From Falsirhodobacter xinxiangensis (lineage in GTDB: Bacteria > Pseudomonadota > Alphaproteobacteria > Rhodobacterales > Rhodobacteraceae): a stretch of 64,000 bases of DNA. The DNA lies in contig NZ_SMYN01000003.1 in assembly GCF_004959935.1 (NCBI RefSeq), positions 186,001 to 250,000 of the forward strand, written 5' to 3'. Positions 1 through 64,000 of the stretch are shown one piece after another. The notes under the pieces are model-generated. The model was not told the origin of the DNA and did not search any database. It saw nothing but the letters and a program-made list of their open reading frames with translations. Numbering within the stretch: the first letter of the stretch is position 1; each line of letters begins with the position of its first letter. The position numbers and the translations under genes were made by a program.

Positions 1-719
1 GGCGCCCTGCCGCGCTGGGCCAGCGGACATGGCGGCTGATGCAGCCCTTCTTCGTCTGGTGCGCGATCATGCTGGCCTGCAAGCTGGGTCAGGCCTTTGC
101 CACCGGGGGCGATCCGATGGTGGAAATCTGGCGCTTCCTGCCACCGCGTGGAAGCTTCGCGCAGCTTTGGTTCCTGCCCTGGGCGGTAGGAGTGACCTTC
201 ATGCTGGCTTGGGCGGCGCGCCGGACGGTGATGCAGATCTCTTCATGGGGACAGCTTGGTGCGGCGCTGGTGGTTCTGGGCGTCGGATCGTTGCCGCTGC
301 TGGCGCTCTGGGCGGATGACAGTTTGCCGCTGATCCTGCGACTTGGGGCACTCTATCTGCCATCGGTCGGGATGGGTGTGGTGATCTTTGCCGCGCGGGG
401 GAACGGGGTGCTGTTGCTGTCGGCGGCGATGGGCTGCTCGCTGCTGGGTTCTCTTTTGGACATCGTGGGGATCGAAGGAGCGCAGCAGTTCCTGTTCGCC
501 CCGCTGGTGATGGCGGTCGCGCTGATGGTGCGGCTGCCGGAGCTTGGCTGGACAAGGCGGCTTGGGCAGGTGTCGATGGACGTCTACCTCGTGCACATGC
601 TGGTGATCGCCGTTGCCTATTCGCTGCCCGTTCCGGCCCCGCATACTGCCGCCGGGGGCATTCTGATCGTGCTGGCAAGCCTTGCGATCGCCGCCACCAT
701 GCAGCTTCGGTCGCGTTAG
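1..719 (+). CDS. Acyltransferase-3 family membrane protein, C-terminal part (truncated by window)
   Basis: The reading frame is open from the first bases, so only the C-terminal 240 or so residues are present and the start lies outside the window. The protein is very hydrophobic, with about seven membrane segments. It ends in the pattern [15 protein letters not shown], which is typical of the last helices of acyltransferase-3 (OafA/ExoZ/OpgC-type) proteins that O-acylate exported glycans. The substrate cannot be told from this part. Its TAG stop shares a TTAG tetranucleotide with the TAA stop of the convergent ubiG. Another multi-pass membrane protein is possible but less likely. Confidence 0.6.
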
Positions 720-1450
720 CGCCGGATGCTGGCGGTGACGTAGTTCACCGACAGATCGCGGGCCGAAAGGCTCCAGCGCCATGTGATGGGGTTGAAGACC
801 ATGCCCTTGCGGTCCACCGGGTCCAGCCCCGCGCCCCGGATCAGTGCGTAAAGTTCGTCCGGGGTGATGAACTTCTTCCAGTCATGCGTGCCCTTGGGCA
901 GCCAGCGCATGACCCATTCCGCGCCGACGATGGCCATGGCAAAGCTTTTCGCGTTCCGGTTCAGGGTCGAACACAGCATGATCCCGCCCGGTTTCAAAAG
1001 GTCGTGACAGGCGCGCAGATATGCGGCGGGGTCGGCCACATGCTCGACCACCTCCATGTTCAGCACGGCGTCGAATTGTTCGCCCGCGTCAGCCAGCGCC
1101 TCGGCGGTGGTGTTGCGATAGTCGATGGTCAGGCCCGACTGTTCGGCATGCAGCTTCGCCACCGGAATGTTGCGCGGGGCGGCATCGGCCCCCACCACCG
1201 TCGCGCCCAGACGCGCCATCGGTTCCGACAGAAGCCCGCCGCCGCAGCCGATGTCGAGGATGCGCAGCCCCTCGAACGGGCGGTCCGCCGACAGATCGCG
1301 CCCGTATTCGGCGGCGATCTGTGTGGTGATGTAATCCAGCCGGCAGGGATTCATGACGTGCAGCGGCTTGAATTTGCCGTTCGGGTCCCACCATTCGGCT
1401 GCCATCGCCTCGAATTTCGCCACTTCTGCGGGATCGATGGTCGTTTGCAT
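716..1450 (-). CDS. ubiG: Ubiquinone biosynthesis O-methyltransferase UbiG
   Basis: UbiG carries out both SAM-dependent O-methylations of ubiquinone synthesis in the cytoplasm. The 244-residue protein begins [17 protein letters not shown] and shows the family's early [15 protein letters not shown] block. The SAM-binding motif I follows ([13 protein letters not shown]), then the NMEVVEHV motif. The ATG at 1450 is chosen because AAAGGA sits 6 bases upstream. ATG codons further out (1456 and beyond) would start within or before that site. It diverges from pip with only 46 bases between them, so the two promoters must be very compact. Confidence 0.95.
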
Positions 1451-1496
1451 GGGCATTCCTTTTGCGGCGGGTCTTTGGCGGCTATATAGGATCATC

Positions 1497-2465
1497 ATGG
1501 ATCACAGGTCAGCCCAGAAACGCGCAGTCGAATTCCTTTACCCCCCGATCGAGCCGTTCGACCAGCGGATGATCGATATGGGCGACGGGCACCGCATCTA
1601 TGTCGAACAGGCGGGCAATCCCGAGGGGCGCCCGGTTCTGGTCCTGCATGGCGGGCCGGGGGGCGGGTGCAGCCCGGCGATGCGGCGTTATTTCGATCCG
1701 GCGCATTACCGCGTGATCCTGTTCGACCAGCGGGGCTGCGGACGCTCGCGCCCCTATGCCTCGGTCGAGGATAACACGACATGGCATCTGGTCGCCGATA
1801 TCGAACGCATCCGGCATCTTCTGGGGATCGAGGACTGGATCTGTTTCGGCGGAAGCTGGGGCGCGACGCTGGCTCTGGTCTATGCCATCACCCATCCCGA
1901 ACGCGTGAACCGGCTGGTGCTGCGCGGCGTGTTCCTTGGCACGCAGGCGGAACTCGACTGGTTCTATGGCGGCGGGGCGGGGCGGTTCTATCCCGAACTG
2001 TGGGGGCGGTTCGTTGCGCCGATCCCGCAAGCGGAACGCGATGACATGATCGCGGCCTATAACCGCCGCCTGTTCAGCGGCGATCACGTCGAGGAAGCGC
2101 GGCTTGGCCGGATCTGGGCGAATTGGGAAAACGCGCTTGCTTCGGTCCAGACCGAAGGCGTGCCGGGCGAGGCGCCGTCCGAATATGCCCGCGCCTTCGC
2201 CCGGTTGGAGAATCACTATTTCACCAATCGCTGCTTTCTGGACGATGACGGCTGGATTCTGCGGAACCGGCGGGAAATCCAGCATATCCCGACGCTTGTC
2301 GTGCAGGGGCGTCTGGACATGATCTGTCCGCCCGTATCCGCACACCGCCTGACCGAAAACTGGGCGGGGGCAGAGCTGCGGATCGTGCCGATGGCGGGCC
2401 ATGCCCTGTCCGAGCCGGGGATCAGCGCCGCGCTGGTTGCCGCGATGGACGGGCTGCGGGTCTGA
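1497..2465 (+). CDS. pip: Proline iminopeptidase
   Basis: This is an alpha/beta-hydrolase that removes N-terminal proline from peptides (peptidase family S33). The 322-residue protein has the [10 protein letters not shown] oxyanion segment near residue 50. It also has the nucleophile elbow [10 protein letters not shown] with catalytic Ser, a late Asp (GRLDMICPP) and a catalytic His (MAGHAL). An in-frame ATG exists at 1353, but that region lies inside ubiG. The start at 1497 gives [21 protein letters not shown], the usual N terminus of the family. The gene is followed by the dnaK leader. Confidence 0.93.
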
Positions 2466-2496
2466 GACGTTTCATCGCATTCACGGTGCTGTGACG

Positions 2497-2525
2497 CTTG
2501 CAGCGCGAAAACCCCCTCCTTATAT
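2497..2525 (+). promoter_or_regulatory. Candidate RpoH (sigma-32) heat-shock promoter of dnaK
   Basis: CTTG at 2497-2500 is separated by 18 bases from CTTATAT at 2519-2525. This matches the alphaproteobacterial RpoH pattern CTTG-N17/18-CYTATNT. It lies about 115 bases upstream of the dnaK start, in a 173-base non-coding stretch that holds no other gene. Confidence 0.75.
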
Positions 2526-2638
2526 ACGCCCGGTAGCCGGGTAGGGCGGCAGCCTTGCCGGCCGCATCTGGGATCGGGGGCCAGGAGCCGTTCGCGGGCC
2601 TGGACCCATAAATCGCCGCCAAGCAGAGGTGCAAACAC

Positions 2639-4546
2639 ATGGCTAAAGTCATCGGGATCGACCTCGGGACCACCAACAGCTGCGTCGCCATCATGGACGG
2701 CGCGCAACCCCGAGTGATCGAGAACGCGGAAGGGGCGCGTACGACGCCCTCCATCGTCGGCTTCACGGAAAATGAACGGCTCGTGGGGCAATCCGCGAAA
2801 CGTCAGGCCGTGACCAATCCGACCAACACCATCTTCGCAGTCAAACGCCTGATCGGTCGCCGCGTCACCGACGCCGAAGTGACCAAGGACAAGAAGCTGG
2901 TCCCCTATGCCATCGTCGATGGCGGGAACGGCGACGCATGGGTCGAAACCCGCGGCGAGAAGTATTCGCCCTCGCAAGTGTCGGCCTTCATCCTGCAGAA
3001 GATGAAAGAGACCGCCGAAGCCTATCTGGGCGAAGGTGTGACGCAGGCCGTCATCACGGTTCCGGCCTATTTCAACGACGCACAGCGTCAGGCGACCAAG
3101 GACGCGGGCAAGATCGCGGGCCTCGAAGTTCTGCGCATCATCAACGAGCCGACCGCTGCCGCACTGGCTTACGGGCTGGACAAGAAGGGGTCGAAGACCA
3201 TCGCGGTCTATGACCTTGGCGGCGGCACCTTCGACATCACGATCCTTGAGATCGACGACGGCCTGTTCGAAGTGAAATCGACCAACGGGGACACCTTCCT
3301 TGGCGGCGAAGACTTCGACATGCGCATCGTCAGCTACCTTGCCGACGAGTTCAAGAAAGAGCATGGCGTCGATCTGACCGCCGACAAGATGGCGCTTCAG
3401 CGTCTGAAGGAAGCGGCGGAAAAGGCCAAGATCGAGCTGTCGTCCAGCCAGCAGACCGAGATCAACCAGCCGTTCATCTCGATGGACCGCAACTCGGGCA
3501 CGCCGCTGCACATGGTCATGAAGCTGACCCGCGCCAAGCTGGAAAGCCTTGTGGGCGATCTGATCAAGGCGTCGATCAAGCCGTGTCAGGCTGCGCTGAA
3601 GGATGCCGGCCTTTCGATCAACGAGATCGACGAGGTGGTTCTGGTCGGCGGTATGACCCGCATGCCCAAGGTCATCGAGGAAGTGACGAAGTTCTTCGGC
3701 AAGGAGCCCCACAAGGGCGTGAACCCCGATGAAGTCGTGGCGCTGGGCGCGGCCATTCAGGCCGGCGTTCTGCAAGGCGACGTCAAGGACGTGGTGCTGC
3801 TGGACGTCACCCCGCTGTCGCTGGGGATCGAGACGCTGGGCGGCGTGTTCACCCGTCTGATCGACCGCAACACGACCATCCCGACGAAGAAGAGCCAAGT
3901 CTTCTCGACCGCCGAGGACAACCAGAACGCCGTCACCATCCGCGTCTTCCAGGGCGAGCGCGAAATGGCTGCCGACAACAAGATGCTGGGTCAGTTCAAC
4001 CTTGAGGACATCCCGCCCGCTCCGCGCGGCATGCCGCAGATCGAGGTGACCTTCGACATCGACGCCAACGGCATCGTGTCGGTCGGCGCCAAGGACAAGG
4101 GCACCGGCAAGGCGCAGAACATCACGATCCAGGCGTCGGGCGGTCTGTCGGACGAAGACATCGAGAAGATGGTCAAGGATGCCGAAGCCAATGCCGAGGG
4201 CGACAAGGCCCGCAAGGAGTTGGTCGAGGCGAAGAACCAGGGCGAAAGCCTGATCCATTCGACGAAGAAATCCATCGCCGAACATGGCGACAAGGTGGAC
4301 CCGTCGACGATCGAGGCGATCGAACTGGCGATGAACGCGCTGGAAGAAAACCTTGCCAAGGACGATGCCGGCAAGATCAAGGGCGGCATCCAGAACCTGA
4401 CCGAAGCCGCGATGCGTCTGGGCGAGGCGATCTACAAGTCGCAGCAGGAAGCCGAAGGCGCAAATCCCGAGGAAGGCCCGCGCAATGTCGATGACGACAT
4501 CGTGGACGCCGACTTCGAGGATCTGGGCGACGACAAGCGGAAATGA
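2639..4546 (+). CDS. dnaK: Chaperone DnaK (Hsp70)
   Basis: ATP-driven Hsp70 chaperone that folds and disaggregates cytoplasmic proteins together with DnaJ and GrpE. The 635-residue product has the N-terminal phosphate-binding motif [12 protein letters not shown]. The second ATPase motif is DLGGGTFD, and the third is [11 protein letters not shown]. The substrate-binding domain begins around residue 390 ([11 protein letters not shown]). The C-terminal tail [13 protein letters not shown] is usual for alphaproteobacteria. dnaJ follows after 67 bases, the classic dnaKJ order. The RpoH-like promoter upstream predicts heat induction. Confidence 0.99.
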
Positions 4547-4571
4547 TCCTTTCGGATCAGCGGTGAAGGGG

Positions 4572-4593
4572 GGCGGTCCGGAAACGGGCCGCC
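4572..4593 (+). other. GNRA-capped hairpin between dnaK and dnaJ
   Basis: Nine base pairs (4572-4580 with 4585-4593, one G-U pair) enclose a GAAA tetraloop. No T-run follows, so it is unlikely to be an intrinsic terminator. It could stabilise or process the dnaK-dnaJ message and set the dnaK:dnaJ ratio. Confidence 0.55.
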
Positions 4594-4613
4594 TTCCCGC
4601 ATAAGGGACCGGA

Positions 4614-5765
4614 ATGGCAAAACGTGATTACTATGATGTTCTGGGCGCTGCCCGCGGAGCCTCGGCCGAGGAGCTGAAGAAGGCTTATCGCACCAAGGCC
4701 AAGGAACTTCACCCAGACCGCAACAAGGACAATCCCAACGCCGAGGCGCAGTTCAAGGAAGTGAACGAAGCCTATGACGTGCTGAAGGATGCCGACAAGA
4801 AGGCAGCCTATGACCGCTTTGGCCATGCGGCTTTCGAGGGCGGCATGGGCGGCGGTCGCCCCGGGCAGGGCTATGGCCAGCAGGGCGATTTCGGCAGCGC
4901 GTTCTCGGACGTGTTCGAGGATCTGTTCGGCGATTTCATGGGCCGTGGCGGCGGTGCGGGCGGCGGGCGGCAACGCCAGACCCGCGGGTCCGATCTGCGC
5001 TACAACCTGCGCGTCTCGCTTGAGGAAGCCTTCGGCGGGGTTCAGAAGACGATCAGCGTTCCCGCATCGACCGCTTGTGGTGCATGCCACGGCACCGGGG
5101 CCGAGGGCGGCGCCGAACCCGTCACCTGCCCGACCTGTTCCGGCATGGGCAAGGTCCGCGCGCAACAGGGCTTCTTCACGGTCGAACGCACCTGCCCGAC
5201 CTGCAACGGCATGGGCCAGATCGTAAAGAACCCGTGCAAGGTCTGCCATGGCGCGGGCCGGGTGGAAAAGGAACGCTCGCTGTCGGTGAACATCCCGGCG
5301 GGGGTGGAGACTGGCACCCGCATCCGTCTGGCCGGGGAAGGCGAGGCGGGGCTGCGCGGCGGTCCGTCCGGCGATCTTTACATCTTCATCGAGGTGCGCG
5401 AGCACGCGATCTTCCAGCGCGACGGCGTGCATCTGTTCTGCCGCGTGCCGGTGTCCATCGCCACCGCCGCGCTGGGCGGCGAGGTGGAGGTTCCGACCAT
5501 CGACGGCGGCATGTCGCGCGTGAAGGTCCCGGCAGGCAGCCAGACCGGCAAGCAGATGCGCCTGCGCGCCAAGGGGATGCCTGCCTTGCGCGGTGGCGGA
5601 TCGGGCGACATGCTGATCGAACTGGCGGTGGAAACTCCGGTCAACCTGACGGCACGTCAGAAGGAGATCCTTCGCGAATTCGACACGCTGTCATCGGACA
5701 ACAATCCCGAAGGCTCCAGCTTCTTTTCGAAGGTGAAGGGCTTTTGGGACGGTATGAAGAACTGA
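4614..5765 (+). CDS. dnaJ: Co-chaperone DnaJ (Hsp40)
   Basis: Type-I J-protein that delivers substrates to DnaK and stimulates its ATPase. The 383-residue protein has a J domain (residues 1-70) with HPD at 33-35 and a Gly/Phe-rich linker near 75-120. Four zinc-binding repeats follow ([32 protein letters not shown]). The last part is the C-terminal substrate-binding domain. It lies downstream of dnaK and probably shares its transcript. kdsA starts only 10 bases after its stop, so read-through into kdsA is plausible. Confidence 0.98.
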
Positions 5766-5775
5766 GGGAAAAGCC

Positions 5776-6597
5776 ATGAACATCGTGACCATCGGCGACA
5801 TCGCCATCGGCGGGAACAACCCGATCTCGCTCATCCTCGGGCCGTGCCAGCTTGAATCGCTGGAACACGCGCGGATGATGGCGGGGCGGATTGCCGAGGC
5901 CTGCGCGCCGACCGGCACGAAGTTCATCTTCAAGGCCAGCTATGACAAGGCCAACCGGTCCTCCATCGGGACGGAACGCGGCCTTGGCATGGAAAAGGGG
6001 CTGGAGATCCTTGCGCAGATCAAGGACGAGTTCGGCGTTCCGGTCCTGACCGATGTTCACGAGCCGTGGCACTGCGCCAAGGCGGCCGAGGTCTGCGACG
6101 TGTTGCAGATCCCCGCGTTCCTGTGCCGCCAGACCGACCTGCTGCTGGCGGCGGGCGAGACCGGCCGCGCTATCAACATCAAGAAAGGTCAGTTCCTCGC
6201 CCCTTGGGACATGAAGAACGTCGCGGCCAAGGTCGAATCGACCGGCAACCGCAACATCATGCTGTGCGAGCGGGGAACCTCCTTCGGCTATAACGCGCTG
6301 GTTACGGATTTCCGCGGGCTGCCGACGATGGCGGCGACCGGCTGGCCGGTGGTGTTCGACGCGACGCATTCGGTGCAGCAACCGGGCGGCCTTGGCGGCA
6401 CATCGGGCGGGCAGCGCGAATTCGCGCCGGTGCTGGCGCGGGCGGCCTGTGCGGTGGGCGTGTCTGCGCTGTTCATCGAAACGCATCAGGACCCGGACAA
6501 CGCGCCGTCGGACGGGCCGAACATGATCCCGGTGGACCAGATGCCGGCGTTGATCGCGAACCTGCGGGCCTTCGACGCGCTGGCCAAGGGGCTCTGA
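5776..6597 (+). CDS. kdsA: 3-deoxy-8-phosphooctulonate synthase KdsA
   Basis: Condenses arabinose-5-phosphate with phosphoenolpyruvate to Kdo-8-phosphate, the first committed step to the inner-core sugar Kdo of LPS. The 273-residue protein has typical DAHP-synthase-I family segments: GPCQLES near the start, [20 protein letters not shown] and [10 protein letters not shown] possible metal-binding Cys is visible in [11 protein letters not shown]. It forms a tight pair with kdsB, which starts one base after its stop. The arabinose-5-phosphate isomerase kdsD is in this window at 31093-32046. No kdsC phosphatase is seen. Confidence 0.97.
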
Positions 6598-6598
6598 C

Positions 6599-7387
6599 AT
6601 GGACGCCTGCATCATCATCCCGGCGCGCTATGCCTCCACCCGTTACCCCGCGAAACCGCTGGCGGTGCTGAAAGGGGCGAACGGCGTCAGCCGCAGCCTT
6701 TTGGAGCGGTCCGTGATCGCGGCAAGGCAGGTCGGCGTTCCGGTCTTCGTCGCCACGGATGATGACCGCATCAAGGCAGAAGCCGACCGCATCGGCGCCG
6801 ACACGATCATGACCGATCCCGAATGCCGCAACGGCACCGAGCGCGTGGCGCAAGCCGTCCAGCGCGCTGGCATCACGGCCGAGGTCATCGTCAACCTGCA
6901 AGGCGACGCGCCGCTGACCCCGCCGCATTTCGTCACCGCCCTGATCGAGGCGATGCGCGGCGGCATGGGCGTTGCAACGCCCGTGCTGCGCTGCGATGCC
7001 GAGGCGTTGGCGAATTTCATGGCCGACCGCCGTGCAGGCCGCGTGGGGGCGACGACGGTGGTGTCGAACCGTCTGGGCCAGGCGCTGTATTTCTCTAAAG
7101 AAGTGATCCCCTTCACGAACGCGCAGACGGTGGTGGATGGGATCGTGCCGGTCTTCCACCATGTCGGGCTTTACGCCTACCGCCGTGCCGCTCTGGACGC
7201 CTATATGGGCTGGGATATCGGCTCGCTGGAGAAGCTGGAGGGGCTGGAACAGCTCCGTTTCCTTGAAAACGGCCACCCGGTGCAGGCGGTCGAAGTGACC
7301 GCCCCCGGCGCCGCGTTCTGGGAGTTGAACAACCCCTCCGACGTGCCGCTGATCGAAGGCTACCTTGCCCGGATGGGCATCGACTAA
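6599..7387 (+). CDS. kdsB: CMP-Kdo synthetase (3-deoxy-manno-octulosonate cytidylyltransferase) KdsB
   Basis: Activates Kdo with CTP to CMP-Kdo for transfer onto lipid A precursor. The 262-residue protein carries the nucleotide-binding N terminus IIPARYASTRYPAKPL, the NLQGDAPL segment and the GLYAYRR block. It follows kdsA by one base and is almost certainly translated from the same message. Its TAA stop is interleaved with the TAG stop of the convergent glyoxalase-fold gene in the tetranucleotide CTAA (7384-7387). Confidence 0.96.
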   Translation: MDACIIIPARYASTRYPAKPLAVLKGANGVSRSLLERSVIAARQVGVPVFVATDDDRIKAEADRIGADTIMTDPECRNGTERVAQAVQRAGITAEVIVNLQGDAPLTPPHFVTALIEAMRGGMGVATPVLRCDAEALANFMADRRAGRVGATTVVSNRLGQALYFSKEVIPFTNAQTVVDGIVPVFHHVGLYAYRRAALDAYMGWDIGSLEKLEGLEQLRFLENGHPVQAVEVTAPGAAFWELNNPSDVPLIEGYLARMGID

Positions 7388-7860
7388 CTCTCGCAGAAGC
7401 GGATCGTGTTGCGGAACGGGTCGTAGACGGTCATCTGCGTGCCCCATTCTTCGGTCTCCAGACCCGGGCGCATGTTGGCATAGGGCTTCGCCATCACCTC
7501 GGTGTGGAAGGCGCGGATGTTCTTCATCCGCACGAAGGTCGTCGCCCCCGGCACCGCATCGCCGTGATGTTCCGACAGATGCAGGATCAACCCTGCGCGC
7601 GAGACCTGCGTGTAAAGCGGTGCACCGGGGTGGAAGCGGTGCTGCCAGTCCTGCGTGAAGCCCAACCAGCCGACATAGAAGTCCAGCGCCTTCGATTCAT
7701 CGAAGATGCGCAGGATAGGGCAGGTTTCGGTGAAGCGGGGTTGCGCGGCGGCGGTGTTCCAGTCGCGGTAGCCAAGCTGTTTGGCCACGATTTCCAGAGC
7801 GCGGGAATGCGGAATGTCCAGCTCGGCGCGCAGCGCCTTGGCCATGAGTTTGGGGTCCAT
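7384..7860 (-). CDS. Glyoxalase/bleomycin-resistance (VOC) superfamily protein
   Basis: A 158-residue protein. Residues 1-40 (MDPKLMAKALRAELD...) form a short helical lead of the kind found in some VOC proteins that recognise ankyrin-like or DNA-repair partners. Residues 45-158 look like a single vicinal-oxygen-chelate domain (PILRIFDESKALDFYVGWLG, then a C-terminal DPFRNTIRF strand). This resembles bleomycin-binding proteins annotated in many Rhodobacteraceae. The substrate is unknown, and neither resistance nor lyase activity can be claimed. It is a single gene, convergent with kdsB. Confidence 0.75.
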   Translation of the reverse strand: MDPKLMAKALRAELDIPHSRALEIVAKQLGYRDWNTAAAQPRFTETCPILRIFDESKALDFYVGWLGFTQDWQHRFHPGAPLYTQVSRAGLILHLSEHHGDAVPGATTFVRMKNIRAFHTEVMAKPYANMRPGLETEEWGTQMTVYDPFRNTIRFCES

Positions 7861-8042
7861 CGTCGTCCTTTCGGGCGCATCTTCGGTCAGGGTCCGCGTT
7901 GCTGACAGTCGCGCCGGTGAAAGGTCGGCGTTCGGTTCGCGGCACGTTCACCATGATTGCGGACGGCGGGCCGTGCCAGCCCTGCCGCGACGCTAGCCTT
8001 GCATTAACGATTTCGCAACCATCCTTAAGGCAGGGTGAGCGC

Positions 8043-8789
8043 ATGAGCGGATTCAGCGAAGCCCCCCTTTCCCTGTTCGATGACGAGGCCGCAGCGGCCC
8101 CGATCGCGGGCAAGTTGCCCTCCTATATCGGCGATCACCGCAAACGCCTTCGCGCGCGGTTCACCGAAGGCGGCGCTGCGGCGATGCCGGATTACGAGTT
8201 GCTGGAATTGCTGCTGTTCCGGTCCATCCCGCGGCAGGATGTAAAGCCGCTGGCGCGTCTGCTGCTGGACACGTTCGGCGATCTGAACCGGGTGGTGACG
8301 GCGCCCGTCGCGCGGCTGGTCGCGGTCAAGGGCGTGGGCGAGACGGTGGCGCAGGATCTGAAGATCCTCGAAGCCGTGGCGCAGCGGATGATGCGGGCGC
8401 GGGTGATGAACATGCCGGTGCTGTCGTCATGGGACGCGCTCTTGGACTATTGCCATACCGCGATGGCGCATCGCGATACGGAGCAGTTCCGGGTGCTGTT
8501 CCTTGACCGCAAGAACGTCCTGATCGCGGATGAGGAGCAGGGGCAAGGCACGGTGGATCATGTGCCCGTCTATCCGCGCGAAGTGGTGAAGCGGGCGCTG
8601 GAGTTGAACGCCTCGGCGCTGATCCTGGTGCACAATCACCCGTCGGGCGATCCGACGCCCTCGCAGGCCGACATCACCATGACGATCCAGATACAGGAGG
8701 CGGCGCAGGTGCTTGGGATCACGCTGCACGACCACCTGATCGTGGGTAAGGAACGCGAATTGTCGTTCAGGTCGAGTGGGTATCTGTAA
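8043..8789 (+). CDS. radC: RadC family JAB/JAMM-domain protein
   Basis: A 248-residue RadC homologue. An N-terminal helix-hairpin-helix-like region (VKGVGETVAQDLK) precedes a JAMM metallopeptidase-type domain. Its metal-binding signature HNHPSGDPTPSQAD is complete. Despite the historical name, a direct role in DNA repair is not established for the family. The ATG at 8043 gives the normal N terminus, whereas an upstream in-frame ATG at 7899 would add an atypical 48 residues. The 182-base region before it has no clear promoter that I trust. A strong two-way terminator follows. Confidence 0.93.
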   Translation: MSGFSEAPLSLFDDEAAAAPIAGKLPSYIGDHRKRLRARFTEGGAAAMPDYELLELLLFRSIPRQDVKPLARLLLDTFGDLNRVVTAPVARLVAVKGVGETVAQDLKILEAVAQRMMRARVMNMPVLSSWDALLDYCHTAMAHRDTEQFRVLFLDRKNVLIADEEQGQGTVDHVPVYPREVVKRALELNASALILVHNHPSGDPTPSQADITMTIQIQEAAQVLGITLHDHLIVGKERELSFRSSGYL

Positions 8790-8803
8790 TCCCGCGAACG
8801 AAA

Positions 8804-8831
8804 AAAACCGAAGCCTCGCGGCTTCGGTTTT
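8804..8831. terminator. Bidirectional intrinsic terminator between radC and secA
   Basis: Eight GC-rich base pairs (8808-8815 with 8820-8827) around a TCGC loop, extended by flanking A4/T4. T-runs follow on both strands, so it can end both convergent transcripts. Confidence 0.9.
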
Positions 8832-8850
8832 GCTTTTCCACGCAGGATGA

Positions 8851-11520
<2,670 letters not shown>

Positions 11521-11705
11521 GTTTTCTCCGCGCGGCCGTGTCAAAGGCGTGTGACATGATCGTGTGAGGGTGTGGCCTTGGCTGTCCTTACGCCTTAAAT
11601 GGTGGGCGCAAGGTCCTGGCGGGCCCCTCACTCGTGACGCAAGCGATGTAAGGGCAGGCTGGGGCCAAGTCAACGTCGCGCGTCCCGCGCGGCCTTACCC
11701 GGAGT

Positions 11706-12557
11706 ATGTCGATGCTGACGAAAACGAAGCTGTCCCTCACCGCGCTTGCGCTGGTTCTGGCAACGCCGCTGATGGCGCAGGAGCCTTCGGGCGACACGGT
11801 GGTCGCAACCGTGGGCGGCAAGGACATCACGCTGGCCCAGATGCTGGTGCTGCGCGAGAAGCTTCCCCCCCAGTATCAAAGCCTGCCGGACGATGCGCTG
11901 TATCAGGGCATCCTTGAACAGCTGATCCAGCAGGAGGCGCTGGCCCAGTCGGTCGAGGGCGAGATCACCCCCAAGGACGAGATCGCGATGAACCTCGAAC
12001 GTCAGTCCTATCTGGCGGGCAAGGCGCTGGAGGAGGTAGCAGGGGCGGCGGTCACGGACGAGGCGCTTCAGGCCGCCTATGACGCGCGCTATGCCGATGC
12101 GGCGCCGACGACCGAATACAATGCGTCGCATATCCTCGTGGACAGCGAGGAGAAGGCGAAGGAGCTGAAGACCCAGATCGACGGCGGCGCCGATTTCGCC
12201 AAGTTGGCGACCGAGAATTCCTCGGACCCCGGTTCGGCCCAGAACGGCGGCTCGCTGGGCTGGTTCGGACCCGGCATGATGGTGAAGCCCTTCGAGGATG
12301 CCGTGAACACGCTGGAGCCGGGCGCGGTGTCAAACCCGATCCAAACCCAGTTCGGCTGGCATCTGGTGAAGCTGAACGAGACGCGCGACGCGGGAAAGCC
12401 GACGCTTGATGCCGTGCGCGACGAATTGGCGGCCGAACTTCAGCAGGCTGCCGTGACCGAGCACCTGACCAAGATCACCGAAGGCGCAAACGTCACGCGC
12501 AGCGAAGAAACTATTGACCCGAGCGTGCTTCGCAACGATTCCTTGATCGCGGAATAA
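11706..12557 (+). CDS. Periplasmic parvulin-type peptidyl-prolyl isomerase
   Basis: A 283-residue exported folding catalyst. A clear signal peptide with a cleavable MAQ ending lies at residues 1-25. A SurA-like helical segment follows, then one parvulin (rotamase) domain at about residues 135-230. That domain shows the motifs ASHILVDSEE, NGGSLGWFGPGMM and TQFGWHLVKL. The gene is divergent from secA across 185 bases, in which I see no confident promoter, and is 12 bases upstream of argJ. It resembles the PrsA/PpiC group found next to argJ in related bacteria. Confidence 0.92.
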   Translation: MSMLTKTKLSLTALALVLATPLMAQEPSGDTVVATVGGKDITLAQMLVLREKLPPQYQSLPDDALYQGILEQLIQQEALAQSVEGEITPKDEIAMNLERQSYLAGKALEEVAGAAVTDEALQAAYDARYADAAPTTEYNASHILVDSEEKAKELKTQIDGGADFAKLATENSSDPGSAQNGGSLGWFGPGMMVKPFEDAVNTLEPGAVSNPIQTQFGWHLVKLNETRDAGKPTLDAVRDELAAELQQAAVTEHLTKITEGANVTRSEETIDPSVLRNDSLIAE

Positions 12558-12569
12558 GGGAGCCAAAAC

Positions 12570-13898
12570 ATGGCGAAGACCGACTGGAAGGCCGAGGCCA
12601 AGTCGCTGAAGAAAAAGCTGACCAAGGCCAAGGCGCAAAACGATGCGCCGAAGGCGAAGGTGAAGTCGGTCTCGCCGCTGGCACCCAAGGACGGGTTCCC
12701 GAGGCTGCCCGACATCGCCGGGGTCGAATTCTCGGCGGTGGAAGCGGGGGTGCGTTACGCCAATCGCACCGACGTCACGCTGATCCGGCTTGTGCCGGGA
12801 ACGTCGGTCGCGGGTGTGTTCACGCGGTCCTCGACCCGCGCGGCCTGCGTGCTGGACTGTCAGGAGAAACTGGCGATGACGGTTCCGCGCAAGGCGGGGG
12901 CGGCGATCATCGTGAACTCCGGCAACTCCAACGCCTTTACCGGATCGGCGGGGGTGAAGTCGGTTGCTGCCGTGACGGGGCGCGTGGCCGATGTGCTGGG
13001 CATCCCGGCCAGCCGCGTGTTCTCGTCGTCCACCGGCGTGATCGGAGAGCCGCTGCCGCATCAGCGCATCACCGCGAAGGTGCCGGAACTGGTGGCCTCG
13101 CTTGATCCGTCGGGGATCGAGATGGCCGCGCGGGCGATCATGACCACCGACACCTTCCCCAAGGGTGCCTCGGCGGTCGTGCAGGGCGAGGGCGGAGAGA
13201 TCCGCATCTCGGGCATCGCCAAGGGGTCGGGGATGATCGCGCCCGACATGGCGACGATGCTGGTCTACATCTTCACCGATGCGAAGATCAAACCGGCGTT
13301 GCTGCAAAAGATGCTGTCGCGTCAGGTGGACGATACGTTCAACGCGATCACCGTGGACAGCGACACCTCGACCTCGGACGCGCTGATTCTGGCGGCAACC
13401 GGCCAAAGCGCGGCCGCCGAGGTGAAGGGCGGCGAGGTTGCCAAAGCCTTCGAGGCGGCGCTGTCGGGCGTGATGCTGCATCTGGCGCATCAGGTGGTCA
13501 AGGACGGCGAAGGCGCGAGGAAATTCGTCGAAGTGCGCGTGACGCGGGCGGCCTCGCCCGAGGATGCGACGCGGGTGGCGATGGCGATTGCCAACTCGCC
13601 GCTGGTCAAGACCGCCATCGCGGGCGAAGACCCGAACTGGGGCCGCATCGTCATGGCGGTCGGCAAATCCGGCGCGGCGGCGGACCGCGACAAGCTGAAG
13701 ATTTCGCTGGGCGACATGGTTCTGGCCGAGCGGGGCTGGAGAGCGAAGTCGTATTCCGAGGAGGATGCGGCGGCCTATATGAAGGGCGAGAACCTCGTGA
13801 TCTCGGTCGATCTGGGGTTGGGGCGCGGTGCGAAGACCGTCTGGACCTGCGATCTGACCCACCGCTATATCGACATCAACGCGGATTATCGTTCGTGA
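12570..13898 (+). CDS. argJ: Glutamate N-acetyltransferase / amino-acid acetyltransferase ArgJ
   Basis: Recycles the acetyl group in arginine synthesis by moving it from N-acetylornithine to glutamate, and may also make N-acetylglutamate from acetyl-CoA. The precursor is self-cleaved before the Thr of the ATML motif, seen here in MIAPDMATMLVYI near residue 230. At 442 residues it is longer than the usual 400 or so. The extra length is a Lys/Ala-rich N-terminal stretch of about 35 residues before the normal start of the fold (LPDIAGVEFSAVEAGVRY). mutT overlaps its stop codon. Confidence 0.96.
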   Translation: MAKTDWKAEAKSLKKKLTKAKAQNDAPKAKVKSVSPLAPKDGFPRLPDIAGVEFSAVEAGVRYANRTDVTLIRLVPGTSVAGVFTRSSTRAACVLDCQEKLAMTVPRKAGAAIIVNSGNSNAFTGSAGVKSVAAVTGRVADVLGIPASRVFSSSTGVIGEPLPHQRITAKVPELVASLDPSGIEMAARAIMTTDTFPKGASAVVQGEGGEIRISGIAKGSGMIAPDMATMLVYIFTDAKIKPALLQKMLSRQVDDTFNAITVDSDTSTSDALILAATGQSAAAEVKGGEVAKAFEAALSGVMLHLAHQVVKDGEGARKFVEVRVTRAASPEDATRVAMAIANSPLVKTAIAGEDPNWGRIVMAVGKSGAAADRDKLKISLGDMVLAERGWRAKSYSEEDAAAYMKGENLVISVDLGLGRGAKTVWTCDLTHRYIDINADYRS

Positions 13899-14293
13899 AG
13901 ATTGTCCTTGTTTCGGCCGTCGCTTTGATCGACAGCGACGGCCGTGTTCTTCTGGCCCAGCGCCCCGAGGGGAAATCCCTTGCGGGCATGTGGGAATTTC
14001 CCGGTGGCAAGGTCGAGCCGGGTGAGACGCCCGAAGCCGCGATGATCCGCGAGTTGAAGGAGGAGCTGGGCATCGACACCCATGCCAGCTGCCTCGCGCC
14101 TCTGACCTTCGCCAGCCATTCCTATGCCGATTTCCACCTGCTGATGCCGCTTTTTGCCTGTCGGAAATGGCAGGGCGTGCCGCATGGGCATGAGGGGCAG
14201 GCGTTGGCCTGGGTGCGCCCGGGCGCGCTGACGGAATACGAGATGCCCCCGGCAGACCTGCCGTTGATCCCCATTCTGCGCGATTGGCTGTGA
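13895..14293 (+). CDS. mutT: MutT-like Nudix 8-oxo-dGTP diphosphatase
   Basis: Sanitises oxidised nucleotides (8-oxo-dGTP) and so prevents A:T to C:G changes. The 132-residue protein has a complete Nudix box starting GKVEPGETPE and ending RELKEELGI. The start is GTG at 13895, overlapping the argJ TGA stop as GTGA, so translation is probably coupled. The argJ-mutT pairing is common in alphaproteobacteria. Other pyrophosphohydrolase substrates are possible. Confidence 0.88.
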   Translation: MKIVLVSAVALIDSDGRVLLAQRPEGKSLAGMWEFPGGKVEPGETPEAAMIRELKEELGIDTHASCLAPLTFASHSYADFHLLMPLFACRKWQGVPHGHEGQALAWVRPGALTEYEMPPADLPLIPILRDWL

Positions 14294-14402
14294 CTAAAAG
14301 TTCACAATACAACCAAGGAATGAGCGATCACGAAGCTTTGGTGATGAATTTTTAATTTCTCTGTGTATGGTTGTCTCATGGGGACTAGCTATGGGGATAG
14401 CC

Positions 14403-14534
14403 ATGTTGAGAACGATTTCCTTGGGAAGTTGCATCTCGGTTCAGGGGCTCGTCGTGGGTCAGCAGGCGGATGGACGCATCATCGTCCGCGTGGATGAAAA
14501 GACCTTCGTCGGCTTTCCTGTATCGGGCCGGTAA
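14403..14534 (+). CDS. Conserved-looking 43-residue protein of unknown function
   Basis: A short open frame beginning MLRTISLGSCISVQGLVVG and ending FVGFPVSGR. It is preceded by GGGGA 5 bases before the ATG. In-frame ATGs at 14391 (47 residues) and 14367 (55 residues) are alternatives, and the former also has a GGGGA site. The predicted fold is a small beta-rich domain. An AT-rich tract (about 14338-14375) upstream may hold the promoter, and a strong terminator lies 20 bases downstream. Together these suggest an independent transcription unit. I do not recognise the family. This unit fills the 307-base gap between mutT and infB. Confidence 0.5.
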   Translation: MLRTISLGSCISVQGLVVGQQADGRIIVRVDEKTFVGFPVSGR

Positions 14535-14554
14535 CAGAACTACGGGCAGCAAAT

Positions 14555-14585
14555 GAAAAGGCCGGGCAAATCGCCCGGCCTTTTC
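14555..14585. terminator. Bidirectional terminator between the short protein and infB
   Basis: A 13-pair stem (14555-14567 with 14573-14585) with a five-base loop. The GC-rich core is flanked by A4 on one side and T4 on the other, so it can serve both strands. Confidence 0.92.
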
Positions 14586-14604
14586 ATTTTGGATGGGGTG
14601 GGGA

Positions 14605-17099
<2,495 letters not shown>

Positions 17100-17103
<4 letters not shown>

Positions 17104-17732
17104 GCGTCTTTCGTATCCCTTCCGGCAGCCCTGCTGCCGATGTCACCGCGAAGCCCGGCGAGCCTTGCCGCTTCCTCTACAACACGCGTCGTGAGTCCGC
17201 CAGCGGCAAGCGCGCCGTGTATCGCATGTTCACGTCCGAATGCCAAACCCAATTCCTGCGAGGTCAGACAGCCTATGAACGTCTTCGGTCCGCCCGGAGG
17301 ATGCAGCTTCGATTTGCCACGTTCCGAGCCGTCGCTGGCTTGCACAAGGATCTGCGCCTTGTCCTTCACCAGCCAGTCCTTCACCTTCTCGTATCCCGTC
17401 ACCGCCGCGCCCGCCTTGCGTGCGAGGCTGATCAGGTCCACGACCCGCCGTGCCACCTGCGCCTCGACCATGTCGGCCAGACCCTCGGGCACCTTGACGG
17501 GCTGTTTGGCGGCTCGGGCGAACAAGCCCTTCGCCGCCGCCTTCTCGATCGCCTTGCGGTCGGCCGAGACATAGAAGCCGCGGCCCGGCAGGCGGGCCAG
17601 AACATCCGGCACCACCTGCGCGTCGGGGCCGAGGCCGAAGCGGATCAGCCCGACCTTCGGGCTGGAAGCGCCCGTGACGATGCATTTCCGTTCGGGATCG
17701 GTTCCCGTTTCCTGATGGCCGCCGCGCGTCAC
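17100..17732 (-). CDS. RNA-binding protein, YlxR (DUF448) plus L7Ae-like domain
   Basis: A 210-residue protein. Residues 10-90 match the YlxR/DUF448 fold (ERKCIVTG near the start, then [16 protein letters not shown]). Residues 100-190 resemble an L7Ae-type RNA-binding domain ([21 protein letters not shown]). The fusion is usual in alphaproteobacteria between nusA and infB. YlxR (RnpM) has been linked to RNase P in Gram-positives, but that role is not shown for the fused form. The start is GTG at 17732, directly after the nusA stop. Confidence 0.93.
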
Positions 17733-19337
17733 TTATTCCTCGTCTTCTTCCTCGGCCTCGGGGGCCTCGGCTTCCAGTTCCGTCGGATCGACCCAGCCCA
17801 GCAGGACGCGGGCGGTCATCACCATCGTCTGCGCTTCTTCAAGCGAGACGTCGAATGCCTCCAGAACACCTTCGTCCTTCTTGCGCTGGCCGTTTTCGGT
17901 CGTCCAGCCGCCGGCCAGTTCCCAGTCGGCGCAGGTGGCGAAGTCTTCCAGCGTCTTGATGTCGTCCTTGGCCAGCGCCTCCAGCATCTGGGGGGTCAGG
18001 CCTTCGAATTCGGCAAGGCTGTCTTCGAGGCCAAGGGCGCGGGCATTGTCCATCGCCTTCTTGTTGGCCGCTTCCAGATGGTCGCGCGCACGGGCCTGAA
18101 GCTCGTTCGCGGTGCCCTCGTCGAAGCCGTCGATGGACAAAAGCTCGTCCGCCTCGACATAGGCGACTTCTTCCAGGTTGGTGAACCCTTCCGAGACAAG
18201 GAGTTGGGCCATCATCTCGTCGATATCAAGGGTCTCCATGAACAGATTCGTCCGCTCGGTGAACTCGGCCTGACGGCGCGCGCTCTCGTCGCTTTCGGTC
18301 ATGATGTCGATATCAAGCGCCGTCAGCTGGCTGGCCAGACGCACGTTCTGACCGCGGCGGCCGATGGCGAGCGAGAGTTGTTCATCGGGAACAACCACTT
18401 CGATCTTGCCCGCATCGTCGTCGATCACGACCTTCGACACTTCGGCCGGTTGCAGTGCGTTCACGAGGAAGGTCGCCTGATCCTGGTTCCACGGAATGAT
18501 GTCGATCTTCTCGCCCTGAAGTTCGTTCACGACGGCCTGCACGCGGCTGCCGCGCATACCGACGCAGGCGCCCACGGGGTCGATGGAGTTGTCATAGCTG
18601 ATGACCGCGATCTTCGCGCGCGAACCGGGATCGCGGGCGACGGCCTTGATCTCGATGATGCCGTCATAGATTTCCGGCACTTCCATCTTGAACAGTTCGG
18701 CCATGAACTGCGGGTCGGTCCGCGACAGGAAGACCTGCGGGCCGCGCGGCTCGCGCCGGACATCCTTGATGTAGCAGCGGATGCGGTCGTTCGGGCGATA
18801 GGATTCGCGGCCGATCTTCTCGTTCCGGCGCAGGATGGCTTCGCCGCGGCCGATGTCCACGATGATGTTGCCGTATTCCTCGCGCTTGACCATGCCGTTG
18901 ATGATCGAGCCCTTGCGGTCCTTGAATTCCTCGAACTGGCGGTCACGCTCGGCTTCGCGCACCTTTTGCAGGATCACCTGCTTGGCGGATTGCGCGGCGA
19001 TGCGGCCCAAGTCCACCGGCGGCACTTCGTCGATGATCTCGTCCCCGATCTCGGGGTCGGCCTTGTATTGCTTGGCCTGCTTGATGGTGATCTGGGCGTG
19101 GTGATTCTCGATCTCCGCCTCGTCGGTGACGGTGCGGATGCGCGCGAAGGTGGCGCGGCCCGTCTTGCGGTCGATCTTGACGCGGATGTCCAGCTCGGCC
19201 CCGTAACGCGATTTCGCGGCGCGGGCGAGGCTGTCCTCCATCGCCTGGATCACCAGATCCGGGTCGATCATCTTCTCGCGCGCCACCGCCTCGGCGGTTT
19301 GCAGGAGTTCAAGCTGGTTGGCCGAAGTAATCGCCAT
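17733..19337 (-). CDS. nusA: Transcription termination/antitermination factor NusA
   Basis: Binds RNA polymerase and nascent RNA and modulates pausing, Rho and intrinsic termination, and rRNA antitermination. The 534-residue protein shows the N-terminal polymerase-binding domain (residues 1-125), S1 domain (about 135-200), two KH domains (about 230-345, with [12 protein letters not shown] and [13 protein letters not shown]) and C-terminal acidic repeats. It lies in the rimP-nusA-ylxR-infB operon. NusA can act on the hairpin found just upstream of rimP, which makes autoregulation plausible. Confidence 0.99.
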
Positions 19338-19353
19338 GTCGCAAATGCCCTTG

Positions 19354-19968
19354 TCAGTGACGGGTGGGTTGGGTTTCGGGAGCGTCGTCTTCGTCGCCCG
19401 CCTCGGAGGTTTCGACCTCGTCGAAATCCGCTTCGTTGAATACGCCGCTGGCCTTCTTCTGGCGCAGCATCTCGGCGATCAGATCGTCGGTCAGGATCAG
19501 TTTCGCGTCCGACAGCCATTCGAAGTCGAGGCCGATGGTCAGGATCTCGCCACCCTCCTCGATCTCGATCAGGATCTCGCCGCCTTCGGTGCCGCGCAGG
19601 AAGCCCTTGAACCGGCGGCGCCCGTCGATCAGCTCGGTCGTCTCGACCCGGGCTTCGTAATCGGCCCACATGTCGAAATCCTTCAGCCGCGTCAGGGGGC
19701 GGTCGATGCCGGGCGACGACACTTCAAGCGTGTAGTTTTCCTCGATCGGGTCTTCCACATCCAGGATCGCCGAAACGGCGGTGGAGATCTTCGAGCAATC
19801 CTCCACCACGATCCCGCCTTCGGGGCGGTCGGCCATGATCTGAAGCGTGCGGGTCTTGCCGCCCATGAGGCGGATGCGCACCAGTTCGAATCCCAGCCCC
19901 TCGATCGTGGGGGTCACGATTTCGGCCAAACGCCGGTCGATGGCGGTCTTTGCGATCAGGTCGGACAT
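19354..19968 (-). CDS. rimP: Ribosome maturation factor RimP
   Basis: Helps 30S subunit maturation. The 204-residue protein has the RimP N-terminal domain ([21 protein letters not shown]) and the conserved [14 protein letters not shown] motif. An acidic C-terminal tail rich in Asp/Glu extends beyond the usual 150-180 residues. It is the first gene of the nusA-infB operon. A GGA motif precedes the ATG by 7 bases, immediately after the T-run of a terminator-like hairpin, so ribosome loading and hairpin folding may influence each other. Confidence 0.97.
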
Positions 19969-19982
19969 CGTGTTTCCAAAAC

Positions 19983-20006
19983 AAAAAAGCGGGCCGAGCG
20001 GCCCGC
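19983..20006 (-). terminator. Intrinsic terminator or attenuator just upstream of rimP
   Basis: Read on the minus strand, a seven-pair GC stem (20006-20000 with 19995-19989, four-base loop) is followed by TTTTTT. The T-run ends 14 bases before the rimP ATG. It may end the upstream permease transcript. It also lies downstream of a candidate rimP promoter and so could attenuate the operon. Confidence 0.75.
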
Positions 20007-20062
20007 GACATCATCCGGTTGGAACTGTCGGGTTTGGACCCCGCAGCACCGCTGTTGAATGC

Positions 20063-20091
20063 CATATAGGCCAATGCCCCCGCGAATGCAA
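20063..20091 (-). promoter_or_regulatory. Candidate housekeeping promoter of rimP-nusA-infB
   Basis: On the minus strand, TTGCAT (20091-20086) and TATATG (20068-20063) are separated by exactly 17 bases, close to a sigma-70 consensus. Predicted start is near 20056, giving a leader of about 88 bases that contains the terminator-like hairpin. Confidence 0.55.
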
Positions 20092-20093
20092 GA

Positions 20094-20915
20094 TCAGCCT
20101 TTGGCGTGCCACGAAACCGAGGCGTAACGCTTGGTATAGAATTGCCCCATCAAGCCGATCGCGACGCAGACCACCATCACCTTGATGGGATAGGAGACCG
20201 TGCTGTAATGCGGGTGATAGTTCAGAAAGGCAAAGCCCCGCGCCTGATCGATGACATGGAACAGCGGGTTCCAGTCGAACAGGGCCAGCATCTTGGCCGT
20301 CATCAGGTTGGCAAGGAACATCTTGCCCGAGGCGATCATGTTCGCCCGCTGGTAAAGGGTCGAGATGATGCCGACCAGCGCAGGCTGCCAGGGTTTCGCC
20401 GCAAGGAAGATCATCCCGATGCCGACGCCCGACCCCCATGCCAGCAGCAGCATCCCAAGAACGGCGGTCGGCACGCGGATGCTGATGGGCGTGACGATGG
20501 CATGGTAAAGATAGAGGACCACGGCCGCCGACAGGATCTGGATATACAGCGTGCCCAGCGCCGCGGCCGCGATCGCGACGATGGGGTTCATCGGCGAATG
20601 CTTCATCATCGCCGATGTCGGACCTTCGGCCCCGGTGACCGCGCTCATGGTCTGGTTGTGGACCATGAACATGAAAATGCCCGACATCACGAAAAGTAGG
20701 AAATCGCCGCGAATCGCCATCTGCCGCATCCCGAGGATGTGCATCATGAAATAGAAGACCGCGATCATGATGACCGTCTGCACGATCGCCATCACCAGCC
20801 CGAGCACCGCATTCCCGTGCGATTTGCGCACATGACGAACCGAGGCGTGAAAGATCAGTTCTGCCACGCCAAGGGCGGCGGCAAGGCGGCTGGGATTCGT
20901 CTCGGTTCTGAACAT
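20094..20915 (-). CDS. ABC-2 type permease for polysaccharide export (KpsM-like)
   Basis: A 273-residue inner-membrane protein with about six membrane segments and an ABC-2 type layout. It is of the kind that moves capsule or O-antigen chains outward together with a KpsT-type ATPase. An amphipathic N terminus (ELIFHASVRHVRKSHGNAVLG) precedes the first helix, as in KpsM relatives. No ATPase partner or outer-membrane component is next to it. The ATG at 20915 has GGAG 5 bases upstream, while a GTG at 20921 would overlap that site. It may serve the glycan cluster at 22901-28018, but this is inference. Confidence 0.8.
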   Translation of the reverse strand: MFRTETNPSRLAAALGVAELIFHASVRHVRKSHGNAVLGLVMAIVQTVIMIAVFYFMMHILGMRQMAIRGDFLLFVMSGIFMFMVHNQTMSAVTGAEGPTSAMMKHSPMNPIVAIAAAALGTLYIQILSAAVVLYLYHAIVTPISIRVPTAVLGMLLLAWGSGVGIGMIFLAAKPWQPALVGIISTLYQRANMIASGKMFLANLMTAKMLALFDWNPLFHVIDQARGFAFLNYHPHYSTVSYPIKVMVVCVAIGLMGQFYTKRYASVSWHAKG

Positions 20916-21036
20916 CGTCACTCCGCGGGATCGCGCTGAACCTGAACGGGAAATCTTGCCGTCCGCTTACCGGCGAAGGATAAAGGACCGTGCGCGGCGT
21001 TTCAACGTGCCCGCGTTCAACTTTATGGAGAGCCCC

Positions 21037-21828
21037 ATGGATTTCGACACGCTCGTCCCGCTAATCCGCCGTCTGGCGCTGGAGGCGGGGGACCGCATCA
21101 TGGAAATCTATGGCAAGGACGATTTCGACGTGCGCGCCAAGGGCGATGCCAGCCCGGTGACGGCGGCGGACGAGGCTGCGGATGCGCTGATCTTTGCGGG
21201 GCTGCGCGCGGCATTTCCGGACGCCGTGATCGTGACCGAGGAACAGGCGGACAGCCATGCCGCCACGGCCAGCAGCTTTCTGATCGTCGATCCGCTGGAC
21301 GGCACCAAGGAATTCGTGCAGCGGCGCGGCGATTTCACCGTCAACATTGCCTTCGTGCAGGATGGCGTGCCGGTGCGCGGCGTCGTCTATGCCCCGGCGA
21401 AGGGGCGGCTGTTCTATACCCAGCCAGACGGCACGTCGGTCGAGGAGACGGGCGCGCTGGACAAGAACCGTCCGGGCAACCTGCGCCGGATCGAGGTGTC
21501 GAGGCCCGACGACGGGGCGCTGATGGTCGTGGCATCAAAATCGCACCGGGATCAGGCGACCGACGATTACATCGCGAAATACGCCGTGCGCGACATGACC
21601 AGCGCGGGATCGAGCCTGAAGTTCTGCCTCGTCGCCACCGGCGAGGCCGAGCTGTATCCCCGGCTGGGCCGCACGATGGAATGGGACACGGCGGCGGGCG
21701 ATGCGGTCCTGCGCGGGGCTGGCGGGCAGGTGGTGCGATTCGATGACCATTCGCCGCTGCTTTATGGTAAACAGGGTTACGAGAATCCGTTCTTCATCGC
21801 TTTCGCACCGGGTGTATCGCTGAAATAG
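21037..21828 (+). CDS. cysQ: 3'(2'),5'-bisphosphate nucleotidase CysQ
   Basis: Inositol-monophosphatase-fold enzyme that hydrolyses 3'-phosphoadenosine 5'-phosphate (PAP), the by-product of PAPS-using sulfation and sulfate assimilation. The 263-residue protein has the metal-binding signature DPLDGTKEF, the TEE motif and the late WDTAAGDA motif. The ATG at 21037 has GGAG 7 bases upstream. It is divergent from the KpsM-like permease and sits 5 kb before a sulfotransferase-like gene that would produce PAP. The link is suggestive but not proven. Confidence 0.93.
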   Translation: MDFDTLVPLIRRLALEAGDRIMEIYGKDDFDVRAKGDASPVTAADEAADALIFAGLRAAFPDAVIVTEEQADSHAATASSFLIVDPLDGTKEFVQRRGDFTVNIAFVQDGVPVRGVVYAPAKGRLFYTQPDGTSVEETGALDKNRPGNLRRIEVSRPDDGALMVVASKSHRDQATDDYIAKYAVRDMTSAGSSLKFCLVATGEAELYPRLGRTMEWDTAAGDAVLRGAGGQVVRFDDHSPLLYGKQGYENPFFIAFAPGVSLK

Positions 21829-21934
21829 GAGGCGCTGACCGGCGGTTATCGGCCAATGTTTTTCTGCGGCTGCATAATGGTCATTGATCCTTTTTAACGT
21901 CGCGCTAATCTATTTTCGTCCGGTGTTCAGATGC

Positions 21935-21948
21935 CCCCTTGCAAGGGG
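21935..21948. promoter_or_regulatory. Perfect 14-base palindrome in the galU leader
   Basis: CCCCTTGCAAGGGG reads identically on both strands and lies 59 bases before the galU start, directly before an A7 run. A weak promoter-like pair (TTGATC 21884, TAATCT 21906, 16-base spacer) lies upstream. It could be an operator or an RNA hairpin. It is not a terminator on either strand. Confidence 0.4.
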
Positions 21949-22006
21949 CTCAAAAAAATTCCTCCCTTACGGCACTGTATCTGTGCCCTGGTGAAAAGTG
22001 AGAGCT

Positions 22007-22897
22007 ATGACAATCAAGAAGGTCACGAAAGCGGTCTTTCCCGTCGCGGGAATGGGCACGCGTTTTCTTCCGGCGACCAAGTCGATCCCCAAAGAAATCC
22101 TGACCCTCGTGGACCGCCCCCTGATCCAATATGCGATCGACGAGGCGCGCGCTGCCGGTATCGAGGAATTCATCTTCGTCACCTCTCGCGGAAAGGGTGC
22201 TCTGGAGGATTACTTCGACTTTTCGCCCGCGCTGGAACAGTCGCTGCGCGATTCCGGCAAAGACGATCTGCTGAAGGTTCTGGAAGACACCAACATGGAC
22301 AGCGGGCGCATCGCCTATGTCCGTCAGCACAAGGCGATGGGTCTGGGCCACGCCGTCTGGTGCGCCCGCCGCCTGATCGGCGACGAGCCCTTTGCGGTGA
22401 TGCTGCCCGACGACGTGATTGCGGCTGAAAACCCCTGCCTGAAGCAGATGGTCGAAGCCTATGAGCAGACTGGCGGCTGCATGGTCGCCGCGATGGAAGT
22501 CGCGCCGGAAAAGACGAAATCCTATGGCATTCTGGATATTCAGGAAGACATGGGCTCGATCGTCAAGGTCAAGGGCATGGTCGAAAAACCCAAGACCAAC
22601 GCGCCGTCCAACCTTGCCGTCATCGGCCGTTACATCCTGACGCCCGACGTGCTGAACACGCTCGACGCGCAGGAAACCGGTGCGGGCGGCGAAATCCAGC
22701 TGACCGACGCGATCGCCAAGGAAATCGACAAGTCCGGCGTCTATGGCCTGCGGTTCCGCGGCCAGCGCTACGATTGCGGGTCCAAGGCGGGCTTCCTTCA
22801 GGCGACCGTCGCCTTCGGCCTTGCACGGGACGAACTGCGCGAGGAGTTCAGCCAGTATCTGGCCGAGGTCAACGCCATGCAGAAGGCTGCGCAATAA
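22007..22897 (+). CDS. galU: UTP-glucose-1-phosphate uridylyltransferase GalU
   Basis: Makes UDP-glucose, the glucosyl donor for envelope and exopolysaccharides. The 296-residue protein begins MTIKKVTKAVFPVAGMGTRF and includes the nucleotide-binding G-x-G-T-R-x-L-P-x-T-K signature and the IPKEIL motif. The VEKP motif near residue 190 is also present. A GTG at 21998 is an alternative start but adds only three residues. It lies three bases upstream of a run of glycan genes, fitting a donor-supply role for them. Confidence 0.98.
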   Translation: MTIKKVTKAVFPVAGMGTRFLPATKSIPKEILTLVDRPLIQYAIDEARAAGIEEFIFVTSRGKGALEDYFDFSPALEQSLRDSGKDDLLKVLEDTNMDSGRIAYVRQHKAMGLGHAVWCARRLIGDEPFAVMLPDDVIAAENPCLKQMVEAYEQTGGCMVAAMEVAPEKTKSYGILDIQEDMGSIVKVKGMVEKPKTNAPSNLAVIGRYILTPDVLNTLDAQETGAGGEIQLTDAIAKEIDKSGVYGLRFRGQRYDCGSKAGFLQATVAFGLARDELREEFSQYLAEVNAMQKAAQ

Positions 22898-22900
22898 AAG

Positions 22901-23887
22901 GTGCAAGGGCCATCCGTTCGCGAATTGCGGGTGGCCTGGAACCTGCGCTGGAAACGCCGCCGCATCCTGTGGCGGTGTTTTCGTTCGCGGGGGGCGATTG
23001 TCTCGGTTCAGGACCGAACTGCGGCAATCGGCGCGGATGCGATCCTGTGCTTTTCAACCGTGCGGAACGAAATGCCCCGCTTGCCGGGGTTTCTTGACCA
23101 TCACCGACGTCTGGGTGTGGGACATTTCCTGTTCGTCGACAATGGCAGCGATGACGGAACGGCAGAGTTCCTGACCGCTCAGCCGGATGTCTCGCTGTGG
23201 CGGACGGGGGCGGGTTATCGCGCTGCGCGGTTCGGGCTGGATTGGATCGGCTGGCTGATGATGCGCCATGCGCACGGGCATTGGGCGCTGGTTCTTGATG
23301 CGGACGAGGCGCTGATCTACCCCTATTGGGAGACGCGCGATCTGCGGGCGCTGACCGGCTGGCTGGATGCGCAGGGACGCGAGATGTTCCCGGCGATGAT
23401 GCTGGATCTTTACCCCAAAGGGCGTCTGTCCGGGGGCGGCGCGTTGGAATGGTTCGACAGCGGCAATTACTCGATCCAGATGCAGCCGAAGATGCGCAAC
23501 CTCTGGATACAGGGAGGGGTGCGCAGCCGGATGTTGCTGGACGATCCGCGCCGGGGGCCGACGCTGACCAAGGTGCCGCTGGTGAAATGGAACCGGCGTT
23601 TCGCTTATGTGAACTCCACCCATTCGATCCTGCCGCGCCGGCTCAATCATTTTTATGACGGCGGACCTTCCGGGATTCTGCTGCACGACAAATTCGCCGA
23701 TGGTGCGCCGGGCCGCGCTGCGCTGGAAAAGGCGCGAGGCGAACATTTCTTCGATCCGGCACTGTTCGACAATTACTACGATGCGCTGATTGCCGATCCG
23801 GTGCTGCACGGCCCCCATTCCAAACGGCTGCGCGGGTGGCGCCAATTGGAGGCGCTTGGCCTTATGTCGCGTGGTGGTTGGGTCTGA
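22901..23887 (+). CDS. GT-A fold glycosyltransferase (family 2-like), copy 1
   Basis: A 328-residue cytoplasmic protein without signal peptide or membrane helix. After a basic N terminus it has STVRNEMPRLPGFL, VDNGSDDG (about 79-86) and DADE (133-136). This is the nucleotide-sugar/metal layout of the GT2-related Glyco_tranf_2_4 group. Its closest visible relative is the next gene, which shares many blocks (RHAHGHWAL, LYPKGR, GGNY/SGNY, KVPLVKW). The start is GTG, three bases after galU. Donor and acceptor are unknown. Confidence 0.8.
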   Translation: MQGPSVRELRVAWNLRWKRRRILWRCFRSRGAIVSVQDRTAAIGADAILCFSTVRNEMPRLPGFLDHHRRLGVGHFLFVDNGSDDGTAEFLTAQPDVSLWRTGAGYRAARFGLDWIGWLMMRHAHGHWALVLDADEALIYPYWETRDLRALTGWLDAQGREMFPAMMLDLYPKGRLSGGGALEWFDSGNYSIQMQPKMRNLWIQGGVRSRMLLDDPRRGPTLTKVPLVKWNRRFAYVNSTHSILPRRLNHFYDGGPSGILLHDKFADGAPGRAALEKARGEHFFDPALFDNYYDALIADPVLHGPHSKRLRGWRQLEALGLMSRGGWV

Positions 23888-23953
23888 GCTTTCGTTTACA
23901 TTCCTGGGTAGGAAAACTAGAACGTAGGGGATACCTGCCACAGGGCTGCGCAT

Positions 23954-24946
23954 TTGGGCATCGTCGATTCATACAGGCTTCGGTTGCGGCGGAAACGCTG
24001 GCACCTGCGCGCCTTTCGCCGCAGGCACGAATTGCGGCCCGTGGTGGATCGCACCTCGGATTTGCGGCGCACGGACATCCTGTTGTTCTGCACCTTGCGG
24101 AACGAAAGGATACGTCTGCCGTGGTTCCTGGACTTCTATCGCCGGATCGGGGTGAACCACTTCTTCTTCGTCGACAATGACAGCGGCGATGGCGGGCGCG
24201 AGTATCTGGCGCAGCAACCGGACGTGTCGCTTTGGACCACGAAAGCCAGCTATGCCCGGTCGCGTTTCGGGGTGGACTGGCTGAACCTGCTGTTGCGCCG
24301 CCACGCGCATGGGCATTGGGCGCTGACGGTGGATGTGGACGAATTCCTCGTTTATCCCTTTTCCGACACACGGCCCCTGCGCGCGCTGACCGACTGGCTG
24401 GACACCTGTGCCATCCGCTCGCTTGGGGCGATGATGGTGGACATGTATCCAAAGGGTCGCATCGCCGATGCCCGCTATGCCGAAGGGCAGGACCCGCTGG
24501 AGATCGCGAGCTGGTTCGACGGCGGCAATTACCAGATCAGCCGCAATCCCGATTTGCGGAACCTGTGGATTCAGGGCGGGCCGCGCGCGCGGATGTTCTT
24601 TGCGGATGCTCCATCCAAGGCCCCGGCGCTGAACAAGGTGCCGCTGGTGAAATGGCACCGCAACTATGCCTATGTCAGTTCCACCCACATGCTGCTGCCG
24701 CGCGGGCTGAATCAGGTCTATGACAGCGGCGGCGGCGAAAAGGCGTCGGGCTGTCTGCTGCACGCCAAGTTCATCGACACGTTCGAGGGCAAGACCGCCG
24801 AGGAATCGCAGCGCCAGCAGCATTACGGGCGCGAATATGCCGCCTATGACACGCAGCCGGTGCTGTGGACGCGGTGGAGCGAGCAGTACGTCAACTGGCG
24901 GCAGTTGGAGATGCTGGGGCTGATGTCGAAGGGGAACTGGGCATGA
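23954..24946 (+). CDS. GT-A fold glycosyltransferase (family 2-like), copy 2
   Basis: A 330-residue paralogue of the preceding gene. It has CTLRNERIRLPWFL, VDNDSGDG (73-80) and DVDE (127-130). The same downstream blocks RHAHGHWAL, MYPKGR, WIQGG and KVPLVKWH are present, and both proteins end in LEMLGLMSKG/LEALGLMSRG-W. The likely start is TTG at 23954, with an AGGG 8 bases upstream and no good ATG nearby. Its stop overlaps the next start (ATGA). Tandem duplication followed by divergence suggests two successive transfers onto one glycan. Confidence 0.8.
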   Translation: MGIVDSYRLRLRRKRWHLRAFRRRHELRPVVDRTSDLRRTDILLFCTLRNERIRLPWFLDFYRRIGVNHFFFVDNDSGDGGREYLAQQPDVSLWTTKASYARSRFGVDWLNLLLRRHAHGHWALTVDVDEFLVYPFSDTRPLRALTDWLDTCAIRSLGAMMVDMYPKGRIADARYAEGQDPLEIASWFDGGNYQISRNPDLRNLWIQGGPRARMFFADAPSKAPALNKVPLVKWHRNYAYVSSTHMLLPRGLNQVYDSGGGEKASGCLLHAKFIDTFEGKTAEESQRQQHYGREYAAYDTQPVLWTRWSEQYVNWRQLEMLGLMSKGNWA

Positions 24947-26628
24947 CGGTCGGCTTCATCATGCTGTGCCACACCGCCTTCGACCGCGCGGCGCAGGTGG
25001 CACGGTATTGGGCCGAGGCGGGCAGTCCGGTCGTGATCCATGTCGACGCCCGTGTGAAGGCGCAGCCGTTCGCACGGCTGAAGGCGCAGTTGGCCGATCT
25101 GGGGAATGTGCGCTTTTCGGACCGTTTCGCCTGCGAATGGGGAAGCTGGGGGCTGGTCGCGGCAACTCTGGGCGCGGGGGCGCTGATGCTGCGCGATTTC
25201 GCGCAGGTCGATCATGTCTTTCTCGCCTCGGGGGCCTGCCTGCCCCTGCGTCCGGTCGCGGATCTGGAGGCGTATCTTGCCGCGCGGCCCGGCACGGATT
25301 TCATCGAATCCGTGACTACCGAAGACGTGGGCTGGACCGTCGGCGGCCTTGACCGCGAACGCTTCACCTTGCGGTTTCCGTTCTCGTGGCGCAGCCAGCG
25401 GGCGCTGTTCGACGGCTATGTCCGGCTTCAACGCCGCGCGGGGTTCAGCCGCACCATCCCCGCCGGGGTCGAGCCGCATCTGGGCAGCCAGTGGTGGTGC
25501 CTGACGCGCGGCACGCTGGCGGCGATCCTGAACAGCCCGGATCGGCGCGTGCATGACGCCTATTTCCGCCGCGTCTGGATTCCGGACGAAAGCTATTTCC
25601 AAAGCCTCGTTCGCCGGTATTCGGGACGGATCGAAAGCCGGTCGCTGACGCTGTCGAAGTTCGATTTCCAAGGCAAGCCGCATATCTTCTATGACGATCA
25701 CCTTGGGCTGCTGCGCCGCTCGGATTGTCTCGTTGCGCGGAAGATCTGGCCGCATGCGAACCAGCTTTACAAAACCTTCCTTGCACCCGACGGCAAGCGT
25801 GTGGCGGCAGAGCCCAATCCGGGGCGCATCGACAAGCTGTTTTCGAAGGCGGTGGACCGGCGGGTGAACGGACGTCCCGGCCTTTATATGCAAAGCCGCT
25901 TTCCCGACCGGGAGTTCGAGAATGGACGCACGGCCGCGCCCTATTCCGCATTTCAGGGCTTCGCCGACGTCTTTCCGGAATTCGAGCCGTGGCTGGGCCG
26001 GATGACGGGCGGGCGGGTGCACGGCCATCTGTTCGCGCCGGACCGCGTCCATTTCGCAGGGGGCGAGGCTGTCTTTCACGGCGGTTTGTCCGACAGCGCC
26101 AAGCTGCGCGACTACAACCCGCGCAGTTTCCTGACCAGCCTTCTGTGGAACGCGCGCGGGGAACGGCAGTGTTTCCAGACCGGGCCGGGGGACAATCAGG
26201 CGCTGAACGAATTCATGGCGGGGGATGTGAACGCGCAGATCTCGGTCATCTCGGGCGCCTTCGCGCTGCCGCTGTTCCATTCGGGCCTGCCCTTTGCCGA
26301 GGTTCGCAAGGAGGTCGCGCGCCTGCAGAAGATCGAGGCGGCGCATCTGGCGCTGCTGCGCGCAAGCTGGGTCAAGGCGCGCGTGCGCATCTGGCCGCTG
26401 GCCGAGTTTCTTGAAAATCCGATGGACCCGCTGCAAACCATCGTCGAGGAGATCGCCCCCCGCCTGCGCCCGCGCCTTGCGGACCTGCCGCGCATGGCCG
26501 ATTTTTCGGGCTTCGGCCGGTTTCTTCAGGACCTGCGCAATCAGGGGATGCAGCCGACGCTGATGGGCGACTACCCCGCCTCGGACGATTTCAACCCGGG
26601 CCGCGACCGCCCGTTTCTGGTGAGCTGA
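24943..26628 (+). CDS. Branch-type beta-1,6-N-acetylglucosaminyltransferase-like protein (GT14-like)
   Basis: A 561-residue protein. The first 300 residues resemble the core-2/I-branching (Branch, GT14) family: MTVGFIMLCHTAFD, VVIHVDARVK, FACEWGSWGLV, VFLASGACLPLRP, GSQWWCLTRG and the WIPDESYFQSLV block. The last 250 residues form an additional domain that I cannot name, as in other Rhodobacteraceae members. It overlaps the upstream glycosyltransferase by four bases. Bacterial members are poorly characterised, so the sugar moved is unknown. The eukaryotic name gives only the fold. Confidence 0.8.
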   Translation: MTVGFIMLCHTAFDRAAQVARYWAEAGSPVVIHVDARVKAQPFARLKAQLADLGNVRFSDRFACEWGSWGLVAATLGAGALMLRDFAQVDHVFLASGACLPLRPVADLEAYLAARPGTDFIESVTTEDVGWTVGGLDRERFTLRFPFSWRSQRALFDGYVRLQRRAGFSRTIPAGVEPHLGSQWWCLTRGTLAAILNSPDRRVHDAYFRRVWIPDESYFQSLVRRYSGRIESRSLTLSKFDFQGKPHIFYDDHLGLLRRSDCLVARKIWPHANQLYKTFLAPDGKRVAAEPNPGRIDKLFSKAVDRRVNGRPGLYMQSRFPDREFENGRTAAPYSAFQGFADVFPEFEPWLGRMTGGRVHGHLFAPDRVHFAGGEAVFHGGLSDSAKLRDYNPRSFLTSLLWNARGERQCFQTGPGDNQALNEFMAGDVNAQISVISGAFALPLFHSGLPFAEVRKEVARLQKIEAAHLALLRASWVKARVRIWPLAEFLENPMDPLQTIVEEIAPRLRPRLADLPRMADFSGFGRFLQDLRNQGMQPTLMGDYPASDDFNPGRDRPFLVS

Positions 26629-26629
26629 C

Positions 26630-28018
26630 TTGTCCTTCCATTCCTTCGTCATGTTCGCCGCGATGCGGACCGGATCGAACTTCCTTGAAGCGAACCTGAA
26701 TGCGCTGCCCGGCGTCGCCTGCCACGGAGAGCTGTTCAATCCCGCCTTCATCGGCAGGCTGAACCGTTTCGAAGCGTTCGGGATGGACATGCCCGCCCGC
26801 GCGGCGGACCCGCTGCGCATGCTGGCCCTGATGCGGGCCGAAGGGGGAATGCCGGGGTTCCGGCAGTTTCAGGACCACGACCCCCGTGTGACCGAGGCGG
26901 TGCTGGACGATCCGGGCTGTGCCAAGATCATCCTGACGCGCAACCCGCTGGAAAGCTATGTCTCGCTGCTGATTGCGCGGCAGACCGACCAGTGGAAGCT
27001 GACCCATGCGAAGAAGCTGCGGTCAAGCCGCGTGCATTTCGACCCCGAGGGGTTCGAGGCGCATCTGGACGAGTTGCAGGAGTTCTACCGCTATCTCAAC
27101 CGTCGCATCCAGCTTTCGGGTCAGGCGGCGTTCCACATCGACTATGCCGATCTGCAGGATATCGACGTGCTGAACGGGCTGGCGCGGTTCCTTGGGGTCG
27201 AGGGGCGGCTGGACGGCCTCGACGGCAAGCTGAAGAAGCAGAACCCGGACCCGATCTCGGAAAAGGTCGAGAATCCCGAGGCGGTCGAGGTCGCCTTGGC
27301 GCGCGTGGATCGGTTCGACTTTTCCGCCATCCCGAATTTCGAGCCGCGCCGGGGGCTGGCAATCCCGTCGCTGGTCGCGCTGCGCGACATGCCGCTGGTG
27401 TTCATGCCCATGCAGGGCGCGTCCGAGCAGCGGGTCACCGATTGGATGGCCGGGATCGGTGATCTGCACGAACGGTTCGACTGGCGCTCGTTCCGGCGCT
27501 GGCGGCACGGCAATCCCGGATATGTGGGATTCACGGTGCTGAGGCATCCGCTGGCCCGCGCGCATGACGGTTTCTGCCGCCACATCCTTGCCGGCCGGTT
27601 CCCCGATATTCGCCGCGCGCTGGTCAAAAGCTATGGCCTGCCGCTGCTAGACCCGGAGGCGCCCTTGGGGATCGAGGCGCATCGCGACCTGTTCCTCGGG
27701 TTCCTGACCTTCCTGAAGCTGAACCTGTCGGGGCAGACCGGCCTGCGCGTGGCAGCGCCCTTCGCGTCACAGATGGAGACCGTGCAGGGGATGGGCACGT
27801 TCCGCGCCCCCGACATGATCCTGCGCCACGACCGGCTGGAGACGGGTCTGACGCATCTGGCGGCGGAGCTTGGCGTCGATGCGCCGCCGCTCGCCCCCGA
27901 GGAGGACGCGCTTTTCCCGCTTTCGGCCTTCGTCGATGACGAGATCGAGGCGGCGGCACGCGACGCCTATCGCCGCGACTACGACGCCTTCGCCTTTGCC
28001 GACTGGCGCGAGGGTTAG
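26630..28018 (+). CDS. NodH-like two-part sulfotransferase
   Basis: A 462-residue protein. The N-terminal half has a PAPS 5'-phosphosulfate site (AMRTGSNFLEANLN, residues 11-24) and a 3'-phosphate site (ILTRNPLESYVSLL, 101-114), as in nodulation sulfotransferase NodH. The C-terminal half repeats the layout in weaker form: MPMQGASEQRV near 259, then FTVLRHPLARAHDGFC at 301-316. The likely start is TTG at 26630, one base after the previous stop. It is probably the last gene of the galU-led cluster and may sulfate the glycan built there. Its stop is shared with ptsN in TTAG. Confidence 0.78.
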   Translation: MSFHSFVMFAAMRTGSNFLEANLNALPGVACHGELFNPAFIGRLNRFEAFGMDMPARAADPLRMLALMRAEGGMPGFRQFQDHDPRVTEAVLDDPGCAKIILTRNPLESYVSLLIARQTDQWKLTHAKKLRSSRVHFDPEGFEAHLDELQEFYRYLNRRIQLSGQAAFHIDYADLQDIDVLNGLARFLGVEGRLDGLDGKLKKQNPDPISEKVENPEAVEVALARVDRFDFSAIPNFEPRRGLAIPSLVALRDMPLVFMPMQGASEQRVTDWMAGIGDLHERFDWRSFRRWRHGNPGYVGFTVLRHPLARAHDGFCRHILAGRFPDIRRALVKSYGLPLLDPEAPLGIEAHRDLFLGFLTFLKLNLSGQTGLRVAAPFASQMETVQGMGTFRAPDMILRHDRLETGLTHLAAELGVDAPPLAPEEDALFPLSAFVDDEIEAAARDAYRRDYDAFAFADWREG

Positions 28019-28479
28019 GCCGCCTGCGACGCGCGCGATTCCGTCAGGATCGCATGCAGCTTGGCCGGGTCGGTATTGGCGCGCAGCTTGGCCACGACCT
28101 GCGGATCGCGCATCGTGCGCGACACCAGCGCCAGCGCCTTCAGATGGTCCACCCCCGAATCCTTGGGCGCGAACAGCGCGAAGATCAGATCCACCGGCTG
28201 GCGGTCCACGCTGTCGTAATCCAGCGGCTTTTCCAGCCGGATGAACACGCCCTGAATCTGTTTCAGCTCGTGCAGGCGGGCGTGGGGCAGGGCGATGCCA
28301 TGCCCCACCCCGGTCGGGCCAAGGGATTCGCGTTCCTGCAAACCGTCGGTCGCGGCCGACCCGTTCATGCCGTATGCGGCGGCCGCAACCTCGCCCAGGT
28401 CCTGAAACAGCCGTTTCTTGCTGGTCAGATGACCCAGAACCCGGACGGCTTCCGGCGCGAGAAGTTTGGTCAGTTCCAT
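28015..28479 (-). CDS. ptsN: PTS IIA-like nitrogen-regulatory protein PtsN (EIIA-Ntr)
   Basis: Phospho-acceptor of the nitrogen-related phosphotransferase system, which regulates potassium, nitrogen and envelope functions. The 154-residue protein has the phosphorylated His in the motif GHGIALPHARL and the typical DLIFALFAP strand. It is the last gene of the kdsD-lptC-lptA-lptB-hpf-ptsN run and starts 24 bases after hpf. No permease domains are linked, as usual for PtsN. rpoN, which often sits in this cluster, is absent. Confidence 0.95.
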   Translation of the reverse strand: MELTKLLAPEAVRVLGHLTSKKRLFQDLGEVAAAAYGMNGSAATDGLQERESLGPTGVGHGIALPHARLHELKQIQGVFIRLEKPLDYDSVDRQPVDLIFALFAPKDSGVDHLKALALVSRTMRDPQVVAKLRANTDPAKLHAILTESRASQAA

Positions 28480-28503
28480 GCTATCCCCGGCCGGGTCACG
28501 GCC

Positions 28504-29079
28504 TTACTTGCTGTTGCGCGGGTCGATCCAGCCGATATTGCCGTCTTCGCGGCGATAGACGACGTTCACGCCCCCATGTCCTTCGTTGCGGAAGACAAGC
28601 ATCTTCTGACCGCCAAGTTCCAGCTGCATGACCGCCTCGCCCACGGTGATCGACGGGACTTTCGTCTCCATCTCGGCGATGATCATGGGCTGATCGCCCT
28701 GGCCGTCCTGATCCTCGGCTTCCTCTGTCGGGGCGAGGATATACGAGGAACCGCCCCCGTATTCAACCGGGGCCACGCGGTCGCGGTGGTGGTCGCGCAG
28801 GCGGCGTTTGTAACGGCGCATCTGCTTGTCCATCTTCTCGCGGCAGGATTCGAACGCGGCATAGATTTCGGTCGCATGACCCTTGGCCTGCGCGGTCAGC
28901 CCGGTGGACAGATGGATCGTGGCCTCGCACACATGTTCATGCGCCATGCGAGAGAAGACGATCACCGCCTCGGTCGGGCGCTGGGCGTATTTGTCCACCA
29001 CCTCGCCAAGTTCCGATTTCACGTGCGTCTGAAGCGCCTCGCCCACGTCGATCTGCTTGCCGCTGATCTGATACCGCAT
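28504..29079 (-). CDS. hpf: Ribosome hibernation-promoting factor HPF, long form
   Basis: Dimerises 70S ribosomes into inactive 100S particles in slow growth. The 191-residue protein has the N-terminal RaiA/HPF domain (MRYQISGKQIDVGEALQTHV, residues 1-100). An acidic linker follows, then the C-terminal dimerisation domain (VFRNEGHGGVNVVYRREDGNIG), which makes it the long type. GGAGG lies 7 bases before the ATG. A 187-base leader separates it from lptB and contains a small hairpin, so it may have its own promoter. Confidence 0.96.
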   Translation of the reverse strand: MRYQISGKQIDVGEALQTHVKSELGEVVDKYAQRPTEAVIVFSRMAHEHVCEATIHLSTGLTAQAKGHATEIYAAFESCREKMDKQMRRYKRRLRDHHRDRVAPVEYGGGSSYILAPTEEAEDQDGQGDQPMIIAEMETKVPSITVGEAVMQLELGGQKMLVFRNEGHGGVNVVYRREDGNIGWIDPRNSK

Positions 29080-29105
29080 GGTCTTTCCTCCAATTCTGTA
29101 GTCCC

Positions 29106-29124
29106 GGGCCGAAAGTTGCGGCCC
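29106..29124 (-). other. Small hairpin in the hpf leader
   Basis: Six perfect GC pairs (29106-29111 with 29119-29124) around a seven-base loop, 27 bases before the hpf start. There is no T-run. It could be a message stability or translation element. Confidence 0.3.
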
Positions 29125-29266
29125 ATCTTCCTATGTTGGGGAGTGATGCGTTCATTTCCACCCTGCGCCGCGAATGGGCGGTGGATTCGGCCGACACAAA
29201 GGCATGTTGGACCTTGTCACGCATCCTTCACAGTTGGCGCGCGACACGGGATTCTGTCAACGGGCT

Positions 29267-30001
29267 TCACGCCATGCGGAAATTTTCGCCAAGGTAGACG
29301 CGGCGGACCATCTCGTCGGCGACGATTTCATCCGTCGATCCGCTTTTCAGGATCGTGCCGTCATGCAGGATATAGGCGCGGTCCACGATCTCCAGCGTCT
29401 CGCGCACGTTGTGGTCGGTGATCAGAACGCCGATCCCGCGACCCTTGAGGTCATGGACGAGATGGCGGATATCGCCCACGGCTATGGGGTCCACGCCTGC
29501 AAAGGGTTCGTCCAGAAGCACATAATGCGGATCGGCGGCAAGACAGCGCGCAATCTCGGCCCGGCGGCGTTCGCCCCCCGACAGCGCCAGTGCCGGGGCG
29601 CGGCGGATATGGGTGATGGAGAACTCGCTCAGCAGCTCCTCCAGCCGCTCGCGGCGGCGGTGGCGGTCGGGCTCGCGGATCTCCAGCACGGCCATGATGT
29701 TGTCCTCGACCGTCAGCCCGCGAAAGATCGACACTTCCTGCGGCAGATAACCGATGCCAAGGCGCGCACGGCGATACATCGGCAGCGGCGTGACATCGCG
29801 CCCGTCGATCAGCACCTGCCCGCCCTCGGGCGTCACCAACCCGGCGATGGAGTAAAAGCAGGTCGTCTTGCCCGACCCGTTCGGGCCAAGCAGGGCCACG
29901 ACCTCGCCCCGGTCCAGATGCATCGTCACGTCGCGGATGACCGGACGGCGTTTGTAGCTTTTGCGGATGGACCTGACATGCAGGCCGGTATTCTCGTTCA
30001 T
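29267..30001 (-). CDS. lptB: LPS export ABC transporter ATPase LptB
   Basis: ATPase of the LptB2FG complex that extracts LPS from the inner membrane and drives it to the cell surface. The 244-residue protein has Walker A (GPNGSGKTT), signature LSGGERRR, Walker B ([10 protein letters not shown]) and the H-loop in [10 protein letters not shown]. Its ATG overlaps the lptA TGA. It lies in the kdsD-lptC-lptA-lptB run, which joins Kdo supply and LPS transport. lptF/G/D/E are not in the window. Confidence 0.97.
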
Positions 30002-30477
30002 TGCTTCTGTTCCGGGCGGAACAGGGTCTGGACCCGCCCCTCCATCGTGCCGGTCCCCGCCTGAAGATCGATGATCAGCTTCTGCCCCGCGATGGTGCTT
30101 TGCCCCTGGGTCAGCAGCACGTCGCCCGTCATTTCGACCGTGCCGCTGGCGATGGTATAGGTGGCGGTCTGCGCTTCGGCCGCGATCTGGCCGTTCGCCA
30201 GCGTTACGCCCCCCGTGGCGTCGAGGCTGCGGATCTCGCCCTCCTCCTCGCCATAGATGACGCGGATGGCTTCGGCGCCCAGCCGCATCTCTCCCTGTGC
30301 GACGCGGACGTTGCCGGTGAAGGTCGCGCTGCCATCGGCCTGATTGACCGAAAGGCTGTCCGCATCGACCGAGACCGGCTGCGAGGAGTCCTGCGCCAGC
30401 CCGCCGAATTCCACGACCTGCTGCGCCATCGCGGGCGAGCCGAGAAGCGCGAGGATCAATGCGAAAGGTCTGAGCAT
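29998..30477 (-). CDS. lptA: LPS transport periplasmic bridge protein LptA
   Basis: Forms the periplasmic beta-jelly-roll bridge carrying LPS from LptC to LptD. The 159-residue protein has a signal peptide ending MAQQ and an OstA-like beta domain ([21 protein letters not shown]). The ATG at 30477 has GAGG 6 bases upstream, while a TTG at 30489 would overlap lptC and lacks a site. It sits between lptC and lptB with overlapping ends on both sides. Confidence 0.93.
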
Positions 30478-30485
30478 GGCGGGCC

Positions 30486-31091
30486 TCAAGGCTGCTTGGG
30501 AGGGGTGTATATCAGCTTGACGCCCCCGGTGAAGTCCAGACGGTAATTGCCGGGTTTCGCATCATCCTCGCCCAGCGTCATTCCGCCGGCGGTGATCTGG
30601 CCCATCGGGGCCTGCGCCGTCAGCGCGCCGGTGCTGGAAATCCCGGTGCGGTCCAGCGTCGTGACCAGCCCCGGCGCACGGATGTCGTATCCGGCGGAAT
30701 TGGTTAGCCGCACGGCGCCGTCCAGCCGCAACGTGTTGCCGTCCAACGTGCCGCTGGTGGCCTGCGCCTCGGTCTTGACGCCGTCGGGGGTGGTCAGCAG
30801 CGCGCGCAGGGCGGTGGCGGTCGCGGCGGCGCTGTCGGTGGGCGGGCGCGCCTCGGCGGCGGAGATGGCCAGCGCGGCCCCGTCCTCGGTCACGCCGGAC
30901 CAAGTCGGCAGCGTCATGCGCGGGTCCATCGCCCGGCCTTCGACATCCACCTGCGCATAGGGGATCGCATCGTCCGGGTCGATCGTGCGCGAGACGAGGA
31001 AGATCGTGGACAAGAGCACCAGCGCCACCAGCGGCAGCACCACCTTCAGAAAGGCGACGCGGCGCGAATGTCTGTCCCCGCGCTTCGTCAT
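30486..31091 (-). CDS. lptC: LPS export inner-membrane protein LptC
   Basis: Single-pass inner-membrane protein that passes LPS from LptB2FG to LptA. The 201-residue protein has an N-terminal membrane helix ([20 protein letters not shown]) and a periplasmic beta-jelly-roll region. The family diverges strongly in sequence, so the call leans on position between kdsD and lptA as well as topology. Its end reaches into the lptA leader, and its start is one base beyond the kdsD stop. Confidence 0.88.
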
Positions 31092-31092
31092 G

Positions 31093-32046
31093 TCACACCA
31101 CCCCGGCCCGCAGGCAGTCGTGGATGTGGATCAGGCCGACCGGGCGCTCGCCTTCGACCACGAAAAGCGAGGTGATCTTGCGCTCCTGCATCACCGCCAC
31201 GGCCTTTTCGGCCAGGGCGTCGGGGCCGATGGTGCGCGGTCCGCGCGTCATCACCTGACCGGTGGTCAGCGACAGCAGCCCGTCCATATGGCGGCGAAGG
31301 TCGCCATCGGTGACGATGCCGACCAGCCGGTCGCCCTCGGTCACGCCAAGGACACCGAAGCCCTTGCCGCTCATCACCAGAAGCGCGTCGGGCATGGGCA
31401 TGTCGGACGCCACCAGCGGCAGGTCGCGGTGCATCAGGTCGGCTACGCGCGCCAGTCTCGCGCCCAGCTTGCCGCCGGGGTGGAAGACGCGGAAATGTTC
31501 GGGCGTGAACTGCCGATGCTCCATCAGCGCGACGGCAAGGGCATCGCCCAGCGCCAGCGTCATGGTGGTCGATGTGGTCGGCACGATCCCGGTGCCGCAG
31601 GCCTCGGGGGCGGCGGGCAGGACCAGCGCCACATCCGCCTGCCGCAGCAGCGTCGAATCGGGCCGTCCCGCCACGCCGATCATCGGAATGTCGAAGCGGC
31701 GGGTGTGGGCGATCAGGTTGGCCAGCTCCGGCGTCTCGCCCGAGAAGGACAGCACCAGCGCGACGTCGTCCTTGGTGACCATGCCCAGATCGCCGTGGCT
31801 CGCCTCGGCCGGGTGAACGAATTGCGCGGGGGTTCCGGTCGATGCCAGGGTTGCCGCGATCTTCTTGCCGATATGGCCCGACTTGCCCATGCCGGACACG
31901 ATGACGCGGCCGCGCGCACGCAGGATCGTCTCGACCGCCTGGGCAAAGCTGTCGTCCAGCGATCCTGACAGAGTGGACAGGGCGTCGGCCTCGATCCCGA
32001 TGACGCGGCGGGCGGTGTCCAGGAAATCAGTGGTGGAAGATGTCAT
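31093..32046 (-). CDS. kdsD: Arabinose-5-phosphate isomerase KdsD (KpsF/GutQ family)
   Basis: Interconverts ribulose-5-phosphate and arabinose-5-phosphate, the substrate of KdsA. The 317-residue protein has an N-terminal SIS sugar-isomerase domain (GRVIVSGMGKSGHIGKKIAAT, HPAEASHGDLGMV). Two C-terminal CBS domains follow (about residues 200-317). It overlaps the upstream rnd gene by 20 bases. With kdsA and kdsB at 5776-7387, the window holds three of four CMP-Kdo steps. Confidence 0.96.
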   Translation of the reverse strand: MTSSTTDFLDTARRVIGIEADALSTLSGSLDDSFAQAVETILRARGRVIVSGMGKSGHIGKKIAATLASTGTPAQFVHPAEASHGDLGMVTKDDVALVLSFSGETPELANLIAHTRRFDIPMIGVAGRPDSTLLRQADVALVLPAAPEACGTGIVPTTSTTMTLALGDALAVALMEHRQFTPEHFRVFHPGGKLGARLARVADLMHRDLPLVASDMPMPDALLVMSGKGFGVLGVTEGDRLVGIVTDGDLRRHMDGLLSLTTGQVMTRGPRTIGPDALAEKAVAVMQERKITSLFVVEGERPVGLIHIHDCLRAGVV

Positions 32047-32641
32047 TCGGCTCGTCCCATCCCATCAGGTCCAGCTGCGCGCGCGTCGGCAGGAAGTCGA
32101 AGCAGCGGCGGGCAAGCTCGGTCCGGCCTTCACGCTCCAGCCGCAGCTCCAGCTCCGCCTTCAGACGGTGCAGATACAGCACGTCGGACGCGGCATATTC
32201 CTTTTGCGCATCGCTCAGCACCGCCGCGCCCCAGTCCGACGTCTGCTGCTGTTTCGACACGTCCACGCCCACCAGTTCCGCCAGCAGGTATTTCAGCCCG
32301 TGGCGGTCGGTGAAGGTCCGGATCAACTTCGACGCGATCTTGGTGCAGAAGACGGGCGCAGTCACGACACCGAAGGCGTTATACAGCGCAGCGATGTCGA
32401 ATCGGCCGAAATGGAACAGCTTCACCACGCCCGGATCGGCCAGAAGCCGTTCAAGATTCGGCGCGCGCGTCGCGCCCTTGGCGATCTGCACCAGATGCGC
32501 ATCGCCATCGCCCGAGGAAAGCTGCACGACGCAAAGCCGGTCGCGGCGCGGATCGAGGCCCATCGTCTCGGTGTCGATCGCGACGACGGCGCCAAGGTCC
32601 AGCCCGTCCGGCAGATCGTTCTGATGCAGGTGAATCGTCAT
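32027..32641 (-). CDS. rnd: Ribonuclease D-type 3'-5' exonuclease (single-domain)
   Basis: DEDD exonuclease acting on RNA 3' ends. The 204-residue protein contains only the exonuclease domain: DTETMGLDPRRD (Exo I), FHFGRFDIAAL (Exo II) and YAASDVLYLHRL (Exo III with Tyr). It lacks the HRDC domains of E. coli RNase D, as is typical for short alphaproteobacterial versions. It is first in the kdsD-lpt run and overlaps kdsD by 20 bases. Confidence 0.88.
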   Translation of the reverse strand: MTIHLHQNDLPDGLDLGAVVAIDTETMGLDPRRDRLCVVQLSSGDGDAHLVQIAKGATRAPNLERLLADPGVVKLFHFGRFDIAALYNAFGVVTAPVFCTKIASKLIRTFTDRHGLKYLLAELVGVDVSKQQQTSDWGAAVLSDAQKEYAASDVLYLHRLKAELELRLEREGRTELARRCFDFLPTRAQLDLMGWDEPNDIFHH

Positions 32642-32762
32642 GACGGCCTTTCTTGCGCGCGGGGGACAGGCAGTCAGCTATGCCCTTCGGGGCGGGATCG
32701 CAAGGAATCGTTGTGGAACCGGCGCGGTCTTTGGCCTGTTTCCAGCGCAAAAGGAGAGATGC

Positions 32763-32936
32763 ATGGAAAACTCGCGCCGTCCGATCCGGGGACTTCTGAT
32801 CGCCTTCGTCATCGCTGCAATCATGGCCGCCGGGATGCTCTATATCTATAGCGACAGCACGGGCGCGCCGGACGACCAGCCGCTGACGGGGGCGAACCTG
32901 CCCGACCCGGCAACGGAGGGGGCACAGGCGAACTAA
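32763..32936 (+). CDS. 57-residue single-pass membrane protein, unknown function
   Basis: MENSRRPIRG is followed by one hydrophobic helix (LLIAFVIAAIMAAGMLYIY, about residues 11-29) and a short acidic, Pro-rich tail. This predicts an N-in/C-out inner-membrane peptide. AAGGAGA lies just upstream of the ATG at 32763. The frame is open upstream, but only this start carries a good ribosome site. It stands alone between the divergent rnd operon and the next short gene. No function is recognised. Confidence 0.65.
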   Translation: MENSRRPIRGLLIAFVIAAIMAAGMLYIYSDSTGAPDDQPLTGANLPDPATEGAQAN

Positions 32937-32956
32937 AATTGCGCTCCCGATGCTGA

Positions 32957-32978
32957 TTCAACTTTTACGATAGTTGAA
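32957..32978. promoter_or_regulatory. Inverted repeat upstream of short gene at 33049
   Basis: Seven-base arms TTCAACT and AGTTGAA (32957-32963, 32972-32978) are separated by eight bases, in an AT-rich tract 71 bases before the next ATG. It could be an operator or a leader hairpin. No T-run follows. Confidence 0.4.
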
Positions 32979-33048
32979 GCTGTGAAACTCTTTTTCCCGA
33001 GCTGCCGTCCCTCTCCGAATCCCATGGCAGCGAAAAGAAGGAGACGTC

Positions 33049-33270
33049 ATGAGCGTGCAAGGCCGGGATCTGCTGTCTGTCCGCAACGAGCTTAGCTCCA
33101 CCCGCAGCGCTGCCGTGCGGATGATCACCACGCTGGTCCGCGGGCTCGCCCCCGATCGCGAAACGGTGCTCCTGTTGGCCGAAGGGCTGGAGGCAGAGGC
33201 CGAGACGAGCAACAACGCCGCCGAGGCGCTTCTTGCCCGCCGTGCGGCGGCATCGCTGCGCCGGGGCTGA
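33049..33270 (+). CDS. 73-residue helical protein, unknown function
   Basis: The product begins MSVQGRDLLSVRNELSSTR and is almost entirely predicted helix, charged and soluble, with no membrane segment or Cys. An AAGGAG site lies 6 bases before the ATG. It has its own AT-rich upstream region with an inverted repeat and a two-way terminator downstream, so it looks like a single-gene unit. No family is recognised. Confidence 0.6.
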   Translation: MSVQGRDLLSVRNELSSTRSAAVRMITTLVRGLAPDRETVLLLAEGLEAEAETSNNAAEALLARRAAASLRRG

Positions 33271-33303
33271 TCCCGACGTTTTTCCCCATGCGCTGGAAAT
33301 GAC

Positions 33304-33334
33304 AAAGCCCCGCGTCTTTCGACCGCGGGGCTTT
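33304..33334. terminator. Bidirectional terminator between short gene and tRNA-Leu
   Basis: An eleven-pair stem (33304-33314 with 33324-33334) ends in TTT on the plus strand. On the minus strand it follows the tRNA and ends in TTTG. It probably closes both units. Confidence 0.85.
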
Positions 33335-33345
33335 CGCCTTGGTAA

Positions 33346-33430
33346 TGGTGCCCAGAAGAGGACTCGAACCTCCACGCCTTGCGGCACACGGACCTGAACC
33401 GTGCGCGTCTACCAATTCCGCCATCTGGGC
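33346..33430 (-). tRNA. tRNA-Leu (anticodon CAG)
   Basis: Read on the minus strand, an acceptor stem GCCCAGA/TCTGGGC, D arm, anticodon loop TTCAGGT (anticodon CAG) and a variable arm typical of class II tRNAs can be drawn. A TTCGAGT T-loop and an encoded CCA end also fit. It reads CTG, the dominant leucine codon in such GC-rich genomes. Nothing like an integrase or attachment repeat is next to it. Confidence 0.95.
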
Positions 33431-33577
33431 TGATGTCGTGGGGGGCTATCTACGGAGGTCGGCGGGGGGTGTCAACAGGCTTTGTGAAGATTTCTTGCCG
33501 TTCATTGCGGCTTGTTCGCCCGCGCCCTTGCGGATAAGGCTAAACCCGCAAAACCAATCCCAAACAGGGGCGGAGAG

Positions 33578-34552
33578 ATGGGCAAGCTGGTCACGATTTT
33601 TGGCGGTTCTGGCTTCGTCGGGCGTTATGTCGCGCGGCGGCTGGCGAAAGAGGGCTGGCGCATCCGCGTCGCCGTCCGCCGCCCGAACGAGGCGCTGTTC
33701 GTCAAGCCGTATGGGCATGTCGGGCAGGTCACCCCCGTCTTCTGCAACATCCGCGACGACGCGTCGGTGCGCGCGGCGATGGAGGGGGCTGATGCGGTCG
33801 TCAACTGCGTCGGCATCATGAACCCGCGCGGCGGCAGTACCTTCAAGGGCGTGCAGGCCGATGGCGCGGGCCGCGTGGCGCGCATCGCGGCTGAACTGGG
33901 TGTTTCGAACCTCGTCCACGTCTCGGCACTTGGGGCAGACGCGCATTCCAGCAGCGATTACGCCCGCAGCAAGGCCGAGGGAGAAGCTGCGATTCAGGCG
34001 GCCTTCCCCGCCGCCGTGATCCTGCGCCCGTCCGTCCTGTTCGGGACCGAGGACAAGTTCTTCAACCGTTTCGCTGGCATGTCCGGCCCGATCCTGCCGC
34101 TGGTCGGGGCCGAGACCCGGTTCCAGCCGGTCTATGTGGACGATCTGGCAAAGGCCGTCGTCGCCGGCGTGAACGGGGCGGCGCCGGGCATCTACGAGCT
34201 TGGCGGGCCGGAGGTCGCGACGCTGCGCGAGCTGATGCAGCAGATGCTGACCGTCATCATGCGTCGCAAATGGGTGCTTGGCCTGCCGTCCGTGCTGGCC
34301 GCGATTCCCGCGCGCGGGTTGGATCTGGTGCAGGGGCTGACGGGCGGGTTGATCTCCAACACGCTCCTGACGCGCGATCAGCTTCGGTTGCTGGCCAAGG
34401 ACAATGTCGTGTCCGAAGGCGCGCGGGGTTTTGCCGCACTCGGCATTCAGCCGGTTGCTTTTGAATCGGTTATTCCCGAATACTTGTGGCGGTTTAGGCC
34501 CTCGGGCCAATATGCCGCGATTAAAGAGTCCGCGAAGAATTTGAAGGCCTGA
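33578..34552 (+). CDS. NAD(P)-binding complex I NDUFA9-subunit-like protein
   Basis: A 324-residue atypical short-chain dehydrogenase of the NDUFA9/39-kDa type. The Rossmann motif [16 protein letters not shown] opens the protein, followed by CVGIMN and a late YVDDLAKAV block. The eukaryotic relative is an accessory subunit of respiratory complex I. The bacterial role is not firmly known. GGAG lies 4 bases before the ATG. uppP follows after five bases, a pairing seen in other alphaproteobacteria. Confidence 0.85.
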
Positions 34553-34557
34553 AACCT

Positions 34558-35358
34558 ATGCCAGACACTCTTGCAGCCCTTATCCTTGGTATTCTGGAGG
34601 GGCTGACAGAGTTCATCCCCGTCTCCTCGACGGGGCATCTGCTGCTTCTGGGTCACTTCATCGGTTTCCAAAGCGCGGGTCGCGCGTTCGAGGTCGTGAT
34701 CCAGCTTGGCGCCGTGCTGGCGGTGCTGTCGGTCTATGCCGCGAAGCTGCTGGCCGTGGTGCGTGCCGCGCCGCACGATCCCGACGCGCGGCGGTTCCTT
34801 CTGTCGGTGCTGCTGGCGTTTCTGCCCGCCGTGTTCATCGGTGTGGCGGCGCATGATTTCATCAAGACCGTGTTGTTCGAAACGCCGAAGCTGATCGCCA
34901 TCATGCTGATCGTGGGTGGCGTCATCCTTCTGTTCGTGGACCGGCTGGCGGTGAACCCGAAATACGAAGACGCGATGCGCCTGCCGCTGCCGGTGGCGAT
35001 CAAGATCGGCTTCATCCAGTGCCTTGCGATGATTCCCGGCACGTCGCGGTCGGGGGCGACCATCGTGGGGGCGCTGGCCATGGGTGTCAGCAAGCGCGCG
35101 GCGGCGGAGTTTTCGTTCTTCCTGTCGATGCCGACCATGTTCGGCGCCTTTGCCTACGACCTCTACAAGAATCGCGACGTGATCGATGCGGATGCTGCGG
35201 GGATCATCGCCATCGGCTTCGTCGCCGCGTTCATTTCGGCGGTTTTCGTGGTAAGATGGCTCTTGGGATATGTGTCGAACCACGGATACAGCCTGTTCGG
35301 CTGGTGGCGAATCGTCGTGGGTGCGGTTGCCTTGACCCTGCTTTCGCTGGGCTTTTGA
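34558..35358 (+). CDS. uppP: Undecaprenyl-diphosphatase UppP (BacA)
   Basis: Multi-pass inner-membrane enzyme that dephosphorylates undecaprenyl pyrophosphate. It thereby recycles the lipid carrier for peptidoglycan and other surface glycans and confers intrinsic bacitracin tolerance. The 266-residue protein has both active-site motifs, [17 protein letters not shown] near the start and [10 protein letters not shown] near residue 160. The membrane pattern is of the usual length. It is probably co-transcribed with the NDUFA9-like gene. Confidence 0.97.
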
Positions 35359-35374
35359 GGTGATAGGGAAGCAT

Positions 35375-35456
35375 TGCTGACCTATTTCGCCGAAGAAATC
35401 TTCACCCGACTGGGGCGCGGCATATAAAAAGTGAGTAATAGGTCAGCACTGCTGAC
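35375..35456. promoter_or_regulatory. Palindromic operator region upstream of gltD
   Basis: TGCTGACCTATT (35375-35386) is repeated in inverted orientation as AATAGGTCAGCA (35437-35448). The second copy forms, with a third TGCTGAC, the perfect 15-base dyad GTCAGCA-C-TGCTGAC (35442-35456). A TATAAA at 35423-35428 may be a -10 element, which would put the dyad over the start point. The regulator is unknown. Confidence 0.6.
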
Positions 35457-35522
35457 TTTTATCCGGAATGGACTAGCGATAATAGGGTGGCCAGTCGCCT
35501 GCTTCGCAAGGATAGCCCAGCC

Positions 35523-36959
35523 ATGGCCCAGCAACGGATGCTCAAATTCGTCTCGACCGCGCGCGAGATGCCCGAGAAACGCCTGCCCGATCTGCGCACC
35601 GAGGATTTCCACGAGATCTACCGCGAATTCGCCGATGCAAAGGCGAAGGAGCAGGCCAGCCGGTGCAGCCAATGCGGCGTGCCCTATTGCCAGTCGCATT
35701 GCCCGCTGCACAACAACATCCCGGACTGGCTGCGCCTGACCGCCGAAGGGCGGCTGCAGGAAGCCTATGAGATCAGCCAAGCGACCAACACCTTCCCGGA
35801 AATCTGCGGCCGCATCTGCCCCCAGGATCGTCTGTGCGAAGGCAACTGCGTGATCGAACAGTCGGGCCACGGCACCGTGACCATCGGCTCGATCGAGAAA
35901 TACATCACCGACACCGCGTGGGAGAACGGCTGGGTCACTCCGCAGAAGCCGAAATCCGAGCGCGTCGAGTCGGTCGGCATCATCGGCGCGGGCCCGGGTG
36001 GTCTGGCGGCGGCCGACGCGCTGCGCCGCAAGGGCGTGCAGGTCACGGTCTATGACCGTTACGACCGCGCCGGCGGGCTGCTGACCTATGGCATCCCCGG
36101 CTTCAAGCTGGAAAAGGACGTGGTCATGCGCCGCGTCGAGCAGCTTGAAGCGGCGGGCGTGCAGTTCGTGATGAACTGCAATGTCGGCGTCGATATCAGC
36201 TTCGACGCGATCCGCGGCCAGCATGACGCGGTTCTGATCGCGACGGGCGTCTATAAGGCGCGCGACATCTCGGCCCCGGGTGTGGGTGCGACCGGGATCG
36301 TCAAGGCGCTGGACTATCTGACCGCCTCCAACCGCAAGAGCTTCGGTGACGAGGTCGAGGCCTTCGACAACGGCGATCTGGATGCCAGCGGCAAACGGGT
36401 AGTGGTCATTGGCGGCGGCGATACCGCAATGGACTGCGTTCGGACTGCGATCCGTCAGGGCGCGACCAGCGTGAAATGCCTTTACCGCCGCGACAAGGCC
36501 AACATGCCCGGATCGCAGCGCGAGACGCAGAATGCCGAGGAAGAAGGCGTCGAATTCGTCTGGCTGACCGCACCCAAGGGCTTCACCGGCGGCGATGCCG
36601 TCGAAGGCGTGATCGTGCAGCAGATGCGTCTGGGCCAGCCCGACGCCTCGGGCCGCCAGATGCCCGAGGTGATCGAGGGTGCGGATTACGTAGAACCCGC
36701 CGAACTGGTCGTCATGGCGCTGGGCTTCGAGCCGGAAGACCTGCCGCAGCAATGGTCGGCCCCCGATCTAGGCGCGACCCGCTGGGGCACGGTCAAGGCG
36801 GACTTCCGCAGCCATGCGACGAACATCCCCGGCGTCTTTGCTGCGGGCGACATCGTGCGCGGCGCCTCGCTGGTGGTCTGGGCCATCCGCGACGGGCGCG
36901 AAGCGGCGGATGCGATCATGGATTATCTGGCGCAGCCCGCCGCCGTGGCTGCGGAATGA
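35523..36959 (+). CDS. gltD: Glutamate synthase small (beta) subunit GltD
   Basis: NADPH-oxidising subunit that feeds electrons to GltB for glutamine plus 2-oxoglutarate to two glutamates. The 478-residue protein has N-terminal Fe-S cysteine motifs (CSQCGVPYCQSHCP and ICPQDRLCEGNC), an FAD-binding GAGPGGLAAADAL and an NADPH-binding GGGDTAMDC. The ATG at 35523 is chosen over one 12 codons upstream because it gives the family start MAQQRMLKF. Unusually, two small genes separate it from gltB. Confidence 0.97.
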   Translation: MAQQRMLKFVSTAREMPEKRLPDLRTEDFHEIYREFADAKAKEQASRCSQCGVPYCQSHCPLHNNIPDWLRLTAEGRLQEAYEISQATNTFPEICGRICPQDRLCEGNCVIEQSGHGTVTIGSIEKYITDTAWENGWVTPQKPKSERVESVGIIGAGPGGLAAADALRRKGVQVTVYDRYDRAGGLLTYGIPGFKLEKDVVMRRVEQLEAAGVQFVMNCNVGVDISFDAIRGQHDAVLIATGVYKARDISAPGVGATGIVKALDYLTASNRKSFGDEVEAFDNGDLDASGKRVVVIGGGDTAMDCVRTAIRQGATSVKCLYRRDKANMPGSQRETQNAEEEGVEFVWLTAPKGFTGGDAVEGVIVQQMRLGQPDASGRQMPEVIEGADYVEPAELVVMALGFEPEDLPQQWSAPDLGATRWGTVKADFRSHATNIPGVFAAGDIVRGASLVVWAIRDGREAADAIMDYLAQPAAVAAE

Positions 36960-37645
36960 TCCGCGCGCTTGTCATCGCGGCGCTGCTTCCGGCGCCCGCG
37001 TTGGCGGCAGGGTTCGTTCCCCCGCCGGGATGCGAGACGTTCATGACCGTCCAATCCCGCCAGTGCCGCGTGTCGAATCATTTCCGCTGCGCGTCGGACC
37101 CCGCCGGGGATCAATGGCGCATGGATGCCGACCAGGAAGGCCCCTATTTCTTCAGCCGCATCAACTCCGAAGCGGAATGGGTCGAAAGTTATGGGATGGA
37201 GCGCGGCTCGGCCCAGCGTCTTGGCGACAGGAAGGACCCGGCCTCGTTCAGCGACCTGCTGGCAGGCGGCGTGGACCGCTATGACTTTCGGCTGGAGCAT
37301 GAGGATGGCGCGCAAAGCCACGTGCAGGGCTTCGACAGCCTGACCGGGACCGACGTGACCATCGACGGCATTCCGCTGCGCGAAACCGAGTTCGAATTCG
37401 CCGAAACGGACAGCGCCGGGAACGTGATGCGCCGGTCGCGCGGGCGGGAATACATCAGCCCCGACATGCGGATGTTCTTCTCCGGCCCGTCCGAGTTTCA
37501 GGACGCGGACGGCAACTGGGTCCCCTTCGACGGACGGCCCGTGCAGTTCATCTTTCCCGGCGAGAAAGGCTTCGCCGCGACCCAACCGATCTTCGATTGC
37601 GACGCCATCCTGTCGCAACTGCAACCAAGCGGAGGACCAGCATGA
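36956..37645 (+). CDS. Exported hypothetical protein between gltD and gltB
   Basis: A 229-residue protein with a signal peptide (MIRALVIAALLPAPALAAG) and no further membrane segment, so it is probably periplasmic. Four Cys in the first 50 mature residues (GCETFM, SRQCRVSNHFRCAS) could form disulfides. The rest looks beta-rich. It overlaps gltD by four bases and the next gene by four bases, so it is embedded in the glt message. Periplasmic location makes a direct part in glutamate synthesis unlikely. No family is recognised. Confidence 0.8.
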   Translation: MIRALVIAALLPAPALAAGFVPPPGCETFMTVQSRQCRVSNHFRCASDPAGDQWRMDADQEGPYFFSRINSEAEWVESYGMERGSAQRLGDRKDPASFSDLLAGGVDRYDFRLEHEDGAQSHVQGFDSLTGTDVTIDGIPLRETEFEFAETDSAGNVMRRSRGREYISPDMRMFFSGPSEFQDADGNWVPFDGRPVQFIFPGEKGFAATQPIFDCDAILSQLQPSGGPA

Positions 37646-38067
37646 CCTCGACCGGACATTGCCTTTGCGGCGCCGTGCAGATTTCGGTGACCAACCTCGC
37701 CCATGACATGCACGCCTGCCATTGCGAGAATTGCCGTCGGCAGGGGATGATCGGCTTTTCCGTGCCGGTTCCCGCCGCCGACCTGACCGTGACGGGCGAA
37801 GTTGCGACATACACATCGTCGGACTGGGGCCAGCGCGCCTTTTGCCCGACCTGCGGATCGAACCTATGGTTCCGCGCGACCGGAGGGGAGGCCGACTACT
37901 ACCTTTCGCCCGGCCTGCTGGACGACCTTTCGGGGCTGAAACTGGTGGACGAGATCTTCATCGACCGCAAACCCGCCGCCTATGACTTTGCCGGTCCGAC
38001 CAAACGCCTGACCGGCGACGAATTCTTCGCAATGATTGCCAGTTCCTCTGAGGGAGGCCAGCCATGA
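37642..38067 (+). CDS. GFA family zinc-binding protein
   Basis: A 141-residue member of the GFA (glutathione-dependent formaldehyde-activating enzyme-like) fold. It has the family's zinc ligands CLCG near the N terminus, CHCENCR near residue 30, and CPTCGSN near 75. Many members bind zinc structurally with no proven enzyme activity, so formaldehyde chemistry should not be assumed. It overlaps both neighbours (ATGA with the previous gene and with gltB), so it is expressed with them. Confidence 0.9.
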   Translation: MTSTGHCLCGAVQISVTNLAHDMHACHCENCRRQGMIGFSVPVPAADLTVTGEVATYTSSDWGQRAFCPTCGSNLWFRATGGEADYYLSPGLLDDLSGLKLVDEIFIDRKPAAYDFAGPTKRLTGDEFFAMIASSSEGGQP

Positions 38068-41000
38068 CCGTTTATGATGAAAACTGGGTTCGCGAGCAGG
38101 AAGCCAAACGCGCCTGGCTGCACGAGAACGGCCTTTACAAGGACGAGGACGAGAAATCGTCCTGCGGCGTGGGCCTTGTCGTGTCCATTTCGGGCAAACC
38201 CTCGCGCAAGGTGACGCAGGCGGGGATCGACGCGCTGAAGGCGATCTGGCACCGCGGCGCGGTCGATGCCGACGGCAAGACCGGCGACGGTGCGGGCATC
38301 CACGTCCAGATCCCGGTGCCCTTCTTCTATGATCAGGTGCGCCGCACCGGGCACGAGCCGGATACGTCCAAGCAGATCGCCGTGGGGCAGGTCTTCCTGC
38401 CGCGCACCGATTTCGCCGCGCAGGAACGCTGCCGGACCATCGTGGAAACCGAAGTCCTGCGCATGGGCCATTACATCTATGGCTGGCGTCACGTTCCGGT
38501 GGACACCTCGGTTCTGGGGGAAAAAGCCAACGCCACCCGCCCCGAGATCGAGCAGATCCTGATCCGCTGCGACAAGGCCATCGACGAAGAACAGTTCGAG
38601 CGCGAGCTTTACATCATCCGCCGCCGGATCGAGAAGGCGGCACAGGCCGCCGGCATCGCGGGGGTCTATCTTTGCTCGCTGTCCTGCCGGTCGATCATCT
38701 ATAAAGGCATGATGCTGGCCGAACAGGTTGCGGTCTTCTATCCCGACCTGATGGACGAACGGTTCGAAAGCGCCTTCGCCATCTATCACCAGCGTTACAG
38801 CACCAACACCTTCCCGCAGTGGTGGCTGGCCCAGCCCTTCCGCATGCTTGCCCATAACGGCGAGATCAACACGCTGAAGGGCAACGTCAACTGGATGCGC
38901 AGCCACGAGATCCGCATGGCGTCCTCGACCTTCGGCGAGGCGGCAGAGGACATCAAGCCGATCATCCCCGGCGGCACGTCGGATTCCGGCGCGCTGGACG
39001 CGGTGTTCGAGGTTCTGGTCCGCGGCGGGCGCTCCGCCCCGATGACCAAGACGATGCTGGTCCCCGAGGCATGGTCGAAACAGACCGAGGAAATGCCCAA
39101 GGCCTGGCAGGACATGTATAACTACTGCAACGCCGTGATGGAGCCGTGGGATGGCCCGGCGGCGCTGGCGATGACCGATGGCCGCTGGGTCTGCGGCGGC
39201 CTCGACCGCAACGGCCTGCGCCCGATGCGCTATGTCGTGACGGGCGACGGGCTGCTGATCGCGGGCTCCGAAGCGGGCATGGTGCCGGTGGACGAGACCA
39301 CCATCCGCGAGAAGGGCGCGCTCGGGCCGGGGCAGATGATCGCCGTGGACATGGCCGAGGGCCGTCTGTTCCACGACGTCGAGTTGAAGGACAAGCTGGC
39401 CGCCGAGCGTCCCTATGGCGAATGGGTGGAAAAGGTCACGGACCTGAACAGCCTGCTGCGCGAGGTGCCGGAATCGGTGCGCTTCGACGGTGCCGAACTG
39501 CGCCGCCGCCAGATCGCCGCCGGCTATTCGCTGGAGGAGTTGGAGCAGGTTCTGGCCCCGATGGCCGAGGACGGCAAGGAAATGATCGCCTCGATGGGCG
39601 ATGACACGCCGGCTGCAGTGCTGTCCTCGGTCTACCGTCCGATGTCGCATTTCTTCCGTCAGGCGTTCAGCCAGGTGACGAACCCGCCGATCGACTCGCT
39701 TCGCGAAAGCCGGGTGATGTCGCTGAAGACGCGGTTCGGCAACCTCAAGAACGTGCTGGACGAGAATTCGTCGCAGACCGAGATCCTCGTGCTGGAATCG
39801 CCCTTCGTCGCGAATGCCGAGTTCGAGGTGATGCTGCGCCAGTTCGGCGATCAGGTGGGGGTGATCGACTGCACCTTCCCCGCAGGCACCGACATGGCTG
39901 ACGCTCTGGCCCGCATCCGGGCCGAGGCCGAAGATGCCGTGCGGTCGGGCGCGGGCCATATCGTGCTGTCGGACGAAGCGCAGGCCGAGGATCGTGTCGC
40001 GATGCCGATGATCCTTGCCACCAGCGCGGTGCATTCGTGGCTGACGCGCAAGGGTCTGCGGACCTTCTGTTCGGTCAACGTGCGTTCGGCGGAATGTATC
40101 GACCCGCATTACTTTGCGGTGCTGATCGGCTGTGGCGCGACCACGGTGAACCCCTATCTGGCGCAGGATTCGCTGGCGGACCGCATCGCGCGCGGCCTGC
40201 TGGACGGCACGATCACCGAGGCGATGCGCAACTATCGCGACGCCATCGACGCGGGCCTTCTGAAGATCATGGCGAAGATGGGCATCTCGGTCATCTCTTC
40301 CTATCGCGGCGGTCTGAACTTCGAGGCTGTGGGGCTTTCGCGCGCCATGGTCGCGGAATATTTCCCCGGCATGCAGTCGCGGATTTCCGGCATCGGCCTG
40401 ATCGGCCTGCAGCGCAAGGCCGAGGAGGTTCATGCGCGCGGCTGGCTGGGCGGTCAGGACGTGCTGCCCATCGGCGGCTTCTACAAGGCCCGCCGTTCGG
40501 GGGAAAAGCACGCTTGGGAAGCGCAGACGATGCACATGCTGCAATCGGCCTGCGACCGCGCCAGCTATGACATCTGGAAGCAGTATTCGGCGGCCCTTCG
40601 CGCGAACCCGCCGATCCACATCCGCGATCTGCTGGACATCAAGCCGCTGGGCAAGCCGGTGCCGATCGAGGAGGTGGAGAGCATCACCTCGATCCGCAAA
40701 CGGTTCGTGACGCCGGGCATGTCGCTGGGGGCATTGGGGCCGGAAGCGCACAAGACGCTGAACGTCGCGATGAACCGCATCGGCGCCAAGTCCGACTCGG
40801 GCGAGGGGGGCGAGCTGCCCGAACACTTCCTGCCGGAAGCCAATGGCGACAACCCGTCGGCCAAGATCAAACAGGTCGCCTCGGGGCGGTTCGGCGTGAC
40901 CGCCGAATACCTGAACGCGTGCGAGGAACTGGAGATCAAGGTCGCCCAGGGTGCAAAACCGGGCGAGGGCGGCCAGCTTCCGGGCATGAAGGTGACGGAA

Positions 41001-42593
41001 CTGATCGCGCGTCTGCGCCACTCGACCAAGGGCGTGACGCTGATCTCGCCCCCGCCGCACCACGACATCTATTCCATCGAAGACCTCGCGCAGCTGATCT
41101 ATGACCTGAAACAGATCAACCCGCGCGCCAAGGTGACGGTGAAGCTGGTGTCCTCGTCCGGCGTCGGGACCATCGCAGCGGGTGTGGCGAAGGCGAAGGC
41201 CGACATCATCCTGATTTCTGGTCACAACGGCGGGACGGGTGCCTCGCCGGGGACCAGCATCAAGTATGCCGGTCTGCCGTGGGAGATGGGCCTGACCGAA
41301 GCGCATCAGGTTCTGGCGATGAACAACCTGCGCGAGCGGGTGACTCTGCGCACCGATGGCGGTCTGCGCACGGGCCGCGACGTCGTCATGGCCGCGATGA
41401 TGGGGGCCGAGGAATATGGCATCGGCACCGCCGCCCTGATCGCGATGGGCTGCATCATGGTGCGCCAGTGCCAGTCCAACACCTGCCCGGTCGGCGTGTG
41501 CACGCAGGACACCGAGCTTCGCAAGAAGTTCACCGGTTCTGCGGACAAGGTGGTGAACCTGATCACCTTCTATGCGCAGGAAGTGCGGGAAATCCTCGCC
41601 TCCATCGGCGCGCGGTCGATCGACGAGATCATCGGGCGGGCGGACCTGCTGTCGCAGGTCAGCCGTGGTTCGGCGCATCTGGACGATCTGGACCTCAACC
41701 CGCTGCTGATCACCGTGGATGGGTCGAACCGGATCACCTATGACCGCTCGAAGCCCCGCAACCACGTGCCCGACACGCTGGACGCCGACATCGTCAAGGA
41801 CGGTGCCCGCTTCTTCGAGGAAGGCGAGAAGATGCAGCTGTCCTATGCCGTGCGGAACACGCTGCGGACCATCGGGACGCGCGCATCGAGCCATATCGTG
41901 CGGAAATTCGGGATGCGGAACAGCCTGCAACCGGATCACCTGTCGATCAAGCTGACCGGGAACGCCGGGCAGTCCTTGGGTGCCTTTGCGGTGCCAGGCC
42001 TGAAGATCGAGGTGCAGGGCGATGCCAACGACTATGTCGGCAAGGGCCTGTCGGGCGGCATCATCGTGGTGCGCCCGCAGATGGCCTCGCCGCTGGTGGC
42101 ATCCGAAAACACGATCATTGGCAACACGGTGCTGTATGGCGCGACCGACGGCTGGCTGTTCGCGGCAGGCCGCGCGGGCGAGCGGTTCGCGGTCCGCAAC
42201 TCGGGCGCGAAGGTGGTGATCGAGGGCTGCGGGACCAACGGTTGCGAATACATGACCGGCGGTCTGGCGGTGATCCTCGGCTCCATCGGCGCGAACTTCG
42301 GCGCGGGAATGACGGGCGGGATGGCCTATCTCTATGACCCGCAGGGCGTGGCCGAGGATTTCATGAACCTTGAAACGCTGGTGACCTGTGCGGTGTCGCA
42401 TCCGCATTGGGAAGCGCAGCTGAAAGGCATGATCGAACGCCATGTCGCCGAAACGGGCAGCCAGAAGGGCGCACAGATCCTGCGCGATTGGGCGGCGGAA
42501 AAGGGCAACTTCCTGCAAGCCTGCCCGCGCGAGATGCTGGTCCACCTGCCGCATCCGCTGTCCGAGGAACCGCAGGCGGTTCCGGCGGAATGA
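38064..42593 (+). CDS. gltB: Glutamate synthase large (alpha) subunit GltB
   Basis: Amidotransferase and synthase subunit of NADPH-GOGAT, the main high-affinity ammonium assimilation route with glutamine synthetase. The 1509-residue protein has a short propeptide before the catalytic Cys (KSSCGVGLVVS), expected to be cleaved to expose it. It also has the FMN-binding synthase domain with SGHNGGTGASPG, a 3Fe-4S ligand region (CIMVRQCQSNTCPVGVC) and the C-terminal beta-helix (GQSLGAF...). It is the last gene of the glt operon, and a strong terminator follows. Confidence 0.99.
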   Translation: MTVYDENWVREQEAKRAWLHENGLYKDEDEKSSCGVGLVVSISGKPSRKVTQAGIDALKAIWHRGAVDADGKTGDGAGIHVQIPVPFFYDQVRRTGHEPDTSKQIAVGQVFLPRTDFAAQERCRTIVETEVLRMGHYIYGWRHVPVDTSVLGEKANATRPEIEQILIRCDKAIDEEQFERELYIIRRRIEKAAQAAGIAGVYLCSLSCRSIIYKGMMLAEQVAVFYPDLMDERFESAFAIYHQRYSTNTFPQWWLAQPFRMLAHNGEINTLKGNVNWMRSHEIRMASSTFGEAAEDIKPIIPGGTSDSGALDAVFEVLVRGGRSAPMTKTMLVPEAWSKQTEEMPKAWQDMYNYCNAVMEPWDGPAALAMTDGRWVCGGLDRNGLRPMRYVVTGDGLLIAGSEAGMVPVDETTIREKGALGPGQMIAVDMAEGRLFHDVELKDKLAAERPYGEWVEKVTDLNSLLREVPESVRFDGAELRRRQIAAGYSLEELEQVLAPMAEDGKEMIASMGDDTPAAVLSSVYRPMSHFFRQAFSQVTNPPIDSLRESRVMSLKTRFGNLKNVLDENSSQTEILVLESPFVANAEFEVMLRQFGDQVGVIDCTFPAGTDMADALARIRAEAEDAVRSGAGHIVLSDEAQAEDRVAMPMILATSAVHSWLTRKGLRTFCSVNVRSAECIDPHYFAVLIGCGATTVNPYLAQDSLADRIARGLLDGTITEAMRNYRDAIDAGLLKIMAKMGISVISSYRGGLNFEAVGLSRAMVAEYFPGMQSRISGIGLIGLQRKAEEVHARGWLGGQDVLPIGGFYKARRSGEKHAWEAQTMHMLQSACDRASYDIWKQYSAALRANPPIHIRDLLDIKPLGKPVPIEEVESITSIRKRFVTPGMSLGALGPEAHKTLNVAMNRIGAKSDSGEGGELPEHFLPEANGDNPSAKIKQVASGRFGVTAEYLNACEELEIKVAQGAKPGEGGQLPGMKVTELIARLRHSTKGVTLISPPPHHDIYSIEDLAQLIYDLKQINPRAKVTVKLVSSSGVGTIAAGVAKAKADIILISGHNGGTGASPGTSIKYAGLPWEMGLTEAHQVLAMNNLRERVTLRTDGGLRTGRDVVMAAMMGAEEYGIGTAALIAMGCIMVRQCQSNTCPVGVCTQDTELRKKFTGSADKVVNLITFYAQEVREILASIGARSIDEIIGRADLLSQVSRGSAHLDDLDLNPLLITVDGSNRITYDRSKPRNHVPDTLDADIVKDGARFFEEGEKMQLSYAVRNTLRTIGTRASSHIVRKFGMRNSLQPDHLSIKLTGNAGQSLGAFAVPGLKIEVQGDANDYVGKGLSGGIIVVRPQMASPLVASENTIIGNTVLYGATDGWLFAAGRAGERFAVRNSGAKVVIEGCGTNGCEYMTGGLAVILGSIGANFGAGMTGGMAYLYDPQGVAEDFMNLETLVTCAVSHPHWEAQLKGMIERHVAETGSQKGAQILRDWAAEKGNFLQACPREMLVHLPHPLSEEPQAVPAE

Positions 42594-42596
42594 ACG

Positions 42597-42621
42597 AAAG
42601 GCCCGCCACGTGCGGGCCTTT
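42597..42621 (+). terminator. Intrinsic terminator of the glt operon
   Basis: A ten-pair stem (42597-42606 with 42612-42621) with a five-base loop is followed by a T-run, starting three bases after the gltB stop. Confidence 0.9.
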
Positions 42622-42658
42622 TTCTTGATCGGCCCTCGGGCGCGGGCTACAGGAACGC

Positions 42659-43360
42659 ATGGCAAGAAAACCCGCCCCGAAGAAACCGGCGCCGAGGCCG
42701 CTGCTGCGCCGCTGGGCGCTGCGGCTTGTGCTGGGCGTGGCGGGGGTCTTCGCCTTCTTCGTGCTGCTGTTTTCGTTCCTCAACCCACCGACCACGCCCT
42801 ACATGTTCGCCGAAGGACAGCGGCTGGGCGGGGTCGAACAGGAATGGGCCGACTGGGATGATATCGCCCCGGTCATGGCGCGGTCTGCGGTGGCCGCCGA
42901 GGATGCCAATTACTGCCTGCACTGGGGCTTCGATATGGCCGCGATCCGGTCGGCGGTGAATGCCGGGTCCAATCGCGGCGCATCGACCATCAGCCAGCAG
43001 GTCGCAAAGAACGTGTTCCTGTGGCATGGGCGATCCTGGCTTCGCAAGGCGATGGAGGCTGGCCTGACCCCGGTGATCGAGACGTTCTGGTCCAAGCGCC
43101 GCATCCTCGAGGTCTATCTGAACGTGGCGGAATTCGGGAACGGGGTCTTTGGCGTGCAGGCGGCGGCGCGGCATTACTTCGGCGTCGATGCGGCGGATCT
43201 GACCCCGGTTCAGGCGGCGCGTCTGGCGGCGATCCTGCCCGATCCGAAACGTCGCGATGCGGCCAATCCGACGCAATTCGTGCGCGGACGCTCGCAGGCC
43301 GCGCTGTCCGGGGCGGCGACGATCCGCGCGGATGGCCGCGCCCGCTGTTTCGAGGGCTGA
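42659..43360 (+). CDS. mtgA: Monofunctional biosynthetic peptidoglycan glycosyltransferase MtgA
   Basis: Polymerises lipid II into glycan strands in the periplasm. The 233-residue protein has an N-terminal membrane anchor (LVLGVAGVFAFFVLLFSFL, about 22-40). The GT51 motifs are AEDANYCLHWGFD with catalytic Glu, GASTISQQVAKNVFLW, and KRRILEVYLNVAEFGNGVFGVQ. There is no transpeptidase domain, consistent with the monofunctional type. It is followed by an FzlA-like gene, so two constriction-related proteins may be neighbours. Confidence 0.96.
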   Translation: MARKPAPKKPAPRPLLRRWALRLVLGVAGVFAFFVLLFSFLNPPTTPYMFAEGQRLGGVEQEWADWDDIAPVMARSAVAAEDANYCLHWGFDMAAIRSAVNAGSNRGASTISQQVAKNVFLWHGRSWLRKAMEAGLTPVIETFWSKRRILEVYLNVAEFGNGVFGVQAAARHYFGVDAADLTPVQAARLAAILPDPKRRDAANPTQFVRGRSQAALSGAATIRADGRARCFEG

Positions 43361-43370
43361 GCCGCTTGCA

Positions 43371-43388
43371 AACCCGCCCGCGCGGGTT
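43371..43388 (+). other. Hairpin after mtgA
   Basis: Seven pairs (43371-43377 with 43382-43388) around a four-base loop, 10 bases after the mtgA stop. The T-run is poor, so at most it is a weak terminator. Confidence 0.35.
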
Positions 43389-43419
43389 CATTCAGAAGGC
43401 CTAGCCCCGGAAGGATCCC

Positions 43420-44085
43420 ATGAACCGTCTTTACCACGTTCCGCTTTCGCCCTTCTGCCGCAAGGTGCGCCTGACACTGGCCGAAAAGCGGATCGAGGTC
43501 GAGCTGGTCGAGGAACGGTATTGGGAGCAGAACCCCGACTTCCTGCGCCGCAACCCGGCCGGGAAGGTGCCGATCCTGCGCATCGACGGGCGGGTTCTGA
43601 CCGAAAGCCAGGCGATCTGCGAATACCTTGAGGAAACCGTGCCGCAGCCGCCGCTGATGCCGCGCGACCCCGACGGGCGATTCGAGGTGCGCCGCCTGTG
43701 TTCGTGGTTCGACGACAAGTTCCACCACGAGGTCACGTCGAAACTGGTCTACGAACGGGTGAACAAGAAGATCAGCGGCGCAGGATATCCCGACAGTAAG
43801 AACATCAAATTCGGCGCGACGCGGATCAAGTATCACCTTGATTACATGGCGTGGCTGCTGGACCAGCGCCGCTGGCTGGCGGGTGACGTGATGACGCTGG
43901 CCGATTTCACCGCCGCCGCGCATCTGTCCACTCTCGACTACATCTCGGATGTGGACTGGAACCGGCACGAGGTGGTCAAGGAATGGTATGCCAAGATCAA
44001 GTCGCGCCCGGCCTTCCGGTCGCTTCTGGTCGATCAGGTTCCGGGGATGCCGCAACCCGCCCATTACGCCGATCTGGATTTCTAG
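43420..44085 (+). CDS. fzlA: GST-fold protein, FzlA-like (FtsZ-binding) candidate
   Basis: A 221-residue two-domain glutathione S-transferase fold. The thioredoxin-like part is MNRLYHVPLSPFCRKVRLTLAEK, with PVLR/PILRIDG and ESQAICEYLEE. The all-helical part includes HLDYMAWLLDQRRWLAGD and ends PAHYADLDF. In alphaproteobacteria this type matches FzlA, which binds FtsZ filaments and governs constriction in Caulobacter. The distinctive C-terminal tail and the mtgA neighbour support that reading. A plain GST enzyme is the alternative, and no catalytic activity is shown. Confidence 0.7.
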   Translation: MNRLYHVPLSPFCRKVRLTLAEKRIEVELVEERYWEQNPDFLRRNPAGKVPILRIDGRVLTESQAICEYLEETVPQPPLMPRDPDGRFEVRRLCSWFDDKFHHEVTSKLVYERVNKKISGAGYPDSKNIKFGATRIKYHLDYMAWLLDQRRWLAGDVMTLADFTAAAHLSTLDYISDVDWNRHEVVKEWYAKIKSRPAFRSLLVDQVPGMPQPAHYADLDF

Positions 44086-44145
44086 GGTTCAATCGGACCG
44101 ATTCGGCCCTATATTCCCTTTTCGACAGCGAAAGGGAGGAAAGCC

Positions 44146-44343
44146 ATGAGCCGTCATCCGATTGACAAGCGCGAGCCCACCGATGGGAGCCGCGTGAAGA
44201 ACTTTGCCGAAGTGGAACGCCGTCAGGGCGAGGAGGGCAGCCATCCGGCCACGGCCGTGCTGCACCGTCGCCCCAAGGATGCGCCCGAGACCAATCGCCG
44301 GGCCGCCGAATATGCGCGGATCGACAGGGGGCATCGGGCCTGA
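44146..44343 (+). CDS. 65-residue charged protein, unknown function
   Basis: Begins MSRHPIDKREPTDGSRVKNF, very rich in Arg, Glu and Asp, with no hydrophobic segment; much of it is probably disordered or helical. AAAGGGAGGAAAG lies just before the ATG, an unusually strong ribosome-binding region. It is convergent with ilvE, whose stop lies 16 bases away, and no terminator separates them. No family is recognised. Confidence 0.6.
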   Translation: MSRHPIDKREPTDGSRVKNFAEVERRQGEEGSHPATAVLHRRPKDAPETNRRAAEYARIDRGHRA

Positions 44344-44359
44344 TGCCCCCCGCAAAGGG

Positions 44360-45229
44360 TTACGAGCGGACCAGCTTTTCGTAATCCGTCGCGATGTCGC
44401 GCGTCAGTTGGCCGACCTCGAACGAATAGTCGCCGATCTGGCCCACGGGGGTCACTTCGGCGGCGGTGCCGGTCAGCCAGCACTGCTCGAAGCCTTCCAG
44501 TTCGGACGCCTCGATGCGGCGCTCGTTCACGGTGATGCCTTTTTCGCGCAGCATGCCGATGACGGTCTGGCGGGTGATGCCGTTCAGGATCGCGTCCGGG
44601 ATCGGCGTGTGCACTTCGCCATCCTTGACGAAGAAGATGTTCGCGCCGGTCGCTTCGGCCACATAGCCGCGATAGTCGAACATCATCGCGTCCGAGCAGC
44701 CCTTGGCTTCCGCCGCGTGCTTGGACATGGTGCAGATCATATACAGACCTGCAGCTTTGGCCTGCGACGGGATCGTTTCCGGCGACGGACGCTTCCATTT
44801 GGAGATGTCCAGCTTCGCGCCCTTCATCTTCGCGTCGCCGTAATAGGCGCCCCATTCCCAGCCCGCGATCGCCAGACGGACCGGGTTGCGCGCCGCGGAC
44901 ACGCCCATGTCGTCGCCCGCGCCGCGGAAGGCCACCGCGCGCACATAGGCGTCGGTCCAGCCGTTCGCCTTCAGCATCGCGTATTTGGCTTCCTCGATCT
45001 GCTCGACCGAATAGGGGATCGGCATGTCCAGCAGCTCGCCCGATTTCAGCAGGCGTTCGGAATGCTGCACACCCTTGAAGATCTTGCCGTTATAGCAGCG
45101 CTCGCCTTCGAATACCGAGCTGGCATAGTGCAGGGCGTGGGTCAGGATGTGGACCTTGGCATCGCGCCATTCCACCAGTTTCCCGTCCATCCAGATCTTG
45201 CCGTCGCGGTCGTCATAGGCCCCAGCCAT
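44360..45229 (-). CDS. ilvE: Branched-chain amino acid aminotransferase IlvE
   Basis: PLP enzyme for the last step of valine, leucine and isoleucine synthesis. The 289-residue protein begins MAGAYDDRDGKIWMDGKLV. It has the PLP-binding Lys in the SQAKAAGLY block, followed by a fold-IV signature (YVAEATGANIFFVKDG). The ATG at 45229 is chosen because GAAGG lies 9 bases upstream. An ATG three codons earlier abuts that site. It is divergent from a MarR-type gene with repeated motifs between them. Confidence 0.95.
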   Translation of the reverse strand: MAGAYDDRDGKIWMDGKLVEWRDAKVHILTHALHYASSVFEGERCYNGKIFKGVQHSERLLKSGELLDMPIPYSVEQIEEAKYAMLKANGWTDAYVRAVAFRGAGDDMGVSAARNPVRLAIAGWEWGAYYGDAKMKGAKLDISKWKRPSPETIPSQAKAAGLYMICTMSKHAAEAKGCSDAMMFDYRGYVAEATGANIFFVKDGEVHTPIPDAILNGITRQTVIGMLREKGITVNERRIEASELEGFEQCWLTGTAAEVTPVGQIGDYSFEVGQLTRDIATDYEKLVRS

Positions 45230-45245
45230 TTGGTCCATCCTTCAC

Positions 45246-45288
45246 AAAATTGCGCCTGATAGGTCCGTAGTGGACATAAAATTGCGCC
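45246..45288. repeat. Direct repeats flanking a dyad between ilvE and the MarR-type gene
   Basis: AAAATTGCGCC occurs at 45246-45256 and again at 45278-45288, exactly 32 bases apart (about three helical turns). Between them is the dyad GTCC-N5-GGAC (45263-45275). The arrangement suggests an operator or promoter region serving one or both divergent genes. Confidence 0.5.
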
Positions 45289-45369
45289 AAACCGGGTGTT
45301 TCGCTAACAGTCGTATCTTGGAAAGTCAACAAGCCTGACGTAAAACGTGATGAAACACGGAGGAAGGCC

Positions 45370-45861
45370 ATGGCCGAACGCGGCGAGGCGCTGCTGTTCC
45401 TGACGGACGAGCAGCTGCGCAAGGGGATCGAGGCGATGTTCTTCGCCTATCGCGGCTTCACCGCCGATCCCGACCGGATACTGGAGGAATACGGATATGG
45501 CCGCGCGCATCACCGTGCGATCCACTTCATCCACCGCGCCCCCGGCACGACGGTCACGAACCTTCTGTCCACCCTTGGCGTGACGAAGCAAAGCCTGAAC
45601 CGGGTGCTGCGGACGCTGATCGAGGATGGGCTGGTCGAAAGCCGCGTCGGACGGCAGGACAAGCGCGAACGCAACCTGAAGCTGACCGAAAAGGGCGATG
45701 CGCTGGAACGGGCGCTGTCGGATGCGCAGCGGGCACGGATGCGGGCGGCCTATCGCGCGGCGGGGCCGGTCGCGGTGCAAGGTTTCCGCCAAGTGCTTGA
45801 AGCGATGATGGACCCCGAGATGCGCAGACAGTATCAATCGCTCAAGGAGAGTGGTTCATGA
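45370..45861 (+). CDS. petP: MarR family transcriptional regulator (PetP-like)
   Basis: A 163-residue winged-helix regulator. A helical N terminus (FLTDEQLRKGIEAMFFAYRGF) precedes the DNA-binding wing: TTVTNLLSTLGVTKQSLNRVLRTLIEDGLVE, then the beta-hairpin DKRERNLKLTEKG. It overlaps the following response-regulator gene by four bases. A MarR-type/OmpR-type pair in this form is known as petP-petR in Rhodobacter capsulatus. The symbol rests on that arrangement and is provisional. GGAGGAAGG precedes the ATG. Confidence 0.8.
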   Translation: MAERGEALLFLTDEQLRKGIEAMFFAYRGFTADPDRILEEYGYGRAHHRAIHFIHRAPGTTVTNLLSTLGVTKQSLNRVLRTLIEDGLVESRVGRQDKRERNLKLTEKGDALERALSDAQRARMRAAYRAAGPVAVQGFRQVLEAMMDPEMRRQYQSLKESGS

Positions 45862-46559
45862 CCGATACGCAGACGCATCTTCTGGTGGTGGATGACGACG
45901 AACGCATCCGGGGGCTGTTGCAGAAGTTCCTCGTGCGGAATGGCTTCATGGTGTCCGTCGCGCATGATGCGGCCAAGGCCCGGCGTCTGCTCGCGGGGCT
46001 GGAATTCGACATGATCGTGCTGGACGTGATGATGCCGGGCGAGGATGGCGTCTCGCTGACCCGTTCCTTGCGCGAAAAGATGGCGACGCCGATCCTGCTT
46101 CTGACCGCGCGGGGCGAGACGCAATCGCGGATCGAGGGGCTGGAGGCGGGGGCCGACGACTATCTCGCGAAGCCCTTCGAGCCGAAGGAGCTGCTGCTGC
46201 GGATCAACGCCATCCTGCGCCGCGTCCCCACCGTGCGCGAGGCGGCGGGGCCGAAGGTTCTGCATCTGGGCGAGGTGCGTTACGACATGGAACGGGGCGA
46301 ATTGTGGCGTGGGACCGATCCGGTGCGCCTGACCTCGACCGAATCGGCGCTGATGCGGATCTTCGCCGCCCAGCCGAACGAAGCCGTCAGCCGTGAACGT
46401 CTTGTCGGCGATCTGGCGGGCGACGAGGGCGCCGAGACACAGGAACGCGCCGTGGACGTGCAGATCACCCGCCTGCGCCGCAAGATCGAGAACGATCCGA
46501 AACAGCCGCGCTATCTGCAAACCGTGCGTGGCGCGGGCTATATGCTGGCGCCCGACTAG
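45858..46559 (+). CDS. petR: OmpR/PhoB-type response regulator (PetR-like)
   Basis: A 233-residue two-domain regulator. The receiver domain has the acidic pocket VVDDDER and phospho-acceptor Asp56 in IVLDVMMP. It also has the Thr in LLLTARG and the Lys in YLAKPF. The C-terminal winged helix ends DPKQPRYLQTVRGAGYML, as in OmpR relatives. No histidine kinase gene is adjacent. In R. capsulatus PetR is needed for growth dependent on the cytochrome bc1 complex. Whether this protein has that target is unknown, and no petABC genes are in the window. Confidence 0.85.
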   Translation: MTDTQTHLLVVDDDERIRGLLQKFLVRNGFMVSVAHDAAKARRLLAGLEFDMIVLDVMMPGEDGVSLTRSLREKMATPILLLTARGETQSRIEGLEAGADDYLAKPFEPKELLLRINAILRRVPTVREAAGPKVLHLGEVRYDMERGELWRGTDPVRLTSTESALMRIFAAQPNEAVSRERLVGDLAGDEGAETQERAVDVQITRLRRKIENDPKQPRYLQTVRGAGYMLAPD

Positions 46560-47431
46560 TGCTGGTCTTCGCCCACCCCGATTTCGTACTGCACGAGACG
46601 CCCGAGGGCCATCCCGAACGCAGTGCGCGGATGGGCGCGGTGATGCGGGCGGTGGGCGATCTGCCGCTGCGCGAGGGACCTTTGGCCAGCGATGCCGATA
46701 TCCTGCGCTGCCATCCGCAACGGTATCTGGACCGTATCCGCAATGCGCCGATGGGTCCGCTGGATGGCGATACGTGGATGTCGCCCGGAACGCTGGGTGC
46801 CGCCCTGCGCGCGGTGGGCGGCGTCATCGCGGCGGTGGACTGCGGCGAGCGCGCTTTCGTCGCCTGCCGTCCGCCGGGGCACCATGCGGAACGCGAAACG
46901 CCGATGGGATTCTGCATCTTCGGCAGCGCCGCAATCGGGGCCATGCACGCGCTGGAGACGATGACGCGGGTTGCTGTGCTGGATTTCGACGTCCACCACG
47001 GCAACGGCACACAGGATCTGCTGTGGGACGAGCCGCGCGCGATGTTCGTCTCCAGCCAGCAGATGCCTTTGTTCCCCGGCACCGGATCGGCGCGCGAAAC
47101 AGGCGCGCATGGGCAGATCGTGAACCTGCCCTTGCCGCCCGGCAGCGATGGTGCGGCCATGCGCCGTGCGTGGATGCCCGCCTTGCAGCGCGTGCAGGAT
47201 TTCGCGCCGGAGCTGATCCTGATCTCGGCGGGCTTCGACGCGCACAAGGATGATCCGCTGGCCAGCCTTGAATGGGAGCCGGAGGATTTCGCCTGGCTGA
47301 CCCACCGCATCTGCGACGTGGCGGATGCTTGCGGCGCACGGGTGGTCTCTGCTTTGGAAGGCGGCTATGATCTGGCCGGACTGGAGGCGTCGCTTGCGGC
47401 GCATCTTCGTGTGTTGCAGGAGCGGGAATGA
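46559..47431 (+). CDS. Histone deacetylase/acetylpolyamine amidohydrolase family protein
   Basis: A 290-residue arginase-deacetylase-fold zinc hydrolase. It carries the family's PPGHHAERETPMGFC motif with paired His, the metal-binding DFDVHHGNGTQD, and SAGFDAH near residue 225. Bacterial members remove acetyl groups from polyamines, proteins or small molecules, and the substrate here is unknown. The start is GTG at 46559, sharing one base with the previous stop. xseB overlaps its end, so it is in the same run as ispA and dxs. Confidence 0.93.
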   Translation: MLVFAHPDFVLHETPEGHPERSARMGAVMRAVGDLPLREGPLASDADILRCHPQRYLDRIRNAPMGPLDGDTWMSPGTLGAALRAVGGVIAAVDCGERAFVACRPPGHHAERETPMGFCIFGSAAIGAMHALETMTRVAVLDFDVHHGNGTQDLLWDEPRAMFVSSQQMPLFPGTGSARETGAHGQIVNLPLPPGSDGAAMRRAWMPALQRVQDFAPELILISAGFDAHKDDPLASLEWEPEDFAWLTHRICDVADACGARVVSALEGGYDLAGLEASLAAHLRVLQERE

Positions 47432-47664
47432 CCGAGACGATTGCCGATATGACCTTCGAAGCCGCCATGACCGAGCTGGAGCGCGTGGTCGCGGCGCTGG
47501 AAAAGGGCGACGTCCCGCTGGAAGAATCGATCAAGCTGTATGAACGCGGCGCGGCGCTGAAATCGCATTGCGCAGCCAAGCTGAAGGCGGCCGAGGAAAA
47601 GGTCGAAATGATCCGCTCGCAGGAAGGCCGCGCCACCGGCACCACCCCGGCGGAGGGGCTGTGA
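47428..47664 (+). CDS. xseB: Exodeoxyribonuclease VII small subunit XseB
   Basis: Small helical subunit that pairs with XseA to degrade single-stranded DNA. The 78-residue protein has the family core TFEAAMTELERVVAALEKGDVPLEESIKLYERGAALK, written here as two adjoining helices at about residues 10-50. The length is typical. It overlaps the deacetylase-family gene by four bases and ispA by four bases. xseB-ispA-dxs is the standard order in many proteobacteria. xseA is not in the window. Confidence 0.95.
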   Translation: MTETIADMTFEAAMTELERVVAALEKGDVPLEESIKLYERGAALKSHCAAKLKAAEEKVEMIRSQEGRATGTTPAEGL

Positions 47665-48506
47665 GCTTTCCGCAGCGGCTGGCCGACGATGCCGCGCTGA
47701 TCGACGCCCGCCTGACCGCCGCCTTGGCGGGTCATCCGGATGTGCCGGTGGTCCACGCGATGCGCTATGCTCTGCGCGGCGGCAAACGTTTGCGCGGGTT
47801 CCTTGCGCTGGAATCGGCGCGGCTGCACGGGCTGGACGCCATCGACCCGGCAGCCTCGGTCGAGGCGCTGCATGCCTACAGCCTCGTCCATGACGACATG
47901 CCCTGCATGGACGATGACGACCTGCGCCGGGGCCAGCCGACCGTCCATATCCAATGGGACGAGGCGACGGCGGTTCTGGCGGGCGACGCGCTTCAGACGC
48001 TGGCCTTTGAATTGCTGACCGAAGCCCCGAACGGGCTGGCGCTGGTGGCGGGCCTGGCGCGGGCCTCCGGCGCGCAGGGAATGGTGCTGGGACAGGCGCT
48101 GGACATCGCCGCCGAAACGGCCGAGGAGCCGCTGACGCTGGAGGAGATCACCCGGCTTCAGGCGGGCAAGACCGGGGCGCTGATCTCCTATTCCGCGCAG
48201 GTGGGGGCGATCATGGCGGGGGCGGACACGGCTCCGCTGCGCGCCTATGCCGATGCGCTGGGGTTGGCGTTCCAGATCGCCGACGACATTCTGGATGTGA
48301 TCGGGGATTCCGCCAAGGCGGGCAAGCGGCTGAACAAGGACGCGGCGGCAGGCAAGGCGACCTTCGTTTCGCTTCTGGGACTGGACGGCGCGAAGCTGCG
48401 TGCGCGGGAACTGGTCGATATCGCAAGTGCCGCCCTTGACCCCTATGGCCATCAGGCCGAGATACTGCGCGAGGCTGCGCGTTTCGTGATCGCGCGCGAA
48501 AGCTGA
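47661..48506 (+). CDS. ispA: Farnesyl diphosphate synthase (geranyltranstransferase) IspA
   Basis: Condenses IPP with DMAPP and then GPP to farnesyl diphosphate, the precursor of quinone tails, undecaprenyl carrier and carotenoids. The 281-residue protein has the first Asp-rich motif LVHDDMPCMDDDD and the second FQIADDILDV. The start is GTG at 47661, preceded by GGAGGGG and overlapping the xseB stop (GTGA). The frame is open 31 codons further upstream, but that region is xseB coding sequence. Confidence 0.95.
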   Translation: MSFPQRLADDAALIDARLTAALAGHPDVPVVHAMRYALRGGKRLRGFLALESARLHGLDAIDPAASVEALHAYSLVHDDMPCMDDDDLRRGQPTVHIQWDEATAVLAGDALQTLAFELLTEAPNGLALVAGLARASGAQGMVLGQALDIAAETAEEPLTLEEITRLQAGKTGALISYSAQVGAIMAGADTAPLRAYADALGLAFQIADDILDVIGDSAKAGKRLNKDAAAGKATFVSLLGLDGAKLRARELVDIASAALDPYGHQAEILREAARFVIARES

Positions 48507-48518
48507 CAGAGGCAGGCT

Positions 48519-50429
48519 ATGACCAACCCGAAGACCCCGACGCTGGACCGCGTGACGATTCCCGCCGACATGAAACGGCTGACCGACCGCGAACTGCACC
48601 AGCTTGCCGACGAGTTGCGCGCGGAAACCATTTCCGCCGTTTCGGTCACCGGGGGCCACCTGGGCGCGGGTCTGGGCGTGGTGGAACTGACCGTCGCGCT
48701 TCATGCCGTGTTCGACACGCCGAAGGACAAGATTGTCTGGGATGTCGGCCATCAATGCTATCCGCACAAGATCCTGACCGGGCGGCGCGACCGCATCCGC
48801 ACCCTTCGGACAGAAGGGGGGCTGTCGGGATTCACCAAACGTTCCGAAAGCCCGTATGACCCGTTCGGCGCGGCCCATAGCAGCACGTCCATCAGCGCGG
48901 CGCTGGGCTTTGCCGCCGCCCGCGATCTGGGCGGACAGCCCGGCGATGCGATTGCCGTGATCGGTGACGGGTCCATGAGCGCGGGCATGGCGTTCGAGGC
49001 GATGAATAACGCCGGCCACTTGGGCAAGCGGCTGTTCGTGGTGCTGAACGACAACGAGATGTCGATCGCCCCGCCGGTCGGCGCGCTGTCGGCCTACCTG
49101 TCGCGCCTTTACGGCGATGCGCGGTTCCATGAATTGAAGACGGCGGCCAAGGGCGCGGTCGGCTTCCTGCCCGGACCGTTGCAAGAAGGCGCGCGGCGGG
49201 CGAAGGAGATGCTCAAGGGCATGGCCTTTGGCGGCACCTTGTTCGAGGAGTTGGGCTTCACCTATGTCGGCCCGGTGGATGGGCACGATCTGGACGCGCT
49301 GCTGCCGGTTCTGCGCACGCTGAAGGCGCGGGCGACGGGTCCGGTACTGATCCATGCGATCACCAAGAAGGGCAAGGGTTACGCCCCCGCCGAGCGTGCA
49401 TCCGACAAGGGCCACGCCACCGCCAAGTTCGACGTGCTGACGGGCGAGCAGGCAAAGGCGAAATCCAACGCCCCCAGCTATACCAAGGTCTTCGCGCAGT
49501 CGCTGGTGGCCGAAGCGGAGCGGGACGACAAGATCGTCGCCGTCACCGCGGCGATGCCGGATGGCACCGGGCTGAACCTGTTCGCCGAACGCTTCAAGGA
49601 CCGCTGTTTCGACGTGGGTATCGCCGAGCAGCACGCCGTGACCTTCGCGGCGGGGATGGCGGCGGGCGGGCTGAAGCCGTTCTGCGCGCTCTATTCGACC
49701 TTCCTGCAGCGCGGCTACGATCAGGTTGTGCATGACGTCGCGATCCAGCGGCTTCCGGTGCGCTTCGCCATCGACCGGGCGGGGTTGGTCGGCGCGGATG
49801 GCGCAACCCATGCGGGGTCGTTCGACATCGCCTTCCTTGCCAACCTGCCCGATTTCGTGGTCATGGCCGCGGCGGACGAGGCGGAACTGGTCCACATGGT
49901 CGCCACCGCCGCCGCGCATGACAGCGGGCCGATCGCCTTCCGCTTCCCGCGCGGCGAGGGTGTGGGCGTGGAGATGCCCGCCCGCGGCATCCCGCTGGAG
50001 ATCGGCAAGGGCCGGGTGATCCGGACCGGCAGCCGCGTGGCGCTGCTGTCCTTCGGCACCCGTCTGGCCGAAGTCTCGAAAGCCGCCGAGGCGCTGGCCG
50101 CGCGCGGGATCAGCCCCACCGTGGCCGATGCCCGTTTCGCCAAGCCGCTGGACCGCGACCTGATCCTGAACCTTGCCCGGAACCACGAGGCGCTGATCAC
50201 CATCGAGGAAGGCGCGGTTGGCGGTTTCGGCAGCCATGTCTCGCAGCTGCTGGCCGATGAGGGCGTGTTCGACCACGGCCTGAAATACCGCAGCATGGTT
50301 CTGCCCGACACCTTCATCGACCAAGCCTCGCCCGAGGCGATGTATCGCATCGCCGGAATGGACGCGGCGCAGATCGAGGCGAAGGTGCTGGCGACCTTGG
50401 GCGTCGCGGTGGTGTCCAAGCGCGCCTAG
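48519..50429 (+). CDS. dxs: 1-deoxy-D-xylulose-5-phosphate synthase Dxs
   Basis: TPP enzyme joining pyruvate and glyceraldehyde-3-phosphate, the first step of the MEP isoprenoid pathway. The 636-residue protein has the early [17 protein letters not shown] block and the TPP/Mg site [16 protein letters not shown]. The pyrimidine-binding region with catalytic Glu ([11 protein letters not shown]) is also present. It follows ispA by 12 bases, so both ends of farnesyl supply are co-located. Its TAG stop shares CTAG with the convergent oxidoreductase. Confidence 0.98.
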
Positions 50430-51508
50430 GCGGCGGGCGTCTGCACCGCCGCAAGGTCCGGCAGTTCCAGATTGGCGGAATGGTTGCGCGCCGAATCCTC
50501 GGCCATGTCCAGCACCAGTTGCAATTCGGCGCCGCGGTTGAAATCGGGATCGCAGGCATTCTCGCCCCTGATCGCGCCGATGAACCGCTGGTAGACCGAA
50601 GGCACCTCGTCCGTCGCGACCTCCAGCCAGCGGGCGATTTGCAGATCCGGCTCCAGACAGGCGTTCAGACGGCTGACGCGGCGTTCGAACAGCACCTCCA
50701 GCCCGCCCTTGTCGCCATAGAGCCGCAAGCGCAGATCGTTCAGGTGCCCGGAGGCAAAGCGCGTCGCGCTGACCGACCCGAGCGCGCCGTTGTGCAGCGC
50801 CAGATGCATCGTGAAGCTGTCATTGGCGTCCAGAACGTAATCGCCGATCCGCCCGCCCGGCGCCTTTTCGAACGTGCCCATGCGGCAGGACAGTTCTGCC
50901 GGGTCCGACCCCGCGATGAAGGTCGCGTAATCGAGGATATGGATGCCCACATCCCCCAGCACCCCCTTGGAGCCGTGCGCGGTGGACAGCCGCCACAGCC
51001 ATTGGCTTTCGGTGGACCAGTTGCCCCAAGCGGGCTGGGTCAGCCAGCTTTGCATGTAAGACGCCTCGAAATGGCGCACATTGCCGATCGCACCGTCTGC
51101 CACCATCTGCGCGGCCTTCTGCACCGCAGGCACGTTGCGATAGGTCAGGTTGACCATGTTCACCACGCCCGCCGCCTGCGCCTTGGCTGCCATCTCGGCC
51201 GCGTGGGGGTAATTGGTCGCCAGTGGTTTTTCGCACAGCACATGCTTGCGCGCCGCCAGCAGCGGCATGGTCGTGATGTAATGCGCGCCGTCGGGCGTGA
51301 CGTTGGTCACGGCGTCGAAGCCGTCCCAGTCCAGCGCCTCGCCCAAGGTCGCGAAGCCATGCGGGATGTTGTTGGCCGCGCAGAAGGCGGCCAGCCTTTC
51401 GGGGTTGGTGTCCACCCCCGCCACGACCTCCACCCCCGGAATCGCATTGAAGGCCGAGGCGTGGCTGCCCGCCATTCCGCCGGTGCCGAGGATCAGAAGC
51501 CGGATCAT
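50426..51508 (-). CDS. Gfo/Idh/MocA family oxidoreductase (ThuB-like partner of ThuA)
   Basis: A 360-residue NAD(P)-dependent sugar dehydrogenase-like protein. The Rossmann start [17 protein letters not shown], the EKPLATN motif with the catalytic-site Lys near residue 95, and the [12 protein letters not shown] block are clear. It starts one base after the thuA stop, so the two form an operon. In Sinorhizobium, ThuA and ThuB together process trehalose and related disaccharides through 3-keto derivatives. The same role is likely but unproven here, since no sugar transporter adjoins. Confidence 0.88.
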
Positions 51509-51509
51509 G

Positions 51510-52289
51510 TCAGCGATACCCTTCCTCGCCGGGTTTGTGCAGTTTCGGGCCGCGTTCCTCCAGCGGCTCGGGGGCGCTGTCCACGGGGACGTTGGGTGCA
51601 TGGGTCGGCTGCGCGATCCGCGCGGCGGGGTTGTAGGCCCAGCGCACGGCGTTCTGCAGCACACGGTGCACGTTGCCGTCGTGATAGGTCGGATAGGTCT
51701 CGTGCCCCGGACGGAAGTAGAAGACGTTCCCCGCCCCGCGTTTATAGGTCACGCCCGACCGGAACACCTCGCCCCCTTGGAACCAGCTGATGAAGACCGT
51801 CTCCATCGGTTCGGGGATGCCGAAGGGCTCGCCATACATCTCCTCGTATTCCAGCTCGAAACTGTCGGGCAGGCCGGCCGCGATGGGGTGGTTGCGCGAG
51901 GTCAGCCAAAGGCGCTCGCGCTCTCCGGCCTCGCGCCAGGACAGGTTGCAGGGCGTGCCCATCAGCCGCTTGAACGGTTTCGAGAAATGCGCCGAATGCA
52001 GAAAGATCGCGCCCATGCCGGACCAGACGGCCTCGGCCACGCGTTCGACGATGCGGTCGTCCACATCGCCATGCGCCTTGTGGCCCCACCAGACCAGCAC
52101 GTCGGTTTCCGCCAACCGCGCTTCGGTCAACCCGTGTTCGGGCTGGTCCATGGTGGCGGTGATCGCCTCGATCCCGTCGCCGCGAATGGCGTCGGCGATG
52201 CAGCTGTGCATCCCGTTCGGATAGATTTCGGCGACGATGTCGCTTTCCTTCTCGTGGACGTTCTCGCCCCAGATGGTTGCGCGGATCAT
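51510..52289 (-). CDS. thuA: ThuA-like sugar-utilisation protein
   Basis: A 259-residue protein of the ThuA family with a glutamine-amidotransferase-like fold. Visible blocks are [42 protein letters not shown] and [12 protein letters not shown]. The ribosome site AAGGAGGT ends only three or four bases before the ATG and is the best match to the anti-Shine-Dalgarno sequence I saw in the window. It leads the thuA-Gfo/Idh operon. A dyad 43-61 bases upstream may bind a sugar-responsive regulator. Confidence 0.92.
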
Positions 52290-52331
52290 CTGACCTCCTT
52301 CATTTGCCGTCCAATGACCTTTGGCCGCAGC

Positions 52332-52350
52332 TGAAATGTTTCAAGACATT
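52332..52350. promoter_or_regulatory. Overlapping dyads upstream of thuA
   Basis: TGAAA-TG-TTTCA (52332-52343) overlaps AATGT-N6-ACATT (52335-52350) in the 237-base gap between thuA and the divergent MFS gene. The rest of that gap shows nothing I can name. It is a candidate operator for a LacI- or GntR-type protein, neither of which is encoded nearby. Confidence 0.45.
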
Positions 52351-52526
52351 CATGGATCAAGAAACCCTGATGGGGGCGGGTTCCCGCGCAGCACGTGATT
52401 CTTTCGCGGCGGGCAGGCATGCAGATGCGTCATTCCCGCCATGTGCAACACGTGCGGGGGCTTGGCGGAACGCGAATTGCCCGATAAGGCGTGAGCAAAT
52501 CCCATATCACGGCCTACGAGGGAATC

Positions 52527-53723
52527 ATGGCTGACATCACCTGCCCCTCCGGGGTCGAGAAACGTCCGGGCATCGTGCATCTGGCGCTGGCGCTGGGCGG
52601 CTTTGCCATCGGCACGGCGGAATTCGCGGCGATGAGCCTCGTGCCCTATTTCTCGCCCGACCTCGGCATCTCCGAAGCGGTGGCGAGCCATGTCATCTCG
52701 GCCTATGCGCTGGGCGTGGTGATCGGCGCGCCGGTGCTGGCGGTGATGGGCGCACGTCTGCCGCGCCGCACGCTGCTGATCGCGCTGATGCTGTTCTATG
52801 GCGTCGTGAACCTGCTGTCGGCTTTTGCCGCCAATTACGAACAGATGCTGGCGATGCGCTTCATGGCCGGTCTGCCGCATGGCGCCTATTTCGGCGTGGC
52901 CGCGCTGATGGCCGCCAGCGTGGTGCCGAGTCACCAGCGCAGTCAGGCGATGGCACGGGTGATGATCGGGCTGACGGTCGCGACGGTTCTTGGCGTGCCC
53001 TTTGCCAGCGTGCTGGGCCAGACGGTCGGCTGGCGCTTCGGCTTCGGCATGGTGGGCATCCTTGCGGCGGTGACCGCGCTGCTGATCTTCCTGCACGCCC
53101 CGCGCGAGGCTGTGCGCCGCACCGCCAGCCCGCTGTCCGAGCTTTCGGCGCTGGCCAACCGTCAGGTTCTGCTGACGCTGCTGACGGGTGCGATCGGGTT
53201 CGGCGGGTTCTTCGCCGTCTATACCTATGTCGCGTCGATCCTGATCCGCGTGACCGAGGCGGGCCAGGCGGCGGAACCCATCGTGCTGGGCGTGATCGGC
53301 GTCGGCATGACGCTTGGCACGCTGGCCGCGGGCTGGGCGACGGACCGGGCGCCGGCGCTGACGGGCTATGTCATCCTTGGCGGCTCGGTCGTTCTGATGC
53401 TGATCTATCCGTCCACGGTGCACAGCCTGTGGCTGATGGTGCCGGTGCTGTTCCTGATCGGGATGACGGGCAGCATGGGCACGGTGCTGCAATCGCGGCT
53501 GGCCGATGTGGCGGGGGACGCGCAGACCATGGCGGCGGCGATGAACCATTCGGCCTTCAACGCGGCGAACGCGCTTGGCCCGGCACTGGCCGCGGCCTCG
53601 ATCAGCGCGGGTTACGGTCTGCCGTCGTCGGGATATGTCGGCGCGGCGCTGGGCGCGGCGGGGCTGGTCTGCTTCACCATCACGCTTTGGGACGCCAAGA
53701 GGTCGGCAAGACCCGCGCGGTAA
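52527..53723 (+). CDS. Major facilitator superfamily efflux transporter (AraJ/sugar-efflux-like)
   Basis: A 398-residue membrane protein with twelve predicted segments. It has the AraJ-type opening LALALGGFAIGTAEFAAMSL and the inter-helix motif MGARLPRRTLL after segment 2. The likely role is proton-driven export of a sugar or drug, and the substrate is unknown. The ATG at 52527 follows GAGGGA, and a GTG 12 codons upstream lacks such a site. Its last 112 bases overlap the convergent SDR gene. Confidence 0.88.
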   Translation: MADITCPSGVEKRPGIVHLALALGGFAIGTAEFAAMSLVPYFSPDLGISEAVASHVISAYALGVVIGAPVLAVMGARLPRRTLLIALMLFYGVVNLLSAFAANYEQMLAMRFMAGLPHGAYFGVAALMAASVVPSHQRSQAMARVMIGLTVATVLGVPFASVLGQTVGWRFGFGMVGILAAVTALLIFLHAPREAVRRTASPLSELSALANRQVLLTLLTGAIGFGGFFAVYTYVASILIRVTEAGQAAEPIVLGVIGVGMTLGTLAAGWATDRAPALTGYVILGGSVVLMLIYPSTVHSLWLMVPVLFLIGMTGSMGTVLQSRLADVAGDAQTMAAAMNHSAFNAANALGPALAAASISAGYGLPSSGYVGAALGAAGLVCFTITLWDAKRSARPAR

Positions 53724-54478
53724 TCGGGGAATTTCAGCCGGACCAACCGCTTGATCCGGTCATTCCTGACCCGTTTCGATTCGGCATAGAAGCTTTGCTG
53801 CATCGGCGTCATCTCGGCCTCGGCAAAGGGAATGGCCGGGGGCGGGGGCAGGCCCAGCAGATGGGCCGCATGTTCCAGCACATCCTCGGGCGGGGCGGGA
53901 TCGTCGTCGCAGAGGTTGTAGATGCCGGGGGCGGGTGCGGCGATCGACGCTTCCAGAACGCGGGCGATATCGTCGACATGGATGCGGCTGAAGACCTGCC
54001 CGGGTTTCACGATCCGGCGGGCGGTGCCGTTCGCGACCTTTTCGAACGGACCGCGACCGGGACCGTAGATGCCCGCGAGGCGGAAGATATGGACCGGCAT
54101 CAGCGCCTGCCATTGCCGTTCCGCTGCCAGCCGCTGCTGGCCGCGCCTGGTCGTGGGGGCAGGGGGCGTATCCTCGTCCACCCAAGCGCCGCCGTGATCG
54201 CCATAGACACCGGTCGTGGACAGATACCCCGCCCATGACAGCGGTAGCGCGGCGATGTGCGCCGAATGGGTTGCCAGAAACGGATCGCCCGCATCGTCCG
54301 GCGCGGCAGAGGCCAGAAGATGCGTCACGCCCTCGGGGATCGGCGCGGGCCAGACCAGCGTCTCCACGTTCAGCTTGCGTGCAGGATCGCGCGTCGTGCC
54401 GATGATGCGCCAGCCTTGCAGCCGTTCGGCAAGGGCAGAGGCCGTGTATCCATGTCCAAGCGAGAGCAGCATCGTCAT
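53612..54478 (-). CDS. NAD-dependent epimerase/dehydratase-like SDR protein
   Basis: A 288-residue extended-SDR-like protein. The nucleotide-binding start is the variant MLLSLGHGYTASALAERL. STTGVYGDHGG carries the active-site Ser/Thr-Tyr region, and RLAGIYGPGRGP and HVDDIARVLEA follow. A YxxxK motif is not obvious, so catalysis is uncertain. Related proteins end near FPDYRAGLADLL. Here the frame runs 30 residues further, into the 3' end of the MFS gene. The start could be ATG 54478, ATG 54472 or GTG 54484. Confidence 0.82.
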   Translation of the reverse strand: MTMLLSLGHGYTASALAERLQGWRIIGTTRDPARKLNVETLVWPAPIPEGVTHLLASAAPDDAGDPFLATHSAHIAALPLSWAGYLSTTGVYGDHGGAWVDEDTPPAPTTRRGQQRLAAERQWQALMPVHIFRLAGIYGPGRGPFEKVANGTARRIVKPGQVFSRIHVDDIARVLEASIAAPAPGIYNLCDDDPAPPEDVLEHAAHLLGLPPPPAIPFAEAEMTPMQQSFYAESKRVRNDRIKRLVRLKFPDYRAGLADLLASQSVMVKQTSPAAPSAAPTYPDDGRP

Positions 54479-54505
54479 GCGCACGACCCTGCCGCGAACA
54501 GGGGA

Positions 54506-55408
54506 TCAGCGCAAGAAAGGATCGGCCCCCGCCGCCTGCATCGCCAGCCGGTATTCCGCCGCCAGACGGTCCACCAGATCGGCCACCGCCGGGATGTCGT
54601 CGAAGCCTGCGACGCCCTGCCCGGCGGACCAGACATCGCGCCATGCCTTCGCCTCGTCCGCAAGGTTCATCGCGCCGTGGGTGCCGGCCTTGACCGTGGC
54701 GGCAAGAAAGTTCGCCGCCACCCCCGACACTTCGGGCGTATAGGCGATGTCGGCAGCCCGCGCCCCGGCGGTCATCGCCTTCTGCGGCTCGGATGCCAGC
54801 GATTCCCGCGTCGCCAGAAACCGTGTGCCCAGATAGGCTAGGTCCGCCCCCATCGCCCGCGCCGCCGCCACCTGCGCCCCGGTCGAGATCGCCCCCGCCA
54901 CCAGAAGCGTGCCATCGAATACGCGCCGGATTTCCGGGATCAGCGCAAAGGGCGACAGCGTGCCGCCATGCCCGCCCGCCCCCGCGCAGACGGCGATGAT
55001 GCCGTCCACACCGGCCTCGGCTGCCTTTTCGGCATGGCGGGCGTTGATGACGTCGTGGAACACCAGCCCGCCATAGGATTGCACCGCCGCCACGACCTCG
55101 ACCACGGCCCCAAGCGAGGTGATGACGACGGGCACCCGGTGCTGCACGACCATCTCCAGATCGGCCTGAAGACGTGGGTTCGACCGATGCACGATCAGGT
55201 TCACGCCATAGGGCGCACGGCCCACGCGCGCGCGGATTTCTGTCAGCCAGTCGCCGAAACCTTCGGTCGTGCGACAATTCAGGGCGGGAAAGGTCCCAAG
55301 AACCCCGGCGCGGCAGGTTTCCACGACCAGATCCGGCCCCGAGGCAAGGAACATCGGCGCGGCGACGACGGGAATGCGCAGTCCGGTCAGGGCGGCGGGC
55401 AGGGGCAT
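54506..55408 (-). CDS. Nitronate monooxygenase-like FMN protein
   Basis: A 300-residue TIM-barrel flavoprotein of the nitronate monooxygenase/2-nitropropane dioxygenase family, which oxidises alkyl nitronates such as propionate-3-nitronate. The family's opening IPVVAAPMFLASGPDLV, CAGAGGHGG (FMN phosphate region) and GADLAYLGTRFLAT are present. CGGAGGA precedes the ATG. It is 27 bases upstream of the SDR gene. Some members act in fatty-acid or enoyl-ACP chemistry, so the exact substrate is open. Confidence 0.9.
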   Translation of the reverse strand: MPLPAALTGLRIPVVAAPMFLASGPDLVVETCRAGVLGTFPALNCRTTEGFGDWLTEIRARVGRAPYGVNLIVHRSNPRLQADLEMVVQHRVPVVITSLGAVVEVVAAVQSYGGLVFHDVINARHAEKAAEAGVDGIIAVCAGAGGHGGTLSPFALIPEIRRVFDGTLLVAGAISTGAQVAAARAMGADLAYLGTRFLATRESLASEPQKAMTAGARAADIAYTPEVSGVAANFLAATVKAGTHGAMNLADEAKAWRDVWSAGQGVAGFDDIPAVADLVDRLAAEYRLAMQAAGADPFLR

Positions 55409-55445
55409 GAAAGTCCTCCGTTTGCCCCTGCGTGGCGCGGCTGGG

Positions 55446-56387
55446 TCAGCCTGTCAACGCGGACGTGGCGGCAGGCAGGGCAGGACCGCCGTTCAGCAGG
55501 AACGCCACCCAAGGCTCCACCGGGCCAAGCGCCTCTGCGGTGACGGGCAGTCCAGCGATCTTCGGCAGGACCGTCCCCGCCGAAGCCGTCCCGATCAGCC
55601 GCCCGGAAATGCGGTCCAGCGGCAGATAGCGTCCGTCTTCGGCCAGATTCTCCAGCGCGGCCCGCATCCGCACGGCGCGTTCGCGGTTCGACGCCGCTGT
55701 CTCCGCATCGCCCAACTCCTCGGCCACGGTCGCCAGATCCTCGCAGGACCGGATCAGAACGGCGTTCAGACCGGGATCGACGACGCAGAAGGGCGATCCG
55801 TTGTGCAGTTCCGCCGTCTCCCATCCCAAGGATCGGAAGCGTTCGATCAGCCAGACCGCCCGTGCCTGATCCGGGCCTGCGCCTTCGGGCAGGTATTGCG
55901 CGACGCCTTCGGTCGGGACTTGTGCGAAAGGCTCCGCCCAGTCGGTCGCATCCGAGCGCGCGGATTCCCACGGGTGCAGGATCGCGGCCAGCCCCTCGCC
56001 CTCGGGGTCGCGATGGGTGCCGAACCAGCCGTGCCAGCGGTCCACCGCCGCGACCAGCGCCGCCGCGCGCGGGTCGGGTGCGGCGCGATGAAGCCGCAGC
56101 AGCACCATCCCCGCCAGCGGCGGCACCGTCAGCCCCGATGTCGTGACCGGGCGGCCCGTGACCCACAGGCTGTCTGCCGGGAACGCCTCCGACGGTTGGT
56201 GATAGATCAGGTGCGGCACCATCCCGTCGGGCCACTGGTTTTCCAGCAGCGTCTCCATCTCGGTCCAGCCGCGGACGGGGTCGGTTTCGGCCAGCGCCAA
56301 CGCGGCCAGCATGGATGCCATCGCGCCCTGCGGCATTCCGGTTCTGGCGAAATGGGTGCCTTTGTCGGCGGCGGAAAGATCGGTCAT
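55446..56387 (-). CDS. MGH1/GH63-like (alpha/alpha)6-barrel glycosidase-like protein, apparently short
   Basis: A 313-residue soluble protein. WTEMETLLENQWPDGMVPHLIYH, PPLAGMVLLRLHRA and WHGWFGTHRDPEGEGL resemble the helical-barrel glucosidase families (MGH1-like, GH63), which trim glucosides. Those proteins usually continue to a late YWRGPVW-type motif holding a catalytic residue. This one stops at about that point, before the nitronate monooxygenase gene. The ATG at 56387 has GAGGGGG 5 bases upstream. It may be a C-terminally truncated or non-catalytic member. The family call is moderate. Confidence 0.6.
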   Translation of the reverse strand: MTDLSAADKGTHFARTGMPQGAMASMLAALALAETDPVRGWTEMETLLENQWPDGMVPHLIYHQPSEAFPADSLWVTGRPVTTSGLTVPPLAGMVLLRLHRAAPDPRAAALVAAVDRWHGWFGTHRDPEGEGLAAILHPWESARSDATDWAEPFAQVPTEGVAQYLPEGAGPDQARAVWLIERFRSLGWETAELHNGSPFCVVDPGLNAVLIRSCEDLATVAEELGDAETAASNRERAVRMRAALENLAEDGRYLPLDRISGRLIGTASAGTVLPKIAGLPVTAEALGPVEPWVAFLLNGGPALPAATSALTG

Positions 56388-56507
56388 GGAAAACCCCCTC
56401 ATGTTGCGGGAACAATCCACGCGCGGGCGTTGCGGTTCCCTGCGACGGAACTGGCGCGCCTTTGCGTTGATGCCCATATGGGATGCGTGACAAGCCTTGG
56501 GGCCACA

Positions 56508-57677
56508 ATGAAGAAGAAGTTCTGGATCACCGCACTGGCCGCCGCCGTCCTGCTGGGCGGATGGTGGTTCTGGCAGGGCAGCAGCGGCGAGGCGGCGATC
56601 CGTCCGGCAACCTACAAGGTTGCGCGGGGGGATGTGACGGTGAACGTGCTGGCATCCGGGCAGGTCGAAAGCTCGAACCTCGTCAGCGTCGGTGCGCAGG
56701 TGTCGGGCACGGTCGAAACGCTGGCCGTGCGGCTGGGCGACAAGGTGGCCGAAGGCGATCTGATCGCGCAGATCGACAATCTGGACCAGAAGAACGACGT
56801 GCGCCGGGCCGAGGCGGAACTGGCCCAGATCGACGCCCAGATCGCCGCCAAGAATGCGAACGAACGCGCGGCCCAGCTTGCGTTCGAACGGCAGGTCCGC
56901 CTGCGCGCCCAAGGCAACAGCTATGAGGAGGCGCTGGAGACGGCGGAGGCGAACCTGGATGTGCTGAAGGCCGAGATCGAACAGTTGGCCGCGCAGAAGA
57001 CCAGCGCCGAGATCGCCGTCGCCACGGCCCAGACCGCGCTGGACCGCACCAGCATCACCGCGCCCATCAACGGCACAGTTGTCGCCATCGTCACCCAGCA
57101 GGGCCAGACGGTGAACGCCAACCAATCCACCCCCACCATCGTGAAACTGGCCGATCTGGAGAACATGGTCGTCAAAGCCGAAATTTCCGAGGCCGACGTG
57201 GTGCGCGTGAAATCGGGGCAGGACGTGACGTTTTCCATCCTCGGTGATCCCGAACGGGTGTTCGAGGCAAGCGTGCGCGCGATCGAACCTGCGCCTGCGG
57301 GGATCAAGGATGCCGATACCATCTCGACCGAGGAGGCGATCTATTACAACGGGCTGTTCGATGTGGAAAACCCGGACGGGCAGCTTCGCATCGGCATGAC
57401 GGCCGAAGTGACCATCGCGCTGGCCGCCGCAAGAGATGTGCTGATCGTGCCGTCGGCGGCGCTTGGGGCGCGGTCGGGGCAGGGCTATACCGTCAGCGTC
57501 TATGACCCCGCCACCCAGGCCGTCGCGCGTCGCGCGATCGTGGTGGGCATGAACAACAACGTCAGCGCCGAGGTGATATCCGGGCTGGAGGAGGGCGAGC
57601 AGATCCTCGCCTCCGGTGCCGCCGAGGGGCTGGCCAGCGCCGCGCGCAACCCGCGTGGCAGGCCGATGGGCTTCTGA
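56508..57677 (+). CDS. macA: Periplasmic adaptor subunit, MacA-like (HlyD/RND-MFP family)
   Basis: Bridges an inner-membrane exporter to an outer-membrane channel. The 389-residue protein has an N-terminal membrane anchor (FWITALAAAVLLGGWWFW). The first biotinyl-lipoyl half has VSGTVETLAVRLGDKVAEGD, a coiled-coil hairpin follows at about residues 95-165, and the second lipoyl half has TSITAPINGTVVAI. Beta-barrel and membrane-proximal domains complete it. The ATG at 56508 is preferred over one ten codons upstream. It shares one base with the macB-like gene that follows. Confidence 0.92.
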   Translation: MKKKFWITALAAAVLLGGWWFWQGSSGEAAIRPATYKVARGDVTVNVLASGQVESSNLVSVGAQVSGTVETLAVRLGDKVAEGDLIAQIDNLDQKNDVRRAEAELAQIDAQIAAKNANERAAQLAFERQVRLRAQGNSYEEALETAEANLDVLKAEIEQLAAQKTSAEIAVATAQTALDRTSITAPINGTVVAIVTQQGQTVNANQSTPTIVKLADLENMVVKAEISEADVVRVKSGQDVTFSILGDPERVFEASVRAIEPAPAGIKDADTISTEEAIYYNGLFDVENPDGQLRIGMTAEVTIALAAARDVLIVPSAALGARSGQGYTVSVYDPATQAVARRAIVVGMNNNVSAEVISGLEEGEQILASGAAEGLASAARNPRGRPMGF

Positions 57678-59614
57678 TGGAGCCGCTCATCTCCATCCGC
57701 GGCATCCGGCGCGAATTTGCCGCCGGGGACCAGACGATCACGGTTCTGAAGGACATCGACCTCGACATCCGTGCCGGGGAAATGGTCGCGATCATCGGCC
57801 AGTCGGGGTCGGGCAAATCGACGCTGATGAACATCCTCGGGTTTCTGGACCGGGCGTCGGCGGGCAGCTACCGTTTTGCCGGGCGCGAGATTTCGGAGCT
57901 TGGGCCGGATGATCTGGCGGAACTTCGCCGCGAACATTTCGGCTTCATCTTCCAGCGGTATCAGCTTCTGCCCGATCTGGACGCGGTGTCGAACGTCGAG
58001 GTTCCGGCGATCTACAAGGGCGTCGCGCGGGCAGAACGCCGGACGCGGGCCGAGGCGCTGCTGACCCGGCTGGGTCTGGGAGAGCGGTTGGACCACCGCC
58101 CCGGCGCGCTGTCGGGCGGGCAGCAGCAGCGGGTGTCGGTCGCGCGGGCGCTGATGAACGGTGGCGAGGTGATCCTTGCCGACGAGCCGACCGGGGCGCT
58201 GGACAGCGGCTCGGGCGCGGAACTGATGAAGTTGCTGCAGGAACTTCATGCCGAGGGGCACACCATCGTCATCGTCACGCACGATCCGGGCGTCGCCGCC
58301 ATGGCCGAACGCATCGTGGAGATGCGCGACGGAGAGGTCGTGTCGGACACGCGCGCGTCGCAGGCCGCCCCGCCCCTGCGCCCCGACCGCCCGCAGAAGA
58401 AGGTGCTGGCCGCCGGGTTGGACCGTTTCCGCGAGGCGCTGGTCATGGCGGTGCGGTCGATGGCGGCGCATCGGATGCGCAGTTTCCTGACGATGCTGGG
58501 CATCATCATCGGCATCGCATCCGTCGTGTCGGTGGTGGCGCTGGGCACGGGCACGCAGGAACAGGTGCTGAAAAACATCTCGGGGATGGGGTCGAACACG
58601 ATCGACATCCGCAACGGATCGGGCTTTGGCGACCGAAGCGCGAACCGCGTGCGGGCGCTGACGGCGGAAGATGCCGTCGCCCTGTCGCAGCAGCCCTATG
58701 CGTTCGGCGTCTCGCCCGAGGTGTCGGCCAGCGCGACCGTCCGGCGCGGAAATGTGGAGGTGTCGGCCTCGATCACCGGTGTCGGGGTGGATTACTTTCA
58801 GGCCAAGTCGTTCAAGACCATCGAAGGCGTCACCTTTTCGGACGACGGCATCCGCGATCACGCTCAGGAAGCGGTGATCGAGAAGGAAGGCGTCGAGGCA
58901 CTGTTTCCCGATGGCACGGACCCGGTGGGGCAGGTGGTGATGATGGGCCGCGTGCCCGTCCGCATCGTCGGCGTGGTCGAGGCGTCGGGCGTCAGCTTCG
59001 GGCCGCGTTCGGCGCTGACGATGTTCATCCCCTTCACCACCGCGATGGCGCGGGTGTCGGGGCAGGATTACGTGAACACCATATCCGTCCGCGTGGCCGA
59101 CGATTTCGAAATGGCGACGGCGGAGGCGCTGATCACCAAGCTGCTGACCACCCGCCACGGCAAGCAGGACTTTTTCCTGACCAACACCGACACCATCCGC
59201 GAGACGATCACGGCCACGACGCGCACGCTGACGCTGCTGATCTCGGGCATCGCCGTCATCTCGCTTCTGGTGGGGGGCGTGGGGGTGATGAACATCATGC
59301 TGGTCTCGGTCACCGAACGCACCAAGGAGATCGGGGTGCGGATCGCCGTGGGGGCGCGGCAGGGCGACATCATCACCCAGTTCCTGATCGAAGCGGTGCT
59401 GGTCTGCCTGATCGGCGGGGTGCTGGGCATTCTTCTGGCGCTGGGCATGGGGCAGGCGATCCGCGCCATTTCCGCCGATTTCGCGCTGGTCTACTCCTCG
59501 GCATCAATCGTTGCGGCGGTGGCATCCTCGACCATCATCGGCATCACCTTCGGCTTCCTGCCCGCTCGTGCCGCATCGCGGCTGGACCCGGTGGAGGCGC
59601 TGACACGGGAATAA
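57677..59614 (+). CDS. macB: MacB-like ABC transporter, ATPase-permease fusion
   Basis: A 645-residue fusion. The N-terminal ABC ATPase (residues 1-225) has GQSGSGKST, the signature LSGGQQQR and ILADEPTGALD. A membrane helix follows near 275 (FLTMLGIIIGIASVVSVVAL). A large periplasmic MacB domain (300-510) and three C-terminal FtsX-type helices complete it. MacAB drives export of macrolides, peptides or lipoproteins by a mechanotransmission cycle through TolC. No TolC gene is present. Its start overlaps the adaptor stop (TGATG). Confidence 0.95.
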   Translation: MEPLISIRGIRREFAAGDQTITVLKDIDLDIRAGEMVAIIGQSGSGKSTLMNILGFLDRASAGSYRFAGREISELGPDDLAELRREHFGFIFQRYQLLPDLDAVSNVEVPAIYKGVARAERRTRAEALLTRLGLGERLDHRPGALSGGQQQRVSVARALMNGGEVILADEPTGALDSGSGAELMKLLQELHAEGHTIVIVTHDPGVAAMAERIVEMRDGEVVSDTRASQAAPPLRPDRPQKKVLAAGLDRFREALVMAVRSMAAHRMRSFLTMLGIIIGIASVVSVVALGTGTQEQVLKNISGMGSNTIDIRNGSGFGDRSANRVRALTAEDAVALSQQPYAFGVSPEVSASATVRRGNVEVSASITGVGVDYFQAKSFKTIEGVTFSDDGIRDHAQEAVIEKEGVEALFPDGTDPVGQVVMMGRVPVRIVGVVEASGVSFGPRSALTMFIPFTTAMARVSGQDYVNTISVRVADDFEMATAEALITKLLTTRHGKQDFFLTNTDTIRETITATTRTLTLLISGIAVISLLVGGVGVMNIMLVSVTERTKEIGVRIAVGARQGDIITQFLIEAVLVCLIGGVLGILLALGMGQAIRAISADFALVYSSASIVAAVASSTIIGITFGFLPARAASRLDPVEALTRE

Positions 59615-59695
59615 CTTGCCATCGGGCGGCGGTTCCAATACCTGACTGTTTGACTTGGGATGGCCCACCGTCCCGGCTTCCGAAGGGTTCGACCG

Positions 59696-61399
59696 ATGCT
59701 GCGCCAGTTTTTCTCCTATTACCGCCCTTGGGTCGGTCTGTTCTGGCTGGATTTCGGCTGCGCGGTGGCGTCGGGTCTGCTGGAGCTGGCCTTCCCGCTG
59801 GCGATCAAGGGGTTCATCGACTACCTGCTGCCGCAGGGCGACTGGTCGCTGACGATCATGGCGGCGGTGGGGCTTCTGGCGATCTATGCGCTGAACACCG
59901 GGCTGATGGCGATCGTGACCTATTGGGGCCACAAACTGGGCATCAACATCGAGACGGAGATGCGCCGCAAGGCCTTTGCCCATCTGCAAAAGCTGTCCTT
60001 CCGCTATTTCGATCGGCAGCGCACGGGCAAGCTGGTCGCGCGCGTCACCCGCGATCTGGAGGAGATCGGAGAGGTCGCGCATCACGGCCCCGAAGACCTG
60101 TTCATCGCGATCATGACCTTTGTCGGGGCGTTCCTGCTGATGGCGTCGATCAACCTCGATCTGGCGCTGATGACGGCGGTGATCGTGCCGGCGACCATGG
60201 CCATCGTAATCTATTTCGGCGGGCGGATGACCAAGACGTGGCAGGCGATCTATGCCCGCGTCGCCTCCTTCAACGTCCGGCTGGAGGAGAACGTGGGCGG
60301 CATCCGCGTCGTTCAGGCCTTCGCCAACGAGGAGCACGAAAAGGCGCTGTTCGCCAAGGACAACGACAGCTATCGCGCGACGAAGCTGGCGGCCTACAAG
60401 GTCATGGCGCAGTCGGTTTCACTGAACTACATGGGCATGCGCGCGATTCAGGTGGTCGTGATGGTTGCGGGGGCGGGATACGTCTTGTCGGGCGATCTTT
60501 CGACCGGCGGGTTCGTGGCGTTCCTGCTGCTGGTCGGCGTGTTCTTCCGCCCGCTGGACAAGATCGCTTCGGTGATCGAGACCTATCCGCGCGGGATCGC
60601 GGGCTTCCGCCGCTATCTCGACCTGCTGGAGATCGAGCCGGAAATCGCGGATGCGCCCGATGCGACCCCCGCGCCGGATCTGAAAGGCGCGATCCGGTTC
60701 GAGGGGGTAGGCTTCGGCTATGACCAGGCCCGCCCGATCCTGCATGGCATCGACATCGACGTCCGTCCGGGCGAGACGCTGGCCTTCGTCGGCCCGTCCG
60801 GCGCGGGCAAGACGACGCTGCTGGCACTGGTGCCGCGATTCTATCAGCCGGACCAAGGCCAGATCACCATCGACGGCATCCCGCTGAACAAGATGACGGT
60901 GGAATCGCTGCGCCGCCAGATCGGCATCGTGTCGCAGGACGTGTTCCTGTTCGGCGGCACCCTGCGCGAGAACATCGCCTATGGCCGTCTGGAGGCAACC
61001 GAGGCCGAAATCAATGAGGCTGCGGCCCGCGCCCAGCTTGGGCCCATGATCGCCATGTTGCCCGAGGGGCTGGACACGGTGGTGGGCGAGCGTGGCGTGA
61101 TGCTGTCGGGCGGCCAGAAACAGCGCGTGGCGATCGCGCGGGCGTTCCTGAAGAACCCGCCGATCCTGATTCTAGACGAGGCGACCTCGGCATTGGACAC
61201 GGAAACCGAGCGCGAGATTCAGGCGGCGCTGGACGCGCTGGCGGTGGGGCGCACGACGCTGATCATCGCGCACCGTCTGGCGACGATCCGCCATGCCGAC
61301 CGGATCGTGGTGATGGAGGAAGGGCGCGTGGCCGAGATCGGCACCCATTCGCAGCTTGAAGCCTCGGGCGGGCGGTATTCGCGGCTGAGCGCTGCCTAA
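59696..61399 (+). CDS. MsbA-like ABC exporter (fused membrane and ATPase half-transporter)
   Basis: A 567-residue half-transporter acting as a homodimer. Six membrane helices occupy residues 1-300, with the coupling block RVTRDLEEIGEV. The ATPase domain has GPSGAGKTT, the signature LSGGQKQR and ILILDEATSALD. The likely cargo is lipid, peptide or drug. MsbA itself cannot be claimed. The ATG at 59696 has AAGGG 9 bases upstream, while an earlier ATG at 59660 adds a basic leader. Its TAA stop is shared with the convergent gene in CTAA. Confidence 0.92.
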   Translation: MLRQFFSYYRPWVGLFWLDFGCAVASGLLELAFPLAIKGFIDYLLPQGDWSLTIMAAVGLLAIYALNTGLMAIVTYWGHKLGINIETEMRRKAFAHLQKLSFRYFDRQRTGKLVARVTRDLEEIGEVAHHGPEDLFIAIMTFVGAFLLMASINLDLALMTAVIVPATMAIVIYFGGRMTKTWQAIYARVASFNVRLEENVGGIRVVQAFANEEHEKALFAKDNDSYRATKLAAYKVMAQSVSLNYMGMRAIQVVVMVAGAGYVLSGDLSTGGFVAFLLLVGVFFRPLDKIASVIETYPRGIAGFRRYLDLLEIEPEIADAPDATPAPDLKGAIRFEGVGFGYDQARPILHGIDIDVRPGETLAFVGPSGAGKTTLLALVPRFYQPDQGQITIDGIPLNKMTVESLRRQIGIVSQDVFLFGGTLRENIAYGRLEATEAEINEAAARAQLGPMIAMLPEGLDTVVGERGVMLSGGQKQRVAIARAFLKNPPILILDEATSALDTETEREIQAALDALAVGRTTLIIAHRLATIRHADRIVVMEEGRVAEIGTHSQLEASGGRYSRLSAA

Positions 61400-62370
61400 T
61401 CGCGGGACCAGTAGCCCGCGGCGACCATCTCGGTCTTCGCCAGCCCCTTGGCCTTCATCAACTCGCGGGCACGGGTGGCCTCGGATTTCTCGGCCGCGAA
61501 CCAGAATCGGCGCGGGCCGGTCGGCGCTTCGGTCCGCAGCAGCGCCGACAGCAGATCATCCGTTCGCGCGAGCCTGACGCCCGGCGGATGTGCCAGATCC
61601 TGCATGTCACATTCGGCGACCTTCAGATAGGCGCAGCCCTGCGCCTCGCGCGGCAGGCCCGCCAGCATCCGGGCGATGGCGGGCAGGGCGGTCTCGTCCC
61701 CGAACAGCGCGACCCAACTGTCCTCGATCAGCCAGCCGCCGCCGGGGCCGATCAGCCCCACCGTCTTGCCGACCGCCGTCTTTGACCATTCGGTCGTGCG
61801 CGCGCCTTCGTGCAGGAACACGTCGAAATCCAGCCAGCCGTCGCCCAGCGCGCGGGTGGTGAAGGCGGGGCGGTGCAGCTCCGCCGCGCCCTCGGGCCAG
61901 CGGGCGCGGCCATTGGCATCAAGGCGCGGCCATTCCGGCGCGATCCCGTCCGGCGGGATCAGGACGCGGAAATGCAGCCCGTTCGCCTCGAACCGTTCCA
62001 CGTCGCCCACGACGCGAATGCGGCGGTATCCGGGCGAGATCTGCGTGACGCTCTCGACCCGCACCAGCGACAGGTTCGGGGCCAGCGCGCCTTCGGTCAC
62101 CTGTTCCCAGATGGCGGTGCCGCCCTCGTGGTCCAGCGCGTGGGCGACGCCTTCCTGCAAGGCGAACAGCATGGTCATGTCGGGTGCTTCGGCGATCACG
62201 CGCACGCCGCCATCGCCCCAAAGCAGGCGCAGCGTGCCGCCCCAGACGGTGGCGCGAAGGCCCCCTGCGATCTCCTCGCATTCGATTTCATAGAAGGCCA
62301 GATGGCGGCGCAGCGCACTGGCGGCAGCCTCGGCGGGAAGGGTGATGCGGGCGGCGATGGATTCGGTCAA
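61396..62370 (-). CDS. Siderophore-interacting ferric reductase with N-terminal DUF2218 domain
   Basis: A 324-residue cytoplasmic flavoprotein predicted to reduce iron in imported siderophores. Residues 8-90 match a DUF2218-like domain. Residues 100-220 form the FAD-binding barrel (ISPGYRRIRVVGDVERF), and the last 110 are the NAD(P)H-binding SIP domain (WVALFGDETALPAIARML, FWFAAEKSEA). The start is probably TTG at 62370, overlapping the upstream ATPase stop (TTGA). No ribosome site is clear there, so coupled translation is likely. Confidence 0.9.
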   Translation of the reverse strand: MTESIAARITLPAEAAASALRRHLAFYEIECEEIAGGLRATVWGGTLRLLWGDGGVRVIAEAPDMTMLFALQEGVAHALDHEGGTAIWEQVTEGALAPNLSLVRVESVTQISPGYRRIRVVGDVERFEANGLHFRVLIPPDGIAPEWPRLDANGRARWPEGAAELHRPAFTTRALGDGWLDFDVFLHEGARTTEWSKTAVGKTVGLIGPGGGWLIEDSWVALFGDETALPAIARMLAGLPREAQGCAYLKVAECDMQDLAHPPGVRLARTDDLLSALLRTEAPTGPRRFWFAAEKSEATRARELMKAKGLAKTEMVAAGYWSRD

Positions 62371-63137
62371 ACGGGCACCACAAGCGGAGTGTTGGCAATC
62401 GGGTCGGGGATGACCACGGCTTCCAGCCCGAAGGCGGTGGCGAGTGTCTGCGTGGTTATTACCTCGGACGGGGGGCCTTCGGCCAGCACCTTGCCGGCCG
62501 ACATGACGATGACGTGATCCGAAAACCGTGCCGCCAGTCCCAGATCGTGCAGCACCGACACCACCGTGCGGCCTGAATCGCGGTTCAACCGGCCCAGAAG
62601 GCGCAGCAGATCGACCTGATGCGGCAGGTCCAGATAGGTCGTCGGCTCGTCCAGCAGCAGGATCGGCGTGTCCTGCGCCAGCGTCATCGCGATCCATGCC
62701 CGCTGGCGCTGTCCGCCCGACAGCGCGGCGATGGGGCGGTCCGCCAGCGCCTCCAGCCCGGTCGCGGAAAGGGCGGCATCGCGGGCGGCGGTGTCGGCGG
62801 GGGACCAGCGGCCCAGGATGCTGCGCCACGGTGCGCGGCCGCGCGCGATCAGATCGGCCACGGTGATTCCCTCGGGGGCCAGCGGCGATTGCGGCAGCAG
62901 GCCCAGCTTGCGCGCGACGTCGCGGGTGTGGGCGGCGTGGATGTCCTGCCCGTCCAGAAACACCTGCCCTTTTGTCGGGCGGATCAGCCGCGCCAGCGTC
63001 TTCAGCAGCGTCGATTTACCGCAGCCGTTCGGGCCGATGATCGCGGTCACCTTGCCGTCGGGGATGGTCAGGTCCAGCCCCTCGATCACGCGGCGCCCGT
63101 CATAGGCGACGTCGATGCCCTTCGCCTGAAGCCTCAT
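62367..63137 (-). CDS. Iron-siderophore ABC transporter ATPase (FepC/FecE-like)
   Basis: A 256-residue ABC ATPase for iron-chelate import. It has Walker A GPNGCGKST, the Q-loop in LGLLPQSPLAPEGITV and the siderophore-type signature LSGGQRQRAWIA. Walker B is ILLLDEPTTYLD, and the H-loop is VLHDLGLAARF. The ATG overlaps the permease stop (ATGA). With the permease above and the SIP reductase below it completes a cytoplasmic-side uptake set. The binding protein and receptor probably lie beyond the window. Confidence 0.95.
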   Translation of the reverse strand: MRLQAKGIDVAYDGRRVIEGLDLTIPDGKVTAIIGPNGCGKSTLLKTLARLIRPTKGQVFLDGQDIHAAHTRDVARKLGLLPQSPLAPEGITVADLIARGRAPWRSILGRWSPADTAARDAALSATGLEALADRPIAALSGGQRQRAWIAMTLAQDTPILLLDEPTTYLDLPHQVDLLRLLGRLNRDSGRTVVSVLHDLGLAARFSDHVIVMSAGKVLAEGPPSEVITTQTLATAFGLEAVVIPDPIANTPLVVPV

Positions 63138-64000
63138 AGCCTTCCCCTCTCCATTTCCCGCGACAGCATCCACAAAAGATACGGCGCGCCGAGGATGCCC
63201 GTCATCACGCCCAGCGGCAGTTGCACCCCGTCGATCAACCCGCGCGCCGCAAGATCGGCCAGCACGGTGACGATCGCACCCACCACCGCCGCGCCAAGCA
63301 GCATCGGCGCGCCGAAGCGCACCGCCAGCGGCCCGGCCAGCAGCGCAACGAACGGCACCGGCCCCGCCACAGCCACCGCGCTTGCCACCAGCGCCACGGC
63401 CAGCGCCGCGATCCCGGCACGGGCGCGGGTGACGTGCAGGCCAAGGCCGGTCGCCACCTCGTCCCCCAGTTCCAGAAGCCGCAACGCCCGCAGCGACAGC
63501 GCCGCAAGCGGCAGCAGAACGGCAAGGCACAGGCCGATCTGCATCGCATGCCCCCAATGCCGCGCGGCCAGTGATCCGGACAGCCAGCGTGCCGCCTCCA
63601 CCGCCTCGGCCCCGGTCAGGCGGGTCATCATGAATTGCGTGATCGCCTGAAGCGTGAAGGACGCGCCGATGCCCACAAGGATCATCCGCAGCGGCACGAT
63701 CCCGCTTTTCCACGACAGCGCCGTCACCGCCAGCGCCGCCAGAACCCCGCCCGAGGCCGCGCCCAGCGTGATCGACAGCGCCCCGCCGCCCAAGGCCACC
63801 ACCAGCATCGCGCCCAGCCCCGCCCCCGAGGTGAAGCCCAGCACATCGGGCGAGGCGAGCGGGTTGCGCAGCAGCGATTGGAGCAGCGCCCCCGCCAGCC
63901 CAAGGGCTGCGCCTGCAAGCACCGCAACCGCGACGCGGGGGGCGCGGATCACGCCGATCAGCAGTTCCGCCGCGCCGTCCCATCGCAGGATCGCGGAAGG
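63134..64000 (-). CDS. Iron-siderophore ABC transporter permease, FecCD family (truncated by window)
   Basis: The frame is open to the right edge, so the N terminus (roughly the first 50-60 residues) is outside the window. The visible part has the family hallmark APRVAVAVLAGAALGLAGALLQ near its start. The coupling region LASPDVLGFTSGAGLG and a late GAIVTVLADLAARGL segment are also present. It has about eight membrane segments of the usual ten and shares ATGA with the ATPase gene. It is one subunit type, and a second permease may follow upstream. Confidence 0.93.
   Translation of the reverse strand, partial: PSAILRWDGAAELLIGVIRAPRVAVAVLAGAALGLAGALLQSLLRNPLASPDVLGFTSGAGLGAMLVVALGGGALSITLGAASGGVLAALAVTALSWKSGIVPLRMILVGIGASFTLQAITQFMMTRLTGAEAVEAARWLSGSLAARHWGHAMQIGLCLAVLLPLAALSLRALRLLELGDEVATGLGLHVTRARAGIAALAVALVASAVAVAGPVPFVALLAGPLAVRFGAPMLLGAAVVGAIVTVLADLAARGLIDGVQLPLGVMTGILGAPYLLWMLSREMERGRL

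Follow-up and report, generated by a model that had tools for sequence, protein, structure and literature searches.

A cluster in which galU is followed by two related glycosyltransferase genes, a Branch-type glycosyltransferase gene and a sulfotransferase gene is a trait of the Rhodobacteraceae, occupying the same chromosomal place, in two alternative versions, in most of the genera sampled. We consider it reasonably probable that it is the glycan-specific locus of a KpsC/KpsS-type, ABC-exported surface glycan, probably lipid-anchored and probably sulfated, which would be either a group 2-like capsule or a short glycolipid. The Rhodobacteraceae (roseobacters and the kin of Rhodobacter, the genus of R. 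capsulatus included) live in large numbers in sea water and sediments. A widespread and probably sulfated surface glycan would influence how these cells are recognised, whether by phages, gene transfer agents, algae or particles; most genera would then share one testable surface trait. No article on the locus was found in the open literature, as judged mainly by titles and the openings of abstracts.

Gene order and conservation of the locus

The genes, their order, their conservation, their co-occurrence and their motifs are established at the level of sequence. When the reading frames of the window (the whole stretch of DNA analysed, 64,000 nt) were read again, galU, GTa, GTb, the Branch gene and the sulfotransferase gene proved consecutive on the plus strand (Table 1), with gaps of 3 nt between galU and GTa and of 66 nt between GTa and GTb, an overlap of 4 nt between GTb and Branch and a gap of 1 nt between Branch and the sulfotransferase gene, exactly as the sequence-only reading had given them. 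The same order, sought in other Rhodobacteraceae, was present there: GTb, Branch and the sulfotransferase gene are contiguous in 93 of the 100 loci retrieved, and five of the seven exceptions are contig ends or splits. Because it recurs across the family, this order is beyond chance, and the earlier proposal of one conserved unit is borne out; across the family's loci, the genes are clearly not scattered. The KpsM-like permease gene and cysQ, which had been assigned to the cluster as well, do belong with it, forming an adjoining divergent pair in all 84 loci that have both.

The sulfotransferase gene adjoins ptsN in 79 of 100 loci, and on the convergent side of the cluster the neighbouring lptB and kdsD are conserved too. 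In the window, the KpsF/KdsD-type isomerase gene sits in the neighbourhood of lptB (TIGR04406, 367.6 bits; cut-off 240) and of two genes which we take to be lptA and lptC. Many relatives have additional cluster genes that are absent from the window's unit, encoding a CMP-Kdo synthetase, a GT2 enzyme, GalE or a GT4 enzyme. In 51 of 84 genus loci, the cluster includes a CMP-Kdo synthetase gene, a relative of the window's kdsB-type gene.

Table 1. Features of the locus and of its context in the window
Feature	Position	Strand	Evidence
KpsM-like ABC-2 export permease, P0005	20094..20921	-	Pfam and NCBIfam below cut-off; divergent cysQ neighbour
cysQ, 3'(2'),5'-bisphosphate nucleotidase, P0006	21037..21828	+	TIGR01331 258.8 bits, cut-off 228.8
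galU, UTP-glucose-1-phosphate uridylyltransferase, P0007	22007..22897	+	TIGR01099 335.6 bits, cut-off 326.8
GTa, P0001, PF13704 glycosyltransferase, mark of type II clusters	22901..23887	+	Pfam; GT tree
GTb, P0002, PF13704 glycosyltransferase, in both cluster types	23954..24946	+	Pfam; conserved residues; GT tree
Branch + DUF5927 gene, P0003	24943-26628	+	PF02485 and PF19349
GT14 'Branch' domain of P0003, residues 1-265	24943..25737	+	PF02485; Foldseek
DUF5927 domain of P0003, residues 266-552	25738..26598	+	PF19349 466 bits
Sulfotransferase gene, P0004	26630-28018	+	N-half and C-half
N-terminal sulfotransferase half of P0004, residues 1-246	26630..27367	+	9vki match; conserved motif residues
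C-terminal sulfotransferase-like half of P0004, degenerate	27368..28018	+	PF03567 matches in relatives
kdsA, Kdo-8-phosphate synthase (Kdo supply, context)	5776..6597	+	TIGR01362 395 bits, cut-off 314
kdsB-type CMP-Kdo synthetase (context)	6599..7387	+	NF003950 285 bits, cut-off 234
KpsF/KdsD-type arabinose-5-phosphate isomerase (Kdo supply, context)	31093..32046	-	TIGR00393 297.6 bits, cut-off 203.7

Glycosyltransferases and two alternative modules

GTa and GTb had been described as duplicated enzymes, in agreement with their 51% identity and with the PF13704 matches of both (102.4 and 114.4 bits, respectively; cut-off 27.5). Residues D127, D129 and E130 of GTb are present in all 99 alignment rows. 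In a quick tree of these glycosyltransferases, 32 'first of two' copies, including the window's GTa, constitute one side of a branch (SH-aLRT 99).

The third enzyme, P0003, had been read as GT14-like with an unnamed extra domain. The first part of this assignment stands, as P0003 has both a PF02485 match above the cut-off (52.9 bits; cut-off 23.4) and a GT14 fold, the best Foldseek match of its Branch domain being human xylosyltransferase 1 (E 1.4e-15) and the next one core-2 beta-1,6-GlcNAc-transferase. The second part requires correction, the extra domain being already named in Pfam (PF19349, DUF5927). P0003 shares with these two enzymes the GT14 fold of its first domain, at 15-18% identity in the matched part, and has DUF5927 as its further domain; xylosyltransferase too carries a further C-terminal domain. 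DUF5927 occurs in five of 385 genomes of the class, all of them Rhodobacteraceae and the window's own genome included, and no article on this domain was found in the open literature, going by titles and abstract openings. A short motif likeness, together with the predicted strand and helix order, had pointed to a sulfotransferase fold for DUF5927, which is kept as a lead. Profile alignment with a sulfotransferase half by hhalign yields a weak signal (probability 2.0%; 30 column shuffles did not exceed 1.0%), and the predicted strand/helix order gives an unspecific z of 4.1, a GT-A control reaching 3.1.

The site between cysQ and GTb accommodates either of two modules: type I, an extra GT2 gene with a GT4 gene, or type II, GTa, which is the window's type. 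Among 84 genus loci (the valid count, as the 148-locus set contains repeats), 52 carry type I, 31 type II, one neither and none both. From these two modules, it is therefore probable that the family makes two glycan forms, and the exclusive types offer a natural experiment. With labels set by the presence of GT4, the core tree shows about 18 changes of type, at least 11 of them forced by starred branches; earlier labels, which took a single PF13704 copy as type I, led to 20 changes with at least 13 forced. The GT4-based relabelling retained 80 of 85 rows and left L085, L099, L107, L090 and L104 unassigned. Locus L211, a type II locus whose GTa match is in two pieces, is outside all trees.

On trees of single genes from 60 loci (quick trees, without shuffles, type I again being a single PF13704 copy), the type changes 18 times for kpsM, 17 for cysQ, 15 for galU, 12 for GTb and 16 each for Branch, the sulfotransferase gene and flanking genes. 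A specialisation of kpsM by cluster type is unsupported by these counts (18 versus 16 for flanking genes), only GTb standing out as lower. Co-transfer of galU with the cluster type was likewise rejected: galU is no less alike than its neighbours in the 14 closest unlike-type pairs listed, a comparison which L211 entered as type I.

We advance only tentatively, as a possibility rather than an expectation, that a single ancestral locus for a sulfated surface glycolipid, shared by the whole family, comes in two exclusive forms which have replaced each other repeatedly at one fixed site, in the manner of a two-allele serotype; agents that read the glycan, for example phages or gene transfer agents, could preserve both forms by selection. 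The tandem sulfotransferase and the GT14-DUF5927 protein, perhaps both with decayed sulfotransferase-like domains, would then be inventions specific to the family.

The sulfotransferase and PAPS metabolism

P0004 had been proposed to be a two-part PAPS-type sulfotransferase, and its N-half is indeed NodH/Stf0-like with intact motifs. Residues 4-156 match a solved chain, 9vki, named 'LPS sulfotransferase NodH' (E 1.1e-12), and the whole model matches 3rnl and Stf0 in Foldseek, with just two matches at E <=0.001. The fold matches, to GT14 enzymes for P0003 and to sulfotransferases for P0004, agree with the pathway proposed below. Residues R13, G15, S16, R104 and S112, which presumably form the 5'-phosphosulfate loop and the 3'-phosphate motif, are invariant in all 92 rows; one row of the 66-row alignment A2, from a MAG (L211), deviates at positions 14-16. 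The proposal does not extend to the C-half, which is degenerate, its PAPS-site residues having been lost: position 261, the loop lysine in relatives, is hydrophobic (I, V, L or M) in 92/92 rows, and serine is found at 313 in seven of the 92. PF03567 (Sulfotransfer_2) matches the C-half in 30 of 56 members (E up to 1), within residues 286-471 in six of ten members scanned singly, and the Pfam scan gave no PF03567 match in the window's own copy.

P0004 resembles the NodH/LpsS/Stf0 sulfotransferases (PDB 9vki, 3rnl, 1tex) in the sequence of its N-half (9vki) and differs from them by the second, degenerate Sulfotransfer_2-like half fused to it. A known gene of this kind is S. meliloti lpsS, according to the available portion of the source (PMC12445080). 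A search of 385 genomes of the class at E 1e-10 recovered the full-length form in Rhodobacteraceae only, and the N-half alone matched in three other genomes. PAPS supply by the genome was confirmed by cysD and a cysNC fusion, both above curated cut-offs.

It is very improbable, in our view, that the homologue is inactive or acts on another acceptor and that the unit makes an unsulfated glycan. Such a reading would accommodate the Pfam scan of the window's copy, whose sole match (PF13469, Sulfotransfer_3) is below cut-off (22.5 of 27 bits), the degenerate C-half and two genera (G057 and G074) in which GTb-Branch is kept and the adjoining sulfotransferase gene is absent, but it conflicts with the invariant N-half residues, the constant neighbour cysQ and the genome's own PAPS synthesis. 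These two genera provide natural controls, and the uncharacterised active-plus-degenerate sulfotransferase gains, together with DUF5927, a clear genomic context.

Export genes, proposed pathway and known systems

The permease of the window had been called lone and KpsM-like. It is KpsM-like (NF050053, E 4.4e-11), although at 43 of 300 bits it is far below the cut-off, as it is below that of Pfam ABC2_membrane. It is not lone, candidate partners being encoded elsewhere in the genome by a KpsT-like and a KpsE-like gene (L244) and by a kpsS-kpsD-kpsC row (L135) with a KpsD/Wza-like kpsD. KpsS and KpsC of this row pass PF05159 (161.5 and 192.2 bits; cut-off 20); in NCBIfam, KpsS reaches 217.5 of 600 bits and KpsC matched no model at E 1e-8. 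By sequence, the KpsC/KpsS beta-Kdo transferase genes are thus represented in the genome, as are relatives of all four export parts (KpsM, KpsT, KpsE and KpsD), which may be used jointly. Several results count against a Kps reading: KpsM, KpsT, KpsE, KpsD and KpsS are all below curated NCBIfam cut-offs, no polymerase was recognised among the unit's genes, and the changes counted on the kpsM tree show that this gene does not track the cluster type. A further kpsE-kpsT-kpsM set occurs in the genome (L243), so that the window's KpsM would be paired with KpsT and KpsE of L244 by parsimony.

The kpsT-kpsE pair is present in all eight loci retrieved, own included, and the order kpsS-kpsD-kpsC is kept in 13 chosen relatives, as in the window's genome. 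KpsE lies about 2.5 kb from the sulfotransferase gene in G004 (L119), and KpsT about 4.7 kb from kpsM in G115 (L126); the other clusters read have, apart from kpsM and a 31-36% KpsD-like match (L171, L222), no recognised neighbour from the Kps export or linker genes, which also counts against the Kps reading. A strong KpsE relative (at least 236 bits) was found in 102 of 120 genera: 99 have both KpsE and the cluster, one the cluster only (G098, 84% complete), three KpsE only (G068, G069, G096) and 17 neither. This association (Fisher 1e-16, uncorrected for kinship) may come from shared ancestry. PF05159 (KpsC/S) was matched in 111 of the 120 genera; the nine others are also without a sulfotransferase match.

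Alternatively, the enzymes might decorate lipopolysaccharide. Their product would then be a sulfated LPS oligosaccharide comparable to that of S. meliloti LpsS, and KpsM would be kept close by for another reason; we regard this as unlikely, though it deserves weight. Linkage to LPS is a possibility because the CMP-Kdo synthetase, and CMP-Kdo itself, serve LPS as well and because lptB and kdsD lie on the other side of the cluster; ptsN as frequent neighbour and the name of the nearest solved sulfotransferase point the same way. It is countered by the invariable kpsM-cysQ pairing, by KpsC/S and KpsE tracking the cluster through the genera, and by the unit's genes, none of which was recognised as an O-antigen ligase or flippase. 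It is still less probable that the genes add side branches and sulfate to the polymer of another system, such as a Wzx/Wzy-type capsule or an exopolysaccharide. The cluster's mere two or three glycosyltransferases and the lack of a recognised polymerase would fit, and the GTA-receptor capsule of R. capsulatus has its own CPS cluster and wza/wzb/wzc, by the part of the source at hand (PMC10218006); yet the co-occurrence is with KpsC/S/E, the sole systems compared, and the placement of GT-A type enzymes next to a KpsM-like permease suggests that assembly precedes export.

In the KpsC/KpsS-type pathway that we favour, CMP-Kdo would be provided by KdsD, KdsA and KdsB, a Kdo linker would be built by KpsS and KpsC (L135) and UDP-glucose would come from GalU. 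GTa, GTb and the GT14-DUF5927 enzyme would extend the linker in the cytoplasm, and the N-half of P0004 would transfer sulfate from PAPS made by CysD-CysNC, its C-half possibly being a binding or scaffold domain, while CysQ would remove PAP. KpsM of the window would export the glycan with KpsT-KpsE (L244) and the KpsD/Wza-like porin (L135). All substrates and linkages, the branching and the structure of the glycan are predictions, and its sulfation and Kdo anchor are likewise putative.

The R. capsulatus GTA-receptor capsule is a surface polysaccharide from the same family; it was rejected as the product of the cluster, being ascribed to other genes (rcc01081-01086, rcc01932 and wzc/wzb/wza) in the accessible part of the report (PMC10218006). 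The sulfated CPS locus of Vibrio sp. KMM 8419, in the excerpt available (PMC11641403), shares ABC export genes, sulfotransferases, PAPS synthesis, glycosyltransferases and kpsS with the system described here, but it is an 80-gene cluster varying between strains, with kpsC reported absent, and its glycan structure was measured, whereas the Rhodobacteraceae cluster is known from genes alone. As far as the partial text of the source goes (PMC13171606), E. coli group 2/3 (transporter-dependent, KpsCS) capsules likewise combine conserved Kps genes, with KpsC, KpsS, KpsD, KpsE, KpsM and KpsT-like parts all represented here too, and glycan-specific genes. Unlike in E. coli, the Kps-like genes of the window's genome are spread over three separate loci, the permease gene alone adjoining the glycan genes, and these glycan genes are nearly uniform throughout the family, with two module types.

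A family-wide locus

The cluster is a real, family-wide locus. In a sample of 120 genomes of the same family, one per other genus, relatives of the Branch-DUF5927 protein (P0003) and of the second glycosyltransferase GTb (P0002) were each found in 103 of the 120 genera, and relatives of the sulfotransferase ST (P0004) in 98, the weakest matches (G056 and G074 for ST; G063, G069 and G096 for Branch; G048, G067, G068 and G069 for GTb) being fragments or probable paralogues. The reading frames, strands and spacings proposed by the sequence-only reading were borne out on checking the sequence, and the gene order recurs in relatives: GTb, Branch and ST are contiguous in 93 of 100 loci drawn from 99 of these genomes. 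Of the seven other loci, five (L125, L127-L130) fall at contig ends or splits, and two (L123 from G074 and L124 from G057) keep kpsM-cysQ-galU-GT4-GTb-Branch with no sulfotransferase beside Branch. G057 has no ST match anywhere in its genome and G074 has three weak ones away from the cluster, these loci being possible natural controls. All 84 loci that contain both kpsM and cysQ have the two side by side in divergent orientation, and ST adjoins ptsN in 79 of 100 loci, with hpf-lptB-lptA-lptC behind in most.

At class level, the ST profile (E 1e-10) matched 8 of 385 genomes, full-length in five, all of the same family and including the own genome, and by the N-half only in three from other families; DUF5927 occurs in the same five. 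A scan of named genomes yielded at least 573 relatives among 597 stretches. The best 80 were kept, and most of these are labelled Rhodobacteraceae or Paracoccaceae or bear the name of a genus in those groups; the highest identity among them is 58% (Falsirhodobacter sp. alg1). On the strength of these names, the family sampled here is presumably Rhodobacteraceae. A locus titled Exiguobacterium profundum isolate SSD5 (CP059262.1) holds a Rhodobacteraceae-type cluster (ST identity 54%) and is probably a mislabelled MAG. Most family genomes also carry elsewhere a second, weaker Branch-type match (e.g., G112:C6:72990-73829). Among the matches listed, identity is 34-44% and the span is mostly residues 3-330, which leaves most of the DUF5927 part uncovered.

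Two mutually exclusive glycosyltransferase modules

What surprises most about the locus is that two glycosyltransferase modules strictly exclude each other at a single site. ORF clustering and Pfam searches revealed further cluster members in relatives, namely a CMP-Kdo synthetase (PF02348), a GT2 (PF13641), galE (PF01370) and a GT4 (PF00534). Among 84 genus loci spanning kpsM to Branch, 52 are of type I (GT4, one PF13704 copy and GT2) and 31, like the window cluster, of type II (GT4 absent, PF13704 present twice, as GTa and GTb); one (L085) is neither and none is both, with CMP-Kdo synthetase present in 51 and galE in 42. Counting all 148 loci, same-contig repeats included, gave 91, 56, one and none, respectively (Fisher 2e-40, kinship ignored), a GT2 relative also occurring in 2 of the 56 type II loci. 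The 64 kb of the window showed no GT2, GT4 or galE relative; its CMP-Kdo synthetase precedes the cluster by ~13 kb. In one locus, a KpsD-like match (31%; L222:2867) stands within the cluster, flanked by CMP-Kdo synthetase and galU.

In the glycosyltransferase tree, one branch (SH-aLRT 99) sets the 32 GTa copies apart from all others, so GTa is an old paralogue rather than a recent duplication. A tree of 85 rows (80 of them labelled), built from GTb, Branch and ST joined, needs 18 changes of cluster type, of which starred branches force at least 11; the number is soft because the tree is quick and its long branches were flagged. Shuffled labels gave a mean of 25.1 changes, with 0 to 2 of 500 shuffles as low as 18, so cluster type is both labile and somewhat clustered. 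Loci titled Sulfitobacter hold both types (L174 type II; L214, L207, L217 and L183 type I).

Glycosyltransferases and the two-part sulfotransferase

GalU and cysQ pass curated Pfam and NCBIfam cut-offs; the matches that identify P0004 and the KpsM-like permease stay below theirs. Pfam identifies two PF13704 glycosyltransferases and, in P0003, a Branch domain (PF02485) fused to DUF5927 (PF19349); any acceptors, donors and linkages proposed for them are putative. The predicted P0003 model (mean pLDDT 80.9, pTM 0.53) matches human xylosyltransferase 1 best, then core-2 GlcNAc-transferase, matches which, because of the aligned length, presumably fall on the GT14 part. Likeness of DUF5927 to sulfotransferases is a lead only.

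Residues 4-156 of P0004 match the solved chain 9vki (E 1.1e-12), deposited as 'LPS sulfotransferase NodH', and a 56-row profile matches it over residues 7-156 (E 4.8e-17). In the N-half, R13, G15, S16, R104 and S112 are unvarying in 92 rows, a second alignment of 66 rows showing one departure at residues 14-16 (L211, a MAG). An alignment of 56 rows (31-57% identity) adds E34, N37, R78, H83 and W122 to the invariant residues, together with H306, P307, R310, Q381 and D450 of the C-half. Sulfotransfer_2 (PF03567) matches 30 of these 56 members at E <=1 (best 6e-9) and lies within residues 286-471 in the six showing it of ten scanned singly; Pfam gave no PF03567 match in the window copy. The C-half retains H-P-x-x-R, and the two halves resemble each other modestly when compared as profiles (51 columns; probability 37% vs <=0.9% in 30 shuffles). 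At the PAPS-site positions 261 and 313, residues are I, V, L or M in 92/92 rows and Ser in only 7/92, respectively, which makes PAPS binding by the C-half unlikely; it may have a binding or scaffolding role. The predicted model (mean pLDDT 90.6, pTM 0.64) has sulfotransferases as top fold matches (3rnl, Stf0 1tex, TPST2, 3-OST), guanylate kinases ranking lower, the matches being modest (two at E <=0.001; TM-score by query length ~0.3). Sulfation of the glycan would be the role of P0004, and the own genome encodes PAPS supply through cysD and a cysNC fusion, both above curated cut-offs (L136).

Export genes and known capsule systems

Export, linker and precursor genes of the own genome
Feature	Location	Basis
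kpsS, KpsD/Wza-like gene and kpsC, consecutive	L135, own genome	sequence matches
KpsT-KpsE pair, no permease adjoining	G000:C1 (L244), own genome	
Second kpsE-kpsT-kpsM set	L243 (G000:C23:125000-141000), own genome	sequence matches
kdsA and kdsB-type genes separated by one base	window, 5776-7387	
KpsF/KdsD-type gene	window	

PF05159 (KpsC/KpsS) occurs in 111 of the 120 genera, and no ST match was found in the nine genera without it. The kpsS-kpsD-kpsC order recurs in 13 chosen relatives, and the KpsT-KpsE pair in all eight loci returned, own included. Relatives of this KpsE occur in 104 genera at E 1e-30 (102 strong). By genus, cluster and KpsE are both present in 99, cluster only in one, KpsE only in three and neither in 17 (Fisher 1e-16, kinship ignored), with G028 and G119 (broken contigs) scored as having the cluster, and G063 and G101 as lacking this kind of KpsE. 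KpsE lies ~2.5 kb from ST in G004, and KpsT ~4.7 kb from kpsM in G115. Because the own genome has a second kpsE-kpsT-kpsM set, the pairing of the cluster permease with the L244 ATPase is one we infer. Large frames and a presumed integrase-like frame lie near this second set, perhaps another, sporadic polysaccharide system.

The cluster would work in the manner of a group 2-like, transporter-dependent capsule locus that includes a sulfating enzyme, its product possibly carried on a Kdo anchor. In E. coli the kps genes are contiguous, whereas the contiguity test in the own genome came out negative, and membership in group 2-like capsules is therefore claimed for parts only. The open-access literature searched yielded no study that could be linked to the locus. 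Sulfated ABC-dependent capsules are already known (PMC11641403), and so is the LPS sulfotransferase gene lpsS of S. meliloti (PMC12445080).
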